DNA from: Microbacterium gorillae
GTDB lineage: Bacteria; Actinomycetota; Actinomycetes; Actinomycetales; Microbacteriaceae
Assembly: GCF_000826185.2 (NCBI RefSeq)
Contig: NZ_LN648875.1
Coordinates: 1,112,356 to 1,176,355, forward strand
Direction: 5' to 3'
Length of the DNA: 64,000 nucleotides
Made by a program: the position numbers and the translations under genes. Below, piece after piece: positions 1-64,000 of this stretch. How positions within the stretch are numbered: the first letter of the stretch is position 1; the number at the start of each line of letters is the position of its first letter. Under the pieces are notes generated by a model. The model searched no databases. It had not been told where the DNA came from and saw only the letters and a program-made list of their open reading frames with translations.

Positions 1-1
1 C

Positions 2-133
2 TCCCGGATGGCGATCGCCCGGGGCACGGGCTTCATCCGCGCCGCGTTCCTGGTGATCGTGGCCGCGCTGATCGTGAAGCTCGGCGTGGACGTCTGGAAC
101 GAGAACCTGGCCCCCCTGTTCGCCGCCACCTGA
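2..133 (+). CDS. TSUP family (TauE/SafE) membrane transporter, C-terminal end only
   Basis: Only the last 43 codons are in the window; the gene begins upstream. The visible end carries GTGFIRAAFLVIVAALIVKL, one hydrophobic membrane segment, followed by a short polar tail and a TGA at 131-133. Members of the TSUP family usually end with such a helix and move sulfur-containing or organic anions across the cytoplasmic membrane. The substrate cannot be judged from this fragment. A strong hairpin starts four bases after the stop. Confidence 0.65.
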   Translation, partial: SRMAIARGTGFIRAAFLVIVAALIVKLGVDVWNENLAPLFAAT

Positions 134-136
134 TCC

Positions 137-203
137 CGAGACACCCAGGCACGTCCGAGAAACCCCGCATTGCGCGGTGTTTCGGACGTGCCTGGGTGTC
201 TCG
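137..203. repeat. Long hairpin element, copy A
   Basis: Two perfectly complementary 22-base arms (137-158 and 182-203) begin with CGAGACACCCAGGCACGTCC and enclose a GC-rich core that can form a second short stem. The element lies between the stop of the TSUP gene and the stop of an opposite-strand fragment, so it could terminate both transcripts. A near-identical element is found at 44515-44585, which makes this a dispersed repeat rather than a one-off terminator. Confidence 0.85.
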
Positions 204-213
204 CGGGAGGGGA

Positions 214-399
214 TTACTTCTGCAGGGAGAAGCCGCCGGTCCAGCCGATCTTCTCGGACGCGGCCAGGGTCAGCTGCAGGAAGCCGATCGCCTCGAGCTC
301 GTGGGCACGGGTGAGCGCGCCGGCGTCCATCGCCGCCAGGCCACCGGCCTGAACCGCGCACAGCAGCGTCTGCTTTGCACCTGCAACCAAAGCGCCGGG
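214..399 (-). pseudogene. Remnant of an unidentified gene (C-terminal fragment)
   Basis: Reading leftwards, an open frame of about 60 codons ends at TAA (214-216). Its translation, including AGGLAAMDAGALTRAHELEA and ending SEKIGWTGGFSLQK, has a natural protein-like composition, but the frame is closed upstream by the stop of the next gene. No good start codon or ribosome-binding site is visible; the only ATG would give 38 residues. A 12-base MarR-type operator lies inside its 5' part. The likeliest reading is a gene whose 5' part was deleted; the family is not recognised. Confidence 0.35.
375..386. promoter_or_regulatory. Candidate MarR operator, copy 1
   Basis: TTGCACCTGCAA is a 12-base near-palindrome. 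Its exact reverse complement occurs at 869-880, just upstream of the MarR gene. Two identical sites flanking one small gene next to a MarR regulator suggest autoregulation plus control of a leftward promoter whose target now appears truncated. Confidence 0.5.
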
Positions 400-816
400 T
401 CAGGACGGACGCGGCGGGAACGGCCACTCGTCCTGCGTGTACGGTGCCGCAATGACCTGCACGTCGTCCTCGTACACGATGCGCCCCGGCGAGGTCGTGC
501 GCAGCTGCACCCAGGCGACGTCGTGGCGGTCCAGCAGGTCGAGGTAGCCGCGCGTGAACGTGAGCAGCTCGCTCGCCGAGGCGCGGAACCACGCCCGAGC
601 GCCGGGATTGCGCGTTGCGTCGTAACACCCGGGCTGGACGACCTCCGGGTCCGGATAGGCCGCATCCGCCCAGTCATTGGACGAGCGCCACCAGGCATGA
701 TCGGCGCCGTCCAGTCGACCGCTCCGCGCCAGTGCGTTCGCCAGGCCGAACACCCCGGGGAATCCGCCACGCCGGTTCGGCACGGCGGACTGGAATCGCA
801 CGAACTCCGGACGCAT
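400..816 (-). CDS. Conserved hypothetical protein, 138 aa
   Basis: The family is not recognised. The protein is soluble, rich in Trp and Arg (HAWWRSSNDWADAAYPDPE, then RAWFRASASELL) and has no signal peptide or membrane segment. The ATG at 816 was chosen because AGGTGA lies a few bases upstream; a GTG at 831 would add five residues. It is transcribed away from the MarR gene at 900, and the MarR-type site at 869-880 lies in the shared divergent region, so it may belong to that regulator's targets. The TGA at 400-402 closes the reading frame of the downstream remnant. Confidence 0.6.
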   Translation of the reverse strand: MRPEFVRFQSAVPNRRGGFPGVFGLANALARSGRLDGADHAWWRSSNDWADAAYPDPEVVQPGCYDATRNPGARAWFRASASELLTFTRGYLDLLDRHDVAWVQLRTTSPGRIVYEDDVQVIAAPYTQDEWPFPPRPS

Positions 817-868
817 GTCATTCACCTGCACCCCGCGAGTCTGGCACGGAGCACCGACGCCCCAATGC

Positions 869-880
869 TTGCAGGTGCAA
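869..880. promoter_or_regulatory. Candidate MarR operator, copy 2
   Basis: TTGCAGGTGCAA is the exact reverse complement of the site at 375-386. It ends 19 bases before the MarR start codon and lies close to a possible -10 (GATAGACT at 886-893), a position suited to repression of the regulator's own promoter and of the divergent gene starting at 816. Confidence 0.55.
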
Positions 881-899
881 CGAACGATAGACTGGGGAC

Positions 900-1403
900 A
901 TGAGCGCCGATCTGACCCAGCCCGAGCGGGTGGCGATCGCGCGCCTGCAGGCGCTGCTGGAACTGCTGCCGGCGGCGCTGGACAAGGAACTGTCGCCCGC
1001 CGGCGTCACCGCCTTCGAGTTCAGCCTGCTGGACGCTCTCGCCGAGGCCCCGGACCAGCGTCTGCGCCTCAGCGCGCTGGCGGCGAAGACGAACGCGACA
1101 CTCCCACGCCTGTCCCGCGTGATGAACTCCCTGGAACGGAAGGGGTTCGCCACCCGGATGCCGTGCGAGGCGGACGGACGCGCCACCAACGCCGTCCTCA
1201 CGGCCGCCGGCGCCACCCTGCTCCAGCGCGCCCGGCCGTTGCACACGGCCGCGGTCCGCAACCTGGTGCTGGGACGCCTGGACGCCGACGGCGTGCAGGA
1301 CCTGGCCGACCTCTCGCTGCGCATCCTCGCCGCCCTCGACCCGGACGCGCGCCTTGAAGTGACCTCCGACGGAATCGTCTGCGCGGCCGACCCGACCGAC
1401 TGA
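900..1403 (+). CDS. MarR family transcriptional regulator, 167 aa
   Basis: The length and helical layout are typical of MarR dimers. A winged helix-turn-helix spans roughly residues 45-100 (LRLSALAAKTNATLPRLSRV as the recognition region, then the wing with the conserved D-x-R as DGR), and N- and C-terminal helices form the dimer interface. MarR proteins usually sense phenolics, antibiotics or oxidants and repress a neighbouring gene. Two copies of TTGCASSTGCAA flank the adjacent leftward gene and this promoter, consistent with autoregulation. The ligand cannot be inferred. Confidence 0.9.
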   Translation: MSADLTQPERVAIARLQALLELLPAALDKELSPAGVTAFEFSLLDALAEAPDQRLRLSALAAKTNATLPRLSRVMNSLERKGFATRMPCEADGRATNAVLTAAGATLLQRARPLHTAAVRNLVLGRLDADGVQDLADLSLRILAALDPDARLEVTSDGIVCAADPTD

Positions 1404-1446
1404 CCCGACGGCACGCGCACCGCGCGCGAAGTGCGATCATGGACGG

Positions 1447-2298
1447 ATGAAGATCCTCTCGATCCAGTCCGCGGTCGCCTACGGTCATGTCGGGAACTCC
1501 GCCGCCGTCTTCCCGCTGCAGCGGATCGGCGTGGAGGTCCTCCCCGTCCCGACGGTGAACTTCTCCAACCACACCGGCTACGGCGCCTGGCGCGGACCGC
1601 TGCTGGACCCGGAGGACGTGCGCGCGATCATCACCGGCATCGAGGAGCGCGGGGTGCTCGGCGAGATCGACGCCGTGCTGAGCGGGTACCAGGGTGGCGA
1701 GGGCATCGGCGAGGTCATCCTCGACGCCGTCGCCCGCGTGAAGGCCGCGAACCCGAACGCCGTGTACGCCTGTGACCCGGTGATGGGCAACGCGAAATCC
1801 GGCTGCTTCGTGGCCCCGGCCATCCCGGTGCTGCTGCGCGAGAAGGTGGTGCCGCAGGCGGACATCATCACCCCGAACCAGTTCGAGCTCGGCTTCCTGA
1901 CGGACACCGAACCCGACACCCTGGAATCCACCCTGGCGTCCGTGGACAAGGCCCGCGCGCTCGGTCCGCGCACGGTGCTGGTCACCAGCGTCGAGCGTCC
2001 GGACCGCCCGGAGGGCACGATCGAGATGCTCGCCGCCGACGACACCGGAGCGTGGCTGGTCCAGACCCCCCACCTGCCGATGAAGGCCAACGGCTCCGGC
2101 GATGTCACCGCCGCACTGTTCACCGCTCACTACGTCGAAACCGGATCCGCCGCGACCGCGCTCAGCCGGACGGTCTCCAGCGTCTTCGATCTGCTGCAGA
2201 ACACCCTGGATTCCGGCGCGCGCGAGCTGCAGCTGGTCGAGTCGCAGGAAGCTTACGCGCACCCGCGCGAGCAGTTCACCGTCACCCGGGTGCGCTGA
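1447..2298 (+). CDS. pdxY: Pyridoxal kinase PdxY, 283 aa
   Basis: Phosphorylates pyridoxal to pyridoxal 5'-phosphate with ATP in the vitamin B6 salvage pathway, in the cytoplasm. The start MKILSIQSAVAYGHVGNSAA is the substrate-binding signature of pyridoxal kinases, GYQGGEG lies near residue 80, and the ribokinase-fold anion hole and catalytic base appear as NGSGD with Asp219. The 283-residue length matches PdxY. It follows the MarR gene by 43 bases on the same strand but has no obvious functional link to it. Confidence 0.95.
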   Translation: MKILSIQSAVAYGHVGNSAAVFPLQRIGVEVLPVPTVNFSNHTGYGAWRGPLLDPEDVRAIITGIEERGVLGEIDAVLSGYQGGEGIGEVILDAVARVKAANPNAVYACDPVMGNAKSGCFVAPAIPVLLREKVVPQADIITPNQFELGFLTDTEPDTLESTLASVDKARALGPRTVLVTSVERPDRPEGTIEMLAADDTGAWLVQTPHLPMKANGSGDVTAALFTAHYVETGSAATALSRTVSSVFDLLQNTLDSGARELQLVESQEAYAHPREQFTVTRVR

Positions 2299-2338
2299 GC
2301 GCAGCGGCAGCGCGAAGCCGTCACCGAGTCGAGTCTCA

Positions 2339-2365
2339 CGTCACCGGCTCGCCGAGCCGATGACG
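2339..2365. terminator. Bidirectional terminator-like stem
   Basis: The arms CGTCACCGGCTCG and CGAGCCGATGACG pair except at one position, around a tiny loop. The element sits between the stops of the converging pdxY and serine-hydrolase-like genes. No U-tract is present, as is common in high-GC actinobacteria. Confidence 0.5.
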
Positions 2366-2375
2366 CACCGGTTCG

Positions 2376-3674
2376 CTACTTCGCCGGGACGGGGCAGGTC
2401 GCAGCGCCGGCCAGAATTGTCGCGTACTGCTCCGCGGTGAAGGGCAGGCCGAACTCCGGTGCGGTCTTACCGCTGGCGGCCGGTGCTTTGGACGCGAGCG
2501 CCGCGATCTCCCAGGAGAGGAACTGCGCGGTCGCACGCGAGGCGCCTCCGCCGTTCAGCACCACGGCGACGGTGAGACCCGTCTTCGGCTCCGAATACGC
2601 CGCTGTGACGTACCCGGGCATCTGGCCCATCTGCCCGATCAGACCACCGACGATGAAGGAGCCACCACCTGCGGCGTACCAGCTCGTGTTCGGGTTGATC
2701 GGTGGCGCGTCCGCGAACCGCGAGTCCTTGCCGCCGGTGAGGGTCTCCGCGGCCATCGCCCGGGTGTACTTTCCCAGGTCCTCGATCGTGGACGTGGCCC
2801 CGGCATTGGTGTACCCCATGGAAGCCGACAGCTCGGTGACGTTCGTGGGTTCGGCGCAGTTGACCGCCCCGTCTGCACCCTTCACCAGAATCTGACCGGT
2901 CAGCGCCGGAGCGGGTGTGGGCTTGGCCGGCGCCGCCTCGGGCAGCGCGGTGTTCGACAGCCCGAGCGGCTGGAACACGTACTCCGAGAGGTATTCCTGC
3001 GCCGACATGCCGGACGCCTGCTCGAGAGCGAGGCCCAGCAGAAGATAACCGGTGCCGGCGTCGGAGAACTTCTCTCCCGGGGCGTTGGTGACCCCCGAAC
3101 CGAGGCCGAAGCTGGCGAGCTCGCGCGGGCGCCACTGCCGATCCGGGGTGCGGAGGAAGTCCGCCGTGATCGCGGCGGGAAGTGGGGCGATGCCGGACGT
3201 ACCGTCGCAGAGCATCTTCAGCGTGATGTCCTTGTCGTTCGGAACCCCGATGACGTATTTGGTGATCGGGTCGGACAGCTTGACGATGTTCTTCTCCGCC
3301 ATCGCGTAGAGCGCATCGCACGTCATCTGGCGGGTGACCTCACCGACGCGGAAGGACATGTCGGTGGTGACCTTCGTGTCCGAACCGGTCGCGACGGTGC
3401 CGAGTCCGGACACCCACTGACCGCTCCACGGCACCCAGACGCCGACGATCGCACCGCTGGCGCCGTACCCCGTCATCGTCGTGGTGACGGCGTCCTTGAT
3501 GGCCAGCACCGTGGAGTCGTCCAATTTTCCGTCTGCCATCGCCGGAACGTCGACGGCCGCGTTGGATGCGGAGGTGCAACCGGACAGGAGCAGAGCCGCC
3601 GAAGCCACGGCCACGATGGTCGCGGACAGGCGGCGGCGACCGCGTCGAGGCGCGCGCGAAGGCAGGTTGTTCAC
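2376..3674 (-). CDS. Beta-lactamase/DD-peptidase-fold lipoprotein with lost catalytic residues, 432 aa
   Basis: An N-terminal signal peptide ends in the lipobox LLSGC, so the protein is probably a lipid-anchored exported protein. The body has the class C beta-lactamase/serine hydrolase layout, but the expected SxxK is replaced by GEVTR (Glu112 in place of Ser, Arg115 in place of Lys). The YxN region reads KFSDAGTGYLLLG, and the usual HxGG-PG loop reads GQMGQMPGY. Hydrolysis by the normal mechanism therefore looks impossible; a binding or inhibitor-sensing role is inferred. The reading frame is intact, which argues against simple decay. Confidence 0.8.
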   Translation of the reverse strand: MNNLPSRAPRRGRRRLSATIVAVASAALLLSGCTSASNAAVDVPAMADGKLDDSTVLAIKDAVTTTMTGYGASGAIVGVWVPWSGQWVSGLGTVATGSDTKVTTDMSFRVGEVTRQMTCDALYAMAEKNIVKLSDPITKYVIGVPNDKDITLKMLCDGTSGIAPLPAAITADFLRTPDRQWRPRELASFGLGSGVTNAPGEKFSDAGTGYLLLGLALEQASGMSAQEYLSEYVFQPLGLSNTALPEAAPAKPTPAPALTGQILVKGADGAVNCAEPTNVTELSASMGYTNAGATSTIEDLGKYTRAMAAETLTGGKDSRFADAPPINPNTSWYAAGGGSFIVGGLIGQMGQMPGYVTAAYSEPKTGLTVAVVLNGGGASRATAQFLSWEIAALASKAPAASGKTAPEFGLPFTAEQYATILAGAATCPVPAK

Positions 3675-3743
3675 GAGGCGAGTCTACGGGGGGTGCCGGA
3701 GCGGGGCCGAGCATCGCCTGTGAACGGGTCACTGCGGTCCGGC

Positions 3744-5096
3744 TCAGTTGCCGCGGACGGCGCCCTTCATGAATCGCTGCACATCCGGGTCCACGCGGAT
3801 GTCGCTCGGGCGCAACGGACGGGTCAGGTACAGGCCCTCGAGCGCGGTGAGGCGACTCAGCGCGACGTAGGTCTGGCCGGGGGCGAACGCCCCGGAACCG
3901 AGATCGATGATCGCTCGCTCGTAGGTCTTGCCCTGGGATTTGTGGATCGTCACCGCCCAGGCCAGGCGCAGCGGGAACTGCGTGAACTCCGCGACGATGT
4001 CCCGCGACAGGCTCTTCGATCCCGGATCGTACGCGTAGCGATAGCGTTCCCAGACCGCCGGCTCCACCTCGAACTCCTCACCATCGACGTCCACCCGGAC
4101 GGTGCCGCCGGAGATGCGCGTCACCGTCCCGATCGTGCCGTTGACGTAGCGCGGCGGTTCCCCGTAGGACTGCTGGTCGTTGCGCAGGAACATGACCTGG
4201 GCACCGACCTTCAGCTTCAGCTCGGCCTCCGCCGGGTAGTTCGCGTCGCCCCGGCCGAAGTCCCCGTTGATCTCGGCGACGGCCTTCTGCTCCTTGCCCT
4301 TCAGCGCGGCGAGGTGGCGGGCGTTGATGCGATTGACGATGTCGTTGCGGGTGGCCAGGGTGATGATCGGCTCGTCCGCGTCCTCCGGGGGCGTGCGCGC
4401 CCCGGCGCCGTTGAGCACCCCGGCGATCTCCGCCGTCACGCGCCCGTACCGCACCGCGTTCAGCATCGCCTTGAAGCCGTCGTCGGCCTGCCGGTGGATG
4501 TTCACGAGTTCCCGGATGTGCAGGTCCGCTCCGTGGCGGCCGAGGTCGAGCACGCCGTCCGAGCCGGGTGCGTCCCCGGCCCACACGTGCGCATCGAAGA
4601 ACCAGAACGACCGGTAGTGGTCGTTCACGTACCTCATCTCATCGCCACGCGGCGGGACGGGGGCGAGCTGGTAGGGGTCACCGAACATCACGACCTGAAC
4701 CCCGCCGAACGGTTCGCCACGGCGCCCGCGGGCCTGCCGGAGCGATCGGTCGATTCCGTCCATGAGATCGGCGTTCACCATCGAGATCTCGTCGATGACG
4801 AGGGTGTCGATCGCGTTGAGGATCTTGCGCGTGGCATCGGACTGATCGATCTGTCCGTCCGCGATCAGTCCGATCGGCAGGCGGAACAGCGAGTGAATGG
4901 TCTGACCCTCGACGTTCAGCGCCGCGACGCCCGTCGGTGCGCACACCGCGATCTGCTTGCTCGTGTGCCACGCCAGGTACTGCAGCAGCGTGGATTTGCC
5001 GGTACCGGCGCGTCCGGTGACGAAGACGTGCTCCCGGGTGTCCTCGATGAGCCGGAACAGGGCTTCCTGCTCCGCGGACAGCGGGGGCGTGTTCAC
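3744..5096 (-). CDS. Pif1/RecD-like superfamily 1 DNA helicase, 450 aa
   Basis: Walker A is GRAGTGKST at residues 28-36, Walker B is DTLVIDEISMV, followed by FGDPYQLAPV (motif III region), and the C-terminal UvrD-like part has WAVTIHKSQGKTYERA and YVALSRLTALEGL. This is the motif order of Pif1/RecD-type 5'-3' helicases, expected to act in recombination or removal of DNA obstacles in the cytoplasm. The GTG at 5096 was chosen because AAGGAG lies four bases upstream; an ATG 30 bases earlier has no such site. No accessory nuclease domain is visible. Confidence 0.85.
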   Translation of the reverse strand: MNTPPLSAEQEALFRLIEDTREHVFVTGRAGTGKSTLLQYLAWHTSKQIAVCAPTGVAALNVEGQTIHSLFRLPIGLIADGQIDQSDATRKILNAIDTLVIDEISMVNADLMDGIDRSLRQARGRRGEPFGGVQVVMFGDPYQLAPVPPRGDEMRYVNDHYRSFWFFDAHVWAGDAPGSDGVLDLGRHGADLHIRELVNIHRQADDGFKAMLNAVRYGRVTAEIAGVLNGAGARTPPEDADEPIITLATRNDIVNRINARHLAALKGKEQKAVAEINGDFGRGDANYPAEAELKLKVGAQVMFLRNDQQSYGEPPRYVNGTIGTVTRISGGTVRVDVDGEEFEVEPAVWERYRYAYDPGSKSLSRDIVAEFTQFPLRLAWAVTIHKSQGKTYERAIIDLGSGAFAPGQTYVALSRLTALEGLYLTRPLRPSDIRVDPDVQRFMKGAVRGN

Positions 5097-5261
5097 CGGA
5101 CTCCTTGCACGTGGACGAACTCCCATCGTAGACACGCCGAAGCGCTCACCGTGCGGGCGTCCCCGGGTTCCGAACGGTGACCGTCCGGCGAAGCGCCCGA
5201 AGGTCGCTTCAGATGACCCCGTTCGGTGCTCTCCCGGGCCGGGTTTCCTAGACTGTGGCAC

Positions 5262-6323
5262 GTGGCGGAAACGGTGACGACGGACACGGGGACCTCCCGA
5301 CGCCCGCTTGCCGTGCGCCTGGGAGTGCTGGCGCTGGCCGCCGTCCTGGTGGCCGCGATGTTCGCGGCCGGCTACTTCTTCGCCTATCGGTCGTTGTACA
5401 GCCCGTCCGCGTTCGTGACGAAGTACCTCAATCTCCTCGCCGCCGGCCACGCCACCGATGCGCTCGCCATGCCCGGTGTCGGCGTGGACGCCGCCGCGCT
5501 CGAGGGCGCCGGTATCGACGCCTACTCGTCGGAGGCCCTGCTGCGCTCCGCCGCGCTCAGCAGCCTCACCGACATCCACGTCGATTCCGAAGAGGCGCAC
5601 GGTGAGGTCGTGGCCGTCACCGTGAGCTACCGCGCCGGCGGACACCCGAAGACCTCGACGTTCCAGGTCATCCGGAGCGGCTGGACCGGACTGGTACCCG
5701 GGTGGCGCTTCGAGCAGACGCCCTTGACGTCGATCGAGCTGACGGTGCTCGGGGCCACCGAGTTCACGGTGAACGGTTTCACTGTGGACAAGCGGCAGAT
5801 CGCCGGGGCGAACGTCGATCCGGTCGCGCCGCTGTCGTTGCTGGTGTTCACTCCCGGCCTGTACTCGGTGTCCGTCGATACCAAGATCTCCGCGTCGGCG
5901 GGAACAGCGGTCCTCGCCGACGTTCCTCTGCACCCCGTGCCCGTCACCGTGCAGACTGAGCCCACCGCGGACTTCCTCGCGGTGGTCCAGGAGAAGGTCA
6001 ACGGCTTCCTGTCGGAGTGCGCGAAGCAGGAGGTGCTGCAACCCACCGGCTGCCCGTTCGGGCTCGTGGTGCAGAACCTCATCGTCGATCCGCCGACGTG
6101 GTCGATCGCCGAGATGCCGAAGGTGACCATCGAGCCCAGTGGCGGCGACTGGATCCTGCCGCCCACGCAGGGCACCGCGCATGTGAAGGTCGAGGTGCGG
6201 TCCTACTTCGACGGATCGGTCCGGTCGCGGGATGAGGATGTGCCGTTCACGATCCGCGCGAGCATCTCCGTCCTCCCCGACGGCCGCGTCTCGATCGCCG
6301 TCGGCGGCATCGACACGCGCTGA
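5262..6323 (+). CDS. Membrane-anchored protein of unknown function, 353 aa
   Basis: One N-terminal membrane segment (LGVLALAAVLVAAMFAAGYF, about residues 20-40) is followed by a long extracytoplasmic part rich in beta-type sequence; no enzyme motif was recognised. TAGACT at 5250-5255 could be a -10 box seven bases before the GTG at 5262, giving a leaderless mRNA; this is the reason for the chosen start. An ATG-like start 36 bases upstream would lie inside the promoter. It is divergent from the helicase and convergent with the CopD-CtaG gene. Confidence 0.65.
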   Translation: MAETVTTDTGTSRRPLAVRLGVLALAAVLVAAMFAAGYFFAYRSLYSPSAFVTKYLNLLAAGHATDALAMPGVGVDAAALEGAGIDAYSSEALLRSAALSSLTDIHVDSEEAHGEVVAVTVSYRAGGHPKTSTFQVIRSGWTGLVPGWRFEQTPLTSIELTVLGATEFTVNGFTVDKRQIAGANVDPVAPLSLLVFTPGLYSVSVDTKISASAGTAVLADVPLHPVPVTVQTEPTADFLAVVQEKVNGFLSECAKQEVLQPTGCPFGLVVQNLIVDPPTWSIAEMPKVTIEPSGGDWILPPTQGTAHVKVEVRSYFDGSVRSRDEDVPFTIRASISVLPDGRVSIAVGGIDTR

Positions 6324-6326
6324 GCG

Positions 6327-8300
6327 TCAGCCGCGGACGCGCTCGTCCCGCTCCGCCAGGGCGGCGAGCTTCGCGTTGTACTCGGCCAGCTCCGTGTCCC
6401 CGGTGCGATCGGCGTGCCGGTCGCGGCTGCGCTGTGCGCGCTCGTCACTGCGACTCCATTGGATCGCGAGCGTGATCGCCACGATGAGGTTCGGGATCTC
6501 CCCGATCGACCAGGCGATGCCTCCCCCGATGTACTGGTCCTCCATTGGGGTCGGACCCCACGGCCGGGCCATCGCCCCGAACCACTCCGGGAGCATGAGC
6601 CCGGTCTGCATCATCAGCGCGACGCCGAAGAACGCGTGGATCGCCGCCGCCGCGATGAGGGTGATCAGGCGGCCCGGATACGGCATGCGCTTGGGTACCG
6701 GATCGATGCCGACCAGCGACAGCATGAACAGGTAGCCGGTGATGAGGAAGTGGATGATCATCCACTCATGACCCAGGTGGTCGTACACGGACCAGCGGAA
6801 CAGGTCCGTGAAGTAGAAGATCCACAGCGACGCGACGTACACCACGGCCGCCACGACCGGGTGGGTGACCACCCGCGAATACGGTGAGTGCACCGCCCAC
6901 AGGATCCACTCGCGGCCGCCGCGGGTGCCGTCCGTGCGCTTGCGGATCGCCCGCAGCGCGAGGGTCACCGGCGCTCCCGAGACCAGACACAGCGGGACAG
7001 CCATCGTCAGCAGCATGTGACCGAGCATGTGGATGCTGAACAGATAGTCACCGTACGCGGCCATCGGCCCGCAGGTCACCCACAGCAGCAGAGCCAGACC
7101 GGCCAGCCAGAACACGGTGCGGTGCACCGGCCAGCGGTCGCCCCGAGCGCTCAGACGTCGCAGCCCGACGATGTAGAAGACCGCACCGAACCCGACCGCG
7201 ACCAGCCACAGGAGGTCCGGGTTCCACTGCGTGAACCACCGATCCAGCGTGAGCTCGGGCGGCAGCGGAGAACCCGTGAGCCGCTGGGCGGGGGTGGTCG
7301 GGGCGACGGCGGTCAGCCCGGTCGGCGGCGCCGTGCGGGCCAACGCCGCCGCGACGCCGGATGCCGCCCCCATGAGGACCAGTTCCAGGGTGACGAGCCG
7401 CCAGAACGGCCGTCCGCGCTTCTCGTCAGCCACCCGTGCGATCAGGCGACGCCGGTAGAGCGCTCCGGCGATGCCCATCAGGACGAGCAGGACGGATTTG
7501 ATCACCACGAGCACGCCGTACGGGGAAGCCAGGCCCGCCCACGTGCCGATCCCGATCACGGCGCGGGCGAGTCCGGACAGGGCGACGACGACGAAGGAGG
7601 CCAGCGCCAGCGTCGAGTAGCGAGTGAGGACGTCGACGATCCGCCCGCGGAGCACCGGACGGACGAGCACGACCAGCAGCAGTCCCCCCACCCACACCGA
7701 AGCGCCGAGGACGTGCAGGAAGAGCGCGGAGACGGCGATGTTGTGATTGGCGAGGTCACCGGCGTGACCCTGCGTCACCATCGGGACGATCGCCGCGATC
7801 GCGACGAGGGCGGTCAGGGCCGTGCCCAGCCAGCCACGCACCGCGAAGGCGAGCACCGTGATGACGGCACCGGCGATGGTCGTCACCAACCAGGCCTGCC
7901 CGAGTTCCCGTTCGACCAGGAAGGAGCCCAGCTGCGCGCCGAACCCGGCGTCGAGCCCGATCTGCGGGTCCGTCACCTGCACGAAGGTCAGGAAGCCCGT
8001 CGCACCGGCCGCGACGGTGAACACGGCCGCCGCTGCTGAGGCCAGGTCCAGGGCGATCTCGAACGCGCGCTGTCCGGGCTTCAGCGCGAACAGGGCGAGC
8101 ACGAGCGACCCGATCATGCCGGCGGCAGCGAGGTTGACCAGCATCTTGACGACCGGAAGCCCCCAGCGCACGACGGGTCCGGCATCGAGAAGGATCTGCG
8201 GTGCCGCCCCGCCGCCGTACGCCAACCCGGCGAACACCGACGCGAGCGCGGCGAGCACGAGAAGCACGGGTCCGAAGACCCGCAGGGCACGGGGGTTCAC
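6327..8300 (-). CDS. CopD-CtaG fusion: copper resistance/cytochrome c oxidase assembly membrane protein, 657 aa
   Basis: A polytopic membrane protein in two parts. Residues from about 60 to 300 form the CopD-like copper domain (GASVWVGGLLLVVLVRPV), and residues from about 360 to 630 the CtaG/caa3 assembly domain with conserved histidines in SIHMLGHMLLTM and DHLGHEWMIIHFLITGYLF. This fusion is common in actinobacteria and is thought to handle copper for the CuB centre of cytochrome oxidase. The start is GTG. The tail after residue 620 is highly charged and cytoplasmic. No oxidase subunit genes lie in the window. Confidence 0.85.
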   Translation of the reverse strand: MNPRALRVFGPVLLVLAALASVFAGLAYGGGAAPQILLDAGPVVRWGLPVVKMLVNLAAAGMIGSLVLALFALKPGQRAFEIALDLASAAAAVFTVAAGATGFLTFVQVTDPQIGLDAGFGAQLGSFLVERELGQAWLVTTIAGAVITVLAFAVRGWLGTALTALVAIAAIVPMVTQGHAGDLANHNIAVSALFLHVLGASVWVGGLLLVVLVRPVLRGRIVDVLTRYSTLALASFVVVALSGLARAVIGIGTWAGLASPYGVLVVIKSVLLVLMGIAGALYRRRLIARVADEKRGRPFWRLVTLELVLMGAASGVAAALARTAPPTGLTAVAPTTPAQRLTGSPLPPELTLDRWFTQWNPDLLWLVAVGFGAVFYIVGLRRLSARGDRWPVHRTVFWLAGLALLLWVTCGPMAAYGDYLFSIHMLGHMLLTMAVPLCLVSGAPVTLALRAIRKRTDGTRGGREWILWAVHSPYSRVVTHPVVAAVVYVASLWIFYFTDLFRWSVYDHLGHEWMIIHFLITGYLFMLSLVGIDPVPKRMPYPGRLITLIAAAAIHAFFGVALMMQTGLMLPEWFGAMARPWGPTPMEDQYIGGGIAWSIGEIPNLIVAITLAIQWSRSDERAQRSRDRHADRTGDTELAEYNAKLAALAERDERVRG

Positions 8301-8345
8301 CCCTCCAGCCTAGGCTCTCCGCGCGTCCTCGCCCCGGGCGGACGT

Positions 8346-8783
8346 TCAGGTGCGCACGGTCGGTCCGGTCGACCTCAGCGAACGGGCCAGTTCAGCCAGC
8401 GCGAGTCCCCAGGCCGGTTCGTCCCCATCGTGCGCCGGACGCCGGTCCGGATCGGGCATCGCCGCGAAGCCGGACTCGCGAACGCGGACGGTCACGGTGC
8501 CCGAGTCGATCGGTGCGAGTCCCACCTCGACCGTCCTCGCCGGGAGGTCCGCACCCGCCGGGTGCCACTCGAACACGATGCGTCGCGGCTCCTCCCGGGT
8601 CAGGACGCTCACCCGGCGCTCACCGCCGACCGCGTCCGTGATGATCCACTCGTCGCCGTCCACTCGGATGCCCGTGCCGGATGAGGATCGGGTGTCGATC
8701 CACCAATCCGGGCGCGAGACCACGGCCCAGGCGTCGGCGAGGGTCGCCCGCACGTCCACCTGCGCTTCGATGCTGTCGTTCAT
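8346..8783 (-). CDS. SRPBCC (START-like) domain protein, 145 aa
   Basis: The entire protein is one SRPBCC domain, starting MNDSIEAQVDVRATLADAWA and continuing with DPDWW-type segments (SRPDWWID) and the strand ERRVSVLTREEPRRIVFEWH, as in AHSA1-like proteins. Such small proteins bind hydrophobic ligands or act with ArsR regulators; no ArsR gene is adjacent here. The ATG at 8783 was preferred over a longer frame reaching 8855 because the domain starts immediately after it. Confidence 0.75.
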   Translation of the reverse strand: MNDSIEAQVDVRATLADAWAVVSRPDWWIDTRSSSGTGIRVDGDEWIITDAVGGERRVSVLTREEPRRIVFEWHPAGADLPARTVEVGLAPIDSGTVTVRVRESGFAAMPDPDRRPAHDGDEPAWGLALAELARSLRSTGPTVRT

Positions 8784-8836
8784 GGCCCCTACCGTGACGG
8801 CTGCGGGCGGCTCCGTCAAGGTTTCGCCGAGAACGC

Positions 8837-8872
8837 CGAAGGGGCGGACGTCCACAGACGCCCGCCCCTTCG
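8837..8872 (-). terminator. Terminator of the HU gene
   Basis: CGAAGGGGCGG and CCGCCCCTTCG form a GC-rich stem starting eight bases downstream of the HU stop codon. Confidence 0.8.
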
Positions 8873-8879
8873 TAACGGC

Positions 8880-9167
8880 TTACTTGACGGCAGCCTTGAG
8901 CTTGGAGCCCGCGGTCACCTTGACGCGCTTGCCGGCCGGGATCTTGATCTCGGCGCCGGTCTGCGGGTTGCGGCCCGTGCGGGCGGCGGTGTCGACCTGC
9001 TCGAAGGCGATCCAACCGGGGATCGAGACCTTCGCACCCTTGGCGACGGCGTCGGAAACGGTGGAGAAGAGAGCGTCGAGCACACCCGACACGGCAGCCT
9101 GGCTCTGACCGGTGGCGCTGGCGATGCTCGCGACGAGCTCGGTCTTGGTGATGGACTTGTCAGCCAT
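8880..9167 (-). CDS. hup: HU family nucleoid-associated protein, 95 aa
   Basis: A small basic DNA-bending protein of the HU/IHF family that coats and compacts the chromosome. The signature GRNPQTGAEIKIPAGKRVKV includes the DNA-intercalating Pro arm, and the helical dimer half is ITKTELVASIASATG. At 95 residues it lacks the lysine/alanine-rich tail found on mycobacterial HupB. It is single-gene, with its own terminator and an unusually long upstream region containing several inverted repeats. Confidence 0.95.
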   Translation of the reverse strand: MADKSITKTELVASIASATGQSQAAVSGVLDALFSTVSDAVAKGAKVSIPGWIAFEQVDTAARTGRNPQTGAEIKIPAGKRVKVTAGSKLKAAVK

Positions 9168-9274
9168 GTGTGTTGTCCTCCAGCGACGGCGAGCGCCGCA
9201 TCAAAGTTGTTCACTCCGAGAGCGTCTGCTCCCGGCTGGTCGTTCGACCGGGACCGACAGTACCAACTTCCCCC

Positions 9275-9315
9275 GGAAAATCGCGGAATTCCGGGGCATT
9301 CCGGGCGAATTTTCC
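9275..9315. repeat. Two-block inverted repeat in the HU upstream region
   Basis: GGAAAAT (9275-9281) and GGAAT (9285-9289) are mirrored by ATTCC (9298-9302) and ATTTTCC (9309-9315). The two blocks form an interrupted stem or a dimeric protein-binding site about 110 bases upstream of the HU start codon. Confidence 0.55.
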
Positions 9316-9360
9316 GCGTGTCGCGAAACTCTCGGGGCTGGTGAGGCGAATGTTGCCGGG

Positions 9361-9384
9361 AAAACGCGCCCATGCCCGCGTTTT
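9361..9384. repeat. Perfect 8-bp inverted repeat
   Basis: AAAACGCG (9361-9368) and CGCGTTTT (9377-9384) are separated by eight bases. The A/T-rich outer part differs from the GC-rich terminators elsewhere in the window, which favours a binding site over a terminator. Confidence 0.5.
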
Positions 9385-9548
9385 GCCGTGATTTCCGCAC
9401 CGTTTCGGGCATCATGACCCGGCCGTCAGCAACGGTGCGGGCCGGACGGTGGGTTCCTCCCGTCGCGCAGGGCTGACATCGGGCAAGATTGCCTGTGCGC
9501 CGATGTTCGGCGTCCGTGTTTTCCCGAACATGACCCCTGGAGGAACCC

Positions 9549-10424
9549 GTGGCCGAACAGCGCCCGAACAAGAAGGTCGTGAAGGTCGAGTCGCACGCGG
9601 CCCCGACGCGATCCGGCGACGCCGACACCGACGGACCGGTGTGGACGCCGTCCCCGGAGGCCAAAGCCAAGGCCACCCGCAATCGCATCATCGCGATCGT
9701 GCTGTGGGCGCTCGCCATCGCCGGCGAGGCGTTCGCCATCTTCTGGGTGCTTCGCCAGGACCCGGTGATCATGTGGCTGCTGATCGTGATGATCGTCGTG
9801 ATCGGCCTGCTCGCGGTCGGCGGTTCCCTGCTGTGGAAGGCGGCCAACCGCCTGGACCCCGCCTCCCGCAAGGACACCGTCCGCTTCTTCGTGCAGAACC
9901 AGCTCGGCGCGATCATCTCGATCGTGGCCTTCCTGCCGCTGATCGTCCTGATCTTCACGAACAAGAACATGACCCAGGGGCAGAAGGCCCTGGCCGGCAT
10001 CATCGGCATCGTCATCGCCGCCGGCGCGACCGCCGCCAGTGCCCAGTGGGGCGAGGCGCCGTCGCAGGAGCAGTACGCGAACGAGTCCAGCCTGGTGCAG
10101 GACATCACCGGTAAGGACGAGGTCTACTGGACCAAGGCCGGAACGGTGTTCCACCTGTGCCAGGAGGCCTCCGCCGTGAACAAGGAGTCCAAGGACAACC
10201 AGATCCTCACCGGGACCGTCCAGGCCGCGCACGAGGCCGGCAAGCCGCGCCTGACGCTGCAGCTGCCGCAGGAGCTGCGCGAATGCGGCTACGACGACTA
10301 CGTGCTCCCGGACAACTGGAAGGACGTCGTCGAGGGCAAGGCGCCGTTCCAGGGCGCCGGTAACTCCGACACTGACACCACGGACGCTCCGGTCGAGGAG
10401 CCGACCCCCGCGTCCACGAACTGA
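9549..10424 (+). CDS. Membrane protein of unknown function, 291 aa
   Basis: A charged N-terminal tail of about 45 residues is followed by four hydrophobic segments (IIAIVLWALAIAGEAFAIFW, VIMWLLIVMIVVIGLLAVGG, IISIVAFLPLIVLIF, ALAGIIGIVIAAGATAASA), then a soluble domain of about 120 residues ending in an acidic, Thr-rich tail. The GTG start has GGAGG six bases upstream. The topology resembles conserved actinobacterial membrane proteins of unknown role; no catalytic motif is visible. A strong terminator follows ten bases after the stop. Confidence 0.7.
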   Translation: MAEQRPNKKVVKVESHAAPTRSGDADTDGPVWTPSPEAKAKATRNRIIAIVLWALAIAGEAFAIFWVLRQDPVIMWLLIVMIVVIGLLAVGGSLLWKAANRLDPASRKDTVRFFVQNQLGAIISIVAFLPLIVLIFTNKNMTQGQKALAGIIGIVIAAGATAASAQWGEAPSQEQYANESSLVQDITGKDEVYWTKAGTVFHLCQEASAVNKESKDNQILTGTVQAAHEAGKPRLTLQLPQELRECGYDDYVLPDNWKDVVEGKAPFQGAGNSDTDTTDAPVEEPTPASTN

Positions 10425-10434
10425 CGCACGCAAC

Positions 10435-10468
10435 GACGGCGGCCACTCCCTCGGGGGTGGCCGCCGTC
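10435..10468 (+). terminator. Terminator of the membrane-protein gene
   Basis: The perfect 12-base arms GACGGCGGCCAC and GTGGCCGCCGTC enclose a 10-base loop. Confidence 0.85.
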
Positions 10469-10529
10469 GCTCTCACTCCGGACACTTCTGCGCATGCATT
10501 CCTGCGGCGTTCGGGAGCGAGCGCGGGGT

Positions 10530-10581
10530 CGCTCCCACCCGCGACAGTTCCGTGCGCAGGGAAGTGTCACGGGTGGGAGCG
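10530..10581. repeat. Palindromic element with CGCTCCC ends, copy 1
   Basis: The arms 10530-10549 (CGCTCCCACCCGCGACAGTT) and 10562-10581 pair at 18 of 20 positions. It overlaps a second short inverted repeat, GGGAGCGA/TCGCTCCC (10514-10537). The left arm resembles the start of the element at 26528, sharing CGCTCCC and CAGTTCC at the same spacing. Confidence 0.6.
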
Positions 10582-10598
10582 TCCGACGGCGAGAATGA

Positions 10599-10631
10599 CG
10601 AAGGGCGAGTCCGGAATGGACTCGCCCTTCG
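10599..10631 (-). terminator. Terminator of the rpmB-rpmG-rpsN operon
   Basis: The perfect 14-base arms CGAAGGGCGAGTCC and GGACTCGCCCTTCG with a five-base loop lie 15 bases beyond the rpsN stop. Confidence 0.9.
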
Positions 10632-10646
10632 ACGTAGCTGTGGTGC

Positions 10647-10952
10647 TTACCAGCTCGACTTGGTCACGCCGGGCAGCTCGCCACGGTGCGCCATGTCGCG
10701 GAAGCGGACACGCGAGATGCCGAACTTGGAGAGGTGGCCGCGCGGGCGACCGTCGATGACGTCGCGGTTGCGCACGCGCACCGGCGACGCGTTGCGGGGC
10801 AGCTTCTGCAGAGCCACGCGGGCCTCTTCGCGCTGCTCGTCGGTCGAGTCCGGGGACACGAGCTGCTTCTTCAGCGTGGCGCGCTTCTCGGCATTGCGCG
10901 CGACGATGACCTTGCGCTGCTCGTTGCGCGCGATCTTGCTCTTCTTAGCCAT
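10647..10952 (-). CDS. rpsN: 30S ribosomal protein S14, zinc-independent long form, 101 aa
   Basis: The start [20 protein letters not shown], the 101-residue length and the end [19 protein letters not shown] identify S14. There is no CxxC pair, so this is the cysteine-free form rather than the 61-residue zinc ribbon. It is the last gene of rpmB-rpmG-rpsN. In mycobacteria and relatives such cysteine-poor paralogs are made under zinc limitation; whether another copy exists elsewhere in this genome cannot be seen. Confidence 0.97.
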
Positions 10953-10955
10953 TGA

Positions 10956-11126
10956 TCAACGCTCCTCTCGGAATTCGACGTGCTTGCGGACCACCGGGTC
11001 GTACTTCTTCAGCACGATGCGGTCGGGGTTGTTGCGGCGGTTCTTGCGCGTGACGTAGGTGTAACCCGTGCCGGCGGTCGAACGTAGCTTGATGATCGGA
11101 CGGACGTCCTGAGCCTTCTTGGCCAT
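10956..11126 (-). CDS. rpmG: 50S ribosomal protein L33, zinc-independent form, 56 aa
   Basis: The translation starts [20 protein letters not shown] and contains [16 protein letters not shown], a classical L33 signature; it contains no cysteine. The ATG overlaps the rpmB stop by one base (TAATG), showing translational coupling, and rpsN starts three bases after its stop. Confidence 0.95.
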
Positions 11127-11362
11127 TAGAGCTTCACACCCTTCGCCTGGAGGTCCTTCACGACGGACTCGATGCCGCGGGCGTCGATCACCTTGATGCC
11201 CTTGGCGGACACGTTGAGCGTGATCTTACGACCGAGCGACGGGACGAAGTACGTCTTCTTCTGCACGTTCGGGTCGAAGCGGCGCTTCGTCCGGCGGTGC
11301 GAGTGGCTGATGTTGTGACCGAAGCCGGGAACAGCACCGGTCACCTGGCACACTGCTGCCAT
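11126..11362 (-). CDS. rpmB: 50S ribosomal protein L28, 78 aa
   Basis: The translation starts [20 protein letters not shown] and contains [13 protein letters not shown], diagnostic of L28. Only one cysteine is present, so the zinc-binding CxxC pairs of the C+ form are missing. It is the first gene of the three-gene ribosomal operon. No Zur-type palindrome was found in the 170 bases upstream. Confidence 0.96.
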
Positions 11363-11533
11363 GGTGTCTCCTTCTGTACCGTGAGGCCGGACGGCCTCAC
11401 CCAAGATCCCTTGTCTGCACCCACCCGAACGACCGCGCGGGAAGCGCGGAGGTGAAGGAGGGAGCGAACTGCGTGCTGGAGTGCGCGCAGACAAAGAGAG
11501 ACTCTATCACAGTCGGGCGTGTCGACCGGACGA

Positions 11534-11569
11534 GAACGGGCCCGGCCCCCGGAGGGGTCGGGCCCGTTC
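11534..11569 (-). terminator. Terminator of the 5'-nucleotidase gene
   Basis: The arms GAACGGGCCCG (11534-11544) and CGGGCCCGTTC (11559-11569) extend inward with further GC pairs, 17 bases beyond the nucleotidase stop. Confidence 0.85.
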
Positions 11570-11585
11570 TGCGTCAGTCAGTCAC

Positions 11586-13898
11586 TCAGTTGCGGCGACG
11601 CGTCCGAGCGATGGCCAGTGCCGCACCTCCGATGACGATGACACCGACGGCGACCAGACCCACGATCAGCGCCGTGGAACCGTCCTGACCCGTCGTCGGC
11701 AGCGAGCCGCTCTTGGTCGGGCTCGGCGCCGGCGTTGCGGTCGTGGTGGGCACCGGGGTCGGCTCAGCCGTCGCGGTGGGCGTCGGCGTCGGCGTCGCGG
11801 TGGGCGTCGGCGTCGGCGTCGGCGTCACCGCCGCGCAGCCGGCGAACGTCACCGGGATCTGCACGGTCGAACCGGACGGCTGAGCGGCGATGATCACCGT
11901 GCCCGCTCCTGCGCCGGTGCCCTCCGGAATCGTGAGCGTCACCGCCGCGGTGTTCGGGGCGTCGGCGGACACGTCCGCAGATCCGAGCGCGACCGCTTCC
12001 GTCGCGCCCGGCAGGACCGCGCTGACCTCGACCGAGGAGTTCTGCACGTAGCCGAGCGAGGCCAGGTCGAAACCGGACACCGTGGTCTGCGCCGAGCACT
12101 CCAGCACCGACTCGGCGCTGAGGCCGCTGACGTCGAAGCCGTTGCGGCGGTTGTCCGGAACCAGCACCCCGTTGACGGCGGCGCGGGTGTCGGCGGACGC
12201 GCTGTCCGCGACCGAACGGATCCACGCCGGGAAGGCGTCGGTGTCGATCAGGCCGGTGCCCACGAGCGCGGACGCCTTCATCATGCCGCGGAAGTTGTCG
12301 CCACCGGTGGCGAGGAACGACGATGCGGCGATGTTGTAGTTCGCCGCCGGGTCGATCGCCGCGCCGCGCAGGGTCATCGAGGTGACGCGGTCACCCTCCG
12401 GCCGGGTCGAGTCGACGGAGTAGGTGAAGTCGTCCGACACACCCAGCTGCAGGTACGCCCGGGACGGCACCGCACCGGCGGAGTCCCGCTGCCACTGCTG
12501 CTCGAGGACCTCCTTGAGCACGGCACCGGTGATCGTTACGACGTCGAGGTCATTGGCGAACGGCACCACGTTCGCGGCGTCCTTGTAGGTCAGGATCCCG
12601 TCATCGTCGATGAGGTCCGAGCGCACACCGCCCGGGTTCATCAGGCCGATGTCGGCCTGCACCTGACCGCGTGCGTTGATGATCTCCACCATGGACTGCG
12701 CGACCATGTCGCTCAGCGAGCTGGCGTTGGCGCGGTCGTCCTCGACGGTGACGACGCCACCCGAGGTGACGCCGGTGGTCGGGTCGGCGGTGATGGTGCC
12801 GTCCTCGTACTGCTTCGCACGGGTGATCGAGCCGTCGATGGCGCCGACCTTCTCATTGCCGACCACATCGGCCTTCGCCTTCGCGTCCGCGACGATCTTC
12901 GCGACCTCCTGGACGCGCGCGTCATCCTTCATCTCGGCCGGGATGGTGTCATCCGTGAAGCTCGGGATGATGGAGGTCTGCGCGGCGGTGACGGCACCGT
13001 CAGCGTCGACGGTCAGGACGACCTGGCCGACGTTGGCGGCGTAGGAGCCGGTCTGCAGCACGGGCCGCGTGGACGAACCGTTCGGAGCGTCGTACGCGTA
13101 GACCTGGTGCGTGTGCGCGGTGTAGATCGCCGCCACGGAGGGGGCGGTGTCCTGCACGATGTGCTTGAACACCGCGCTCTGCTCGTTCTGCTCCAGCGGA
13201 ACATTGCTGCTCGGGGCGCCCTCGTGGTACGACGCGATGAGCACGTCGGCCTCGCCGTTGGAGGGGTCACCGTCGGTCAGCTGGGCGGCGACGCGGTTGA
13301 CGGCCTCCACCGGGTCGGAGAACGTCCAGCCCTGGAGCGCACCCGCCGAGCTCAGCGACGGCGTCTCCTGGGTGACCGCACCGATCACGGCGACCTGGAG
13401 CCCGGCGACGGTGAACAGCGCGTACTCGTCGAACGGATCAGTCCCGTCCGGTGCCGTCACGTTCGCGGCCAGGTCCGGGCCGTTCGTCTCGCTCTGGATG
13501 CGGCCGGTGGCGTCGTCCGGGCCCTTGTCGAACTCGTGGTTGCCGACCGTGAAGGACTGCACGCCGAACGCGTTGAGGGCGGCGATGGTCGGCTCGTCCT
13601 TCAGGATCGAGGACTCGAACACCGAGGCTCCGACGGCGTCGCCGTTGGAGAGGATGAGGCTGTTGGCGGCACCGAAGGGCGCCTGACCGGTCAGGACGGT
13701 CGCGGCGAACGCCTCGGCGTTGAGGATGCGACCGTGGAAGTCATTGAAGCCGAGCAGGTTGATCTGCGTGGCTCCGGCGGTGGGCTGGATGAACTCCGGC
13801 GTATCGATGTCGGCGGATGCCGACACGGGGATGGCGACGGCGAGCGCGACGGCGGCCGTGACGGCCAGCGCGGACGCGCGAAGGACGGACTTCTGCAT
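11586..13898 (-). CDS. Cell-wall-anchored bifunctional 5'-nucleotidase/2',3'-cyclic phosphodiesterase, 770 aa
   Basis: Exported (signal peptide MQKSVLRASALAVTAAVALA, cleavage near ASA). The metallophosphatase domain shows metal-ligand motifs in order: LLGFNDFHGRI, SNGDAVGAS, GNHEFDKG and TAHTHQVYA, followed by the UshA-type C-terminal substrate domain (about residues 360-560). A linker of Thr-Pro repeats (about residues 680-725) precedes LPTTG, a hydrophobic helix and RTRRRN, a sortase signal. It probably releases nucleosides and phosphate from extracellular nucleotides. It is a single-gene unit. Confidence 0.9.
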   Translation of the reverse strand: MQKSVLRASALAVTAAVALAVAIPVSASADIDTPEFIQPTAGATQINLLGFNDFHGRILNAEAFAATVLTGQAPFGAANSLILSNGDAVGASVFESSILKDEPTIAALNAFGVQSFTVGNHEFDKGPDDATGRIQSETNGPDLAANVTAPDGTDPFDEYALFTVAGLQVAVIGAVTQETPSLSSAGALQGWTFSDPVEAVNRVAAQLTDGDPSNGEADVLIASYHEGAPSSNVPLEQNEQSAVFKHIVQDTAPSVAAIYTAHTHQVYAYDAPNGSSTRPVLQTGSYAANVGQVVLTVDADGAVTAAQTSIIPSFTDDTIPAEMKDDARVQEVAKIVADAKAKADVVGNEKVGAIDGSITRAKQYEDGTITADPTTGVTSGGVVTVEDDRANASSLSDMVAQSMVEIINARGQVQADIGLMNPGGVRSDLIDDDGILTYKDAANVVPFANDLDVVTITGAVLKEVLEQQWQRDSAGAVPSRAYLQLGVSDDFTYSVDSTRPEGDRVTSMTLRGAAIDPAANYNIAASSFLATGGDNFRGMMKASALVGTGLIDTDAFPAWIRSVADSASADTRAAVNGVLVPDNRRNGFDVSGLSAESVLECSAQTTVSGFDLASLGYVQNSSVEVSAVLPGATEAVALGSADVSADAPNTAAVTLTIPEGTGAGAGTVIIAAQPSGSTVQIPVTFAGCAAVTPTPTPTPTATPTPTPTATAEPTPVPTTTATPAPSPTKSGSLPTTGQDGSTALIVGLVAVGVIVIGGAALAIARTRRRN

Positions 13899-13998
13899 GT
13901 GTTTGCTCCCGGAGGAAGAGAGGCATGGACCCTGCCACTCTGTCAGAGCGGTCGCGCGTCCGAAAGGGGCGATGCACATCGCCGTGCGAATCGCCGCG

Positions 13999-14691
13999 TC
14001 AGGCGGCGCCGCGTCCGGGGCGGAACGCGCTGACGGTGGGCTCACCGTCCAACCAGAAGCGCCAGGGGAACGCCGCGGTGCCCGCGTGCCCGGCGACGCC
14101 CACCCGCGGGCCGGAGCGCACCCGCCCGGCTGGTTCATCCGGCAGCTCGAGCACGGCGGATGCGCCGGAGGTGCCCACAAGCCCGGTCACGGCGTCCAGA
14201 CCGTCATCGCCGGGGTGGCGCAGCCCACTGGCCTGGCCCAGCCGTCCGGGGCCGCGGGCCAGGTCCCGATCGGAGATCGTCGGGGCGCAGGCGGCCGCAC
14301 CGACTCGTCCGCCCCGACGGACCTGCCGCCGTTCCCGCGCGATCTCCGTTCCGCGCTCGACCGATGCCGCACGCAGCAGGATTCCGCCGGCGACGCCCTC
14401 CGGCGCGCAGACCACGTTGACGCACGAGTGGATGCCGTGGCTGAGGTAGACGTACAGATGGCCCGGTTCGCCCCACATCGTGGCATTGCGTGCGGTCGGC
14501 CCCATCCGCGCGTGCGATCCCGGGTCGGCGACCGGGCCGGTGCCGCGGCCGTGGTAGGCCTCCACCTCGGTCAGCCGGAGAGCGACCTCGGCACCGTCCA
14601 CCGTGGTGGTGAGCACCCCGCCGAGCAGCCGCGGGGCGACATCGACCGGGAGTCCGGCGAGATCGTCGCGCGTTGCCCGGTGCAGCGTCAT
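13999..14691 (-). CDS. DNA-3-methyladenine glycosylase (AAG/MPG type), 230 aa
   Basis: Excises alkylated purines in base-excision repair. The AAG fold is recognisable from LPVDVAPRLLGGVL, RLTEVEAYHGRGT (catalytic Glu in EVEAY), a substrate-pocket region NATMWGEPGHLYVYLSHGIH and CVNVVCAPEGVAGGILLRA. The start overlaps the stop of the upstream 457-residue protein gene (ATGA), so it is the last gene of the same-strand run that begins at znuA. The C-terminal HAGTAAFPWRFWLDG is also typical. Confidence 0.9.
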   Translation of the reverse strand: MTLHRATRDDLAGLPVDVAPRLLGGVLTTTVDGAEVALRLTEVEAYHGRGTGPVADPGSHARMGPTARNATMWGEPGHLYVYLSHGIHSCVNVVCAPEGVAGGILLRAASVERGTEIARERRQVRRGGRVGAAACAPTISDRDLARGPGRLGQASGLRHPGDDGLDAVTGLVGTSGASAVLELPDEPAGRVRSGPRVGVAGHAGTAAFPWRFWLDGEPTVSAFRPGRGAA

Positions 14692-16061
14692 CGCGGACTC
14701 TGCGCGCACCAGGACAGGTCGAATCCGCTCAGCAGGCGCACATCCCTGCCGTCGGTGGCGTCGATGATCCGGGTGGTGATCCGGCTCGGGATCGGCAGCT
14801 CGTAGCGGTCGTAGCTGCTGCCGGCCAGATCCGGCGCGATGGTGAGCGCCAAGTACGCGCCGCTCGGCGACGGACAGACACTCATGATCGGGTCCTTCGC
14901 GGTCAGCTCGAGCAGCTTGACCGGGCCGGACGGACCGCTGCGGTACAGGAACTGTTCCGTGGGGATGCCGATCTTGTCGCGCACGCTGACCTGCCACACG
15001 CGCTGGCCGGACCCGAGCGCGAACTCCTGATCGAGGTGCCCGTCCAGCGTCGGCAGCTTCGCCGGCACCTCTTTGGCCGTGCGCAGGTCGATCTCGGTGG
15101 GGCCCTCGGTCCGGGTGATCAGGGCCCGGTAGGTTCCGCGATCCACGTCGTCGATGTACAGCGCACTGCCGAGGTTCGTCGGTTCCGCCGCCCCGGTGGT
15201 GTCGAACAGGGACAGCGTGCCGGTGAAATCGATCATCAGCACCGAGGTGGTGTCCGGGACGAATCGCCACTGGTCCACCCCGGGAGCGGTGCCGTCGATC
15301 TCGACGATCCGCGGTTCGGCGTGCGGGTCCCGCAGAGCCATCGTCACCAGCACGCTCGCCCGGCCGGAGTCGGCGCTGATGTTCGCGTCGGTGAACTGAT
15401 AGCCGGCGGCGTCGCCGCGGTCAGAGACCTGCAGGCCCCGAATCGTGCCGCGGCCGGGCATCGGGAGGATGCGAGCGTGCTGTCCGTCCAGGTCCGTGAG
15501 GATCAGCTGGCTGGTCCCGCCGACCACGGTGGAGATCAGCAGACCGTCGGAGGTGCGCCGGAATTCCTCGATGTGCGGATCGCGGAAGACGATCTCCTCC
15601 TGATGATCGTCCAGACGGGTGCGGACGATCGCATCGCTGCCGCTCTCCCCACCGCGGCGGAGAAGGTAGAGGTCTGCCACCGGAGTCCGCACCGTCGTGG
15701 ACAGGGTGCCGGTCGGCCCACCGCTCAGGCCCCGGGCGTTCGCGATCGTGACCGTGTATTCGACGCCGTCGGTGAGCGGCTGGGTGAAGCGCACACCCAC
15801 GGTGCGACCGGAGGTGTCCACGGTGAAATCCGCGGCCGGCGTGACCGTCACCTGCGCGGGGTCGATCTTCTGCAGCGGCTGGTTGGCGGTGAAGACGACC
15901 CGGGTGCCGGACGCCACGATCGCCTGATCCGGATCGGACTGCACCGACATCAGCCGCGGCCCCTGCCCGAGCGAGAGCACGGCACCCCCGCCGACGAGGA
16001 CCACGAGCACGGCGAGCACGATGGACATCAGGGCGCGAAAGGAGACCCGCTCAGAACTCAT
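14688..16061 (-). CDS. Membrane-anchored Ig-like/beta-propeller-like protein of unknown function, 457 aa
   Basis: An N-terminal hydrophobic segment (ALMSIVLAVLVVLVGGGAVL, residues 10-30) anchors an extracytoplasmic part. Residues 50-140 look like a bacterial Ig-like domain (VVFTANQPLQKIDPAQVTV, then VGVRFTQPLTDGVEYTVTI); the remainder contains repeated short beta motifs such as DLYLLRRGGESGSDAIVRT that suggest a beta-propeller. No catalytic motif is visible. It overlaps both neighbours and so sits in the operon between the TIGR03943 gene and the glycosylase. Confidence 0.65.
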   Translation of the reverse strand: MSSERVSFRALMSIVLAVLVVLVGGGAVLSLGQGPRLMSVQSDPDQAIVASGTRVVFTANQPLQKIDPAQVTVTPAADFTVDTSGRTVGVRFTQPLTDGVEYTVTIANARGLSGGPTGTLSTTVRTPVADLYLLRRGGESGSDAIVRTRLDDHQEEIVFRDPHIEEFRRTSDGLLISTVVGGTSQLILTDLDGQHARILPMPGRGTIRGLQVSDRGDAAGYQFTDANISADSGRASVLVTMALRDPHAEPRIVEIDGTAPGVDQWRFVPDTTSVLMIDFTGTLSLFDTTGAAEPTNLGSALYIDDVDRGTYRALITRTEGPTEIDLRTAKEVPAKLPTLDGHLDQEFALGSGQRVWQVSVRDKIGIPTEQFLYRSGPSGPVKLLELTAKDPIMSVCPSPSGAYLALTIAPDLAGSSYDRYELPIPSRITTRIIDATDGRDVRLLSGFDLSWCAQSPR

Positions 16062-16932
16062 ACGGATCCCCGGGCTCGTCGATCGGGGCGATGTCGGTCG
16101 GCGTGATCACCAGGGCGCCGTCCGCACCGCTGCCGACGGTGCCGGTGACCTTGACCCACTGGCCGGAGGCGAATTCGCCCCGCCACTGCCCCGCGGTGAC
16201 CGGCAGCGCGGCCGGCTGCGCGTCGATCACGCAGTGCCGGATGACCAGTCGGGTGAGTCGAATGGTGCCGCCACGGGCGTCGGCGCCGACGAAGCCGACC
16301 AGGCTCACCGGTGTGCCGACGAACTGGTCGGGGTCGGCCGCGGTGGCGAACACCTGGGACCAGTCGCCGATGCCGAACGACGCCAGGTCGCCGGTCGACG
16401 CGAGTGCCACGACGTCGTTCCCGCCGAACAGTGGCGGTGTGCCGAGGTCGCGTTCCATCGCGAGCTCCGCGGACAGGGACGCCGGCGGCAGCAGCACCAT
16501 GGCCCCGGCGATGACCGTCGCGATCACGCCACCGGTGACGGCGGCGAGCGCCGTGGCGGCACGCGGTCGGTGTTGCTCGTGCGGTTCCGGAACGGCCTCG
16601 GACGCGAGTCGGTCACGCAGCGCACGCGCCTGCGCTCGAGTCAGCGGAGCGTCCGTCTCCGCGGCCTCGGACGGCACAACCGGAGCGGGGACATGAGTGT
16701 GCGCGTGCCCGTGGTCATGCCCGTGCTCGGCTTCCGCTCCCGCGGGCAGGAACGCCGCCGCGACGGCGATGACCACCCCGAGCACGGCCATGCCGACGGC
16801 CCAGACCGAGCTGCTGGGACTGATGTACAGCTGCAGGTTGCCCGTGACGGCCAGGACGATCGTGACGGCGCACACGGCGACGGCGAGCCCCAGTCCGAGC
16901 CAGCGAGCACCGATCGAGCGCAGATCAGACAA
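16051..16932 (-). CDS. TIGR03943 family (YcgQ-like) permease partner, 293 aa
   Basis: Two or three membrane segments at the N terminus (LGLGLAVAVCAVTIVLAVTG, VWAVGMAVLGVVIAVAAAFL) surround a histidine-rich loop AEHGHDHGHAHTHVP, then a third segment and a soluble C-terminal domain with FVGTPVSLVGFVG and RLVIRHCVIDAQP, typical of this family. These proteins are encoded next to COG0701 permeases, as here (8-base overlap), and comparative genomics links the pair to zinc. The His cluster and the adjacent Zur/Znu genes support a metal role; transport itself is inferred. Confidence 0.8.
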   Translation of the reverse strand: MSDLRSIGARWLGLGLAVAVCAVTIVLAVTGNLQLYISPSSSVWAVGMAVLGVVIAVAAAFLPAGAEAEHGHDHGHAHTHVPAPVVPSEAAETDAPLTRAQARALRDRLASEAVPEPHEQHRPRAATALAAVTGGVIATVIAGAMVLLPPASLSAELAMERDLGTPPLFGGNDVVALASTGDLASFGIGDWSQVFATAADPDQFVGTPVSLVGFVGADARGGTIRLTRLVIRHCVIDAQPAALPVTAGQWRGEFASGQWVKVTGTVGSGADGALVITPTDIAPIDEPGDPYEF

Positions 16933-17935
16933 GGAGATTCACCCCGATTCCGAACAGGAACGCGATGCCCAGGACGAGGGCCGTGATCAGCGCGAGCGTG
17001 CGGACGGTGAAGGTGGTGCGCATCAGCGCGAGCATCTTCACGTCCACGAGCGGGCCGACCAGGAGGAACACGACGATCGAACCGGGCGTGAAGGCGGAGG
17101 CGAGGGAGAGCGCGAAGAACGCGTCCACGTTCGAGCACAGCGCGACCACGATCGCGAGGGCCGCCATCGCCACCAGCGACAGGGCGGGATTCGCACCGAC
17201 GGCCACGAGGACATCGCGGGGAACGACCACCTGGACGGCGCCGGCGAGGGCGGATCCGATGATGAGGGCCGGCATCACGGCACGCAGCTCGATGATGGCC
17301 TGGACGAGGCTGCGGCGCGTGCGCGAGCCGGTCGCGCACTCCTCGGTCTCGGTCTCGATCCGGAATCGCTCGGTCAGCAGGCGCTGCGGGTCCGGGTGGC
17401 GCGAGAACAGCCAACCGATGAGATTGGCGATGACCAGACCGCCGATCAGGCGCGCGATGAGGATGCCGCTGTCCCACCCGAACGCGGCGTGCGTGGTGAC
17501 GATGACGATCGGGTTCACGATCGGAGCGGCCAGGAGGAAGGTCAGCGTGTCCGCCGGGCTCACGCCACGGCGCAGCAGACCGCGGGCGAAGGGCACGTTG
17601 CCGCACTCGCACACCGGGATCAGGATGCCGAGGCAGGACAGCGCGAGCCGGCGCGGCCACGCGCGCTTGGGGAGCACCCGTCCGATCAGGTCCGGTGGCA
17701 GCCAGACCTGGACCACGATCGCGAGGATGACGCCGATCATGACGAACGGCATGGACTCGATCAGCACACTGATGGCGAGAGTGAGGCCGTCCTGCACCCG
17801 CGTCGGCAGCGACACGTCGAACACCAACGGCACCACGAAGGCGCCGACGATCACGGCGAGCAACAGCGCGACACCGACGATTCGGACCGTCGGGTTCGGC
17901 GCGCGGCGGGCGGGGGCGTCCGTCGTGGTGGTCAT
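16925..17935 (-). CDS. COG0701 (YcgR/ArsP-like) permease, 336 aa
   Basis: A polytopic membrane protein with the family signature PVCECGNVPFARGLLRRGVS and a second, symmetrical half starting near LVQAIIELRAVMPALIIGSA. NPIVIVTTHAAF in the first half and CSNVDAFFALSLASAFTPGS in the second are conserved. Related proteins move organoarsenicals (ArsP), but no arsenic genes are nearby; location three bases after zur, with the TIGR03943 partner downstream, points to zinc. The substrate remains unproved. Confidence 0.8.
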   Translation of the reverse strand: MTTTTDAPARRAPNPTVRIVGVALLLAVIVGAFVVPLVFDVSLPTRVQDGLTLAISVLIESMPFVMIGVILAIVVQVWLPPDLIGRVLPKRAWPRRLALSCLGILIPVCECGNVPFARGLLRRGVSPADTLTFLLAAPIVNPIVIVTTHAAFGWDSGILIARLIGGLVIANLIGWLFSRHPDPQRLLTERFRIETETEECATGSRTRRSLVQAIIELRAVMPALIIGSALAGAVQVVVPRDVLVAVGANPALSLVAMAALAIVVALCSNVDAFFALSLASAFTPGSIVVFLLVGPLVDVKMLALMRTTFTVRTLALITALVLGIAFLFGIGVNLLV

Positions 17936-17938
17936 GGA

Positions 17939-18331
17939 TCAGATGGCCGCCGCGCAGTCCGCGCAGAGTCCGAAGATGTCGACGATGTGCTGGGCGTCCT
18001 GGAACCCGTGGGCCGCAGCGGTCCGCTTGGCCCACTCCTCGACCGGGGACGCCTCGATCTCCACCGTGAGACCGCAGCGCCGACAGATCAGGTGGTGGTG
18101 GTGCTCGCTGGTGGCGCAGGCGCGGTAGAGCGCTTCGCCGTCGGGGCTCTGCAGCGAGTCGGCCTCACCGCTGTCGGCGAGGCCCGACAGCGCCCGGTAC
18201 ACGGTGGCGAGGCCGATGCCGGTGTTCTCGTCCCGCAGGGTGGCGTGCAGGGTCTGGGCGCTCACGAAACCGCGGGCGTCCGCGAGCGCTTCGCGCACGC
18301 GCTCCCGCTGCCACGTGTTGCGCTGAGCCAT
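17939..18331 (-). CDS. zur: Zinc uptake regulator Zur (Fur family), 130 aa
   Basis: An N-terminal winged helix (LHATLRDENTGIGLATVYRA as recognition region) is followed by the metal and dimerisation domain with SEHHHHLICRRCG and FGLCADC, the two CxxC pairs that bind structural zinc. Length and cysteine spacing fit Fur-family proteins; the surrounding znuABC genes identify it as Zur. It lies downstream of znuB in the same transcription run, so it is probably under its own control through the palindrome at 21015. Confidence 0.9.
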   Translation of the reverse strand: MAQRNTWQRERVREALADARGFVSAQTLHATLRDENTGIGLATVYRALSGLADSGEADSLQSPDGEALYRACATSEHHHHLICRRCGLTVEIEASPVEEWAKRTAAAHGFQDAQHIVDIFGLCADCAAAI

Positions 18332-18340
18332 GTCCGGAGT

Positions 18341-19228
18341 CTACCCGGCGAGCACCGGGGGATCCTGGGCGCGCACCCGCCGCACCCGGCCCCGACGGCC
18401 TCCGACGACCCGGCAGACGAGGTAGATCAGGAATGAGATCGTGGTGATGTACGGGCTGACCGGCAGCGTGCCGGCGACCGCGAGCAGGATGCCCCCGACG
18501 GCGCTCACCACCCCGAAGGTTGCGGCCAGCACGGGAACCGCGATCGGCCCGGTCGCGATGCGCATCGCCGCCGCGGCCGGAGTCACCACCAGGGCCATCA
18601 CGAGCAGCGCCCCGATGATGTGCACGCTCACCGCGACGATGAGGCCGAGCAGCAGCATGAACACGAGCGAGACGAAAGTGGTCGGGACACCACGGGCGGC
18701 CGCGGACTGCGGGTCGAGCGAGTCGAACCGCAGCGGACGCCAGATCAGGAGCAGACCGATCAGCACCACCGCGGCGATGACGATCAACCAGGTGAGCTGC
18801 TTGCTCTCCACGGACACGATCTGTCCGGTCAGCAGGCTGAAGCGGTTGGCGCTGCGACCGCTGTAGAGGGACAGGAAGAGGATGCCGAGACCCAGCCCGA
18901 ACGGCATCAGCACGCCGATGATCGAGTTGCGGTCGCGGGCTCGCGCGCCGAGCAGGCCGATGATGGCGGCCGCGATCACGGAACCGACGATGGAACCGGT
19001 CACCACGTCCGCGCCGATCAGCAGCGCGGCCGCGGCGCCGGCGAAGGACAGCTCGCTGATGCCGTGCACGGCGAAGGCCATGTCCCGCTGCATCACGAAG
19101 ATGCCGATCAGTCCGCCGACGAGGCCGAGGATCGCCCCCGCCCACAACGAGTTGGACACCAGGGCGAGGATGTCGCCGTAGTACGGCAGGCCGCCCCACA
19201 GCGCGTCACCGATGTCGTTCCAGCTCAT
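18341..19228 (-). CDS. znuB: Zinc ABC transporter permease ZnuB, 295 aa
   Basis: An ABC-3 family membrane protein with eight or nine hydrophobic segments and conserved ELSFAGAAAALLIG, GVLMPFGLGLGILFL and VTPAAAAMRIATGPI. It forms the channel of the Znu importer with ZnuC. The start overlaps the znuC stop by four bases. The C terminus ends in an Arg-rich tail. Confidence 0.9.
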   Translation of the reverse strand: MSWNDIGDALWGGLPYYGDILALVSNSLWAGAILGLVGGLIGIFVMQRDMAFAVHGISELSFAGAAAALLIGADVVTGSIVGSVIAAAIIGLLGARARDRNSIIGVLMPFGLGLGILFLSLYSGRSANRFSLLTGQIVSVESKQLTWLIVIAAVVLIGLLLIWRPLRFDSLDPQSAAARGVPTTFVSLVFMLLLGLIVAVSVHIIGALLVMALVVTPAAAAMRIATGPIAVPVLAATFGVVSAVGGILLAVAGTLPVSPYITTISFLIYLVCRVVGGRRGRVRRVRAQDPPVLAG

Positions 19229-20028
19229 TCGTGCTCTCCGTGGTGGTGGTGCTCGTCGTCCGCGTCCGGCGCACCGACGACCACCAGGCGTCCGCCGGCG
19301 CGGAGCACCGACACGGGTGTGGAGTACAGCCGCGTCAGCGTCTCGCTGGTGAGGACGTCCTCGGGGCGGCCGAGCAGGAAGCGCCCGTGCGCGAGGTAGA
19401 GGATGCGATCGACCGAATCGAGCACCGGATTGATGTCGTGCGTCACCAGCAGCACCCCGGCCCCGGTGCGACGGCGGTAGTCCCCGACCAGGGACACGAC
19501 GGCCTGCTGGTTCGCGAGGTCGAGGCTGGTCAGCGGCTCATCGCACAGCAGCAGACCCGGGTCGTCAGCGAGAGCCTGCGCCGCCCGCAACCGCTGCTGC
19601 TCACCACCGGAGAGCAGGCCGACGGGACGGTCCGCGAACGCCTGCGCTCCGACCGCCGCGACGAGCTCATCGACGCGGCGAGCGTCCGCACGACGCGGGA
19701 TCGGGAGACCGAACCGGTGGCCCGTCACGCCGAGGCCGACCAGGTCGCGGCCACGCAGGGAGGTGTCCACGGGGAGCGGGCGCTGCTGGGGGATATAACC
19801 GATCCGACGATTCCCGGCGCGGTGCACGCGTTCGCCGAGCACGTCGATCGTGCCGCTGGAGAGACGTTCCAGTCCGAGGATCGCCCGGATCAGGCTCGTC
19901 TTACCGGAACCGCTGGGGCCGAGGACGGCGACGAGTTCGCCGGGAGCGACGGTGAGGTCCAGGCCTGCCCACAGGTCTCGATCGTCGCGCCGCATCGCGG
20001 CACCGCGGATCTCGAGGGGGTCGTTCAT
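19225..20028 (-). CDS. znuC: Zinc ABC transporter ATPase ZnuC, 267 aa
   Basis: Walker A GPSGSGKTS near residue 40, signature LLSGGEQQRLRAAQAL, Walker B GLLLCDEPL and the switch histidine in LLVTHDINPVLD define an ABC ATPase. The last residues DADDEHHHHGEHE form a short His-rich tail that could bind zinc. It overlaps znuA upstream and znuB downstream by four bases each, consistent with a coupled operon. Confidence 0.92.
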   Translation of the reverse strand: MNDPLEIRGAAMRRDDRDLWAGLDLTVAPGELVAVLGPSGSGKTSLIRAILGLERLSSGTIDVLGERVHRAGNRRIGYIPQQRPLPVDTSLRGRDLVGLGVTGHRFGLPIPRRADARRVDELVAAVGAQAFADRPVGLLSGGEQQRLRAAQALADDPGLLLCDEPLTSLDLANQQAVVSLVGDYRRRTGAGVLLVTHDINPVLDSVDRILYLAHGRFLLGRPEDVLTSETLTRLYSTPVSVLRAGGRLVVVGAPDADDEHHHHGEHE

Positions 20029-20996
20029 GCTCCGATCACGGCGGCGATCTTATCCAGGTTTTCGTTCATCCACTCAGCGTAGGTCGAGCCGTCCGGCTGC
20101 AGCTCCGAGAACTCGAGCACCGGGATGCCCTCCTTCTTCGCCTCGGCCGCGACCGCGGTGGTCTCCGCCCCGCCGGTCTGCGAATTCACGATCACCGCTC
20201 GCACCTGCCCCGAGCTCAGCAGGCCCTGGGCCGCGAGCATCGTGGCCGGCGGCACGTCCTGTCCCTCCTCGACGGCTTCGCTGAACTCCGCCGGGGTCAC
20301 GTTCACGAGACCCACGAGGTCGGTCAGTCGCAACGGCAGCGGCTCGGTGACGAAGATCTTCGCGCCGGCGGCGGCGGTCTTCAGCTCCGCGGCGCGGTCC
20401 TCGATCTTGGTGACCTCCGCACCGAACGCGGCCGCCTTCGCGGTGAACTCGCTCGCCTGGTCGGGCAGCAGCTCGCCGAGTTCGTCGGCGACCTCCTCGG
20501 CGACGTGACGCATGACCTCGGGCGAGTACCAGACGTGCTCGTTGAATCCCTCGATGTGATCGTGGCCCTCGTGCGCGCCGGACTCATCGTGATCGTGCTC
20601 GTCCGCGTCCTCATGGTCATGGTCGTCGCCCGGAGCGTCGTCCGCTTCATCAGCGGCCGTGATCACCTTGGCACCGTCCGGCACCATGCCGTCGATGAAG
20701 GCGTCGTAACCGCCACCGTTGCGCACGACCAACTGCGCCTTGCTGACTTCGAGCCGGTCCTTCGCGGTGGCCTCGTATTCATGCGGGTCCTGGGCGGCAC
20801 TGCTGATCAGGGAGATCACGGTGACCTTGTCCCCGGCGATCTCGTGCACCAGGTCGCCGTAGACGTTGGTGGACGCGACGACGGTGACACCATCGGAGCC
20901 GGCGCCTCCATCGGCGGAGGCACCCGCGGTGGAGCACCCGGCCAGGGCGAGGACGGCGACGGCGGGCAGGGACAGCAGGGCGATACGAGACTTCAC
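20025..20996 (-). CDS. znuA: Zinc-binding lipoprotein ZnuA, 323 aa
   Basis: A lipoprotein signal with LALAGC is followed by a cluster A-I metal-binding fold. The His/Asp-rich loop DDHDHEDADEHDHDESGAHE (about residues 123-142) is characteristic of zinc-specific ZnuA. Expected metal ligands appear in AAQDPHEYEAT and FNEHVWYSPE; the C-terminal region has VIVNSQTGGAETTAVAAEAK and ends YAEWMNENLDKIAAVIG. It is the first gene of the zinc operon, with the Zur-type palindrome 18 bases ahead of its ATG. Confidence 0.95.
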   Translation of the reverse strand: MKSRIALLSLPAVAVLALAGCSTAGASADGGAGSDGVTVVASTNVYGDLVHEIAGDKVTVISLISSAAQDPHEYEATAKDRLEVSKAQLVVRNGGGYDAFIDGMVPDGAKVITAADEADDAPGDDHDHEDADEHDHDESGAHEGHDHIEGFNEHVWYSPEVMRHVAEEVADELGELLPDQASEFTAKAAAFGAEVTKIEDRAAELKTAAAGAKIFVTEPLPLRLTDLVGLVNVTPAEFSEAVEEGQDVPPATMLAAQGLLSSGQVRAVIVNSQTGGAETTAVAAEAKKEGIPVLEFSELQPDGSTYAEWMNENLDKIAAVIGA

Positions 20997-21014
20997 ACGA
21001 TGAGCTTACTGCTA

Positions 21015-21031
21015 TTGATAATCGTTCTCAA
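21015..21031. promoter_or_regulatory. Zur box candidate
   Basis: TTGATAATCGTTCTCAA is a 17-base imperfect palindrome resembling known actinobacterial Zur/Fur sites. It lies 18 bases upstream of the znuA start, in the spacer shared with the divergent VOC gene, so zinc-bound Zur could silence the znuACB-zur run. Confidence 0.75.
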
Positions 21032-21080
21032 CTCGACCGGTTCGCGACCGCCGGAACGTGCGGATTTGGAAATACTTTCA

Positions 21081-21100
21081 GGTACAACTATGTTGAGACC
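21081..21100. promoter_or_regulatory. Candidate operator in front of the VOC gene
   Basis: GGTACAACTATGTTGAGACC contains CAAC-TAT-GTTG with flanking GGT/ACC in mirror order. It ends three bases before the ATG at 21104 and differs from the Zur box, suggesting separate control of the VOC gene, possibly by an unseen MarR-type repressor. Confidence 0.35.
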
Positions 21101-21103
21101 GTC

Positions 21104-21967
21104 ATGACCGAACACCTCTCCGCCGACACCGCCATGGGTGCCGTCACCCTCCGCGTGGCCGACCTCGACGGGATGACCTCCTACTACCGGGACGCCGTCA
21201 CGCTCGAAGTCCTCGATGCGCACGGCGACCGCGTCACTCTCGGCCGTGGTGGGCGTCCGCTGGTCATCCTCCAGCACGCGCCGGAACTGCGCCACGCTCC
21301 GCACGGATCGGCCGGACTGTTCCACACCGCGATCCTGTTCGAGTCCCGCGCGGCCCTCGCGGCCGCGCTCTACGGAGTCGCGACGCACGCGCCCGGCACG
21401 TTCACCGGCAGCGCCGACCACCTCGTCAGCGAGGCGTTCTACATGACCGACCCCGAGGGCAACGGCGTCGAGCTGTACGTCGACCGCGCACGCAGCGCCT
21501 GGTCCTGGACGCACGGCCAGATCGAGATGGACACCCTGTTCCTCGACCCGAACACGTTCCTGCGCACGCACCTCACCGAGGCCGCGGCCGGTGGCGTGCG
21601 CGATGGCTCCGACGCCGTGGTCGGCCACGTGCACCTCTCAGTGGGCGACGTGGACACCGCGCGACGCTTCTACGTCGATGAGCTCGGCTTCGACCAAACG
21701 CTGGCGATGGGGCAGCAGGCGCTGTTCGTCAGCGCCGGCGGCTATCACCACCACATGGCGATGAACGTCTGGAACTCCCGCGGCGCCGGACCCCGCATGC
21801 CCGCGCTCGGGCTCGGTCAGGTCGACCTCGTCCTGCCCACGCCGGACGCGCTCGGAGAGCTCACCGAGCGACTGCACCACCACGACGCCGAGGTGCGCGA
21901 CGACGGCCGAACGGTCAGTTTCGGCGATCCGTGGAACAACCTCCTGCGCGCGACCGTCGCCGCCTGA
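21104..21967 (+). CDS. Two-domain VOC family dioxygenase-like protein, 287 aa
   Basis: Two vicinal-oxygen-chelate modules in tandem: the first begins GAVTLRVADLDGMTSYYRDA, the second GHVHLSVGDVDTARRFYVDE. Candidate metal ligands are His in GLFHTAILF, His in VVGHVHLSV and Glu in GNGVELYVDR. This matches CatE-type catechol-2,3-dioxygenase or ring-cleaving relatives (quinone/catechol detoxification in Bacillus), acting in the cytoplasm. The true substrate is unknown. It is divergent from znuA and the last gene before the LacI/GH1 unit. Confidence 0.8.
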   Translation: MTEHLSADTAMGAVTLRVADLDGMTSYYRDAVTLEVLDAHGDRVTLGRGGRPLVILQHAPELRHAPHGSAGLFHTAILFESRAALAAALYGVATHAPGTFTGSADHLVSEAFYMTDPEGNGVELYVDRARSAWSWTHGQIEMDTLFLDPNTFLRTHLTEAAAGGVRDGSDAVVGHVHLSVGDVDTARRFYVDELGFDQTLAMGQQALFVSAGGYHHHMAMNVWNSRGAGPRMPALGLGQVDLVLPTPDALGELTERLHHHDAEVRDDGRTVSFGDPWNNLLRATVAA

Positions 21968-21998
21968 GACGTCCCGTCCGCGGAGATCCGCGGCCCGC

Positions 21999-23012
21999 TC
22001 ACGCGGAGGCGCGCGGCACGATCTCCACGTCGATCATGGTGATCCGCTCCGGAGCGGAACCACCGAGCAGCTCGACGAGCTTCTGCGCGATCAGCTCGCC
22101 CTGGCGGGTCGAGGGCTGACGCACCGTGGTCAGTGCCGGGGACAGCGTCGCGGCCACCGGGGCGTCATCGAATCCGACGACGGCCACGTCGTCCGGGACC
22201 GTGAGTCCGGCCTCGGCCAGTGCTCGATAGGCGCCCACGGCCATCAGGTCGCTGGCGACGAAGACGGCGTCCGGCGTTCCGGCGGAAAGGATCGTGCGCA
22301 TGGCCTCGTAACCGCCGGCTTCAGAGAAGTCGCCCGTGGCGACGGCCCCCTCCGCCAGTCCGGCATCGGCCAGCGCCTGACGGTACCCGACGAGCCGGTC
22401 CATGCCGGCGGGCATGTCCGGCGGACCGGCGATCGTGGCGATGTCGCGGCGTCCGCGCTCGACCAGATGCGCGGTCGCGAGCCGGCCGCCCTCAACGTTG
22501 TCCACGTCGACGAAGTACGCGCTCTCCCCCGCCCGCTTGTGCGTGGGACGACCGCCGAACACCAGCGGCACGGCGTCCGCGATCGCATCGACGAAGGCGT
22601 CCCGCGAGTGGTGGGAGACGACGATGGCGCCGTCCACGTTCCCGCCGCGCAGGTACTGGGCGGTGCGCCCGCCTGCGACATCCGTGGCGAGAACCATGTT
22701 CATCACGTAGTCCGCCTCGGTGAGGCGGGAGTGGATTCCGGAGACGACGGACGCGATGAAGGGGTCACCGAAGAACCGCGACGTGTCCTCCGGGATGATC
22801 AGCGCGATCGCTCGCGTCTGCCGCGTCGCGAGCGAGCGCGCGGCCTGGTTCGGGACGTAGTCGAGTTGGGCGATCGCGGCGAACACCGCCTCCCGCGCGG
22901 ACTCGCTGACCGCGCTGGAGCCGTTCACCACCCGCGAGACGGTGGACCGGGACACCCCGGCGACGGCCGCGACCTGCTCGATGGTGGCGGGTCCACTCGC
23001 GTCCAGGTCCAC
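21999..23012 (-). CDS. LacI family regulator, CebR-like, 337 aa
   Basis: An N-terminal helix-turn-helix, ATIEQVAAVAGVSRSTVSRV (about residues 8-27), with hinge LATRQTRAIALIIP, is followed by a periplasmic-binding-protein-like sensor domain (DAVFVASDLMAVGAYRALAE, VAVVGFDDAPVAA). The GTG at 23012 was chosen because GGAGAGGGG lies just upstream; an ATG at 23030 would overlap the GH1 stop. It follows the beta-glucosidase gene and a perfect CebR-type site lies in front of that gene, so it probably represses it until a cellobiose-like inducer binds. Confidence 0.85.
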   Translation of the reverse strand: MDLDASGPATIEQVAAVAGVSRSTVSRVVNGSSAVSESAREAVFAAIAQLDYVPNQAARSLATRQTRAIALIIPEDTSRFFGDPFIASVVSGIHSRLTEADYVMNMVLATDVAGGRTAQYLRGGNVDGAIVVSHHSRDAFVDAIADAVPLVFGGRPTHKRAGESAYFVDVDNVEGGRLATAHLVERGRRDIATIAGPPDMPAGMDRLVGYRQALADAGLAEGAVATGDFSEAGGYEAMRTILSAGTPDAVFVASDLMAVGAYRALAEAGLTVPDDVAVVGFDDAPVAATLSPALTTVRQPSTRQGELIAQKLVELLGGSAPERITMIDVEIVPRASA

Positions 23013-23026
23013 GCCGACCCCTCTCC

Positions 23027-24508
23027 TCATGCCGTGGCGAGGTAAGCCGGCACGACGGTGTTGCGCGGAACCGTGATCTCGCGGTCCGCGATGATCCTGC
23101 GGTACTCGAGGGCGCTGTCCTTGAACGAGCGCTCCTGAGTACCGTAATCCACCCGCACGATCCCGAACCGCTTCTCGTACCCCCACGCCCACTCATAGTT
23201 GTCCATCAGTGACCAATAGAAGAAGCCGCGGACGTCCGCGCCGTCCTCGATGGCGTCCAGCGTGGCGCCGAGGTGCGAGCGCAGGAACTCCGTGCGCGCC
23301 CCGTCGTGCACGCGCGTGAGGCCGTCCTCCACCACGGCTTCGTCGTCGTAGGCGGCGCCGTTCTCGGTGACGTACAGCGCGACGCCCTGCGCGCCGGTGT
23401 ACTCCTTCTGCACGCGGACGAGGAGTCGGGTGAGGGCCTCCGGCTGCACCTCCCAGTTCTGCCCCGTGCGCGGCAGGCCGCGGTCGTGCCAGAACACGTT
23501 CTCGGCGGCCGGGAACGGCGAGCGCACGTCGCGGATCGTCGGTGCGTCCCCGCCGGCCGGAGCGTCCGCCGCGGGCGTCGCGGCAACGTACTCCCCGTGG
23601 TAGTAGTTCACGCCGAGGGTGTCGATCGGCGTGGCGATCGTCTCGAGGTCACCGGGACGGACCGCCTCCTCCCACGTCGCGACGGCGGCGGCGTCCACCG
23701 CCCGGATGTCCTCGACCACGTCGGTCGGGTAGGCGCCCCGGAACACCGGGTCCAGGAACCAGCGGTCGAACTGTCCGTCGATGCGACGCGCGGCGTCGAC
23801 GTCGGCGGGGTTCGACGGGTCCACCGGGTCGGCCAGCGTGAGATTGAGCGTGAGACCGAGATCCAGCGAGGCGTCCCGGGCACGCAGCTCGCGGATCGTC
23901 TGTCCATGCGCCAGCAGGAGGTGGTGGGAGGACAGCAGACCGTCGGCGATGGACGTGCGCCCGGGCGCGTGGATGCCCGCGGTGTAGGACAGCCAGGAGG
24001 AGCACCACGGCTCGTTCAGCGTGGTCCAGACCTTCACGCGGTCACCGAGCGCGTCGTGCACGGTGAGCGCGTACTCGGTGAAGCGGTCCGCGGTCTCCCG
24101 CGCGGTCCAGCCACCGCGCTCCTCCTGCGCCTGCGGCATGTCCCAGTGGTACAGCGTCAGCCAGGGCAGGATGTCGGCCTCGAGCAGCTCGTCCACGAGC
24201 CGGCTGTAGAAGTCCACACCCGCCGGGTTCACGGCTCCCGCGTCCGGACGCACGCGCGACCACGAGGTGGAGAAGCGGTACGTCTGCAGGCCGAGGTCCT
24301 TCATCATCGCGACGTCCGCGGTGTGACGGTGGTAGTGGTCGCACGCGACATCACCGGTCTCGCCGCCGATCACCGCACCGGGAACGCGCGAGAACGTGTC
24401 CCAGATCGAGGCGGTGCGGCCGTCCTCGAACGCCGCACCCTCGATCTGGTACGCCGCGGTGGCGGCACCGAAGAGGAAGTTCGGCGGGAACGGGCGGGCA
24501 TCGGTCAT
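23027..24508 (-). CDS. GH1 beta-glucosidase, 493 aa
   Basis: Hydrolyses beta-glucosides such as cellobiose with retention of configuration; no signal peptide, hence cytoplasmic. It starts FPPNFLFGAATAAYQIEGAA (GH1 signature). The acid/base is Glu166 in TLNEPW and the nucleophile Glu382 in YVTENGAAY; FFYWSLMDNYEWAWGYEKRF is the typical aglycone-site end. Its stop lies immediately before or inside the regulator start, and the CebR box is 86 bases upstream of its ATG. The transporter genes usually found with such a unit are not in the window. Confidence 0.93.
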   Translation of the reverse strand: MTDARPFPPNFLFGAATAAYQIEGAAFEDGRTASIWDTFSRVPGAVIGGETGDVACDHYHRHTADVAMMKDLGLQTYRFSTSWSRVRPDAGAVNPAGVDFYSRLVDELLEADILPWLTLYHWDMPQAQEERGGWTARETADRFTEYALTVHDALGDRVKVWTTLNEPWCSSWLSYTAGIHAPGRTSIADGLLSSHHLLLAHGQTIRELRARDASLDLGLTLNLTLADPVDPSNPADVDAARRIDGQFDRWFLDPVFRGAYPTDVVEDIRAVDAAAVATWEEAVRPGDLETIATPIDTLGVNYYHGEYVAATPAADAPAGGDAPTIRDVRSPFPAAENVFWHDRGLPRTGQNWEVQPEALTRLLVRVQKEYTGAQGVALYVTENGAAYDDEAVVEDGLTRVHDGARTEFLRSHLGATLDAIEDGADVRGFFYWSLMDNYEWAWGYEKRFGIVRVDYGTQERSFKDSALEYRRIIADREITVPRNTVVPAYLATA

Positions 24509-24593
24509 GGCGGTTCCTCTCACAGGCGTCGGGCGGTCGTCCGCCGCCCGACAGCACCGGACCCATGGTCACGCGATGCTTCGTTCGAAGATA

Positions 24594-24607
24594 TGGGAGC
24601 GCTCCCA
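24594..24607. promoter_or_regulatory. CebR box (LacI operator)
   Basis: TGGGAGCGCTCCCA is a perfect 14-base palindrome identical to the published CebR operator of Streptomyces and Thermobifida. It lies between the divergent GH1 and esterase genes, so one repressor could control both. Confidence 0.9.
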
Positions 24608-24665
24608 TGCATGTCAAACGGCGGTCCTCTGACCGAACGACCGCGACGGCGGCTACGGTCGACGG

Positions 24666-25496
24666 ATGATCGGATTCCGCCCGCTGCCGGTGCCCGCGAC
24701 GGACCTCTCCTACGCGTACGGACCGGACTCGATCGCCCGGACCGGCGTGCGGCCCGGCTCGATCACCGAGATCGTGCTCGCGGACAGCACGATCTACCCG
24801 GGCACGACCCGGCGGATCTGGATCCACGTTCCGGCCGATCACGATGCCACCGTGCCCGCACGGGTGACCTTCTGCAATGACGGGTGGTGGTACCTGGATC
24901 CGGCGGCGGCCGTCCGCGGCGGCATCGTGCTGGACAATCTCGCCGCGTCCGGCGACCTGCCGAACATGATCGGCGTCTTCGTCGATCCGGGCGTCCTCGC
25001 CGGCCCCGAAGGCCCGGTGAAGCACCGCAACGCCGAGTACGACGCGTTCGATGAGCGCTACGCGGACTTTCTCACGACGGAGGTCCTGCCGCTGGTGGCG
25101 GAGCGGTTCGCCGTGTCGGCCGAGCCGTCCGACCGGGCGATCGTCGGCGGCAGCAGCGGGGGCAACGCCGCCGTCACAGCCGCATGGATGCGACCGGAGC
25201 GCATCGGACGCGTCATCGCGTTCAACTCCAGCTTCGCGCAGATGCCGGGCGGCAACCCCTACCCCCGGCTGCTGTCCGAGACCCCCCGCAAGCCGCTGCG
25301 GATCTTCCTGCACGCCGCGCACCGGGACCTGAACTGGAACGCCGCGGAGGAGAACTGGTTCGCCGAGTCCTTGCACGTCGCGGCCGCCCTGGCCGAGAAC
25401 GGCTATGACTTCCGGTTCGTCGTGGGCGACGGCGGGCACAGCCCGAACCACGGCGGCGTCCTGTTCCCCGACGCCCTGCGGTGGGTGTGGTCCTGA
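24666..25496 (+). CDS. Alpha/beta-hydrolase esterase (Fes/CE1-like), 276 aa
   Basis: The nucleophile motif is [11 protein letters not shown] (Ser in GSSGG), with a candidate acid in the segment AHRDLNW and the final His in [11 protein letters not shown]. The N-terminal half ([23 protein letters not shown]) resembles the esterase-D/enterochelin-esterase group. There is no signal peptide, so it is cytoplasmic. Sharing the CebR-box promoter region with GH1 suggests de-esterification of imported acetylated or feruloylated glucosides; a siderophore esterase is the main alternative. The ATG may be leaderless. Confidence 0.75.
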
Positions 25497-25573
25497 TCCG
25501 GAGGTGACGGACGGCGCGGCCCCGCTGGGTAGACTGGGCTCGACCGCCGTTCGCGTCCATCTCGGAGCCATCA

Positions 25574-25822
25574 ATGCCCACCATCGTCGTCGACGTCATG
25601 CCGAAGTCCGAACTCCTCGACCCGCAGGGCAAGGCGGTGAGCGGTGCCTTCGACCGCCTCGGCGTCACGGCCTTCAGCAACGTGCGCATCGGCAAGCGCT
25701 TCGAGCTCACCGTGGAGGGCGAGGTCACGGACGACGTGCTGGCCACCGCGAAGCAGGTCGCCGCGGACGTGCTCTCCAACGGCGTGATCGAGGACGTCGT
25801 CGGCGTCGAGGTCGTGGAGTGA
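25574..25822 (+). CDS. purS: Phosphoribosylformylglycinamidine synthase subunit PurS, 82 aa
   Basis: The small structural subunit of the three-part FGAM synthase (PurL-PurQ-PurS) in purine biosynthesis. The translation starts [20 protein letters not shown] and contains [14 protein letters not shown] and [14 protein letters not shown], matching PurS in length and sequence. TAGACT at 25530-25535 may be the -10 of this operon. The stop overlaps the purQ start. Confidence 0.95.
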
Positions 25823-26526
25823 CCGCCCGCATCGGGGTCGTCACCTTCCCCGGTTCGCTCGATGACCGTGACGCGCAGCGCGCGGTCCGTCTCGCCGGTG
25901 CCGAGCCGGTGGCCCTCTGGCACGCGGACCACGACCTCCAGGGCGTGGACGCGATCGTGCTGCCCGGCGGTTTCAGCTACGGCGACTACCTGCGCGCCGG
26001 CGCCATCGCCGCGCTCGCGCCCATCATGTCCGAGGTGAAGGACGCCGCCGCGAAGGGGGTGCCCGTCCTCGGCATCTGCAACGGCTTCCAGATGCTCGTC
26101 GAGGCGCACCTGCTGCCGGGCGGACTGATCCGGAACGCGAACCAGCAGTTCATCCGCCGCGACCAGAAGCTGCGCGTCGAGAACGCCGACACCGCGTGGA
26201 CCAACGCCTTCAGCGCCGGCGAGGAGATCGTCATCCCGCTGAAGAACGGTGACGGCGGCTACATCGCCGATGCCGAGACGCTGGCACGACTCGAGGGCGA
26301 GGGACGCGTCGCGTTCCGCTACCTCGGCGTGAACCCGAACGGGTCGCTCAACGACATCGCCGGCCTCGTCAACGAGCGGGGCAACGTCGTCGGCCTGATG
26401 CCGCACCCGGAGCACGCCGTCGAGCCGGGCTTCGGTCCGGACACGGCCGCCGCGATGCGCTCCGGCGAGGACGGCGCCCGCTTCTTCGCGTCCGCGATCG
26501 CCGCATTGGCTCGCGTCGCCGCCTGA
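25819..26526 (+). CDS. purQ: Phosphoribosylformylglycinamidine synthase subunit PurQ, 235 aa
   Basis: A class I glutamine amidotransferase supplying ammonia to PurL. The nucleophile elbow is [11 protein letters not shown] (catalytic Cys near residue 90), and the His/Glu of the triad lie in [12 protein letters not shown]. The GTG at 25819 overlaps the purS stop (GTGA). purL does not follow, so the large subunit is encoded elsewhere in the genome. Confidence 0.96.
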
Positions 26527-26641
26527 TCGCTCCCGATCTCGGCAGTTCCCCGCGCGCGCTTCTGGCGGACGTGGGAGCGATGTCCGGCATGCTCTCGATC
26601 GCGGCATGTCCGTCCGCGCGGAGCTGTGGAAAGTGGGAGCG
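26527..26641. repeat. Palindromic element with CGCTCCC ends, copy 2
   Basis: ATCGCTCCC (26526-26534) is mirrored by GGGAGCGAT (26573-26581), and a second GGGAGCG occurs at 26635-26641. The left end shares CGCTCCC and CAGTTCC with the element at 10530. It fills the spacer between purQ and the following dehydrogenase gene and may act as a terminator. Confidence 0.45.
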
Positions 26642-26663
26642 TTGCCCGGGCTAGGGTCGAGGC

Positions 26664-27596
26664 ATGACGAAGCTCAGCGTGTCGCTGCCCACCGAACGCC
26701 TGCGGGACGACGTGACGGCACGGCTCGGCGAGCGCGCGGCTGAGGTCGAACTGCTGCTCTGGGACATGTCCGGAGCGGCACCGCGTTCCGAGATCGACCT
26801 CGCCGTGCCGCCGTACATGAAGGCGAGCGCCGCGCTTCCCCAGCTCGATGGCGTGCGCACCCGACTCGTCCAGGGCCAGTCCATCGGCTACGACGACGTG
26901 CCGGCCCACCTGCCGCCCGGTCACGTGTTCGCGAACGCGTCCTCGGTGCACGAGACCGCGACGAGCGAGATGGCCCTCACGCTGGTGCTGGCCTCGCAAC
27001 GACGCATTCCGGAGTTCGTCCGCCAGCAGGATGCCGAGGCCTGGCGCCCGCGGTTCTCTCCCTCCCTGGCCGATCGACGCGTGCTCGTACTCGGCTTCGG
27101 CGGTGTCGGGAAGGCCGTCGTGTCGCGCCTCGAGCCGTTCGAAGTGGACATCGTGCCCGTCGCCTCGCACGCCCGCGAAGAGGCCGGCCGCCAGGTGCAC
27201 GGCATCGACGAGCTCGCCGAGCTGCTGCCGACGGCCGACATCGTGATCCTGACCCTGCCGGACACCGCGGAGACCCGTCACCTCATCAACGACGAGGCCC
27301 TGTCCGCCCTCCCGGACGGCGCCCTCGTGGTGAACGTCGGCCGCGGTCCGCTGATCGACACGGACGCCCTCATCGACCACCTGCAGCGGGGCCGGATCCG
27401 CGCCGCCCTGGACGTCACCGACCCGGAGCCGCTGCCGGAGGGACACCCGCTCTGGCAGGCGCCGAACACGCTGATCGTGCCGCACGTGGGCGGTGCGGCG
27501 AGTTCGATGCAGCCGCGCATCGCGCAGCTCGTCGCGACCCAGATCGTCCGCATGCTCGATGGCGAGGACCCGATCAACGTCGTGTTCGAGAGCTGA
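26664..27596 (+). CDS. D-2-hydroxyacid dehydrogenase, 310 aa
   Basis: NAD-dependent reduction or oxidation of a 2-keto/2-hydroxy acid. The Rossmann motif is VLGFGGVGKAVVSRL (about residues 136-150), followed by the catalytic Arg in VVNVGRGPLIDTDAL, Glu in ALDVTDPEPLPEGHPLW and His in IVPHVGGA. The N-terminal third is short and divergent, so the substrate (for example phosphoglycerate or glyoxylate) cannot be assigned. There is a small palindrome (CGCACCG/CGGTGCG, 27602-27617) after the stop. Confidence 0.85.
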   Translation: MTKLSVSLPTERLRDDVTARLGERAAEVELLLWDMSGAAPRSEIDLAVPPYMKASAALPQLDGVRTRLVQGQSIGYDDVPAHLPPGHVFANASSVHETATSEMALTLVLASQRRIPEFVRQQDAEAWRPRFSPSLADRRVLVLGFGGVGKAVVSRLEPFEVDIVPVASHAREEAGRQVHGIDELAELLPTADIVILTLPDTAETRHLINDEALSALPDGALVVNVGRGPLIDTDALIDHLQRGRIRAALDVTDPEPLPEGHPLWQAPNTLIVPHVGGAASSMQPRIAQLVATQIVRMLDGEDPINVVFES

Positions 27597-27660
27597 CGTC
27601 GCGCACCGCTCGGTGCGAGAAGCCTATGCGTCGAGCATGAACCCCGCTCCGACGACGGAT

Positions 27661-27677
27661 TCTTAGCACCGCCTCAG
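27661..27677 (+). promoter_or_regulatory. Candidate response-regulator binding site
   Basis: TCTTAG (27661-27666) and CCTCAG (27672-27677) form a direct repeat with an 11-base period, one helical turn, as typical for OmpR/PhoB-type regulators. It lies 24 bases upstream of the flavin-module operon, whose facing neighbour encodes such a regulator. Confidence 0.35.
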
Positions 27678-27700
27678 AGGTCACGGTCGAGCATGGCCTC

Positions 27701-29110
27701 ATGAGCACGTACACCCTCCCCACCGCGGCGGCCACGATGCCGCTCACGCGGACGCGAACCCGGGTGACGGCGACGGGCTGGTGGGCGGGCGCGACCGCGA
27801 CGATCTGGGGAACGAGCCTGTTCGTCGTCGCGCTCTGGGTCGCCGGCGGGGGCCTGTCCGACCTCGTGGCAGGACCGGGGCCGCTGCTGGACTCGCTCGG
27901 CCGCATCACCGGCCTGGTCGCTGCGAACCTGCTGCTCTACCAGGTGCTGCTGATGGCGCGCGTGCCCCTGTTCGAGCGCGGCTTCGGCCATGACGGCATC
28001 ACCCGGATGCACCGGCTCGTCGGTTTCTGGTCGCTGTGGCTGATGCTCGCCCACGTCATCCTCATCACGGTCGGGTACGCATGGCCGTCGGGCGCGGTGA
28101 TCACGGAGTTCGTCTCACTCACCCTCACCTACCCGGGCATGCTCATCGCCCTGGCCGGGACCGTGGCGATCATCGCCGTCGCGATCACCTCGATGCGCGC
28201 GGCGCGGCGGCGGTTGCGGTACGAGTCCTGGCACCTGCTGCACCTGTACGGGTACATCGGTGTCGGCATCGCGCTGCCGCATCAGCTGTGGACCGGCAGC
28301 GACTTCCTCACCTCTCCCACGGCGACGGCGTACTGGTGGGCGCTGTGGGCGCTGACCGCGGTCGCCGTCATCGTGTTCCGGGTCCTGGTGCCGATCCTGC
28401 GCAATCGCACCTGGCAACTGCGCGTGGCCGGCGTCGAGCGGAGCGGACCGGACGCCGTCACCCTCACGATCGCCGCCCGCCCCGGTGTGACGGTGCCCGT
28501 GACGTCGGGACAGTTCTTCATCTGGCGCGTCCCGGGCGGACCGGGTCGCCTGCGCGGCACCCCGCTGTCCGTGACGCGGGACCCGGACGGATCGATGCGC
28601 GTCACGGCCCGCGTGACCGGGTCCGAGACGGCACGGCTGGCGCGGCTGAACCCCGGCGACCGGCTCTGGGCGGAGGGCCCGTTCGGCACGCTGACCGCGC
28701 AGCGCCGCCGCCACCCGCGCACCGTGATGTTCGGGGCCGGATCCGGGGTGTCTCCGCTGGTCGCGATCCTGGAGAGCGAGCGGCTGCACCCGGGGGAGGC
28801 GGTCCTGGTCACCCGCGATCACGCACCGGGTTCCGGAGTGATGCCCGTGCGCGTGCAGCGACTGGTGGACGATCGGGGCGTCCGGGTCTTCGCACTGGAC
28901 GGACGGCGCTCCCCCGCGGACGGGTCGTGGCTGCCCGCGCGCTACGCCGCCACCCCACCGGACGCGATGCTCACTCACCTCGCTGGGAGCCTGTCCGACA
29001 CGGACGTGTTCATCGTGGGTCCACCGGCGTGGTCCGCGGCCCTCAAACGTGACCTGCGCGCCGCCGGCGTCGCCCGCGCGGACATCCACACCGAGAACTT
29101 CGCGATCTGA
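27701..29110 (+). CDS. Ferric-reductase-like transmembrane flavoprotein, 469 aa
   Basis: An N-terminal ferric-reductase membrane domain (about residues 25-215) has candidate heme histidines in HRLVGFWSLWLMLAH and ESWHLLHLYGYIGVGIALPH. It is followed by a ferredoxin-reductase-type FAD domain (VTSGQFFIWRV, RGTPLSVT) and an NAD(P)H domain (FGAGSGVSPLVAILES, FIVGPPAWSAALKRDLRAAG). It should pass electrons from cytoplasmic NAD(P)H across the membrane. The FMN-binding protein encoded directly downstream is the likely acceptor. Confidence 0.88.
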   Translation: MSTYTLPTAAATMPLTRTRTRVTATGWWAGATATIWGTSLFVVALWVAGGGLSDLVAGPGPLLDSLGRITGLVAANLLLYQVLLMARVPLFERGFGHDGITRMHRLVGFWSLWLMLAHVILITVGYAWPSGAVITEFVSLTLTYPGMLIALAGTVAIIAVAITSMRAARRRLRYESWHLLHLYGYIGVGIALPHQLWTGSDFLTSPTATAYWWALWALTAVAVIVFRVLVPILRNRTWQLRVAGVERSGPDAVTLTIAARPGVTVPVTSGQFFIWRVPGGPGRLRGTPLSVTRDPDGSMRVTARVTGSETARLARLNPGDRLWAEGPFGTLTAQRRRHPRTVMFGAGSGVSPLVAILESERLHPGEAVLVTRDHAPGSGVMPVRVQRLVDDRGVRVFALDGRRSPADGSWLPARYAATPPDAMLTHLAGSLSDTDVFIVGPPAWSAALKRDLRAAGVARADIHTENFAI

Positions 29111-29121
29111 TCGGAGCTGAC

Positions 29122-29745
29122 ATGAAACGCATCGTCTACGTCGCCCTGTCGACGCTGTCCGCCCTCGTGCTGCTGTTCAGCTACCGGACGTCGCTGGAGG
29201 CGGTGGCACCGACCGCGGCCGCCGACACCTCGCCGACGCCGTCGGCCAGTGCCGATTCCGGCGGATCGTCGAGCACCGGCCCCTCGGACTCCGGTTCCTC
29301 GAGCACCGGCTCGTCCGACTCGGGATCGTCGAGCACCGGTTCCTCGGACTCCGGTTCCTCCAGCGGTGGATCGTCCGACACGGGGTCCTCCGGGTCCGGG
29401 TCGTCCGGCAATGGGTCGACCTCCGATGGTGGCACCTCGACGTCCTCCGGAACCGCGGCGTACCGCGACGGCACCTTCACCGGGGACGCCGCGGACACCC
29501 GGTACGGGCCGGTGCAGGTGGCGGTGACCGTCTCCGGCGGCCGCATCACCGGCGTGCAGGTGCCGCAGTACCCGACCACCGAGCGCCGCGACCAGGAGAT
29601 CAACTCCCAGGCGCTGCCGATGCTGATCTCGGAGACCACGCAAGCGCAGAGCGCGCAGATCCAGATGATCTCCGGGGCGACCTTCACCTCGGAGGGGTAT
29701 CTGCAGTCCCTGCAGAGTGCGCTGGACCAGGCGGGGGCGAAGTGA
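29122..29745 (+). CDS. Exported FMN-binding domain protein, 207 aa
   Basis: A signal or anchor helix (VYVALSTLSALVLLFSY) is followed by a Ser/Gly linker of about 60 residues made of ten-residue repeats (SSSTGSSDSG type), then an FMN_bind domain (residues 112-207). The motif SGAT at 184-187 places Thr187 as the probable site for covalent FMN attachment by ApbE, encoded next. Such domains carry electrons outside the membrane. The flexible linker would let the domain reach from the flavoprotein to an acceptor in the cell wall. Confidence 0.88.
   Translation: MKRIVYVALSTLSALVLLFSYRTSLEAVAPTAAADTSPTPSASADSGGSSSTGPSDSGSSSTGSSDSGSSSTGSSDSGSSSGGSSDTGSSGSGSSGNGSTSDGGTSTSSGTAAYRDGTFTGDAADTRYGPVQVAVTVSGGRITGVQVPQYPTTERRDQEINSQALPMLISETTQAQSAQIQMISGATFTSEGYLQSLQSALDQAGAK
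29266..29415 (+). repeat. Tandem 30-bp repeats coding for the Ser/Gly linker
   Basis: Five consecutive ten-codon units (SSSTGPSDSG, SSSTGSSDSG twice, SSSGGSSDTG, SSGSGSSGNG) with rising divergence towards the 3' end. Copy number could vary by slippage and so change linker length. Confidence 0.75.
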
Positions 29746-30527
29746 TGCGCACCGCACGAGTGGCTCCGATCTTCGGTACGGTCGCCAGCTTCCGCTTCCA
29801 CGGCAGCGTCACGGCGATCGCCCGCGTGCAGCACGCGGCGGACGCGGCCCTGGCGGACCTCACCAAGGTCGATCGTGTCCTGTCCCCGTTCCGCCCGGAC
29901 TCGGATCTCAGCCGTATCCGCACCGGAGAGCTGGCCCTGTCCGCCGGGGACCCGATGGTCGGCGAGGTGGCGCGACTCTGCGCGGACTTCGAGCAGCGCA
30001 CCGGCGGACTCTTCGCCGCCAGCTGGAACGGTGGCTTCGATCCGACCGGGCTCGTCAAGGGCTGGGCGGTGGAGCGGGCCGCCGCCCGGCTTGCCTCCCT
30101 CGTGGGCCCGGGGACCGGCGTCGAGGCGGTCGGTGTGTCCGTCGGCGGCGACATGCGCCTGTTCACCGCGGCCGATTCGGAGTGGACCTGGCCGATCGGC
30201 GTGGTCGATCCGGCCGATCCGTCGCGCGTCGCCGGCCTGGTCGAGGTCCGCAACGGGGCGGTGGCCACGTCCGGAATCGCGGAGCGCGGCGCGCACATCA
30301 TCGACCCCCGGTCCGGACACCCGGTGACCGCTCCGGTGTCCGCGACGGTGATCGCGCCCTCGCTCACGGATGCTGACGTGTGGGCGACGGCGGCGGTGGT
30401 CGCCGGGTTCGACGACCTGAGCTGGATCAGTGTCGCCCCGGAGACGACCGGGATGCTGCTGCACGCGGACGGCCGCGCGCGGCGATGGATCCGCGGTGTC
30501 GAGGTCTCGGTCTCAGCCGCCACCTGA
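29745..30527 (+). CDS. apbE: FAD:protein FMN transferase ApbE, 260 aa
   Basis: Transfers FMN from FAD to a Thr of target proteins, using Mg2+. Family motifs in order: RVDRVLSPFRPDSDLSRI-type region, FDPTGLVKGWAVERA, SVGGDMRL, VATSGIAERG and HIIDPRSGHPV. The ATG overlaps the stop of the FMN-binding gene (TGATG), so modifier and substrate are made together. No signal peptide is obvious, although ApbE proteins are often exported; the start may be further modified. It converges with the histidine kinase gene (overlapping ends). Confidence 0.9.
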   Translation: MRTARVAPIFGTVASFRFHGSVTAIARVQHAADAALADLTKVDRVLSPFRPDSDLSRIRTGELALSAGDPMVGEVARLCADFEQRTGGLFAASWNGGFDPTGLVKGWAVERAAARLASLVGPGTGVEAVGVSVGGDMRLFTAADSEWTWPIGVVDPADPSRVAGLVEVRNGAVATSGIAERGAHIIDPRSGHPVTAPVSATVIAPSLTDADVWATAAVVAGFDDLSWISVAPETTGMLLHADGRARRWIRGVEVSVSAAT

Positions 30528-31502
30528 GATCCGCGGCAGGTCCAGACGGAACACGGTGCCATCGGGTCCGGTGCGCTCGACCGCCACGGTACCGCCGGCA
30601 CGGACGGCGAGCTCACGCACGAGCGCCAGTCCGATGCCGAAGCCGCGCCGGCGCCCCGACTCCGCACCGCGCACGAATCGGGCGAACACGTCCTCCGGGG
30701 CCACCCCGTCCAGTCCGGAACCGTGATCGATGACGCGCAGCTCGACCGCCGTCGCCGTCTCGGAGCCCGCGACGAGCACCTCCGTCCCGGCGGGCGCATG
30801 GTGGATCGCGTTGTCCAGCAGCGCGACGACCATCCGCGTCAGGGCCGTCGTCGGCAGGGGCACCGCCGCACCCGACGCTGTCTCCGCGCGCAGACGGACG
30901 TGGGCGGCGGCCGCCACCGGCTCCAGCAGCCGCACCGCTTCGGCGACCGCACCGGCGACGTCGGCCGACGCGGTCGCCGACGGCGCGGCGACCAGCAGCA
31001 GGTCGGTCAGCACGTCGTTCATGGTCTCGGCATCGGCACGGAGCGCGGCGAGCGTGCCGGTGACGTCCTCGCCGCGATCATCGCGCCGCTGAGCGGTCTG
31101 CACCCGGGCGTACAGTGCGGTCAACGGTGTGCGCAGCTCGTGTCCGGCGTCGGCGACGAATCGGCGTTGCACCCGGAGCGCTTCAGCCAGCGGAGCGACC
31201 GCGCGACGCGCGATGAGGACGGCGATGAGCCCCATCACGACGATGCCTACCAGCCCCAGTCCGATCACCCAGGGCACCACCCGATCCACGTCCACGACGA
31301 CATGGTCGGCGTTCACGCTCTGCGCACCGTGCGGGTCCCCGTCCGGTCCCGCCGCGAACCGACCTGTCGCCGTGATCACCGCGACGAGGATCACGACACC
31401 GACCGTGAGCACCACCGTGAACGCTCCCGCGATGGCCGCACCGATGCGCCGGCTCGCGCGCCGCAGCGCCACGACGTCGGACGCGTCCGGGCGCTCGGTC
31501 AT
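30513..31502 (-). CDS. Sensor histidine kinase, 329 aa
   Basis: Two membrane helices (AIAGAFTVVLTVGVVILVAV, residues 20-45, and WVIGLGLVGIVVMGLIAVLI, about 75-100) bracket a short extracytoplasmic loop. The H box is FVADAGHELRTPLTAL, the N box DNAIHHAP, G boxes DHGSGLDG and GFGIGLALV. The sensor loop is only about 30 residues, suggesting membrane-proximal sensing. The start overlaps the regulator stop (ATGA), giving an RR-HK operon that faces the flavin module. Confidence 0.9.
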   Translation of the reverse strand: MTERPDASDVVALRRASRRIGAAIAGAFTVVLTVGVVILVAVITATGRFAAGPDGDPHGAQSVNADHVVVDVDRVVPWVIGLGLVGIVVMGLIAVLIARRAVAPLAEALRVQRRFVADAGHELRTPLTALYARVQTAQRRDDRGEDVTGTLAALRADAETMNDVLTDLLLVAAPSATASADVAGAVAEAVRLLEPVAAAAHVRLRAETASGAAVPLPTTALTRMVVALLDNAIHHAPAGTEVLVAGSETATAVELRVIDHGSGLDGVAPEDVFARFVRGAESGRRRGFGIGLALVRELAVRAGGTVAVERTGPDGTVFRLDLPRISGGG

Positions 31503-32158
31503 CCGCCGACCCGATACCCGCGGGCGCGAACGGTGGTGACCACCTCGGGCGCGGTCTTGCGACGCAGGTAGTGGACGTACGTGTCCACCGTGCCGAGCGT
31601 GTCCGTGTGATCGAACACGGCGGTGAGGAGCTCCGCTCGCGAGAAGACCCGGTCCGGTTCCCGGGCGAGGACCCCCATCAGGCGGGCCTCGGTGGCGGTG
31701 AGCGCGACACGCTCCCCGCCGGGTCCGTACATCGCCTGCGCGCCGGGCACCAGGACCCATGCCCCGACCTCGATCCGATCCGCGACGGCGGCGCCGCGGT
31801 GCAGCGCGCGGACGCGGGCGAGCAGTTCGTCGAAGTCGAACGGCTTGACCAGGTAGTCGTTCGCGCCGCCGTCCAGCCCCGCGACGCGATCCGCGACGGA
31901 ATCCAGCGCGGTCAGCATCAGCGCGGGTGTGCGCACACCGGCGCCGCGCAGCTCACGCAGCAGTTCCAGACCGTCCCCGCCCGGCAGTCGCCGGTCCAGG
32001 ACGAGGACGTCGAAGGCTTCGGAGTGCGCCGCGGTCCGCGCCGCCGCGACCGTGCTCTCCCAGACCACGTCGTTCGCCTCGGCCAGCACATCGCGGGTCA
32101 TCTCGGCGATCACGGCATCGTCCTCGACGTACAGCACCCGCGGGCGGCGGTGGATCAT
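31499..32158 (-). CDS. OmpR/PhoB-type response regulator, 219 aa
   Basis: The receiver domain starts RVLYVEDDAVIAEM; the phosphorylated Asp lies in VLVLDRRLPGGDGLELL and the conserved Lys in YLVKPFDFDELLARV. The C-terminal winged helix has LTATEARLMGVLAREPDRVF and ends with VHYLRRKTAPEVVTTVRARGYRVGG. It is likely to control the flavin electron-transfer operon on the other strand, for which a direct-repeat site is present at 27661. Confidence 0.92.
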   Translation of the reverse strand: MIHRRPRVLYVEDDAVIAEMTRDVLAEANDVVWESTVAAARTAAHSEAFDVLVLDRRLPGGDGLELLRELRGAGVRTPALMLTALDSVADRVAGLDGGANDYLVKPFDFDELLARVRALHRGAAVADRIEVGAWVLVPGAQAMYGPGGERVALTATEARLMGVLAREPDRVFSRAELLTAVFDHTDTLGTVDTYVHYLRRKTAPEVVTTVRARGYRVGG

Positions 32159-32173
32159 GGGGTCACCATACGC

Positions 32174-32210
32174 GCGTGACGCCGCCTCGGAACCGGGGGC
32201 GGCGTCACGC
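32174..32210 (-). terminator. Terminator after chdC
   Basis: The perfect 13-base arms GCGTGACGCCGCC and GGCGGCGTCACGC lie 10 bases beyond the chdC stop and just upstream of the response regulator start. Confidence 0.88.
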
Positions 32211-32219
32211 ATAAGAAGC

Positions 32220-32927
32220 TCAGAGGAAGCGGACGAACAGCTCCTCGGGCGCGACGCGCGGGCCGGTGAAGAAGGGGACCTCTTCGCGGACGTGACGACG
32301 GGCTTCCGTGGCACGGAGGTCACGCATCAGATCGACGATGCGGATGAGGTCATCGGCCTCGAACGACAGCAGCCACTCGTAGTCGCCGAGCGCGAACGAT
32401 GAGACGGTGTTGGCCAGCACGTCGCCGTAGTCCTTCGCCGCGGCACCGTGGTCGCGCAGCATCTTCCGGCGCTCGTCCTCGGGCAGCAGGTACCACTCGT
32501 ACGAGCGGACGAACGGATACAGGCAGATGTAGCCCTTCGGCGCGTCTCCGGCGAGGAACGCCGGCACATGGCCCCGGTTGAACTCGGCGGTGCGGTGCAC
32601 ACCGACGCCGGTCCACACCGGCTCCAGTGCGCCGTCCGCAGCATCGACCACCGCACGGTAGACGGCCTGGAGGTCCTCGACGATCGGGCCGTGCAACCAG
32701 ATGAGCACCTCGGCATCGGCGCGGAAGCCGGACACGTCGTAGGTGCCGCGCACGGTGACGGATTCCGGCACCGCGGTCAGCGCCTGCACGACGGCGTCGG
32801 GGGTGCCACCGCCCAGACGCGTGGCGGTGAATGCTGCGTACAGCGTGTAGTTGACGGCCGCGTTGATGCTCTCCGCGACCGCACGGTGGTCGACGACGGG
32901 CTTGAGGGGGACGACGTTCTCGGTCAT
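32220..32927 (-). CDS. chdC: Coproheme decarboxylase ChdC (HemQ), 235 aa
   Basis: Decarboxylates two propionates of Fe-coproporphyrin III with peroxide to make heme b, the last step of the coproporphyrin-dependent pathway. Family markers are NYTLYAAFTATR, GTYDVSGFRADAEVLIWLHG, YPFVRSYEWYLLPEDERRKML and LGDYEWLLSFEADDL. Length is normal. It follows cpfC on the same strand (19-base gap), so the two last heme steps are coexpressed. Confidence 0.95.
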   Translation of the reverse strand: MTENVVPLKPVVDHRAVAESINAAVNYTLYAAFTATRLGGGTPDAVVQALTAVPESVTVRGTYDVSGFRADAEVLIWLHGPIVEDLQAVYRAVVDAADGALEPVWTGVGVHRTAEFNRGHVPAFLAGDAPKGYICLYPFVRSYEWYLLPEDERRKMLRDHGAAAKDYGDVLANTVSSFALGDYEWLLSFEADDLIRIVDLMRDLRATEARRHVREEVPFFTGPRVAPEELFVRFL

Positions 32928-32946
32928 ACGGTGATCCTTCCGGGGG

Positions 32947-34023
32947 TCAGTCTTCGAAGCCGGCGAGCACCGGCACACCGGTGACGACATCGTGGCGGGC
33001 GCGGCAGCTGTTCGGCGGGGCGACGTCGGCGAATGCGGGGAGCGACCCGACGACGGGTGCCACGACGTCCTCGCCGCGCTCCCGAGCGGCGCGCTCGAGC
33101 ACCATGTCGACCAGGCCGGCGATGAAGGGCGCCCGGTCCGACGCGGACCCGGCACGCGCGAAGCCGAGCCCCAGCTCGGCGGCGGTCTCGGCCGCTTCGG
33201 TGTCGAGGTCGAACGCGACCTCCATGTGGTCGCTGATGAATCCGATCGGCGCGACGATCACGTTGCGCACCCCGGCATCGCGGAGCGCCGCGAGGTGGTC
33301 GTTCACGTCCGGCTCCAGCCAGGGCGTGCGCGGGTCACCGGAACGGGAGCAGTACGCCAGGGAGGAGCGGCCGGAGGTGCCGAGGCGGTCGTCGATGACG
33401 GCACGGACGTCCTCATGCTGCTCGGCGTAGCCGGGGCCGGTGACGGCCGAGGCGTCCTGCATCGTGTTCGGGATGGAGTGCGTGACGTAGACCACGTGGG
33501 CATCCGGCAGCGCGGTCAGGGCCTCCCCGATCGCGTCCTGATTCGCCTGCACGAAGCCGGGCGAGTTGAAGAACGGACGCAGGATGTCGATCTGCACGTC
33601 CTCCCCCAGCTCGGCGACGGCGGCGGCGAGGTGCTCGCGATACTGCCGCGAACCGGAGTAGGACGCGTAGGCGCTCGTGACGAGGACCAGGATGCGGCGC
33701 GCGCCGAACGCCACCGCGTCGCGCAGCACGTCGACGGTGTAGGGGTGCCAGTTGCGGTTGCTCCACAGCACGGGCAGGCGGACGCCGCGGGCGGCGAACT
33801 CCGCTTCGATCGCCGATCGCAGCGCGAGGTTCTGCTCGTTGATCGGGCTGCGACCGCCGAAGTGCAGGTAGTGCTCGGCGACCTCGGCCAGGCGCTCGTC
33901 CGGGATTCCGCGGCCGTCGACGACGTTGCGCAGGAACGGCATCACGTCCGCGGGACGGTTCGGACCGCCGAACGAACAGATCAGAAGGGCGTCGTACGGC
34001 AGGGCGTGTTCGGGGGTGGGCAC
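32947..34023 (-). CDS. cpfC: Coproporphyrin III ferrochelatase CpfC, 358 aa
   Basis: Inserts Fe2+ into coproporphyrin III. Markers are YDALLICSFGGPN at the N terminus, GGRSPINEQN, YASYSGSRQYREHL, VVYVTHSIPNTMQ (catalytic His) and PIGFISDHMEVAFDLD. The end CRARHDVVTGVPVLAGFED has one Cys, too few for the usual actinobacterial [2Fe-2S] cluster. The GTG at 34023 was chosen; a TTG at 34032 is possible and the start abuts the 30-bp palindrome. Confidence 0.92.
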   Translation of the reverse strand: MPTPEHALPYDALLICSFGGPNRPADVMPFLRNVVDGRGIPDERLAEVAEHYLHFGGRSPINEQNLALRSAIEAEFAARGVRLPVLWSNRNWHPYTVDVLRDAVAFGARRILVLVTSAYASYSGSRQYREHLAAAVAELGEDVQIDILRPFFNSPGFVQANQDAIGEALTALPDAHVVYVTHSIPNTMQDASAVTGPGYAEQHEDVRAVIDDRLGTSGRSSLAYCSRSGDPRTPWLEPDVNDHLAALRDAGVRNVIVAPIGFISDHMEVAFDLDTEAAETAAELGLGFARAGSASDRAPFIAGLVDMVLERAARERGEDVVAPVVGSLPAFADVAPPNSCRARHDVVTGVPVLAGFED

Positions 34024-34035
34024 GCGCTTCAACCT

Positions 34036-34065
34036 ATCATCAGACGAAGGCCTTCATCTGATGAT
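34036..34065. promoter_or_regulatory. 30-bp palindrome between heme synthesis and heme/siderophore import
   Basis: Two 15-base halves meet at AAGG/CCTT and match at 14 of 15 pairs (outer part ATCATCAGA mirrored by TCTGATGAT). It lies 13 bases from the cpfC start and 46 from the permease start. A half-site-like CTTCGTCCGATGAA follows at 34084-34097. A dimeric repressor acting on both promoters is inferred; the sequence does not resemble DtxR/IdeR or Zur sites. Confidence 0.75.
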
Positions 34066-34110
34066 ACGGTCGAGGACGGCCCTCTTCGTCCGATGAAAGC
34101 ATCCTCCCCC

Positions 34111-35151
34111 ATGACCACTGCCGCCGCGATTCGCACGCGCGGCATCGCGCTCCCTCAGCGGATCCGACTCGCGTGCGTCACCGCGACCCTGGCGCTCGTG
34201 TTCGCGGTGCTCGCGTCCCTCGCTCTCGGCACCGTGCAACTGGCCCCGGATCAGGTCCTGCTCGCACTCGTCAACCCGGCCGCCGCGGACCCCCAGACGG
34301 CCACGGTCGTGTGGACGCTGCGCATGCCGCGCACACTCGTCGCGGCGCTCGTGGGTGCGGCGCTGGCCACCGCCGGTGCGGTGATGCAGGCCCTGCTGCG
34401 CAACCCGCTCGCGGACCCCGGCGTGACCGGAGTGTCCTCGGGAGCCGCCGTGGGCGCCGTCGGCGGAATCGTCCTCGGCGTCGGTGCGGGCGCCGCGTGG
34501 GGTGTGACCCTGATGGCGTTCCTCGGCGCCGTCGTCGTCACCCTGATCCTGCAGGCGGTGCTCGTCCTGCGCCGCGACCTCGGCACCACCGGGATCATCC
34601 TCACCGGCGTCGCACTGTCCGCGCTCGGTGGCGCACTGATCTCCCTGCTCATCGCCAATGCGGGCGATGACGCCCTCGCCCGCAACGCCACGTTCTGGTT
34701 GGCCGGCGATCTGGATCTGCGCACGTGGACGCACGTCGCGGTCGCGGCCGTGCCGATCATCGCCGGACTCGTCGTGCTGTTCTTGCGCCGCAGTGCGCTG
34801 GACGCCCTCTCGCTCGGTGAGGAGATCGCCGCGACCAGTGGTGTGGACGTCCGTCGCGAGCGGCTGTTCCTGCTTCTGATCACGTCCCTGATCACCGGCG
34901 CCGCGGTGTCCGTGTCCGGAGTGATCGCCTTCGTCGGTCTGATCGTGCCGCACGCCGTGCGCCTGGTCGTCGGCGCTCCGCACACGCGGCTGCTGCCTCT
35001 GTCCGCGCTCACCGGCGCCGTGTTCCTCATGCTCGCCGACACGGTCGCCCGCACCGCGTTCACTCCCGCGATCGTGCAGACCGGCGTGGTCTGCGCCATG
35101 GTCGGCGCCCCGGTGTTCCTGTTCCTGCTGCTGAAGCGGCGCGCGTCGTGA
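34111..35151 (+). CDS. FecCD-type iron/heme ABC transporter permease, 346 aa
   Basis: A polytopic protein with about nine helices and the conserved RMPRTLVAALVGAALATAGAV, NPLADPGVTGVSSGAAVGAV and LITGAAVSVSGVIAFVGLIV, HAVRLVVGAPHTRLLPLSAL. These are hallmarks of the BtuC/FecD/HmuU family. The ATG at 34111 was chosen; an in-frame ATG at 34093 lies next to the palindrome half-site. Position beside cpfC/chdC favours heme or siderophore as cargo. Confidence 0.87.
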   Translation: MTTAAAIRTRGIALPQRIRLACVTATLALVFAVLASLALGTVQLAPDQVLLALVNPAAADPQTATVVWTLRMPRTLVAALVGAALATAGAVMQALLRNPLADPGVTGVSSGAAVGAVGGIVLGVGAGAAWGVTLMAFLGAVVVTLILQAVLVLRRDLGTTGIILTGVALSALGGALISLLIANAGDDALARNATFWLAGDLDLRTWTHVAVAAVPIIAGLVVLFLRRSALDALSLGEEIAATSGVDVRRERLFLLLITSLITGAAVSVSGVIAFVGLIVPHAVRLVVGAPHTRLLPLSALTGAVFLMLADTVARTAFTPAIVQTGVVCAMVGAPVFLFLLLKRRAS

Positions 35152-35951
35152 CCACCCTGGAACTGGACGCGCTGCAGGCCGTCCGCGGCGGCGAACCGCT
35201 CAGCGAGCCGGTCACGTTCACCGCCGTCGCCGGGTCGGTCGTCGCCCTGACCGGCCCCAACGGCGCCGGCAAGTCCTCGCTGCTGTCCGCGATCGCGCGC
35301 ACCGGCGTCGGCTTCCGCGGCACGGTACGCGTGGACGGCGCGGACCTCGGCCGCACCCGCCCGCGCGCCCGCGCACGCTCCCTCGCCCTGCTCGCGCAGG
35401 ACTCACACGGCGTCGCCGAACTGCGCGTGCGCGAGCTCGTCGCGATCGGTGCGCGTGCCGGTGCAGAGGACGCTTCCGGCGCCGAGCTTTCCGAGCGCAT
35501 CGACGACGCGATCGAGGTCGTCGGCATCCGCGACCTCGCTTCGCGACGTCTGGGCACGCTGTCCGGCGGTCAACGCCAGCTCGCCCAGCTCGCCCGCGTC
35601 GTCGCCCAGCGCACCCCTGTCGTTCTCCTCGACGAACCGGCGGCGGCGCTCGATCTCGGTCACCAGCTGCTCGTCGAACGCATCGTGGCGGAACTGTCCG
35701 CGCGCGGACGCATCGTCGTCGCCGCGGTGCACGATCTCGGTTTCGCGCTGACCCTCGCCACCGCCGTGCTGCTGCTCGGCCGCGACGGCCGCGCGCACCA
35801 CGGAGCACCCGCCGAGGTCCTCACGCCCGCACGCATCCACGACGTGTACGGCGTCCGCGCCTCGCTGCAGACCACGCCCTCCGGGCGCACCATCCTCGTG
35901 CCGGACGAACCCGTCCGCACTCCGGCGTCCGCCCCGACGCCACCGCTGTGA
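35148..35951 (+). CDS. ABC transporter ATPase, heme/siderophore type, 267 aa
   Basis: Walker A TGPNGAGKSS near residue 40, signature LSGGQRQLAQLARV, Walker B VVLLDEPA and the switch His in AAVHDLGFALT define the ATPase of a type II importer. The GTG start overlaps the permease stop (GTGA). The C-terminal extension of about 50 residues resembles HmuV/FecE tails (VYGVRASLQTTPSGRTILVP). Confidence 0.9.
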   Translation: MTTLELDALQAVRGGEPLSEPVTFTAVAGSVVALTGPNGAGKSSLLSAIARTGVGFRGTVRVDGADLGRTRPRARARSLALLAQDSHGVAELRVRELVAIGARAGAEDASGAELSERIDDAIEVVGIRDLASRRLGTLSGGQRQLAQLARVVAQRTPVVLLDEPAAALDLGHQLLVERIVAELSARGRIVVAAVHDLGFALTLATAVLLLGRDGRAHHGAPAEVLTPARIHDVYGVRASLQTTPSGRTILVPDEPVRTPASAPTPPL

Positions 35952-35961
35952 AAGGAACCCG

Positions 35962-36972
35962 ATGACCCGTCTCGCCCGTCGCGCGACGATCCCCACACTC
36001 TTCGTCGCCACCGCGCTCGCGCTGAGCGGCTGCGCCACCAGTGCCTCGACCGCCGCTCCCACGGCGACCAGCGCTTCCCCCACCGCCACCGAAGCGGCCG
36101 CCGCGTTCCCCCGCACGGTCAGCGTGCCCGCCGGAGCGACCACCGCGGCGACGGAGGTCACCATCCAGGCTGAGCCGCAGCGGATCGCCGCCCTCAGCTA
36201 CGAGAGCGCGGCGCTGGCTGCCGAACTCGGCCTCACCGACCGCCTCGTGATGGTCCCCGCCGAGGCCTCCAACCCCGCCCTGACCGACCACGCCGACGCC
36301 TTCGCCGACGTGGACGCCACGATCGCGACGACCTCGAAGATCGACCCCGAGGCCGTGTTCGCGCAGCACCCGGACCTCGTCATCCTCACCGCCCGCCACG
36401 GCCAGGAGGATTCCGCCGGCGCTGCGCTGCAGGCACTCGGTGTGCCCGTCCTGGTGCTGCCCAACGCGTGGTCCACGCCTGATCAGGTCGCCGCTGACAT
36501 CGCCCTCGTCGGCGAGGCGACCGGGGCCGACGATCAGGCCGCGACGCTCGCGGACGAGCTCACCACGGCGCTGGCCGGCGACGATGAGCCGGCCGCGGAC
36601 GCCCCGCGCGTCCTGGTGCTGAACAACCAGGCCGGACGCCCGTTCGTCACCGCCGGCACCGCCTTCCCGCTGGAGATGCTGCGCCTGGCCGGGGCGCAGG
36701 ACGTCAGCGCCGAACTCGGACTGAAGACCACCGGCCCGATCACGGCCGAGCAGATCATCGATGCGAACCCGGACGCGATCCTGATGATCGACATGAACGG
36801 CTCGGGCGAGGCGTCCTTCGCCTCCCTGCTGAAGAACCCGGCCGTCGCCGGGCTCCCCGCCGTCACCGACGGGCGCACGCACCTCGTCCTCGGCAAGAAC
36901 GTCCAGGCGCTCGGGCTCAGCTCGACCCCGGCCGGTCTGGCCGATCTGAAAACCTGGGTCGGCTCGCTCTGA
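35962..36972 (+). CDS. Heme/siderophore-binding lipoprotein (HmuT/FecB-like), 336 aa
   Basis: The lipobox ALSGC is followed by a Ala/Thr-rich linker and a cluster A-II binding fold: RIAALSYESAALAAELGLTD, FAQHPDLVILTARHG, KTTGPITAEQIIDANPDAIL. This is the periplasmic-type receptor of the permease and ATPase encoded upstream; the order permease-ATPase-receptor is less usual than receptor first. Whether it binds heme (axial His/Tyr) or a ferric siderophore cannot be read with confidence. Confidence 0.85.
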   Translation: MTRLARRATIPTLFVATALALSGCATSASTAAPTATSASPTATEAAAAFPRTVSVPAGATTAATEVTIQAEPQRIAALSYESAALAAELGLTDRLVMVPAEASNPALTDHADAFADVDATIATTSKIDPEAVFAQHPDLVILTARHGQEDSAGAALQALGVPVLVLPNAWSTPDQVAADIALVGEATGADDQAATLADELTTALAGDDEPAADAPRVLVLNNQAGRPFVTAGTAFPLEMLRLAGAQDVSAELGLKTTGPITAEQIIDANPDAILMIDMNGSGEASFASLLKNPAVAGLPAVTDGRTHLVLGKNVQALGLSSTPAGLADLKTWVGSL

Positions 36973-36977
36973 CGCAT

Positions 36978-37010
36978 GATTCCGGGGATCGCGGACGGAT
37001 CCCCGGAATC
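36978..37010 (+). terminator. Terminator of the heme/siderophore import operon
   Basis: The perfect 13-base arms GATTCCGGGGATC and GATCCCCGGAATC flank a seven-base loop, six bases beyond the stop. Confidence 0.88.
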
Positions 37011-37057
37011 GATAACCTTCGGTCCGTAGGAAAGATTCGCCAGTGTCGGGAGGACAG

Positions 37058-37801
37058 ATGAACCAGTCGTCAGGAAGCGCCCTCGCGCGGCTCACGCTGT
37101 CCCGTCTGCGGGCTCGGATCAGCTCCGGCGAGTGGCCGATCGGCTGCCGGATTCCCACCGAACCGGAGCTGTCCGCGGAACTCGGCGTCGGTCGCTCGAC
37201 GGTGCGTGAGGCGATTCGTTCGCTCGCCACGCTCGGAATGGTCGAGACGCTGACCGCGCGCGGCACCTTCGTCCGCTCGTCCACCGCGGCGCCGTCGCTC
37301 CTGCTGGACGCCCTCTCCAGCTACTCGCCCACCGAGCTGGTCGGCGTCCGCCGGGCTCTGGATGTGGAAGCGGCGCAGAGCGCGGCTGCGAACTGGACGC
37401 GCGAGCACCTCGAGGCACTCGAATCCGCCGCGGCCGCGGAAATGGAGACCGTGCGTGACGCCGCGGACCCGAGCCGCGCCGGCGTGCGGTGCAGCCTGTT
37501 CCACGGGGTGATCGCGCAGGCCTCGGGCAACCGCCTGCTGTTCGACCTGGTCCAGAACCTCTCGATGGCGTTGGACGCCTCCGGTCTGAACGACCGCATC
37601 GCCGAGAACATGGACGCCGTCGCCCTGCTCAGTGAGCACGATCGACTGCTCACCGCGATCCGCGCCCGCGACGTCGGCGCTGCGGCGCATCTGATGGCGC
37701 TGCACCTGGACTCGCAGATGCGCACGCTGACGCAGGATCCGGTGATGACGGAATTGGCGGCGCTGCGGCCGGATTCGAATCCCCGGCCGATGCCCGCCTG
37801 A
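37058..37801 (+). CDS. GntR/FadR family regulator, 247 aa
   Basis: The winged helix at residues 8-75 (RIPTEPELSAELGVGRSTVR, then LGMVETLTARGTFV) is followed by an all-helical FCD ligand domain with metal-ligand-type His/Asp positions (CSLFHGVIAQASG, LSEHDRLLTAIRARD, AAHLMALHLDSQM). GGGAGGA precedes the chosen ATG. FCD regulators respond to organic acids; the target is not evident, since neighbours are an iron-import operon upstream and apt downstream on the other strand. Confidence 0.87.
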   Translation: MNQSSGSALARLTLSRLRARISSGEWPIGCRIPTEPELSAELGVGRSTVREAIRSLATLGMVETLTARGTFVRSSTAAPSLLLDALSSYSPTELVGVRRALDVEAAQSAAANWTREHLEALESAAAAEMETVRDAADPSRAGVRCSLFHGVIAQASGNRLLFDLVQNLSMALDASGLNDRIAENMDAVALLSEHDRLLTAIRARDVGAAAHLMALHLDSQMRTLTQDPVMTELAALRPDSNPRPMPA

Positions 37802-37803
37802 GC

Positions 37804-38328
37804 TCAGGAGTGGAAGACCGCGTGCAGGCGCGGGTCGCCGACGGCTTCGCGGCCGCCGAGCTCGTCGATCTCGAAGAGGACGGCCGTGCCGATCACGCGG
37901 CCACCGAGCTGCGCGACCAGATCGTGCGCGGCACCGAGCGTCCCACCGGTGGCCAGGACGTCATCGACCAGCAGCACCCGAGCACCGCGGGGGATGTCGT
38001 CGTGCGCCTCGATCGTGGCGGTGCCGTACTCCAGGGCATAGGACACCGACGCGGCCGGCCGCGGCAGCTTGCCCGCCTTGCGGATCGGGATGAGTCCGAC
38101 GCCCGCCGCGATGGCGGCGGCGCCGGCGAGGAGGAAGCCGCGCGCCTCGATTCCCGCGACGAGGTCGAACTCACCGCGGAACGGCTCGAACAGTGCATCG
38201 ATCGTGGCGGCGAGAGCGTCCCGGTCCGCCAGCAGCGGCGTGATGTCACGGAAGAGGACACCGGGCTCCGGATAGTCGGGGATGCTGCGGATGAGCGAGT
38301 GGGCGCGTTCAAGAGAACCGGAAGTCAC
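37804..38328 (-). CDS. apt: Adenine phosphoribosyltransferase, 174 aa
   Basis: Salvages adenine to AMP with PRPP. The PRPP-binding motif is VLLVDDVLATGGTLGAA (about residues 118-134); the N terminus has SLIRSIPDYPEPGVLFRDIT and GIEARGFLLAGAAA, diagnostic of Apt. The start codon is GTG at 38328. It stands alone on the minus strand between two regulators. Confidence 0.95.
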   Translation of the reverse strand: MTSGSLERAHSLIRSIPDYPEPGVLFRDITPLLADRDALAATIDALFEPFRGEFDLVAGIEARGFLLAGAAAIAAGVGLIPIRKAGKLPRPAASVSYALEYGTATIEAHDDIPRGARVLLVDDVLATGGTLGAAHDLVAQLGGRVIGTAVLFEIDELGGREAVGDPRLHAVFHS

Positions 38329-38360
38329 CGCTCCAGATTACCCGCCCGGCATCGAGTTCG

Positions 38361-38373
38361 ATTCGCCTCGAAT
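38361..38373. promoter_or_regulatory. Candidate operator upstream of the TetR gene
   Basis: ATTCG-CCT-CGAAT is a perfect short palindrome 144 bases ahead of the TetR start. A second palindrome, ACGGTGCACACCGT (38441-38454, one mismatched pair), lies closer. The TCGAAT core recurs in the perfect palindrome in front of the neighbouring glucosidase gene. Confidence 0.3.
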
Positions 38374-38516
38374 ATCGCCGACGCACGATGAAGAAGCTCC
38401 AATGGTCGACGGTGTCCATATACGCGTGGTTAGCATGGTCACGGTGCACACCGTCTGCTCCCCAGGCCTTCCTTCTCCCCAGAGGCCGGACGATGGGCAC
38501 TTGAAGGAGACCAATC

Positions 38517-39140
38517 ATGCCCGGTCACACTCTGGGACTGAGAGAACGGAAGCGACTGGCAACGGAGCGCGCTCTGCAGGAAGTGGCCGTCCGCATCGCC
38601 GTCGATGAGGGCATTGACGCCGTGACGGTGGATCGCGTGTGCGACGAGGTCATGGTTTCGCGCAGCACGTTCTTCAATTACTTCGCTTCACGCGAGCAGG
38701 CGATCTTCGGCAAGCCGCTCGATTTCGCCGAGAACGACCGCGCCCACGTGCTGCTCGAGCGGTACGGGCACGATCTGCCCTTGGCGGTGTTCGTTCTGAT
38801 CAGCGATGCCGTCCGTGGCGGTGACCAGCCCGAGGAACTCACGGTGCAGCGATTGCAGATCTTCGTGCAGCAGCCCGAGGTGACCAGCCGCGTCTCGTGG
38901 GGCAGTGGCGCCAGCCGAGCCGCGCTCGGGATGCTGCTCGAGGAGTGGCTGGACAAGCACCCGGAGCGCGCGGCCCTGCCTGTTGAGCAGCGCCAGCGGG
39001 AGGTGCGGATGGCGATCGGCATCGGCATCATCGTCGGCGAAGAGGTCATGCACCGGTGGCAGGGCGGCGACGGCGAGTTGCCCACCAATATCGAGAACTT
39101 CAACAAGGCGCGCGCCGACCTCCGGCTCGTCCTGGGCTGA
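38517..39140 (+). CDS. TetR family regulator, 207 aa
   Basis: The N-terminal helix-turn-helix reads TERALQEVAVRIAVDEGIDA and VTVDRVCDEVMVSRSTFFNYF, the standard TetR layout (residues 12-60). The ligand domain is of unrecognised type, with Trp-containing helix VSWGSGASRAALGMLLEEWL. AAGGAG lies nine bases before the ATG. The next gene is a glucosidase on the same strand 108 bases downstream; TetR control of such a gene would be unusual, and regulation of an unseen target is equally possible. Confidence 0.85.
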   Translation: MPGHTLGLRERKRLATERALQEVAVRIAVDEGIDAVTVDRVCDEVMVSRSTFFNYFASREQAIFGKPLDFAENDRAHVLLERYGHDLPLAVFVLISDAVRGGDQPEELTVQRLQIFVQQPEVTSRVSWGSGASRAALGMLLEEWLDKHPERAALPVEQRQREVRMAIGIGIIVGEEVMHRWQGGDGELPTNIENFNKARADLRLVLG

Positions 39141-39180
39141 GGACGACCACGGTCGATCGGTCCGGCGGCGCCGATCGTGA

Positions 39181-39194
39181 TCGAATCGATTCGA
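39181..39194. promoter_or_regulatory. Perfect 14-bp palindrome in front of the GH13 gene
   Basis: TCGAATCGATTCGA lies 54 bases before the glucosidase ATG and just upstream of its likely promoter (TAGCGT at 39235-39240 would give an almost leaderless transcript). It has the CG-centred form of a LacI-type operator. Confidence 0.55.
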
Positions 39195-39248
39195 GAAATG
39201 AGCCGGATCTGAACCGGGAGACCCGCGCGCTGGGCTAGCGTGGTCGGC

Positions 39249-40904
39249 ATGAGCTTCGCGTTCCCGACCGCCGCACCCGGTTCCGAGTGGTGGCGTTCCG
39301 CCGTCATCTACCAGATCTACCCCCGGTCCTTCGCGGACGCGTCCGGCGACGGCGTGGGCGACCTCCGCGGTATCGAGTCGCGCCTGGACTCCCTGGCCGA
39401 GCTCGGCATCGACGCGATCTGGCTGAGCCCGTTCATGGTCAGCCCGCAGAAGGACGCCGGATACGACGTGGCCGACTACCGCGACGTCGACCCGCTGTTC
39501 GGTACCCTCGCCGACTTCGACGAGCTGCTCGCGAGCGCGCACGAACGTGAGATCCGACTCATCGTCGACCTGGTCCCGAACCACTCCTCCGATCAGCACG
39601 TCTGGTTCCAGGCGGCTCTGGCCGCGGCGCCGGGCAGCCCCGAGCGGGCGCGCTACATCTTCCGCGACGGCAAGGGTGCGGACGGCGAACTGCCCCCGAA
39701 CAACTGGGAGTCCGTCTTCGGGGGCCCGGCGTGGACGCGCATCACGAACGCGGACGGGACGCCCGGCCAGTGGTACCTGCACCTGTTCGACTCCAGCCAG
39801 CCGGATTTCGACTGGACCAACGAGGAGGTCCGCGCGGAGTTCCGGAGCGTGCTGCGCTTCTGGCTGGACCGCGGTGCCGACGGCTTCCGCGTCGATGTCG
39901 CGCACGGCATGATCAAGGCCGCGGGCCTGCCGGACTACACGCCGCCGACCGACGCCGCGTCGATGGGTGGCGCGGAGCCGGTGCCGTACTGGGGTCAGGA
40001 CGGCGTGCACGAGATCTACCGCGACTGGCACACCGTGCTGGCCGAGTACGCGGGCGACCGAGTGCTGTGCGCCGAGGCGTGGCTGCCGACGAACGAGGAG
40101 ACCGCGCTCTGGGTCCGCCCCGACGAGATGCACCAGGCGTTCAACTTCAACTACATGTACGCGGCCTGGTCCGCCGCCGGGCAGCGCGAGTCCATTGAGA
40201 CCTCGATCGCCGCGTTCAACGGCGTGGGGGCCCCGTCGACCTGGGTGCTGTCCAACCACGACGTCGTGCGCCACGCCACGCGCCTGGCTCTCACGATCGA
40301 CAACCCGCAGGGCGAGGGCATCGGACCGAAGACGCCCGGCCCGCGTCCGGACGCCGCGCTCGGTCTGCGGCGCGCCCGCGCCGCGACCTCGCTGATGCTG
40401 GCACTTCCGGGTTCGTCCTACCTGTACCAGGGTGAGGAACTCGGCCTGCCCGAGGTCATCGACCTGCCGGACGAGGCGCGCCAGGACCCGTCCTTCTTCC
40501 GCACCAACGGCGAGCGCTACGGTCGCGACGGCTGCCGTGTGCCGATCCCGTGGGAGGCGGACGCCCCCGCCTTCGGTTTCAACGACACCGGCGCGAGCTG
40601 GTTGCCGCAGCCGGCCGAGTTCGCCGACTTCTCCCGGGCCACCGAGACCGGTGCCGCCGATTCGACACTGGAGCTGTACAAGCGCCTGCTCGCCGAGCGC
40701 GCCGCCCGCTCCCTCGGCACCGAGACCCTGGAGTGGCTGGACCGCGGCACCGACGTCCTGGCGTTCCACACGGGCGACGTCGAGGTCGTCACGAACTTCG
40801 GCCCCGCCCCCGTGTCCGTCGACGCGTCCCGCGTGATCCTGTCCTCGGAACCCCTCACCGACGGCGCCCTGCCAACCGACACGACGGTGTGGCTCACCGC
40901 CTGA
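39249..40904 (+). CDS. GH13 alpha-glucosidase (oligo-1,6-glucosidase type), 551 aa
   Basis: Cytoplasmic retaining alpha-glucosidase. GH13 conserved regions in order: VVDLVPNHSS-type segment (LIVDLVPNHSSDQH), GFRVDVAH with nucleophile Asp216, the general acid Glu in LCAEAWLP and transition-state Asp in VLSNHDVVRHATR. VIYQIYPRSFADASGDGVGD and the YLYQGEELGLPE end region place it with alpha-glucosidases of subfamilies 23/30/31 rather than amylases. No sugar transporter is adjacent. A strong terminator follows ten bases after the stop. Confidence 0.92.
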   Translation: MSFAFPTAAPGSEWWRSAVIYQIYPRSFADASGDGVGDLRGIESRLDSLAELGIDAIWLSPFMVSPQKDAGYDVADYRDVDPLFGTLADFDELLASAHEREIRLIVDLVPNHSSDQHVWFQAALAAAPGSPERARYIFRDGKGADGELPPNNWESVFGGPAWTRITNADGTPGQWYLHLFDSSQPDFDWTNEEVRAEFRSVLRFWLDRGADGFRVDVAHGMIKAAGLPDYTPPTDAASMGGAEPVPYWGQDGVHEIYRDWHTVLAEYAGDRVLCAEAWLPTNEETALWVRPDEMHQAFNFNYMYAAWSAAGQRESIETSIAAFNGVGAPSTWVLSNHDVVRHATRLALTIDNPQGEGIGPKTPGPRPDAALGLRRARAATSLMLALPGSSYLYQGEELGLPEVIDLPDEARQDPSFFRTNGERYGRDGCRVPIPWEADAPAFGFNDTGASWLPQPAEFADFSRATETGAADSTLELYKRLLAERAARSLGTETLEWLDRGTDVLAFHTGDVEVVTNFGPAPVSVDASRVILSSEPLTDGALPTDTTVWLTA

Positions 40905-40914
40905 GGTGACGTCC

Positions 40915-40955
40915 CCCGGGGGCGGACGCGGCCCCCGGCTGAGTCCGCCCCCGGG
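40915..40955 (+). terminator. Terminator of the GH13 gene
   Basis: The perfect 13-base arms CCCGGGGGCGGAC and GTCCGCCCCCGGG. Confidence 0.88.
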
Positions 40956-40980
40956 CTGATTCCCCGCGGCCATTCGGTCG

Positions 40981-41091
40981 TGCAGGATCACCCGGGTCAC
41001 GCAGGACGCGGACGAGTTCGGCAGGACGGTGACCCCCGGATTTCCGCAGATCGACCCCTCTGCTGTCCTGCGCAACCGCACGCATCCTGCA
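40981..41091. repeat. Symmetrical spaced inverted repeat
   Basis: TGCAGGAT, twelve bases, GCAGGAC (40981-41007) is mirrored by GTCCTGC, twelve bases, ATCCTGCA (41065-41091). A further GCAGGAC stands at 41021-41027. The equal 12-base spacing on both sides suggests a structured element or a multi-site binding region rather than chance. It lies between the GH13 terminator and the next TetR promoter. Confidence 0.5.
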
Positions 41092-41132
41092 GTACCCCGG
41101 GGGTGCACCGAGAGGGTCGGCGTGTGGCGTGG

Positions 41133-41156
41133 ATTCTTGACCTTGAGGTCCAGAAT
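41133..41156. promoter_or_regulatory. TetR operator overlapping its own promoter
   Basis: A 24-base near-palindrome with outer ATTCT/AGAAT and inner GACCT/AGGTC. It contains the -35 box TTGACC (41137-41142); TACGGT (41160-41165) is the -10 at 17-base spacing, and the TetR ATG follows six bases later. The layout is a self-repressed, leaderless promoter. Confidence 0.7.
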
Positions 41157-41171
41157 GGCTACGGTGGGCGC

Positions 41172-41747
41172 ATGGGACGACCGCGGAGCTTTGATGAGGA
41201 CACTGTGCTCGAGCGCGCGATGGATGCGTTCTGGACGAACGGGTATGCGGCGACCTCACCCGCAGACCTCGCCGAGGCCACCGGCATCGCGAAAGGGAGC
41301 CTCTACAACGCGTTCGAGGGCAAGCAGCAGCTGTTCGACCGCTGCCTCGACGTGTACCAGCAGCACATCGAGGCGACGGCAATGGAACTCCTCGCGGCCC
41401 CCGGGTCAACCCGGGACGTGCTGCGCGCCGCCCTGCTGTTCATCGTGGAGACCGACCTGGCCGCGCCCGTCCGGCGCGGGTGCCTGATCGGGAACACAGC
41501 CGTCGAGCTCGCCGGTCACGACGCCGCGCTCGCCGACCGCCTGCGCCGGCTGCAGTCGATCCAGAATGGGTGGTTCCGCGAGCGCATCGAGCGCGGCCAG
41601 GTCGAGGGCGACGTGCGTCGTGACGCCGATGCCGGCGCGCTCGCCGATTTCCTCAGCACCGCCCTCGCGGGGCTCCGCGTCATGGCGATGACACAGGACG
41701 AACGCACCCTGCGTCGCATCGTCGACACCACACTCGCCGTGATCTGA
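41172..41747 (+). CDS. TetR/AcrR family regulator, 191 aa
   Basis: Starts MGRPRSFDEDTVLERAMDAF, followed by the helix-turn-helix AATSPADLAEATGIAKGSLY. The C-terminal part (GCLIGNTAVELAGHDAALAD, then LAGLRVMAMTQDERTLRRIV) is that of the large TetR group that often represses adjacent small oxidoreductases or SnoaL-like proteins. A palindromic operator covers its promoter, and TTGACCT recurs at 41787 in front of the next gene, which is the likely target. Confidence 0.9.
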   Translation: MGRPRSFDEDTVLERAMDAFWTNGYAATSPADLAEATGIAKGSLYNAFEGKQQLFDRCLDVYQQHIEATAMELLAAPGSTRDVLRAALLFIVETDLAAPVRRGCLIGNTAVELAGHDAALADRLRRLQSIQNGWFRERIERGQVEGDVRRDADAGALADFLSTALAGLRVMAMTQDERTLRRIVDTTLAVI

Positions 41748-41851
41748 CATGACCCGATGTCGCAGCCGTCTCGCACGCCGCAATGCTTGACCTCTGATTC
41801 CAAAACCGTGCCCGGCGACATCCGCCGCGACTCACCACGAAGGGAACCCTC

Positions 41852-42220
41852 ATGACCGCAGACTCGGCTTTCGCCGCCGACTACCTGTCCACCTGGACCG
41901 AGCCGGACGAGGCCCGCCGCCACGCCGCCACCGGCCGACTGTGGGCGACCGACGGATCGATGTCCGTCTCATCGCTGGGCACGACGCTCACCGGTGTCGC
42001 CGCCATCACCGCGCACATCGACCGCGTCCACGCCGACCTCATCGCCGGCAAGGGACTGCGCTTCAGCTACGACCAGGAGCTCACCTCCGGCGACGCTCTC
42101 CTCCTGCGCTGGTCCATGACCGCACCCGACGGATCTGTCGTGGGCCGCGGTGCGGATGTCGTCCGCCGGAACCCCGCGGACCGCATCACCGAGGTGAACA
42201 TGTTCATGGGCGTGGAATGA
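41852..42220 (+). CDS. SnoaL-like (NTF2 fold) protein, 122 aa
   Basis: A single cone-shaped NTF2/SnoaL domain: FAADYLSTWTEPDEARRHAA, then LTGVAAITAHIDRVHADLI and LLLRWSMTAPDGSVVGRGAD. Such proteins are small isomerases, hydrolases or binding proteins; catalytic residues cannot be assigned. It follows the TetR gene by 104 bases and probably belongs to its regulon. Confidence 0.75.
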   Translation: MTADSAFAADYLSTWTEPDEARRHAATGRLWATDGSMSVSSLGTTLTGVAAITAHIDRVHADLIAGKGLRFSYDQELTSGDALLLRWSMTAPDGSVVGRGADVVRRNPADRITEVNMFMGVE

Positions 42221-42242
42221 GGCCGGGGCTCCCGGCCGGGTC

Positions 42243-43661
42243 TCAGTAGGAGCGGGCGACGACGGCGACGAGGTCTGCGTCCGACGTGTCCGCGTACGGC
42301 AGGCCGCCGTCGCGGGTCTGCAGGCAGCGGACCGTGATGGCGTCGCGACCGAGGCGCTTCTCGCCGTCCTCACCGAGCACGTCCCAATCGATGACCGCGA
42401 AACCGGTCAGCGCCGCCTCCCGCGCCTCATCGATCGTCGCCACGCGCCGGGTGCGATCGGCCAGACGTCGCTGGGCGTGGGCGAACATGTCCGCCTGCAT
42501 GCGCTCGAGCAGGGCGGGCAGCGTGGACGCGACCTCGACCAGCGGCAGTGTCCGCTTGTCGTCCTCATCACGACGCACGACCTTGACCTGGTCCGCGTCC
42601 AGATCCCGCGGGCCGACCTCGATTCGCACCGGGACGCCCTTCAGCTCCCACTCCGTCGCCCGGCGACCGAATCCGATCTGCGTCCGAGCGTCGAGCTTGG
42701 CGCGGACGCCCGTGGCGACGAGGTCCGCCACGATCCGCTCGGCGGCGGCGATCGTGCGCTCGTCGTCCTTGACCGCGAGCACCACGACCTGATGCGGCGC
42801 GATCCGGGGCGGCACGCGGAGTCCGCGTTCATCGCCGTGGGACATGATGAGGCCGCCCATCATCCGCGTGGACGAGCCCCAGGACGTGGTCCAGGTCGTC
42901 TGCACCTTTCCGTCCGCATCCGTGTAGGTGATGTCGAACGCCTTCGCGAAGTTCTGCCCGAGCTCGTGACTCGTGGCCATCTGCAGCGCCTTGCCGTCGC
43001 CCATCATGGCCTCGCACGTCATCGTGTTGACGGCTCCGGCGAAGCGTTCCGCTGCGGTCTTCACACCGGGCAGCACCGGGATCGCGAGCACGTTCTCGAG
43101 GAAGTCCCGGTAGACCTCCAGGTGGATCCGGCGGGCGTACGCGGCGGCGTCCTCCCGCGTCGCGTGCGCCGTGTGCCCCTCCTGCCAGAGGAACTCGCTC
43201 GTGCGCAGGAAAACCCGCGGACGCAACTCCCACCGCACGACGTTGGACCACTGGTTCAGCAGCATCGGCAGATCCCGGTGCGACTGGATCCACTTCGCCA
43301 TCAGCTCCCCGAAGAGCGTCTCGCTGGTCGGACGGACCACGACGGGTTCGGTGAGCTCCTTGCCGCCGGCATGGGTGACGACGGCGAGTTCCGGACTGAA
43401 ACCCTCGACGTGCTCGGCCTCGCGCTCAAGGTAGGACTGCGGGATGAACAGCGGCAGGTACACGTTCTCCGCACCGGTCGCCTTGATGCGCGCGTCGACC
43501 TCGGCCTGCGTCCGCTCCCACATCGCGTACGCGTACGGTCGGATCACCATCGTGCCGCGCACCGGGCCGTTATCGGCCAGCTGCGCCTTCTCGAGGATGT
43601 CCTGGTACCACTGGGGGAAATCGTCCTCGATCGAGGCGAGGACCTGAGCTCGTGCGGCCAT
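42243..43661 (-). CDS. proS: Prolyl-tRNA synthetase, short form without editing insertion, 472 aa
   Basis: Charges tRNA-Pro. Class II motifs are visible: GTMVIRPYAYAMWERTQAEV (motif 1 region), RPTSETLFGELMAKWIQSHR, NQWSNVVRWELRPRVFLRTS EFLWQ (motif 2) and GSSTRMMGGLIMSHGDERGL (motif 3), then an anticodon-binding domain. Length and order match the archaeal/eukaryotic-like ProS, which lacks the INS editing domain found in the bacterial type. Either the cell relies on a free-standing editor or has a second enzyme elsewhere. Confidence 0.93.
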   Translation of the reverse strand: MAARAQVLASIEDDFPQWYQDILEKAQLADNGPVRGTMVIRPYAYAMWERTQAEVDARIKATGAENVYLPLFIPQSYLEREAEHVEGFSPELAVVTHAGGKELTEPVVVRPTSETLFGELMAKWIQSHRDLPMLLNQWSNVVRWELRPRVFLRTSEFLWQEGHTAHATREDAAAYARRIHLEVYRDFLENVLAIPVLPGVKTAAERFAGAVNTMTCEAMMGDGKALQMATSHELGQNFAKAFDITYTDADGKVQTTWTTSWGSSTRMMGGLIMSHGDERGLRVPPRIAPHQVVVLAVKDDERTIAAAERIVADLVATGVRAKLDARTQIGFGRRATEWELKGVPVRIEVGPRDLDADQVKVVRRDEDDKRTLPLVEVASTLPALLERMQADMFAHAQRRLADRTRRVATIDEAREAALTGFAVIDWDVLGEDGEKRLGRDAITVRCLQTRDGGLPYADTSDADLVAVVARSY

Positions 43662-43727
43662 GCCGCCCAGACTAATCGTCGGGGCTTTCCTCCATCGCCC
43701 CGCCGGCCGTCGAGGTACCGGCACGCC

Positions 43728-44492
43728 TCAGCTGAAGGCGACTCCCGCCGGGGCCTCGAAGCCGCGGAGGCGAGCGATGTCATCGAGCGAACGGACCACG
43801 GCGCGAGCCACCACGGCGGACGAGCGCGGGCGCTCCGGAGTGGGTTCGTTCTCCACGACGACCGACACCGAGCCGAGCTCCCCGGATGCGTGCAGTGTGT
43901 GTCGCGTCAGCTTTGCGGACGGATCGGCGACGACGCGGGCGGTTGCGATGTCCCACGCGTCGGCGGCCAGCGCCAGCGCGGCGGCGACGTTCGCCGAGGC
44001 CGGGAACTGCCGCGTCACCTCGCTCGCCGGGCCCTCGGCCAGCACGATCTCCTCGTCGCCGGCGCGCAGGCGTGCGACGAGGGCGTCGTCCATCCACGGC
44101 TGGATGAGCGTCGTCGGCAGCTTCCGGGTCTCGATGCCGACCGCGCTCAGCGGACCCTCGATCCGCAGCGCCCGGACCTGGTCCAAGCCGCCGACCGCAC
44201 CGGTGCAGACGGTGAGTCGCCCCGGCCCCGCCGTCACCGCTTCTCGCACGCCGGCATCCGCGAGCGCGCCGACGGACAGCAGCAGCACGTCCGTTCCGCG
44301 GGCGACCACGGCGAGGAGACGGTCCCGGACGGCGTCCTGCGACGCGGCTTCGACCAGGAGGTCGAGCCCGTCCGGGATCTCGTCCGCGCGTGCGTACGCG
44401 CCATCGACGTCATACGGGCGGTCGGCGATGAGTCGCCGCACGGTCCCGGTGATGTTGCCGTCGCCGAGGAACCCGATCCGCATCCGTGCCAT
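43728..44492 (-). CDS. Aspartate-dehydrogenase-like NAD(P)-binding protein, 254 aa
   Basis: A Rossmann start RIGFLGDGNITGTVRRLIAD is followed by DLLVEAASQDAVRDRLLAVV, VLLLSVGALADAGVREAV and the C-terminal domain signature FPASANVAAALALAADAWDI, as in NadX/DUF108 proteins that make iminoaspartate from aspartate for NAD synthesis. No nadA or nadC is adjacent, so another amino-acid dehydrogenase role remains possible. Confidence 0.75.
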   Translation of the reverse strand: MARMRIGFLGDGNITGTVRRLIADRPYDVDGAYARADEIPDGLDLLVEAASQDAVRDRLLAVVARGTDVLLLSVGALADAGVREAVTAGPGRLTVCTGAVGGLDQVRALRIEGPLSAVGIETRKLPTTLIQPWMDDALVARLRAGDEEIVLAEGPASEVTRQFPASANVAAALALAADAWDIATARVVADPSAKLTRHTLHASGELGSVSVVVENEPTPERPRSSAVVARAVVRSLDDIARLRGFEAPAGVAFS

Positions 44493-44514
44493 GCCTTGAC
44501 GCTACCGCCCACCT

Positions 44515-44585
44515 CGCGAGACACCCAGGCGCGTCCGATACGCCCCGCACTGCGGGGTTTCTCGGACGTGCCTGGGTGTCTCGCG
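44515..44585. repeat. Long hairpin element, copy B
   Basis: Arms of 24 bases (44515-44538 and 44562-44585) pair with a single G-T, and an inner stem CCCCGCA/TGCGGGG closes the loop. Twenty-one of the 22 arm bases equal copy A at 137-203. It starts 13 bases after the GH38 stop in the direction of that transcript, so it probably serves as its terminator. Confidence 0.85.
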
Positions 44586-44598
44586 GTGAGGGGAGGGG

Positions 44599-47500
44599 TC
44601 ACGGGCGGGGGATGCGCAGGGTGCGGACCTCAAACGGCGTCAGGGACAGCGACGTGCCGGTGCGCGGCGTGGGCAGGTCGTCCTCGATGAGGGAGACCTC
44701 GCGGACCTCGCCGTGCTCGAACCCGAGCGACAGCTCGCCGGTGGCGCGCTCGCCGAGCGACTCGTAGACACGGACGATGACGTCCCCGGAGCGGTCCGCC
44801 GCGAGCTTCACCGACGAGACGATGAGGCCCCGACCGCTGATCGAGACCAGCGGGTCGACCTCGGCCGCGCCCGAGCGCGTGACGGTCGGCGCGTTCAGCG
44901 CGATGCCGGCCGCGGTGGCGGATTCCGCATCCGCACCGATCACGAGTCCGGTCGTGATCACGTGCACGCCGTGATCGGTGTCCGGATCGGGGAAGCGCGG
45001 TGCACGCAGCAGCGACAGGCGGACCGTGGTGGTCACACCGTCATCGTCCGAGTCGCGTGTGGTGTCGAAGCCGTACAGGCCGTCGTTGACCACCGCCGCG
45101 CCGAACCCGCGCTCCTGCACCAGTACGAAGCGGTGCATCGAGGTCTCGAACTTCGCGGCCTCCCAGGACGTGTTCACGTGCGTGACGCGGGACTGGTACC
45201 CGTACTGCGTCTCGGCCTCGACGGTCGTGGCGAAGATGTCCAGCGGGAAGGACTGCTTGAGCAGCTTCTCGGTCTCGTGCCAGTCGATCTCGTTGCGGAT
45301 CAGCAGGGTGCGCTCGCCGGGCTCGAGGCTCAGCGTCTGCACCACGGACGACTCGGAGAAGCGACGCTCGATGCGCACGGCACCGTCCACGAGTTCGATC
45401 GATTCGAGCGCGGTCAGATCCGTGACGGTGTTGCGGTAGAACCGGTCGATGTCCCAGGCGTCCCACATGTTCGGGAAGTCCTGGTGCAGCTGCAGCAGGT
45501 TCGCCGGCCGGCCGACCGGGATGGTCTCCCGACGCGTGCGCAGGTCGACGGCGGACGTGATGAGGCCGTCGGACGAGATGGTCACCCGGACGAGGTCGTT
45601 CTCCAGCACGAAGCCGCCATCGTGGGACGTCGCCCGCACGCCGTCGGGCCGTCCGCCGCCGACGGACACCGTGGCTCCGTCCGAGGCCACGCCGATCGCG
45701 TGCCGGCGAACGCTCAGCGCCGCCTCCGCCACCGTCTTCGCATCCGTCCCGCCGAGGCCGCCGGCGACGGTGGAGTACGGGCGGAACACGAGTTCCGTCT
45801 CCCCATCCCCCGCGAGGGCCGCGACGGCGCCCTCGATCAGCACCATCGTGTCCGCGACGACCTGCGTCAGCACGGAGACCGCCTCGCGGTGGACCCAGGC
45901 GATGGAGGTGCCCGGCAGGATGTCGTGGAACTCGTGCAGCAGCACGGACTCCCACAGCCGGTCGAGTTCGTCATACGGGTAGTCCGCGAGACCCCGGACG
46001 GCAGCGGTCGCCGCCCACAGCTCCGCGGCGATGAGCGCCTGCTCGGCCCGACGATGCAGGGCTTTGGTCTGGTGCTGGCTCGTCAGCGTGCCGCGGTGCA
46101 GTTCGAGGTAGAGCTCGCCGACCCAGACCGCCGGGTTGGGCAGCTCGGCCCTCGCGGCGTCGAAGAAGTCGTCCGGATGCGTCCACTCCACCCGAGCGGA
46201 ACCCTCCAGGTTCGCCAGGCGCTGCTGCTTGCCGACCATCTCGCGGGTCGTGCCACCTCCGCCGTCGCCCCAGCCGACCGGGGCGATCGAGCGCGTCGCG
46301 ACGCGGTTCTCCTTGAACTGCCGCGACGCCTTCGCGACCTCTTCGCCGGAGAGCTGCGAGTTGTAGGTGTCCATCGGCGGGAAGTGCGTGAACATGCGCG
46401 AGCCGTCGATGCCCTCCCAGTCGAACGTGTGGTGCGGGAAGACGTTGCGCTGGTTCCAGGAGATCTTCTGCGTGAAGAACCACTCGAACCCGGCGCGCTT
46501 CATCAGCTGCGGCAGCGCCGGTGAGTAGCCGAACGAGTCCGGCAACCAGACGCCCTTCGAGCGGATTCCGAACTCCTGCTCGAAGAAGCGCTGGCCGTAC
46601 AGGAACTGCCGGGCCAGGGACTCACCCGTCGGCATCACGGTGTCGGACTCGACCCACATACCGCCGAGCGGCAGGAAGCGTCCGGCCGCGACGGCATCCT
46701 TCACCCGGGCGTAGACCTCCGGGCGGTGCTCCTTGATCCAGGCGTACTGCTGGGCGCTGGACATGCCGTACGTGAATTCGTCTGTCTCGTCGATCAGCGA
46801 GGTCATCGACGAGGTCGTGCGGGCGACCTTGCGGATCGTCTCGCGCACCGGCCAGAGCCAGGCCGAGTCGATGTGCGCGTGACCGATCGCGGCGATGCGG
46901 TGGGCGGACGCGTCCGCGGGTGCGGCGAGCACGTCGGCCAGCGCGGCGCGCGCGTCCGGAGCCGTCTCGACGATGCGCTGCAGGTCGAGACGGTCGAGCG
47001 CGTCGTCCAGCGCCTGGAGGATCCGCATGCGGCGCGGTTGCGTCGCCGGCAGTTCCGCCTGCAGCTCCAGCAGCACCTCGAGATCGAGCGCGAGGTCGAA
47101 CACCTCGGGCTCGAACAGCGCGAGATCGAAGCACCGGGCCCGGTAGAGCGGACGCTTCGACGAGGTCTCGATGTCCCCCTCCTGCGTCGGGAGGAAGGGG
47201 TGGTAATCCAGCAGGACCGGGTTGGACGCGGCCTCGAGGTAGAAGGACACCTCGTCCTCACCGCGCGCCTCGGCGGCGATCGGAAGCCACTGGTTGCGCG
47301 GGTTCAAGCTCTTCACCGGCGTGAGATCCGGGCGGTACACCAGGGCCTCCTGCTGGAAGCCGGGCATGTTGATGTCGAAGCCGAGGTCGATGTGCGCCTC
47401 GACACGACGCCCGTCCCAGTCCGCCGGAACGGTGCCGGTGACGTGGAACCAGGTGGTCGCCCATGCGGGCCCCCAGGGCTCGCCGACGGTGTGCGGCTCG

Positions 47501-47658
47501 AAATCCAGCGCGATGCCCTCGGCGGGAGCGATCGGCTCGCCGGGCAGCTGGTGAGCGGTCACGGTGAGGGGAACCCGTGCCGAATACACTGCGGGACGTA
47601 CCCGTTCGTCCAGCACTCGCTTCACCCGGCCGACTGTCAGTGACGTCTCGTCATGCAT
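44599..47658 (-). CDS. GH38 alpha-mannosidase, 1019 aa
   Basis: Cytoplasmic (no signal peptide) retaining alpha-mannosidase of the Man2C1/class II type. Zinc ligands are His262 and Asp264 in GHAHIDSAWLWP, the nucleophile is Asp374 in WLPDSFGYSPALPQ, and the third zinc-ligand region is HEFHDILPGTSIAWVH. Residues 1-250 form the accessory N-terminal beta domain and residues 640-1019 the C-terminal beta-sandwich. It is divergent from the LacI gene with a 16-bp operator between. Trimming of alpha-linked mannose from imported N-glycan is inferred from context. Confidence 0.92.
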   Translation of the reverse strand: MHDETSLTVGRVKRVLDERVRPAVYSARVPLTVTAHQLPGEPIAPAEGIALDFEPHTVGEPWGPAWATTWFHVTGTVPADWDGRRVEAHIDLGFDINMPGFQQEALVYRPDLTPVKSLNPRNQWLPIAAEARGEDEVSFYLEAASNPVLLDYHPFLPTQEGDIETSSKRPLYRARCFDLALFEPEVFDLALDLEVLLELQAELPATQPRRMRILQALDDALDRLDLQRIVETAPDARAALADVLAAPADASAHRIAAIGHAHIDSAWLWPVRETIRKVARTTSSMTSLIDETDEFTYGMSSAQQYAWIKEHRPEVYARVKDAVAAGRFLPLGGMWVESDTVMPTGESLARQFLYGQRFFEQEFGIRSKGVWLPDSFGYSPALPQLMKRAGFEWFFTQKISWNQRNVFPHHTFDWEGIDGSRMFTHFPPMDTYNSQLSGEEVAKASRQFKENRVATRSIAPVGWGDGGGGTTREMVGKQQRLANLEGSARVEWTHPDDFFDAARAELPNPAVWVGELYLELHRGTLTSQHQTKALHRRAEQALIAAELWAATAAVRGLADYPYDELDRLWESVLLHEFHDILPGTSIAWVHREAVSVLTQVVADTMVLIEGAVAALAGDGETELVFRPYSTVAGGLGGTDAKTVAEAALSVRRHAIGVASDGATVSVGGGRPDGVRATSHDGGFVLENDLVRVTISSDGLITSAVDLRTRRETIPVGRPANLLQLHQDFPNMWDAWDIDRFYRNTVTDLTALESIELVDGAVRIERRFSESSVVQTLSLEPGERTLLIRNEIDWHETEKLLKQSFPLDIFATTVEAETQYGYQSRVTHVNTSWEAAKFETSMHRFVLVQERGFGAAVVNDGLYGFDTTRDSDDDGVTTTVRLSLLRAPRFPDPDTDHGVHVITTGLVIGADAESATAAGIALNAPTVTRSGAAEVDPLVSISGRGLIVSSVKLAADRSGDVIVRVYESLGERATGELSLGFEHGEVREVSLIEDDLPTPRTGTSLSLTPFEVRTLRIPRP

Positions 47659-47693
47659 GATTTCCTCCGCACGGCCAGCACGGCCTCGTGCTC

Positions 47694-47709
47694 ACTAAAT
47701 CGATCAAGT
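47694..47709. promoter_or_regulatory. LacI operator of the glycan regulon, site 1
   Basis: ACTAAATCGATCAAGT, a CG-centred 16-base palindrome (14 of 16 bases symmetric outside two pairs), in the spacer between GH38 and the LacI gene. TAGAGT (47709-47714) may be the -10 of the LacI gene, seven bases before its ATG. Confidence 0.8.
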
Positions 47710-47721
47710 AGAGTTGATCCT

Positions 47722-48744
47722 ATGCCACCGGTCAAGCGCGTGACCATCGCGGACATCGCCCGCATCGCCGGCGTGTCCCCCGGCGCCGTGTCCTTCGCGC
47801 TGAACGGCAAGCCCGGCGTCAGCGAGGCGACGCGCGAGCGGATCCTGCAGGTCGCGCAGGACCAGAAGTGGAGCCCGTCCCAGGCGGCACGGGCTCTCGT
47901 GGGCGCTCGAGCGAACGCCATCGGTCTCGTCCTGAACCGCCCGGCGCGCTCGCTGGGCACGGAGGCGTTCTTCGCGGACCTGATCGCCGGCATCCAGGCC
48001 GGCCTCAGCGACGGCAAGCTCAGCCTGCAGCTGCGCCTGGTGTCCAGCTTCGAGGAGGAGCTGGAGACGCACCGGCACTGGCACGCCGCTCACCAGGTGG
48101 ACGGCGTGCTCCTCATCGACCCGCGCGACGACGATCCCCGGCAACGCGCGCTGGAAGAGCTCGGCGTCCCGACCGTCGTGGTCGGTTCGCACGCCTCCGC
48201 ACCCGGCAGCGCACCCGCGGTCTGGCTCGATGACGCCGCGACCGCACACGAGCTGTTCGACTACCTCGCTGCCCTCGGCCACACCCGCATCGCCTATGTC
48301 GCCGGGCCGGAGGAGTTCGACCACACGCGCCTGCGAACAGCGGTGCTGGACGGCCTCAGTGCGCGCGGCGTGAGCTCGGAGACGATGGCCACGGACTTCT
48401 CGCCGGCCGTGGCGGGCACGGTCACCCGCCGCCTGCTGAGCGCGGCGAAGCGGCCCACCGCCATCGTGTACGACAACGACGTGATGGCGGTCGCTGGACT
48501 GCGCGTCCTGCAGGAGATGGGCGTCGCGGTCCCCGCCGACGTGTCGGTGGCCTCGTTCGATGACTCGGTGATCGCCGAGCTCGTCCGCCCCTCGATCACG
48601 TCGATGACGCGTGACACGTTCGCGCTCGGGCAGCGCGCGGCCGCTCTCCTGCTGCGCCAGATCGACGCGTCCGAGCCGCTGCCCAGTGAAGCCGGCGCGA
48701 CGCCGACGCTGACGGTGCGCGAGAGCACCGCGCGACCCGTCTGA
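47722..48744 (+). CDS. LacI family regulator of the N-glycan locus, 340 aa
   Basis: The helix-turn-helix is VTIADIARIAGVSPGAVSFA (residues 7-26), followed by hinge SQAARALVGARANAIGLVLN and a sugar-sensing domain with DGVLLIDPRDD, ELFDYLAALGHTRIAYVAGP and VSVASFDDSVIAELVRPSIT. The short leader between a -10-like box and the ATG suggests a leaderless transcript. Four copies of one palindrome around the glycosidase and transporter genes make it the probable repressor of the whole set. The inducer is unknown; a mannose-containing oligosaccharide is expected. Confidence 0.9.
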   Translation: MPPVKRVTIADIARIAGVSPGAVSFALNGKPGVSEATRERILQVAQDQKWSPSQAARALVGARANAIGLVLNRPARSLGTEAFFADLIAGIQAGLSDGKLSLQLRLVSSFEEELETHRHWHAAHQVDGVLLIDPRDDDPRQRALEELGVPTVVVGSHASAPGSAPAVWLDDAATAHELFDYLAALGHTRIAYVAGPEEFDHTRLRTAVLDGLSARGVSSETMATDFSPAVAGTVTRRLLSAAKRPTAIVYDNDVMAVAGLRVLQEMGVAVPADVSVASFDDSVIAELVRPSITSMTRDTFALGQRAAALLLRQIDASEPLPSEAGATPTLTVRESTARPV

Positions 48745-48818
48745 GCCCCTCCACCACGCATCCGGGCCACGCGACTCACCCGCACATGAGAGTTCTCTCG
48801 TTCTCCTGGACCGCGTCC

Positions 48819-48834
48819 ACTAAATCGCTATAGT
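48819..48834. promoter_or_regulatory. LacI operator of the glycan regulon, site 2
   Basis: ACTAAATCGCTATAGT shares its first nine bases with site 1 and lies 49 bases upstream of the Endo H start. Confidence 0.82.
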
Positions 48835-48883
48835 CGCTCCCACGACGTCGACCGTGCCGCATCGATCACAGGAGAACGAAGCC

Positions 48884-50104
48884 ATGCCCTCGAACGACCA
48901 CCCGTCCACGCGCCTGAGTCGCGCCGGACGCCTGACTGCCCTGGCCGCCGTCGCGGCCCTCGGCTTGCTCGCCCCGATGGCCGCCACGGCCGCGCACGCC
49001 GCCCCCGATGCGGACGGCGATGGCCCGCAGACCGTCGTGTACGTGGAGGTGAACGACAACGATTTCGCCAACGTCGCGGACTACACGCTGGCCGGCACCG
49101 ACCGCCCGACGTTCGACATCGCGGCGATCTTCGCCGCCAACATCAACTACGACGGCGAGAAGGCGTACCTGCACCTGAACGAGCGGGTCACCGAGACGCT
49201 GGAGAACGCGGACACCCAGATCCGGCCCGTCCAGGCGCGCGGAACCAAGGTCCTGCTCTCGATCCTCGGCAACCACCAGGGCGCCGGCTTTGCGAACTTC
49301 GCCTCCGCCGCGGACGCCGACGCGTTCGCCGCGCAACTCGCGGACGCCGTTCAGACGTACGGCCTGGACGGCATCGACTTCGACGATGAGTGGACCGAGT
49401 ACGGCGTGAACGGCACCGGTCAGCCGAACGAGAGCTCCTTCGTCCAGCTCGTGACCGCCCTGCGCGACCGTCTGGGTCCGGACAAGCTCATCACGTTCTA
49501 CAACATCGGTCCGTCGGCGCAGCACCTGGAGTACGGCGGCGCGCGCGTCGCTGACGCCATCGACTACGCCTGGAACCCCTACTACGGGTCCTACGACGCA
49601 CCGGTCATCCCCGGAATGGCGAATGACCGCCTCGGCGCCGCCGCCGTGGACCTGTCGCAGACCTCGGCCGCGACCGCTCTGGAGTTCGCCCAGCAGACCG
49701 TCGCCGACGGTTACGGCGCCTACGTGACGTACAACCTGACGGCGACGGACCAGTCGGCGTACCTGTCCGGCATCACGCAGACCTTCCACGGTCTGGACAC
49801 GGTCTACAAGGCCGAGCCTGGCGACTCGACGGCCCCGACGGCGACAGTGATCGACGCCCGCAAGTACACCAAGCCCGCGCGGGACGGCGCGTACAAGCGC
49901 GTCGCGTTCACCCTCGCGGACGAGGGCGGGCTCGCCTCCGCATCGGTCAACGGCCACGAGATCGCGTTGAACGGCGTCACCGAGTCGAAGCTGACGAACC
50001 TGCGTCCGGGCTGCAACGGCGCGCGCTTCGGGGAGAACACGCTCGCCGTCACGGACCTCGCCGGCAACACCACGACGGTGACCTTCACCCTCGCCCGCCA
50101 CTGA
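48884..50104 (+). CDS. Secreted Endo H-type GH18 endo-beta-N-acetylglucosaminidase, 406 aa
   Basis: Cleaves between the two core GlcNAc residues of high-mannose N-glycans. A signal peptide ends near AHA (residue 39). The mature GH18 domain follows Streptomyces Endo H closely: VVYVEVNDND, FAANINYDGEKAYLHLN, KVLLSILGNHQGAGFANF, catalytic DGIDFDDE (residues 162-169, acid Glu169, helper Asp167), FYNIGPSAQHLEYGG and AWNPYYGSY. A C-terminal beta domain (about 312-406) with two cysteine-poor strands is extra. GGAG precedes the ATG. Confidence 0.94.
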   Translation: MPSNDHPSTRLSRAGRLTALAAVAALGLLAPMAATAAHAAPDADGDGPQTVVYVEVNDNDFANVADYTLAGTDRPTFDIAAIFAANINYDGEKAYLHLNERVTETLENADTQIRPVQARGTKVLLSILGNHQGAGFANFASAADADAFAAQLADAVQTYGLDGIDFDDEWTEYGVNGTGQPNESSFVQLVTALRDRLGPDKLITFYNIGPSAQHLEYGGARVADAIDYAWNPYYGSYDAPVIPGMANDRLGAAAVDLSQTSAATALEFAQQTVADGYGAYVTYNLTATDQSAYLSGITQTFHGLDTVYKAEPGDSTAPTATVIDARKYTKPARDGAYKRVAFTLADEGGLASASVNGHEIALNGVTESKLTNLRPGCNGARFGENTLAVTDLAGNTTTVTFTLARH

Positions 50105-50116
50105 TCCACCCTCACG

Positions 50117-50161
50117 GGCCGAAGCGCCGGACTCGAAACGCAAGCGTCCGGCGCCTCGGCC
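50117..50161 (+). terminator. Terminator of the Endo H gene
   Basis: Sixteen-base arms starting GGCCGAAGCGCC and ending GGCGCCTCGGCC, with one G-T pair, 13 bases past the stop. Confidence 0.85.
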
Positions 50162-50209
50162 ACACACGTTTCGCGCGGGCGCTCGCTCGATGACCGGACC
50201 TCCGCCGGA

Positions 50210-50719
50210 TCATCGACCGTCGAGCCACTCCGGGGGCTCCTGGCGGACACCGGCGACGATGAGTTCTGCCGCAGCGCGGATGCGTGCGGTCACGGTGTCG
50301 AGCGGTCGGCCCGCGTAGGCGGCGTCCGAGTGATCGTCCGAGAACCGCGCGAGAGCGTTCACGATCGCGTGCTCGCTGGTGTGACCGAAGACGCCATGGG
50401 TCCAGTCCGCGAGCGCGGCAGCGCTGATCTCGCCGGTGAGCATCCGGCGGCACTGCGCGGCGGCGGCCCGACCGTCCCGGGCCGCGGGTGGCAGGTCCGG
50501 CAGTGCGAGCTCGGTCGCCACGTGCGCGATCAACGCATCGAGCTCGAACGGGTTCATGTGCCCGCTGACCGCCGCGAGCTCGGCCAGCGCCGGCGAGTCC
50601 TCGCCGGCGGCGAGAGCATCGGCCGCAGCACGACTGACCTCGGCGGAGCCGTCCAAGCCGATCATCCGGCGCGCGACGGCCTCGATCAGCAGCGTTCGGG
50701 CATCGGGGGCGGGGGACAT
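50210..50719 (-). CDS. Hypothetical helical protein, 169 aa
   Basis: Not recognised. The sequence is Ala-rich and probably all-helical (DARTLLIEAVARRMIGLDGS, SPALAELAAVSGHMNPFELD), with no signal peptide, membrane segment or catalytic motif. It lies 38 bases downstream of the GH92 stop on the same strand, so it could be the last gene of the transporter/GH92 operon, although the function may be unrelated to glycans. Confidence 0.55.
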   Translation of the reverse strand: MSPAPDARTLLIEAVARRMIGLDGSAEVSRAAADALAAGEDSPALAELAAVSGHMNPFELDALIAHVATELALPDLPPAARDGRAAAAQCRRMLTGEISAAALADWTHGVFGHTSEHAIVNALARFSDDHSDAAYAGRPLDTVTARIRAAAELIVAGVRQEPPEWLDGR

Positions 50720-50757
50720 GGCGACATTGTGGCAGGTCGCGCAGCAGCCCCCAGGGG

Positions 50758-53700
50758 TCAGTCCAGCGTGAACAGTTCCAGCTGGCGGAGCACGACGGGG
50801 CGACGGGCACGGACGCGGACGCCCGACAGCGCGGACGGGGCTGCGACGCGGAACGGCGTCGTGCGATCGGCCGACAGTGCTTCCGCGTGGGTCATCGGTA
50901 GCGGCGACCAGGTCTGCCCGTCGATGGTGGCTTCCCACAGCAGGTCATCGCACGCCGCACTCGCGGCGGTGGTGACCGAGACATCGGTGACCACGGTCGG
51001 CGCGTCGAAGATCCAGCCCGCAACGGCGTCCGGACCGAGGGGCAGATCGACACCGGAGGCGCGGTCATCGAACGCCGCCACCCCGCCGACCGAATGGCCG
51101 GGGCCGGATGTCAGATCCGCACGGTACTCCCGCACCGCCGCGGCGCGGGGAGCCAGCACGGACGCCTCCTCCTCCCCCACCTCGAGCTCCAGCTCCGACG
51201 CGGCCGCGAGCGCGCGCACGTCCACCCAGGGTTCGTCGAGGGCGACTCCGTCCACGCGCACGCCGGTGAGCACGTCCGCGGCGGCGCTCGCGCGGTGGAC
51301 TCGAATGCGCAGGGTCGAGCCGTCCGGACGCACCACCGACAGGTCGTCGAACAGCGGGACGCCCACGAACAGCCGTCCGGAGGCGAGCTCGAGCGGGTAC
51401 AGGCCGAGGGCCGCCCACAGCCACCACGCGCTCATCTCGCCGTTGTCCTCGTCGCCCGGGAAGCCCTGACCGAGGTGCGCGCCCGCGAACAGTCGTCCGG
51501 CGAGGTCCCGGACCGTGCGCGTGGCGAGGTGCGGACGGTCGGTGTGGGCGTACATGTACGGAATGTGGTGCGCGGGCTGATTGGAGATCGCGCACATGCC
51601 GCTCCGCTGCGCGCGTGCCTCCCGCTGCTCGTGGATCACCGTGCCGTACGTCCCGCCGAACTCCGCCGCGGCGGTCTCCACTTCCGCGAACAGCCGATCC
51701 AGGTGATCACCGAGGGCGGCCGGACCGCCGTGCAGCGCGGCCAGCCCGGCACCGTCGTGCACGGGCGCGACGGACATGCCCCAGGCGTTGGTCTCGACGT
51801 TGTCGCCACCCCACACCCGGCGGTCGAACGGCTCCGCGAAAGCCCCGTCCCGTCCGCGGCCACGGAAGAACCCGGTGTCGGGGTCGAACAGGGCGCGGTA
51901 GGACAGTGCACGATTGGCGAAGTAGCGCGCGTGCGCGTCCCACCGTGCGGCGTCCGCACCGGCCTCGGCCCGGCGCCGCGCCCAGCGGCCGATCGCCGCA
52001 TCCGACACGGCGTTCTCCAGGCTCCAGCTCATGCCCTCGCGCGTCTCGCGGTCGACGTATCCGACGAAGCGGGCACGGTCGATGCCGGCCCGGCCGCGGT
52101 CCGGCCGCGGTGCCGGCTCGCACGCGTTGCGCCACGCGCTCTCATACGCGGCGTCGGCGTCCAGTGCGATGCCCCACGCGTCCGCATCGGCGAAGATCTG
52201 GTCGCTCGAGGTGCCGACCATGGAATCCACGTAGCCGGGTGCGCTCCACCGGGCCATGTATCCGCCGCGTCGGTCCTGCATCAGTACGCCGTCGAGCAGC
52301 ACCGCCGCGCCGTCCGGATCCAGGATCGCGAACGCCGGCCACACCGTCCGATACGTGTCCCAGTAGCCGTTGTTGACCATCAGCTCGCCGTCGGCGATCG
52401 GCGCGCCGGTCTCGGTCTCGCCGTGCACCCCGGCCGGAACCATCGGGTCGGCGAACGCCCACTGCGGAGCGTCGTGCGTGCCGCGATTCTCCGCGGCCGT
52501 GTTCGGGTAGAGGTGCAGACGGTGCAGCGCCGCGGCCAGCCGCGCCCGATTCTCCCGATGCGCCAGCGCGCGGTAGGGCACGTCCTCGGCGGGCAGGGGC
52601 GGAATCGTCACCGCGGACAGCAGGGGACGCCACTGCGCCGCGGCCGCATCGCGAAGGTCGTCGAACTCCCGCTCCGCTCCGGCCTCGAGCTCCAGGGTGC
52701 GCCGCGCCTGCGCGACGGAGAGGAAGGACTGCGCGATGCGCACCTCCACCTCGTCCTGACCGTGCACCGCGCCGACCCACGGCGCACCGACCGCGTCCGC
52801 CGGCGCGGTCCCGGTGACGCCGCGGACGACCCGTCCGGCGAAGAACGCGCGCGGGGCGTTGCCCCACGTCGCGGAGCCCTCGCCGATCCATCCGGAGAAC
52901 GTGTCCGGGCCGTCGACGCGAAGCGCCCCCCGCGCGTCCGGCTGATCGATGATGAAGCCGAGTTCGCCCTCCCCGCGCACCCGGAACGCCGCCACCCGGC
53001 TCGTGGCGGTCGCCTCGATCGTGTCGCCGCCGACCAGGTCCGCCGACCAGGTGTGCGGCGCGGCGACCTCCGATCCGGGCACGATGTGCCGCCGGCGCTG
53101 CGCCGGACCCGCCACGGGCGCGCCCCGGAACGGCTGGACGTGCAGCACCGTGCGATCGCCGATCCAGGGGCTCGGCTGGTGCGACAGCGCGAGGGCCTCC
53201 AGCCGTCGCCCCGCCGGGTCATCGTGCCGGTAGGGACGGTACGGCCAACGGGTGTTCGTGGCGTCCGTCGCCGGGGTCACGAACAGGAAACCGTGCGGCA
53301 CGGCGACCGCCGGAATCGTGTTGCCGCGGGAGAACGCGTCGCCGGAGTGCGTTCCCCGTCGCGTGTCGACCAGGGCGAGCGGCTCCGCCTCGTGCTGCAC
53401 CGTGGCCTGCTCGATGAGAACCTCGATGAACCCGCTGACGCGTTCCCCCGCGCCCCCGGGCAGACCGAGCACGACTTCCACGCCCACCCGACGCCCGGCC
53501 CAGGGGGCGAGAGAGACGGTATCGGCGTTCCACTGCTCCGGCATGCTCCAGCGGGCGTCGAACTGCGCCGCCGCGGTGAGCGCGAAGCCGTACCGGTCGC
53601 GCACGCGGGGGTCCGCACTCAGACGTGCACCGTCCGCGTCCACGACATCGATCGTCACCGCCAGCGGCGCGTAGGGCGGTGTGACCGCCGCCTCTCCGTC

Positions 53701-53895
53701 CGCGTAGAACGCCCAGTGCACGAGCGTGTCCGCCGTGGCGTCCACCGCCTCCAGCCCCGGAACGCTCAGGCGCTGCTCCCCGTCCGCGGCATCGAAGGCG
53801 TACGCGAACACCGCGCCGCCCAGCACGCCGGAACGCGGACGGGACGAGGGCGGGTCGGCGGGTCCGCTCGCGCGGATGAGGACCGGAGCGGTCAC
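50758..53895 (-). CDS. GH92 alpha-mannosidase with extra N- and C-terminal domains, 1045 aa
   Basis: A calcium-dependent inverting exo-alpha-mannosidase family, usually acting on alpha-1,2-linked mannose. GH92 core from about residue 175 to 900: VDTRRGTHSGDAFSRGNTIP, NNGYWDTYRTVWPAFAILD, ARWSAPGYVDSMVGTSSDQI, and the signature GDEDNGEMSAWWLWAALGLY near residues 813-832. The first 170 residues are an unrecognised beta domain and the last 130 resemble an F5/8-type domain. No signal peptide is visible, so it should act on imported glycan. GTG start overlaps the permease stop. Confidence 0.92.
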   Translation of the reverse strand: MTAPVLIRASGPADPPSSRPRSGVLGGAVFAYAFDAADGEQRLSVPGLEAVDATADTLVHWAFYADGEAAVTPPYAPLAVTIDVVDADGARLSADPRVRDRYGFALTAAAQFDARWSMPEQWNADTVSLAPWAGRRVGVEVVLGLPGGAGERVSGFIEVLIEQATVQHEAEPLALVDTRRGTHSGDAFSRGNTIPAVAVPHGFLFVTPATDATNTRWPYRPYRHDDPAGRRLEALALSHQPSPWIGDRTVLHVQPFRGAPVAGPAQRRRHIVPGSEVAAPHTWSADLVGGDTIEATATSRVAAFRVRGEGELGFIIDQPDARGALRVDGPDTFSGWIGEGSATWGNAPRAFFAGRVVRGVTGTAPADAVGAPWVGAVHGQDEVEVRIAQSFLSVAQARRTLELEAGAEREFDDLRDAAAAQWRPLLSAVTIPPLPAEDVPYRALAHRENRARLAAALHRLHLYPNTAAENRGTHDAPQWAFADPMVPAGVHGETETGAPIADGELMVNNGYWDTYRTVWPAFAILDPDGAAVLLDGVLMQDRRGGYMARWSAPGYVDSMVGTSSDQIFADADAWGIALDADAAYESAWRNACEPAPRPDRGRAGIDRARFVGYVDRETREGMSWSLENAVSDAAIGRWARRRAEAGADAARWDAHARYFANRALSYRALFDPDTGFFRGRGRDGAFAEPFDRRVWGGDNVETNAWGMSVAPVHDGAGLAALHGGPAALGDHLDRLFAEVETAAAEFGGTYGTVIHEQREARAQRSGMCAISNQPAHHIPYMYAHTDRPHLATRTVRDLAGRLFAGAHLGQGFPGDEDNGEMSAWWLWAALGLYPLELASGRLFVGVPLFDDLSVVRPDGSTLRIRVHRASAAADVLTGVRVDGVALDEPWVDVRALAAASELELEVGEEEASVLAPRAAAVREYRADLTSGPGHSVGGVAAFDDRASGVDLPLGPDAVAGWIFDAPTVVTDVSVTTAASAACDDLLWEATIDGQTWSPLPMTHAEALSADRTTPFRVAAPSALSGVRVRARRPVVLRQLELFTLD

Positions 53896-54803
53896 CCCTT
53901 GACCGCGCCCTCCTGGACGCCCTTGAAGAAGAAGCGCTGCGTGAACGAGAACATGATGATGATCGGGATCAGCGCGATCATCGTGCCGGCCGCGATCAGG
54001 CGCGGGTCGACGGCGAAGTTGCCGTTCAGGTACGCCATGCCGACGGTCAGCGTGTACTTGCCGGGGTCGCTCAGCACGATCAGCGGCCAGAGGAAGTCGT
54101 CCCAGGCGCCGATGAAGGCGAAGATCGCGACGACCGAGACCATGCCGCGGACGTTCGGCCAGACGATGTGGCGGATCTTCTGCCAGGTCGTGGCGCCGTC
54201 CACGGTCGCCGCGTCCAGGACGTCGGCCGGGATCATGCGACACGCGGTGGCGATCAGCAGCACGTTCATGGCGCTGATGGCGCCGGGCAGGAAGACGCCC
54301 CACAGGGTGTCGGCGAGGCCGAGCGATTTGATCGTGAGGAAGTTGCTCGTCACGGTGACCTCACCGGGCAGCAGCATCGTGGACAGCAGGATGCCCATCG
54401 CGATGTACTTGCCGCGGAAGCGCATGCAGCCGAGGGCATATCCGCCCATCAGCGCCAGGACGACGTTGCTCAGCACGGTGCCGAGCGAGACGAGCAACGA
54501 GTGCCACGCGTACAGGTACACCGGAATCAGGTCGGTGACCTTGATGTAGTTCTGGATCGTCGGTTGTTCCGGGATGAGGTTCGGCGGGAACGAGTAGATG
54601 TTCTCCGTCGGGCTCTTCAGCGACGTGGACAGCTGCCAGACGAACGGTCCGATGACCAGGAACAGCACGATCAGCAGCAGGGCGTAGCGGATGATGAGTC
54701 CGGTCAGCGTGGGCTTGGAGAAGTCGCCCGACCCGCCGCGGCGGATGATCGGTTCGCGCGGAGGCTTGCGCGTCTCGCGAGTGGAGGCGGTGGTGGCGCT
54801 CAT
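53892..54803 (-). CDS. Sugar ABC transporter permease, MalG type, 303 aa
   Basis: Six membrane helices, the first near residue 30 (LIIRYALLLIVLFLVIGPFV), and the EAA loop DVLDAATVDGATTWQKIRHI that docks on the ATPase. It belongs to the oligosaccharide importer family CUT1. It overlaps the other permease gene by four bases and GH92 by four bases. No ATPase gene is in the cluster, which is typical when a shared MsiK-like ATPase serves many importers. Confidence 0.9.
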   Translation of the reverse strand: MSATTASTRETRKPPREPIIRRGGSGDFSKPTLTGLIIRYALLLIVLFLVIGPFVWQLSTSLKSPTENIYSFPPNLIPEQPTIQNYIKVTDLIPVYLYAWHSLLVSLGTVLSNVVLALMGGYALGCMRFRGKYIAMGILLSTMLLPGEVTVTSNFLTIKSLGLADTLWGVFLPGAISAMNVLLIATACRMIPADVLDAATVDGATTWQKIRHIVWPNVRGMVSVVAIFAFIGAWDDFLWPLIVLSDPGKYTLTVGMAYLNGNFAVDPRLIAAGTMIALIPIIIMFSFTQRFFFKGVQEGAVKG

Positions 54804-55732
54804 GCGGGGGTCTTCGCCTTCTTCTCACGGTTCATGAACGCGATGGCCGCGAGCGGAATCAGGGTGAGCAGGAACAGGGCGACGCTGATCGCCGAGGCGT
54901 AGCCGACGTTGCCGGTGAGTCCGGACCCGACCTGCCGGATGAGCATGACCAGCGACATGTCGTAGCCGCCGGGACCGCCGGTGCCCTTGGAGAGCACCTC
55001 CAGCTCGGTGAACACGCGCATCGCGGACACCGCGATCAGCACCGCGATCAGCAGCATCGCGCCGCGGACGGCGGGGATCGTGACGGAACGGAAACGGCGG
55101 AACGCGTTCGCGCCGTCCAGCATCGCGGCCTCGTGCAGCTCCTTGCCGACATTGCCGAGCGCGGCGAGGTACACGACCATGTAGTACCCGACGCCCTTCC
55201 ACACGGTCAGCAGGATCGAGCAACCCAGCAGCAGCCAGCGATCGACGAGGAACGGGATCGGCTGGTCGCTGATGCCCATGAACTGCAGGGCCTCATTGAA
55301 GATGCCCTTGCTGTCGAACAGCCACTGCCAGATCAGCGCGACGACCACGACGGAGGCGATCACCGGGAAGTAGAACGTCGTCCGGAACAGCGCGATGCCG
55401 GGGATCACCTTCTCCACGAGCATCGCCAGCAGCAGCGGCAGGAAGGTCAGCAGGGGCACGCAGACCACGACGTAGATGAGGCACGTCAGGATGGCGTTCC
55501 AGAACATATCGTCGCCGAACATGCGCTCGTAGTTCGAGAATCCGACGAAGTCCGCGGACCGGAGGGGCCGCGCGTTCGTGAAGCTCAGGATGACCGTGTT
55601 CAGGAACGGCCACAACGCGAACACCAGCACCCAGATGACGGCGGGGCCGAGCAGCAACCATGGGGTGAACCACTTGTGGCTGCGCAGTCCCGTTCGACGG
55701 CGGGCTCGGGTGCCGGTGTTCGCGTCAGTCAT
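54800..55732 (-). CDS. Sugar ABC transporter permease, MalF type, 310 aa
   Basis: Six helices with the MalF-type first periplasmic loop (NARPLRSADFVGFSNYERMF) and the EAA loop LHEAAMLDGANAFRRFRSVT. The start ATG at 55732 gives a charged cytoplasmic leader GTRARRRTG before the first helix; a longer frame would overlap the binding-protein gene. It forms a heterodimer with the MalG-type permease. Confidence 0.9.
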   Translation of the reverse strand: MTDANTGTRARRRTGLRSHKWFTPWLLLGPAVIWVLVFALWPFLNTVILSFTNARPLRSADFVGFSNYERMFGDDMFWNAILTCLIYVVVCVPLLTFLPLLLAMLVEKVIPGIALFRTTFYFPVIASVVVVALIWQWLFDSKGIFNEALQFMGISDQPIPFLVDRWLLLGCSILLTVWKGVGYYMVVYLAALGNVGKELHEAAMLDGANAFRRFRSVTIPAVRGAMLLIAVLIAVSAMRVFTELEVLSKGTGGPGGYDMSLVMLIRQVGSGLTGNVGYASAISVALFLLTLIPLAAIAFMNREKKAKTPA

Positions 55733-55739
55733 GCGTGGG

Positions 55740-57050
55740 TCACTTGTCCACGCGGTTGTCGTTGGCGTACTTGACGATCTTGTCCAGGGTGTCCTTGGCG
55801 CTCGCGTCACCCTTGATGGCGAGGGCCATCTGCTGGGTCATGTACGTCGTCATGTCACCGGTCCACTGGAACGGCAGGGCGCGCGCGTCCTTCATGGCAC
55901 CGAACACGGTGTCGATGGCCTTGATCTGGTGCTCGTCGGTCACCGTCTCGGCGACCTTCTTCACGACCTCGTCACCACCGGAGGCGGTACCCGGCGCGGT
56001 GCCGACCGCCAGCGTCGAGAACGCGACCTGGTTGGCCTCGTTCGTGACGTACTCGGCGAAGGCGAGGGCCGCGGCGGCGTTCTTCGTCTTGGCGGACACG
56101 TTGACGCCCTGCACGTACAGCGGCGGGGTACCGAGGCGCGGCGTCGCGACGACGTTCTCGAGCAGCTTCGGAGCGTCCTTGGCGAGGTCGGTCGTGAAGC
56201 CGGTGCCACCGGTCGTGAACGCGACCTTCTCCTGGATGAACGCCTGCGCGTTGCCGCCGTAGCTGCCGGTGAGCGCCTCGGCCGGCATGGCGCCGGCCTT
56301 GTACGCGGCGGCGTAGGCCTCGACGATCTTGACCGCGTCCGGGCTGTTGAAGACGAACTCGCCCTTGTCGTTGATCAGCTTGATGTCAGCCGCGCCGAAG
56401 GTGTCCAGCGTCGGGATGGAGCTCAGCAGCTGCACCTTGCCCTTGGACTCCTCGCCGACCTTCGTCGCGAGCGTCAGCAGTTCATCGACCGTCTTCGGCA
56501 GGTCCGCCTCGGTGACGCCGTAGGGCTTCAGCTGCGCCATGTTCCACCAGGACGCATCGCTGCTGAGGTACCAGGGCAGACCGTAGGTGCCCTTGACACT
56601 GGGGTACTGGCTGTACGAGTCCCAAGCGCCGGCGTTGTACTCGGTCTTCAGCTTGGCATCCGCCGCGTTGAGATCCATCAGCTCGCCGGCGGAGACCAGC
56701 GGGTACGCGATGTCCGGCGGCAGGTTGAGCACGTCCGGCAGCGTGTTGGAGTTCGCCTGGCTGAGGATCTTGTCCTGGTAGCCGTCACCGGGCTGGTCCA
56801 ACCACTCGACCGTGACCTTCGGGTGCTCCTTCTCGAAGGCGGCGATGAGGTCGGTGAAGTAGGGCGTGAACTTCTCGTTCTTCAGCGACCACGTCTGGAA
56901 CGAGATCTTGCCGCTGAGTTCGCCGGACGTGTCCACGGCCTCTCCGCCGCCGGTCGACGTTCCTCCCCCTCCACCGGTGCATCCGGTGAGCGCGAGGGCG
57001 GTGACGGCGGCGGTTGCGGCCAGAGCGACGACTCGTTTCGTGAGTTTCAT
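55740..57050 (-). CDS. Oligosaccharide-binding lipoprotein of the ABC importer, 436 aa
   Basis: A lipoprotein signal (MKLTKRVVALAATAAVTALA followed by LTGC) and a Gly/Thr linker precede a CUT1-type solute-binding fold: VEWLDQPGDGYQDKILSQAN, KGTYGLPWYLSSDASWWNMA, EAFIQEKVAF-like (AQAFIQEKVAFTTGG). Several Trp residues could stack on sugar rings. First gene of the minus-strand operon, with operator site 3 in its promoter. The ligand is inferred from context to be a mannose-rich glycan. Confidence 0.88.
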   Translation of the reverse strand: MKLTKRVVALAATAAVTALALTGCTGGGGGTSTGGGEAVDTSGELSGKISFQTWSLKNEKFTPYFTDLIAAFEKEHPKVTVEWLDQPGDGYQDKILSQANSNTLPDVLNLPPDIAYPLVSAGELMDLNAADAKLKTEYNAGAWDSYSQYPSVKGTYGLPWYLSSDASWWNMAQLKPYGVTEADLPKTVDELLTLATKVGEESKGKVQLLSSIPTLDTFGAADIKLINDKGEFVFNSPDAVKIVEAYAAAYKAGAMPAEALTGSYGGNAQAFIQEKVAFTTGGTGFTTDLAKDAPKLLENVVATPRLGTPPLYVQGVNVSAKTKNAAAALAFAEYVTNEANQVAFSTLAVGTAPGTASGGDEVVKKVAETVTDEHQIKAIDTVFGAMKDARALPFQWTGDMTTYMTQQMALAIKGDASAKDTLDKIVKYANDNRVDK

Positions 57051-57097
57051 CGTGCTTCTTCCTTGAATGCGAATGATCAGCGCCGTCGACTGTGGAG

Positions 57098-57113
57098 ACT
57101 GTAGCGCTTTAGC
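57098..57113. promoter_or_regulatory. LacI operator of the glycan regulon, site 3
   Basis: ACTGTAGCGCTTTAGC, 47 bases upstream of the binding-protein start. Reverse complement GCTAAAGCGCTACAGT; the ACT...AGY ends and CG centre match the other three sites. Confidence 0.72.
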
Positions 57114-57239
57114 TTGAAGGAAACCATCACCCGTGAGGCTTGTCAAGATCACGGTGAGAGCGCGGAAGCGCTGGGGAGGTTCGTGCTCGGATCAGCCTCA
57201 TATCGCGGTCAGACGCCGCCGGAACTCTCGACAAACATC

Positions 57240-57255
57240 ACTCAAGCGTTATAGT
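57240..57255. promoter_or_regulatory. LacI operator of the glycan regulon, site 4
   Basis: ACTCAAGCGTTATAGT, 48 bases upstream of the GH5 start, the same distance as the sites in front of the Endo H and transporter genes. Confidence 0.78.
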
Positions 57256-57303
57256 CACCTGAGTCAGTCGACGCCTCACTCGTCGCTGCGAGGAGGCATT
57301 GCG

Positions 57304-58479
57304 ATGAAGTTCGGCGTCAACTACACCCCCCGTGTCGGGTGGTTCCACCACTGGGTGGACTTCGACGCGGCCGAGGTCGCCCGCGACTTCGACACGATCG
57401 CGGAGCTCGGCGTGGACCACGTCCGCGTGTTCCCGCTGTGGCCGATCTTCCAGCCGAACGCGACGTTCGTGTCCCCCACCGCGCTCGGTCACCTGGAGAC
57501 CGTGATCGATCTCGCCGCCGAACGCGATCTGCAGGTCGCCGTGGACGGTCTGCAGGGACACCTGTCCAGCTTCGATTTCCTGCCGGCCTGGCTGGCGACC
57601 TGGCACCGCCGCAACATGTTCACCGATCCGGACGTGATCGCCGCGACCTCGATGTTCCTGGAGACCCTCGCTCGGGTGGCGGGCGCCCACGAGAACGTGT
57701 TCGCGCTCACGGTCGGCAACGAGGTGAACCAGTTCTCCGGCGGCGTGCACCCGGATCCGTTCCCGGCCACGCCGACGCAGACGGACGCGTGGTTGGACGC
57801 GACGCTCGGTGCGCTTCGTCGTGGAGCCCCGGACCTGCAGATCATGCACGCGTGCTACGACGCCTCCTGGTACGAGAACACCCAGCCGTTCACGCTGGAG
57901 CAGGTCGCCCGTCGCGGCGACGTCACGGTCACCCACTCCTGGGTCTTCAACGGCACCGCGCAGCGGTTCGGTCCGGACGCCTTCGAGACGCGGGCGCACG
58001 CGCGCTACCTGATCGAGGTCGCGCGCGCGTTCCAGACGGACCCGCAGCGTCCGATCTGGGCACAGGAACTCGGCGCCCCGCGCAACGTGCTGCCGTCCTC
58101 GTCGATCCGGCCGTTCATCGACGAGACGATCGGCCAGCTGGCCGATGCCCCGGACCTCACCGGCATCACCTGGTGGTGCTCGCACGACGTCTCCCGCGCG
58201 CTGGGGGAATACCCGCCGCTGGAGTACGACCTCGGCCTCATCGACGAGAACGGCGCGATCAAGGACGAGGGGCGGTGGGTGGCCGAGGCGGTGGCAGTGG
58301 CCCGAGACACCACACCGCGGACGGATCGACCGGTGCTCGAACTGCGCTACGACGAGCTCGGCGGACGCTCGGCCCTCGCCCCTGAGGGGTCCTTCTTCGC
58401 CGACTACATGGAGCTCGCCCGCACGGCCGGACACCCCCGGATCGACCTGGTGCGGGACCCGAATTCATCAGTCTGGTGA
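57304..58479 (+). CDS. GH5 beta-mannosidase-like glycosidase (GH5_18 type), 391 aa
   Basis: A TIM-barrel retaining beta-glycosidase without signal peptide, so cytoplasmic. The acid/base is Glu140 in TVGNEVNQF, the nucleophile Glu255 in IWAQELGAP. The start MKFGVNYTPRVGWFHHWVDF and the segment DGLQGHLSSFDFLPAWLATW resemble GH5_18 enzymes of Bifidobacterium that split the core Man-beta-1,4-GlcNAc of N-glycans. That specificity is inferred from memory of family features and the gene context. GAGGAGG precedes the ATG. Confidence 0.83.
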   Translation: MKFGVNYTPRVGWFHHWVDFDAAEVARDFDTIAELGVDHVRVFPLWPIFQPNATFVSPTALGHLETVIDLAAERDLQVAVDGLQGHLSSFDFLPAWLATWHRRNMFTDPDVIAATSMFLETLARVAGAHENVFALTVGNEVNQFSGGVHPDPFPATPTQTDAWLDATLGALRRGAPDLQIMHACYDASWYENTQPFTLEQVARRGDVTVTHSWVFNGTAQRFGPDAFETRAHARYLIEVARAFQTDPQRPIWAQELGAPRNVLPSSSIRPFIDETIGQLADAPDLTGITWWCSHDVSRALGEYPPLEYDLGLIDENGAIKDEGRWVAEAVAVARDTTPRTDRPVLELRYDELGGRSALAPEGSFFADYMELARTAGHPRIDLVRDPNSSVW

Positions 58480-58545
58480 CGGAATTCGACAGCACGCCCG
58501 GGGAGCGATTGCGAGCCTGTCCCGGCTAGCGTAGGTTCGTCCCCC

Positions 58546-60639
58546 GTGACGGGTGAAACGCGTGATCCGAGCGAAGAACGTCCGGGTCCGAAACGATGGA
58601 TCATCGGCGAGCCGCTGACGAGTGAGAATCTCGACGGCCAGCTCCTGCCGAAGCGCATGGCGCTACCGATCTTCGCCTCGGACGCGCTGAGCTCGGTGGC
58701 GTACGCCCCCCAGGAGCTGCTCATGATCCTGCTGATCGGCGGATTGAGCTTCCTCACGCTGGCGCCGTGGATCGCCGCCGGCGTCGTCCTGCTGCTCGTC
58801 GTGGTCGTCCTCAGCTATCGCCAGCTCATCCGGGCGTACCCCTCCGGCGGCGGCGATTACGAGGTCGCGTCCAAGAACATCGGCGAGGTCGCCGGTGTCG
58901 TCGTGGCAGCCGCGCTGCTGGTGGACTACGTCCTCACGGTCGCGGTCTCCGTCGCGTCCGGGGTGGACAACATCATCTCGGCGATCCCGGGACTGAATCC
59001 GTGGCGGGTCGAGATCGCGGTCGGCTTCGTCGTGCTGATCATTCTGGTGAACCTGCGCGGGGTACGCGAGGCGTCCTTGCTGTTCGCCATCCCCACCTAC
59101 GTGTTCATCGGATCGGTGGCGATCATGATCATCGTCGGGCTCGTGCGCGTGGCCCTCGGCGATTCGCCGGTGGCCATCAGTGCGGGTTACACGGCCCGCG
59201 CGGAGAGCTTCACGAACGCGGCGATGGTGCTGCTGGTGCTGCGTGCGTTCTCCAGCGGCTGCTCCGCGCTGACCGGCGTGGAGGCCGTCTCCAACGGGGT
59301 GCCGGCGTTCCGCAAGCCGAAGATCCGCAACGCCCAGACGACGCTGACGATGATGGGCACGATCGCGGCGTTCCTGTTCGTGGGGCTCGTCGCCCTCGCT
59401 CTGTTCGCGCACGTGCAGTACGCCGAGAACCCGTGCGCACAGCTCACCGGTTTCGACTGCGCCTCACCGCAGCAGAGCCTCATGGCACAGCTCGCGGGCG
59501 CCACGTTCGGTGACGGATCGATTCCCTTCTTCATCATCCAGGCCGCCACGGCGTGCGTCCTGCTGCTGGCGGCGAACACGGCCTTCAACGGCTTCCCCCT
59601 GCTCGGGGCCGTCCTGGCCCGGGACGGGTACGCGCCGAAGGCGCTGAACACCCGCGGCGATCGCCTCGTGTTCTCGAACGGGCTGATTCTGCTCGGCATC
59701 GGGGCGATCACGATCCTGGTCGTGTTCCAGGCGAACCTCACCACTCTGATCCAGCTCTACATCATCGGTGTGTTCGTCTCGTTCAGCCTCGGACAGATCG
59801 GAATGGTCCGGCACTGGCGGCGTCTGCTGCGCGAACTGCGTGAGGAAGGACACTCCGAGACGGCCGCGCGCGGAACGTACGCCGAGGCGCGCAAGGGCCT
59901 GGTCATCAACAGCGCCGGTGCGGTCATGACGGTCCTGGTTCTGACGATCGTCACGATCACGAAGTTCACCCACGGCGCCTGGCTGGTGTTCCTGGCGATC
60001 CCGGTTCTCGCGTTGCTCATGATCGGCGTGCACCGCTACTACCGGGACGTGGACGCGGAGATCTCCGTCACCGACACCCCGCACTTCGGCGCACGGGGCG
60101 ACGTGGCCATCATCATGGTCAGTCGTCTGCAGAAGCCCGTGCTGAAAGCGATCGACTACGCCCTGGCCGCTCGCCACGAGACCACGCTCGCGGTGCACGT
60201 GGACACCGACAAGGACGCCTCGCACCAGCTGGCGAAGGAGTGGGAGCAGCACGCGATACCCGTGCCCCTGAACATCCTGGAATCCCCCTACCGGACCTAT
60301 GCGGCCCCGATCGCGGGCTTCATCAAGAAGTACCGCTCCACGCACGGCCCGTCGGTGGTGACCGTCTACCTGCCGCAGTACATCGTCGGTCACTGGTGGG
60401 AGACCGTGCTGCACAACCGTCGCGCGCGTCGGATGGCACAGCAGCTGATGATGGTGCACGGTGTCACGATCACCCTGGTGCCCTGGCTCCTGGACTCCTC
60501 CGAGGTCATCTACGGGCGACGCTCGCGGACCATGCCCGGCCAGGAGCGCCGCGGCATTCCGGCGACGGCGGCGACGCCTCGTCGAGCGACGCGACCGGCC
60601 GGCCCACCCGAAGCCGAGTCCGACCGCCCCACCCCGTAG
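58546..60639 (+). CDS. APC superfamily permease with cytoplasmic C-terminal domain, 697 aa
   Basis: About twelve membrane helices in the first 480 residues (MALPIFASDALSSVAYAPQE at helix 1, a conserved APC segment; LRAFSSGCSALTGVEAVSNG at helix 6), then a soluble domain (about 490-660) with GDVAIIMVSRLQKPVLKAID that resembles a universal-stress-type fold. Proteins of this design transport amino acids or potassium-like cations; the substrate is open. GTG start after CCCCC; the tail is Arg/Pro-rich. Confidence 0.82.
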   Translation: MTGETRDPSEERPGPKRWIIGEPLTSENLDGQLLPKRMALPIFASDALSSVAYAPQELLMILLIGGLSFLTLAPWIAAGVVLLLVVVVLSYRQLIRAYPSGGGDYEVASKNIGEVAGVVVAAALLVDYVLTVAVSVASGVDNIISAIPGLNPWRVEIAVGFVVLIILVNLRGVREASLLFAIPTYVFIGSVAIMIIVGLVRVALGDSPVAISAGYTARAESFTNAAMVLLVLRAFSSGCSALTGVEAVSNGVPAFRKPKIRNAQTTLTMMGTIAAFLFVGLVALALFAHVQYAENPCAQLTGFDCASPQQSLMAQLAGATFGDGSIPFFIIQAATACVLLLAANTAFNGFPLLGAVLARDGYAPKALNTRGDRLVFSNGLILLGIGAITILVVFQANLTTLIQLYIIGVFVSFSLGQIGMVRHWRRLLRELREEGHSETAARGTYAEARKGLVINSAGAVMTVLVLTIVTITKFTHGAWLVFLAIPVLALLMIGVHRYYRDVDAEISVTDTPHFGARGDVAIIMVSRLQKPVLKAIDYALAARHETTLAVHVDTDKDASHQLAKEWEQHAIPVPLNILESPYRTYAAPIAGFIKKYRSTHGPSVVTVYLPQYIVGHWWETVLHNRRARRMAQQLMMVHGVTITLVPWLLDSSEVIYGRRSRTMPGQERRGIPATAATPRRATRPAGPPEAESDRPTP

Positions 60640-60668
60640 GATGACGCTGACGTCGGGAGGTGATGCGA

Positions 60669-61586
60669 ATGGACCCGACGCCGGACGTGACGTCCACACT
60701 CCCTCCGCCGGGCGCCGCCGGTGAGCGGCGCTGGGGACGCGGCACGCGACGGTTCGTCCTCGCCGCCGTCCTGATCGGCGTTCTCGGCGTCGGCGCGATG
60801 GCGGCGTTCTGGGTTCAGGCGCGGACGGCCGCGCTGCCCGGCCCGACCGCGAACGCGGTCGCGACCGCATTCCTCGGCGACCGATGGCGGGCTGCCGCCA
60901 CGCCGGAGCTGGTCGCGGCTCTCGATGACGGCGCGGTGAGCCCGCTGGTCGGATCGGCGGACGCGTGGGATGCGCTCGGAGTCCGGGTGACCAGCGATCC
61001 GGCATCGGCCGTCTATCGTGCCGGCGATGCGGAAACGGAGGATACGCAGCGCGCCGATGAGGCGCTGGTCCCCGTGACGACGACGTACGCGTGGAAGGGC
61101 GGAACGGCGACGTCCTTCGTGCGGCTGCATCTCACCCGCAGCTTCACCTACGCCCCGGACGACACCGACGACGCCCGTCGACCCACCGCAGTGACGCCGT
61201 GGCGGGTGGACGAGGTTCGCGACGGCTCCGTCGCCCGCTCCACCGGGGTCGCTGACGCCACGTGCGATTCGCCCGCTGAGGCCGTGCGCCAACTGGCCGA
61301 TGCGGCCCGCCGGGACGGAACGTTGACGACCGGGTGCGCGATGGACGGATCCACCACGGCGAACGTGGTCGGCGACCTGTCCGGCGATGCGATCGCCGCC
61401 GCATTCCCGGTGTACAACAGCGTGCACCTGCCCGACGACATCGTCCGCGGAACCGGCCCGGGTGTCGCCGATCGTGCCGCCGTGCAGTACGTGGTCCCGG
61501 TCGGCGAGGGCACCGTGATCGTGTCGATCGTCCGCGTCGAGAACGGGTGGGCCGTGCTCGGCGTGACCGACGGAGGTGGATCGTGA
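60669..61586 (+). CDS. Membrane-anchored protein of unknown function, 305 aa
   Basis: One N-terminal helix (FVLAAVLIGVLGVGAMAAFW) anchors an extracytoplasmic domain without recognised motif; three cysteines occur (DATCDSP, TTGCAMD among them). GGGAGG precedes the ATG at 60669 by eight bases. It overlaps the putative metallopeptidase gene by four bases (GTGA), so the two are expressed together and may form an outside-facing pair. Confidence 0.7.
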   Translation: MDPTPDVTSTLPPPGAAGERRWGRGTRRFVLAAVLIGVLGVGAMAAFWVQARTAALPGPTANAVATAFLGDRWRAAATPELVAALDDGAVSPLVGSADAWDALGVRVTSDPASAVYRAGDAETEDTQRADEALVPVTTTYAWKGGTATSFVRLHLTRSFTYAPDDTDDARRPTAVTPWRVDEVRDGSVARSTGVADATCDSPAEAVRQLADAARRDGTLTTGCAMDGSTTANVVGDLSGDAIAAAFPVYNSVHLPDDIVRGTGPGVADRAAVQYVVPVGEGTVIVSIVRVENGWAVLGVTDGGGS

Positions 61587-62842
61587 GCGCCCGCGATCGC
61601 CGCGTGCGGCTCGGGTGGGCGCTCGGCGTCGCCGCCGCGCTCGTCGCCGTCGCCGTGACGGCGGGGGTGACCTGGCCGGCGCCGGTAGCCCTCGCCGAGC
61701 CGGCGCCCTCACCGTCGGTCTCTGCGAGCGCCATCTCCGGTGATCGTGCCGCCGTGTGGGATGAGCTGAACACCGCGCTCGCCGAGAAGGATCGGGCCGG
61801 GTTCCTCGCGCACGCGTCCGGCGCCGCCGCGCAGGCCCTGGCGCGGTGGTGGGACGGCACGACCGCGATCGGCTGGGACACCGCCGCGATCACCCCGTGG
61901 GACGACGCCACCGTCGTCCTCGGCGCGGAACTCGCCTTCGCTCCGTCGTCCGCGCGCGGCTCGGGCACGCCGGACGCGGGCCTGGATCTCCTGCAGGGTT
62001 CGTACTACCGCGTGACCTGGGATGACAGCGGCGCGTTGGCGACCTTCGAGCCGTACTTCGCCCCGTTGCCGTGGGATGGGGGCCCGCTGCACGTGGCTCG
62101 TGCCGAGCACGTCGTGCTGTTCGGGGCGTCCGATGAGGCGGCGCTGATCGACGCTGAACTGGCGACCGCGGAGCAGTCCGCGGTCCTCGCTCTCGATGAG
62201 CTGAAAGCGTTGGGCGGGCAGGTGCCGGTGACCGGATTCCTCGCCGCGATCACGGACTCGACCGAGCGCCTGACACGCTGGCACTTCGGCGACGACGCGG
62301 AGTGGGACATGGCGGTGGCCGGATTCGCCGGCTCCGCATTCCGCCCGCCGCGGGACGAGCCCTGGCTGCCGGCCCGCATCGCCACCGGCGAGGTCTCATC
62401 GGGGACGATCGTGTGTCTCGGACCGCTGAGCCGGGATCAGCGCGTCGAGACGTTCACCCATGAGTTCCTGCACGCCCTGCACTACGCCGCCGTCAGCACC
62501 GGCGCCACCGGAGCGCCGCAGGCGGTGATGGAGGGATTCGCGGAGTTCGCGACGGCGCGCAGCGGCGCCGACGCGGACCGCTCCACGGACTCCCGCGTCA
62601 CGGCGGCGATCGCGGATCGCGGGACCGCCGCGTTCTCGGACGAAGCGCTGCGCTCGACCGACGCCTGGATCGCGTACGCCGCGGCAGCATCGGTGTACGC
62701 GTGGGTGGCGGACGCGGGCGGTGACCCGTGGCGACTCGCGGTGACCGCGCAGAGCGAAGCGCAGGACCTGATGACCGCCGCGGCCGCTCAGAACCCCGCG
62801 CTCACCCCCGCCGCCTGGCAAGCGTGGGCCACCTCCCGGTGA
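61583..62842 (+). CDS. Secreted HExxH protein, putative zinc metallopeptidase, 419 aa
   Basis: A signal peptide (LGWALGVAAALVAVAVTAGV, cleavage near ALA) is followed by about 200 residues of unassigned sequence and then TFTHEFLHALHYAA, an HExxH zinc site, with the possible third ligand Glu in VMEGFAEFATA 30 residues later, as in gluzincin-like peptidases. The N-terminal half (RAAVWDELNTALAEKDRAGF, YYRVTWDDSGALATFEPYFA) may be a regulatory or binding domain. The family was not identified; proteolysis is inferred from the motif. Confidence 0.68.
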   Translation: MSARDRRVRLGWALGVAAALVAVAVTAGVTWPAPVALAEPAPSPSVSASAISGDRAAVWDELNTALAEKDRAGFLAHASGAAAQALARWWDGTTAIGWDTAAITPWDDATVVLGAELAFAPSSARGSGTPDAGLDLLQGSYYRVTWDDSGALATFEPYFAPLPWDGGPLHVARAEHVVLFGASDEAALIDAELATAEQSAVLALDELKALGGQVPVTGFLAAITDSTERLTRWHFGDDAEWDMAVAGFAGSAFRPPRDEPWLPARIATGEVSSGTIVCLGPLSRDQRVETFTHEFLHALHYAAVSTGATGAPQAVMEGFAEFATARSGADADRSTDSRVTAAIADRGTAAFSDEALRSTDAWIAYAAAASVYAWVADAGGDPWRLAVTAQSEAQDLMTAAAAQNPALTPAAWQAWATSR

Positions 62843-62856
62843 TCGGAGACGGAAAA

Positions 62857-62890
62857 GCCCCCGCCCTCGGGTGAGAGCGGGGGCGGGGGC
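62857..62890 (-). terminator. Terminator of the TerC gene
   Basis: GCCCCCGCC and GGCGGGGGC arms, six bases beyond the TerC stop; also in a position to serve the converging metallopeptidase gene. Confidence 0.8.
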
Positions 62891-62896
62891 AACGGG

Positions 62897-63679
62897 TCAG
62901 ACGGTCGGAACCGATTCGATGTCGGGCTCGGAGGTCGATTCCGCACGGGCCAGTCGGCGCTTCTGCGCCCGCCGCTGCGAGACGAGGTTGAGCGTCTCGA
63001 CGAGGATGGCGAACACCATCGGGCCGTAGATCAGCGCCTTGTCGATCGAGATGCCGAGGCCCTCGGCCACGAGGAAAACACCGATCAGCAGCAGGAACGA
63101 CAGCGCCAGCATCTTCACCGTGGGGTGCTTGTTGACGAAGCGGAAGATCGCGCCGGACGCGAACAGCATGATCGTGAACGACAGCAGCACGGCCGCGATG
63201 ATGACGATCATGTTCGTCGTCATGCCGACCGCGGTGATGACGGAGTCGAGCGAGAAGACCAGGTCCAGCGCCAGGATCTGGACCAGCACGGCGCCGAAGG
63301 TCGCCGTGGCGAGCTGAGCGCCGGAGTGCTCCTCGTCACGCCCCTCGAACTTGTGGTGGATCTCCTGCACCGCCTTGTAGAGCAGGAAGACACCACCGGC
63401 GATGAGGATGAGGTCCTTCCACGAGAAGCCCATCTCGCCGAGGAAGAAGAAGTCGTCCTTCAGCGTGATGATCCAGCCGGCGAAGAAGATCAGGCCGACG
63501 CGCAGCAGCATCGCCAGGGTGAGGCCGAGTCTTCTCGCCAGGGCCTGCTGATGCTGCGGCAGGCGTCCGGCGAGGATCGAGATGAAGATCACGTTGTCCA
63601 CACCGAGCACGACTTCGAGGACGAAGAGGGTGAGGAAGACGGCGATCAGGTCAGGGGAGAGGGATAAATCGAACTCCAT
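62897..63679 (-). CDS. TerC family integral membrane protein, 260 aa
   Basis: Seven or eight helices with the TerC signature FVLEVVLGVDNVIFISILAG and the second acidic pair ALDLVFSLDSVITAVGMT. Related proteins export manganese to secreted enzymes or give tellurite resistance; no tellurite genes are near. The C-terminal tail is basic then acidic (RRAQKRRLARAESTSEPDIE). The ATG at 63679 starts directly at the membrane domain, and longer frames upstream are non-coding. Confidence 0.88.
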   Translation of the reverse strand: MEFDLSLSPDLIAVFLTLFVLEVVLGVDNVIFISILAGRLPQHQQALARRLGLTLAMLLRVGLIFFAGWIITLKDDFFFLGEMGFSWKDLILIAGGVFLLYKAVQEIHHKFEGRDEEHSGAQLATATFGAVLVQILALDLVFSLDSVITAVGMTTNMIVIIAAVLLSFTIMLFASGAIFRFVNKHPTVKMLALSFLLLIGVFLVAEGLGISIDKALIYGPMVFAILVETLNLVSQRRAQKRRLARAESTSEPDIESVPTV

Positions 63680-63929
63680 GAATCGACGGTATCCGACGGG
63701 ATTCGTGCACTCAGTTCCGGCGGGGCGTTCTCTCGGCACCTGCCCAGCACTTGGCCGCACGAGTGTCGGATTCCTCCCGCCGGACGAGGACCGTAAGGAA
63801 TGTGCACACGGGCGTATGGATTCCGTGCGGATGCGCTGATCGGCCGACACAGCCGGGCCACGATCGAGACGTGCATGCGACACATGCCGCACCCGCGGCA
63901 CGAGAGGGTCGCTGATCTCGGAGGCAGAA

Positions 63930-64000
63930 ATGCTCGATGTGCTGTACGTCGCCCTGACCGTGGCGATCTTCGTCACGGCGGGGCTGCTCGCCTGGGTGGG
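63930..64000 (+). CDS. Small membrane protein, start only
   Basis: The window ends after 23 complete codons: MLDVLYVALTVAIFVTAGLL then AWVG, one hydrophobic helix. GGAGG lies five bases upstream of the ATG (GGAGGcagaaATG), so it is a real start. The sequence resembles short proteins found ahead of kdpF in actinobacterial potassium-ATPase operons, but this cannot be tested within the window. The 250 bases between TerC and this start hold no recognised feature. Confidence 0.5.
   Translation, partial: MLDVLYVALTVAIFVTAGLLAWV

Follow-up and report, generated by a model that had tools for sequence, protein, structure and literature searches.

What does a cluster of glycoside hydrolase, importer and regulator genes at 44599–58479 do in Microbacterium gorillae, a member of the Microbacteriaceae? 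The cluster lies in a window of 64,000 nucleotides (the whole stretch of DNA analysed, from contig NZ_LN648875.1), for which a preliminary description had proposed the utilisation of high-mannose N-glycans. By matching to protein families and PDB chains we find an endoglycosidase, an importer, alpha-mannosidases and a predicted Man-GlcNAc-splitting enzyme within this one locus. All the genes named in that description were recovered as listed below, with profile scores far beyond chance. Start codons were corrected from the sequence for LacI (47722), Endo H (48884), GH92 (53895, reverse), the substrate-binding protein (SBP; 57050, reverse) and GH5 (57304).

44599..47658, reverse strand: GH38 alpha-mannosidase, 1019 aa (Pfam PF01074/PF07748/PF09261/PF17677)
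47722..48744, forward strand: LacI-family regulator, about 340 aa (PF00356, PF13377)
48884..50104, forward strand: Endo H-type GH18 endo-beta-N-acetylglucosaminidase, predicted secreted (NF045482, 1edt)
50758..53895, reverse strand: GH92, 1045 aa, predicted alpha-1,2-mannosidase (PF07971, PF17678, 7nsn)
53892..54803, reverse strand: ABC importer permease 2 (PF00528)
54800..55732, reverse strand: ABC importer permease 1 (PF00528)
55740..57050, reverse strand: SBP with lipobox ALTGC (PF13416/PF01547, N-terminus)
57304..58479, forward strand: GH5_18, predicted exo-beta-1,4-mannosidase, 391 aa (7lr7, 6gvb)

The best explanation is very probably a LacI-controlled locus for the utilisation of high-mannose N-glycans. 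Here, secreted Endo H would cut between the two core GlcNAc residues of a high-mannose glycan, leaving one GlcNAc on the protein, and the released Man(n)GlcNAc would be imported by the SBP and the two permeases, probably powered by an unlinked ATPase of the UgpC/MsiK type. In the cytoplasm, the alpha-1,2-mannoses would be taken off by GH92 and the other alpha-mannoses by GH38, GH5_18 would cleave Man-beta-1,4-GlcNAc, and the resulting sugars would enter central metabolism via unlinked kinases and a NagB-type enzyme. Since the imported glycan would have a single GlcNAc, a hexosaminidase would not be needed, and a Pfam profile search found none among the locus genes.

The endoglycosidase exceeds the cut-off of the NCBIfam equivalog model NF045482 (394 bits, cut-off 300), and in a PDB sequence search 1edt matches residues 54–317 of the protein (P0003) with an E-value of 4e-92. 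Its catalytic residues D119, D121, D122 and E123 (trimmed-row numbering) are invariant in 10 aligned rows, bearing out the earlier claim of an Endo H homologue with an intact catalytic site; the C-terminal domain measures about 90 aa. Hydropathy suggests signal-peptide-like N-termini in both Endo H and the SBP, in agreement with the proposed secretion of Endo H. By the same measure the N-termini of GH38, GH92 and GH5_18 carry no such stretch, consistent with the three apparently cytoplasmic mannosidases of the preliminary description.

The closest solved chain to the SBP in single-sequence and profile PDB searches is 6wpm, a code that occurs in the available parts of PMC8938411 and PMC8786288. 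The matches from these searches are general sugar SBPs, none of which points to N-glycans as ligands; Man(n)GlcNAc is a presumptive ligand. The set had been called logically complete, a description that has to be qualified: neither an ATPase nor a sugar kinase has a gene among those at 44599–58479. Elsewhere in the genome the UgpC model has one match above its cut-off (475 bits, cut-off 432), the NagB family has two (227 and 75 bits) and the ROK family 12, two of them sharing one frame, and these may supply the partners.

Among the mannosidases, GH38 matches PF01074 with an E-value of 6e-92, and its best PDB relative is 7ufs (E 4e-233), followed by 7ufr, 7ufu and 7uft, all of which we take to be B. 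longum enzymes. The GH5 protein gave no Pfam or NCBIfam match at an E-value of 0.001. Its closest solved relatives are the GH5_18 enzymes 7lr7 (ScGH5_18, E 2e-126) and BlMan5B/BlGH5_18, and its matches to 7lr7, 6mp2, 7lqx and the exo-beta-1,4-mannosidase 6gvb (E 2e-94 for the last) all have E-values of 2e-94 or better. According to the available text of PMC6160142, CaMan5_18 cleaves Man-GlcNAc and has an active site comprising acid/base Glu140, nucleophile Glu259, Asn139, Arg41 and Ser88. Four of these residues (R41, S88, N139 and E140) have the same numbers in the locus enzyme, and E255 is taken, by reading of the alignment, as the counterpart of Glu259; all five are invariant in 16 aligned rows. 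The protein groups with characterised GH5_18 enzymes, as had been expected, and is predicted to be an exo-beta-1,4-mannosidase of this subfamily.

The only GH92 of the genome matches PF07971 (E 7e-95), with 7nsn as its closest solved relative (E 3e-152). SpGH92 uses acid E489, base D600 and a +1 triad of W70 and H540-E541 (available parts of PMC5215778 and PMC10167667). By hand-mapping on the 7nsn alignment, which assumes a presumed tag offset of 23 residues, the locus enzyme retains both the catalytic acid and base and the +1-subsite triad known from alpha-1,2-mannosidases, and W244, E701, H755-E756 and D817 are invariant in 9 aligned rows. We predict that it is an alpha-1,2-mannosidase.

Mannan pathways also employ GH92 and GH38 (PMC10154615, in part), and from its title and residues we infer that 7nsn is the Neobacillus enzyme that was assayed with yeast mannan in the accessible part of PMC10167667. 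The true target could be fungal (yeast) alpha-mannan or the outer chains of mannoprotein, with Endo H merely freeing the chains and GH92 and GH38 as the main workers. However, a genome-wide search matched neither a GH76 endo-mannanase nor GH125, and such a target is therefore less likely; GH5_18 suits the N-glycan core, and GH92 is without a signal peptide by hydropathy. We have downgraded this alternative accordingly and consider it quite improbable.

A variant of the high-mannose N-glycan explanation would place GH92 outside the cell through non-classical secretion, trimming the glycan before Endo H acts. Robb et al. suggested this role for SpGH92, which is likewise without a known secretion signal and was put outside by argument (PMC5215778, in part). 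Against this, the GH92 gene of our locus overlaps a permease gene by 4 bp, and 14 unbroken relatives (13 from Microbacterium and one Arthrobacter record) share its start point; inspection by eye showed nothing hydrophobic in their N-termini. Moreover Endo H, unlike EndoD, is not known to require prior trimming of its substrate. We regard an extracellular GH92 as highly improbable.

The preliminary description had placed the genes under one LacI regulator. A 14-bp palindrome, CTAWARCGYTWTAG, is found about 50 bp upstream of the Endo H, SBP and GH5_18 start codons, and a weaker site lies between GH38 and LacI.

48820..48833, forward strand: operator-like palindrome CTAAATCGCTATAG with 1 mismatch, some 50 bp upstream of Endo H
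57099..57112, reverse strand: operator-like palindrome (CTGTAGCGCTTTAG on the forward strand) with 1 mismatch, some 50 bp upstream of the SBP gene
57241..57254, forward strand: operator-like palindrome CTCAAGCGTTATAG with 1 mismatch, some 50 bp upstream of GH5_18
47695..47708, no strand assigned: possible degenerate operator, 4 mismatches, between GH38 and LacI

A putative operator shared by three transcription units and kept in related loci backs the idea of a single regulator. The palindrome appears to overlap a −10-like box (TATAGT/TACAGT), where the LacI repressor would bind until freed by a glycan-derived inducer, and having a defined palindrome makes induction testable. With up to 2 mismatches, 3 matches occur in the window compared to a shuffle mean of 0.03, and the 3.7-Mb genome holds 4, of which 3 are the sites of the locus. 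Since the reversed pattern, used as a control, gave 19 matches per strand against these 4, their number in the genome is unremarkable; what stands out is just where they lie and how close together. Across related genomes we counted 81 matches in 32 core loci (639 kb), compared with 20 over the 1291 kb of 68 other loci. The site at 47695 is not significant by itself because 8 positions with 4 mismatches occur in the window, and as it is the sole site there we do not claim an operator before GH38/LacI. Several other loci have sites with 2 mismatches between these two genes.

We also examined relatives for synteny, a check that the preliminary description had asked for, and the result was strong. 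We sampled 198 genomes from the genus, and 27 of them, counting our own, have Endo H. All 27 also have GH5_18, and GH92 adjoins Endo H in 26 (own included), the exception being genome G320. GH5_18 lies within 9 kb of Endo H in 24 of the 27 and on a different contig in 3 (own genome included in the count). Within the genus, having an Endo H with the GH5_18 core is an ordinary accessory trait. GH5_18 itself occurs in 58 of the 198 genomes. A genome scan retained 80 Endo H loci, 63 of which have no GH5_18 core in their flanks at the thresholds used.

The Endo H match is missing from 31 of the 58 genus genomes with GH5_18, and 21 of 58 core loci show none of three endoglycosidase kinds (Endo H, EndoS-type GH18 and GH85) in the stretch read, which for some is ended by a contig end. 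Both observations would fit a core that serves as a general scavenger of Man-beta-1,4-GlcNAc or small N-glycans, taking up oligosaccharides released by other organisms, with Endo H a recent and loosely linked arrival. This partly overlaps with our preferred explanation. However, Endo H has the same palindrome in the window, and among 26 core rows it lies directly 5′ of Endo H in 16 (counting our own), where shuffles expect 0.06; in addition, the 31 genomes lacking Endo H include 9 with an EndoS-type gene and 2 with GH85 by the core. We consider general scavenging unlikely.

Returning to dedicated N-glycan use, the 58 core loci comprise 25 with Endo H, 9 with an EndoS-type GH18 and 3 with GH85. 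The Endo H loci have GH92 in 19 of 25 cases and GH20 in 3; GH92, missing from the other 6, is dispensable. All 9 EndoS-type loci have GH20 and none has GH92. One endoglycosidase thus seems exchangeable for another, each type fitting its exo-enzymes, although allowing for kinship on a LacI tree the Endo H–GH92 pairing falls short of significance (median p 0.22 over 7 independent pairs) and the EndoS–GH20 test, with 4 pairs and a median p of 1, lacks power. The tree was a quick one from LacI only, with 20 of 50 inner branches open and long branches, two of which (L116 and L220) meet.

We slightly favour the view that the LacI regulon works as a modular platform for N-glycan use, in which secreted endoglycosidases (Endo H, EndoS-type GH18 or GH85) have repeatedly been swapped into a core of importer, GH38 and GH5_18 with one operator, each with the exo-enzyme that its product requires: high-mannose arms would call for GH92, and complex arms capped with GlcNAc for GH20. 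If so, the endo/exo pair would predict the class of glycan that a strain eats. Interchangeable front ends would offer natural comparisons of high-mannose and complex-type use on one core, and would supply Endo H-, EndoS- and GH92-type enzymes together with an annotation rule for GH5_18/GH38 loci.

Several known systems resemble this one, as far as the available portions of the papers cited describe them. In N-glycan locus 1 of Cutibacterium acnes, GH38 and GH5_18, the latter active on Man-GlcNAc, likewise adjoin ABC transporter and regulator genes; that locus also has GH20 and a GH18 without a secretion signal, its secreted genes being dispersed, whereas ours has GH92, no GH20 and a predicted secreted Endo H preceded by the shared palindrome (PMC6160142). 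The Bifidobacterium longum high-mannose pathway, as summarised in the review PMC10154615, which cites a B. longum paper by Cordeiro et al., shares endo-enzyme release, whole-glycan import and intracellular GH38, but uses three GH38 enzymes and GH125 from one operon in place of one GH38, GH92 and Endo H in a genome without a GH125 match. Streptococcus pneumoniae, with EndoD, SpGH92 and NgtS, has GH38, ABC import of Man5GlcNAc and a GH92 whose +1 triad is that of our enzyme; there, however, EndoD acts only once GH92 has trimmed the glycan to Man5 and is in the locus only sometimes, GH125 is present, and the term GH5_18 is absent from the available text (PMC5215778). The high-mannose operon of Bacteroides thetaiotaomicron also groups a GH18 endo-enzyme (BT3987) with GH92, but has three GH92 enzymes in a Bacteroidales PUL instead of an ABC importer with LacI (PMC10154615).

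The novelty suggested at the outset stands in part. Our full-text search of open-licence papers, which is weak evidence of absence, found no such locus named in the Microbacteriaceae, but Endo H with the core recurs in the genus as an accessory trait and is similar to the published systems of C. acnes, B. longum and S. pneumoniae. Dedicated N-glycan foraging, which the papers cited describe for gut and host-associated bacteria, would extend to a family in which many species have Endo H with the core. GH5_18 together with GH92 or GH38 occurs as terms in the available text of PMC11475409 (Streptomyces) and PMC9120177 (Lentzea).

Family scans confirmed the genes that the preliminary description had named in 44599-58479 (GH38, LacI, GH18, GH92, two BPD permeases and the substrate-binding protein, SBP, of the ABC importer), and Endo H scores over the cut-off of its curated equivalog model. 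The eight genes run GH38(−), LacI(+), Endo H(+), GH92(−), permease 2(−), permease 1(−), SBP(−) and GH5_18(+). The GH5 has no match in the Pfam or NCBIfam scans; in a phmmer search against the PDB it groups with 7lr7 (ScGH5_18, E 2e-126), BlMan5B/BlGH5_18 and 6gvb (E 2e-94), bearing out the expected GH5_18 assignment. Nearest solved relatives of the other enzymes in PDB searches are 1edt (Endo H), 7nsn and then 5swi (GH92), and 7ufs, 7ufr, 7ufu and 7uft (GH38). The locus is real, and a putative role in high-mannose N-glycan utilisation is a well supported reading of its sequence. The Endo H and GH92 genes, nearly adjacent in congeners, are here separated by an open frame:

50210-50720, (−) strand: open frame of 170 aa, no Pfam match

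Endo H also has a C-terminal domain of ~90 aa (window ~49802-50092, residues 317-413 of the protein, P0003); copies of it, sometimes in tandem, also turn up in large open frames elsewhere in the family (e.g. genomes G079 and G194).

The Endo H catalytic residues, described earlier as intact, lie in a motif invariant in ten aligned rows. In the active-site numbering of CaMan5_18, taken from the available part of PMC6160142, E140, N139, R41 and S88 carry identical numbers in the window GH5_18 and are invariant in 16 aligned rows, as is E255, which we take to be the counterpart of CaMan5_18 E259. SpGH92 residues were placed on the window GH92 by hand via the PDB-search alignment, allowing for a tag offset of 23 that was deduced from the length of the chain; E489, D600, W70 and H540-E541 fall on E701, D817, W244 and H755-E756, all invariant in nine aligned rows. 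The +1 triad (W, H-E) is linked to alpha-1,2 specificity in the accessible text of PMC10167667 and PMC5930347. Judged by N-terminal hydropathy (best 13-residue value), Endo H (2.4) and the SBP (2.3), the latter with an ALTGC lipobox, have signal-peptide-like hydrophobic N-termini; by this measure GH38 (0.9), GH92 (1.5) and GH5_18 (0.9) have none. The GH92 gene overlaps a permease gene by 4 bp, and the printed N-termini of 14 unbroken relatives start at the same point as the window GH92.

Since the Endo H product bears one GlcNAc, the predicted GH92, GH38 and GH5_18 would suffice to take it to monosaccharides. Genome searches found a single GH92, no GH76 or GH125 match, two NagB-family matches (227 and 75 bits) and 12 ROK-family matches; the UgpC model is matched above its cut-off once, outside the locus. 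As far as the accessible text of the sources goes, GH38/GH5_18 alongside ABC genes are published for C. acnes (PMC6160142), GH92/GH38 with an importer for S. pneumoniae (PMC5215778), and the B. longum and B. thetaiotaomicron N-glycan pathways are covered in a review (PMC10154615). The C. acnes locus is described in PMC6160142 for a chitobiose-bearing core, with GH20 handling that step. No description of an Endo H-GH92-GH38-GH5_18 set in this family was found in the partially covered full-text literature.

Among 299 sampled genomes of the family (own included, weaker matches excluded), strong Endo H (≥265 bits) occurs in 10 and strong GH5_18 (≥216 bits) in 19, all 10 being within the 19; the two genes lie ≤17 kb apart in 9/10 and ~840 kb apart in G295. 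In a sample of 198 genomes from the genus, the own one among them, Endo H (E ≤ 1e-30) occurs in 27, GH5_18 (E ≤ 1e-40) in 58 and GH92 (E ≤ 1e-60) in 49, and every one of the 27 Endo H genomes has both GH5_18 and GH92. The synteny proposed as a check in the preliminary description is present: Endo H and GH5_18 are ≤9 kb apart in 24/27 (on separate contigs in 3/27) and GH92 adjoins Endo H in 26/27, the exception being G320. Hypergeometric values for co-occurrence, which ignore kinship, are 1.8e-17 (genus) and 6.8e-14 (family). A scan of named genomes returned at least 341 Endo H loci, the best 80 of which were analysed. At the thresholds used, 17 of these have the GH5_18 core in their flanks: 13 Microbacterium records, Arthrobacter sp. 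AQ5-06, Myceligenerans pegani, Leifsonia aquatica and Streptomyces tateyamensis. The other 63, many from Streptomyces and some on short contigs, show no such core in their flanks; L088 and L101, counted here as core-less, hold parts of the locus. This distribution makes Microbacterium the probable genus of the window's genome.

Many congeners (G324, G435, G436 and others) have a second, more distant GH92 (~37-43% identical) in open frames of up to ~2000 aa. Perhaps these are secreted multi-domain enzymes like those that PMC10167667 mentions from Microbacterium sp. M-90. In Microbacterium sp. Se63.02b (L091, 11084-13899) GH92 is split into several frames, possibly by sequencing error; its other locus genes match whole. 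The window GH5_18 (57304-58479) is 66% identical to that of L072, from another genus, but 44-47% to full-length GH5_18 of the Microbacterium-type loci compared (L086-L104; 50% to L071). The window's permeases (75-85%), SBP (65-74%) and GH38 (70-79%, often partial) are closer to the Microbacterium-type loci, a pattern that looks like the displacement of a single gene within the locus.

Reading the intergenic stretches, we spotted a repeated palindrome, CTAWARCGYTWTAG. At ≤2 mismatches the window has exactly three matches (48820, 57099 and 57241; shuffle mean 0.03), all ~50 bp upstream of a start codon, and these are three of the four places matched in the own 3.69-Mb genome. Since a reversed-pattern control gave 19 matches per strand in this genome, the count alone is not unusual; placement and single mismatches are what speak. 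The right half, TATAGT or TACAGT, resembles a −10 box by eye.

For other loci, searching with the palindrome is a test and not a fit. The 32 core loci (639 kb, own included) hold 81 matches, 49 at ≤1 mismatch, hits that are not independent because many of these loci are close kin; 68 other loci (1291 kb) hold 20, three at ≤1 mismatch, and three of the 20 sit in the cut-off locus pieces L088 and L101. Of the 26 core rows, own included, 16 have it directly upstream of Endo H (0.06 expected from single-letter shuffles) and the remaining 10 have none there; of 65 non-core rows, 10 have it (0.36 expected likewise). Records with the palindrome before Endo H and no core seen alongside include those from Micropruina, Acidipropionibacterium, Brachybacterium, Kribbella and Kutzneria. 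Since a similar palindrome precedes Endo H genes with no core in view, Endo H could remain part of a LacI-type regulon when it is unlinked. Two-mismatch forms before Endo H without a visible core were seen in L070 (7836), L097, L105, L111, L130 and L157.

A more interesting lead than the locus itself is a swappable endoglycosidase with a matched exo-enzyme. Neighbouring core loci lacking Endo H were retrieved and annotated by local phmmer; nine have an EndoS-type GH18 (PF23916 in all six scanned) and three a GH85 (PF03644 in 3/3). The 58 core loci counted exclude the own locus and any locus in which GH5_18 lacked a partner (LacI, GH38 or SBP) above thresholds. They are a non-random sample, 17 Endo H loci coming from the Endo H scan and most others having been fetched for their GH5_18. 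The GH20 query was verified by PF00728.

Endoglycosidases and exo-enzymes in 58 core loci
Endo H: 25 loci; GH92 in 19, GH20 in 3
EndoS-type GH18: 9 loci; GH92 in 0, GH20 in 9
GH85: 3 loci; GH92 in 0, GH20 in 1
None of the three found: 21 loci, some cut by contig ends; GH92 in 3, GH20 in 7

The palindrome lies directly upstream of the EndoS-type gene in 6/9 loci and of the GH85 gene in 1/3. We read these loci as showing an extracellular cutter that would be interchangeable on a constant intracellular core, the window being the putative high-mannose version. A quick tree built on LacI (53 rows) needs at least 16 changes of endoglycosidase state, true swaps being fewer because 'none' was scored as a state. 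Independent pairs on this tree lean towards Endo H with GH92, on average 4.7 for and 0.7 against out of 7, without reaching significance (median p 0.22). For EndoS with GH20, at 0.9 for and 0 against out of 4 (median p 1), the comparison is unpowered. For one EndoS-type enzyme (L231), the nearest solved relatives in a PDB search are 6kpl ('Chitinase'), 7puj, CP40 and EndoS-named chains. Two Enterococcus loci outside this core (L100 and L102) have Endo H and an EndoS-type domain together. Six core loci that lack Endo H (L216, L223, L224, L227, L232 and L235) have a sulfatase next to GH5_18 (assigned by PF00884/PF16347 for L227 and by phmmer for the other five), hinting at sulfated N-glycans.
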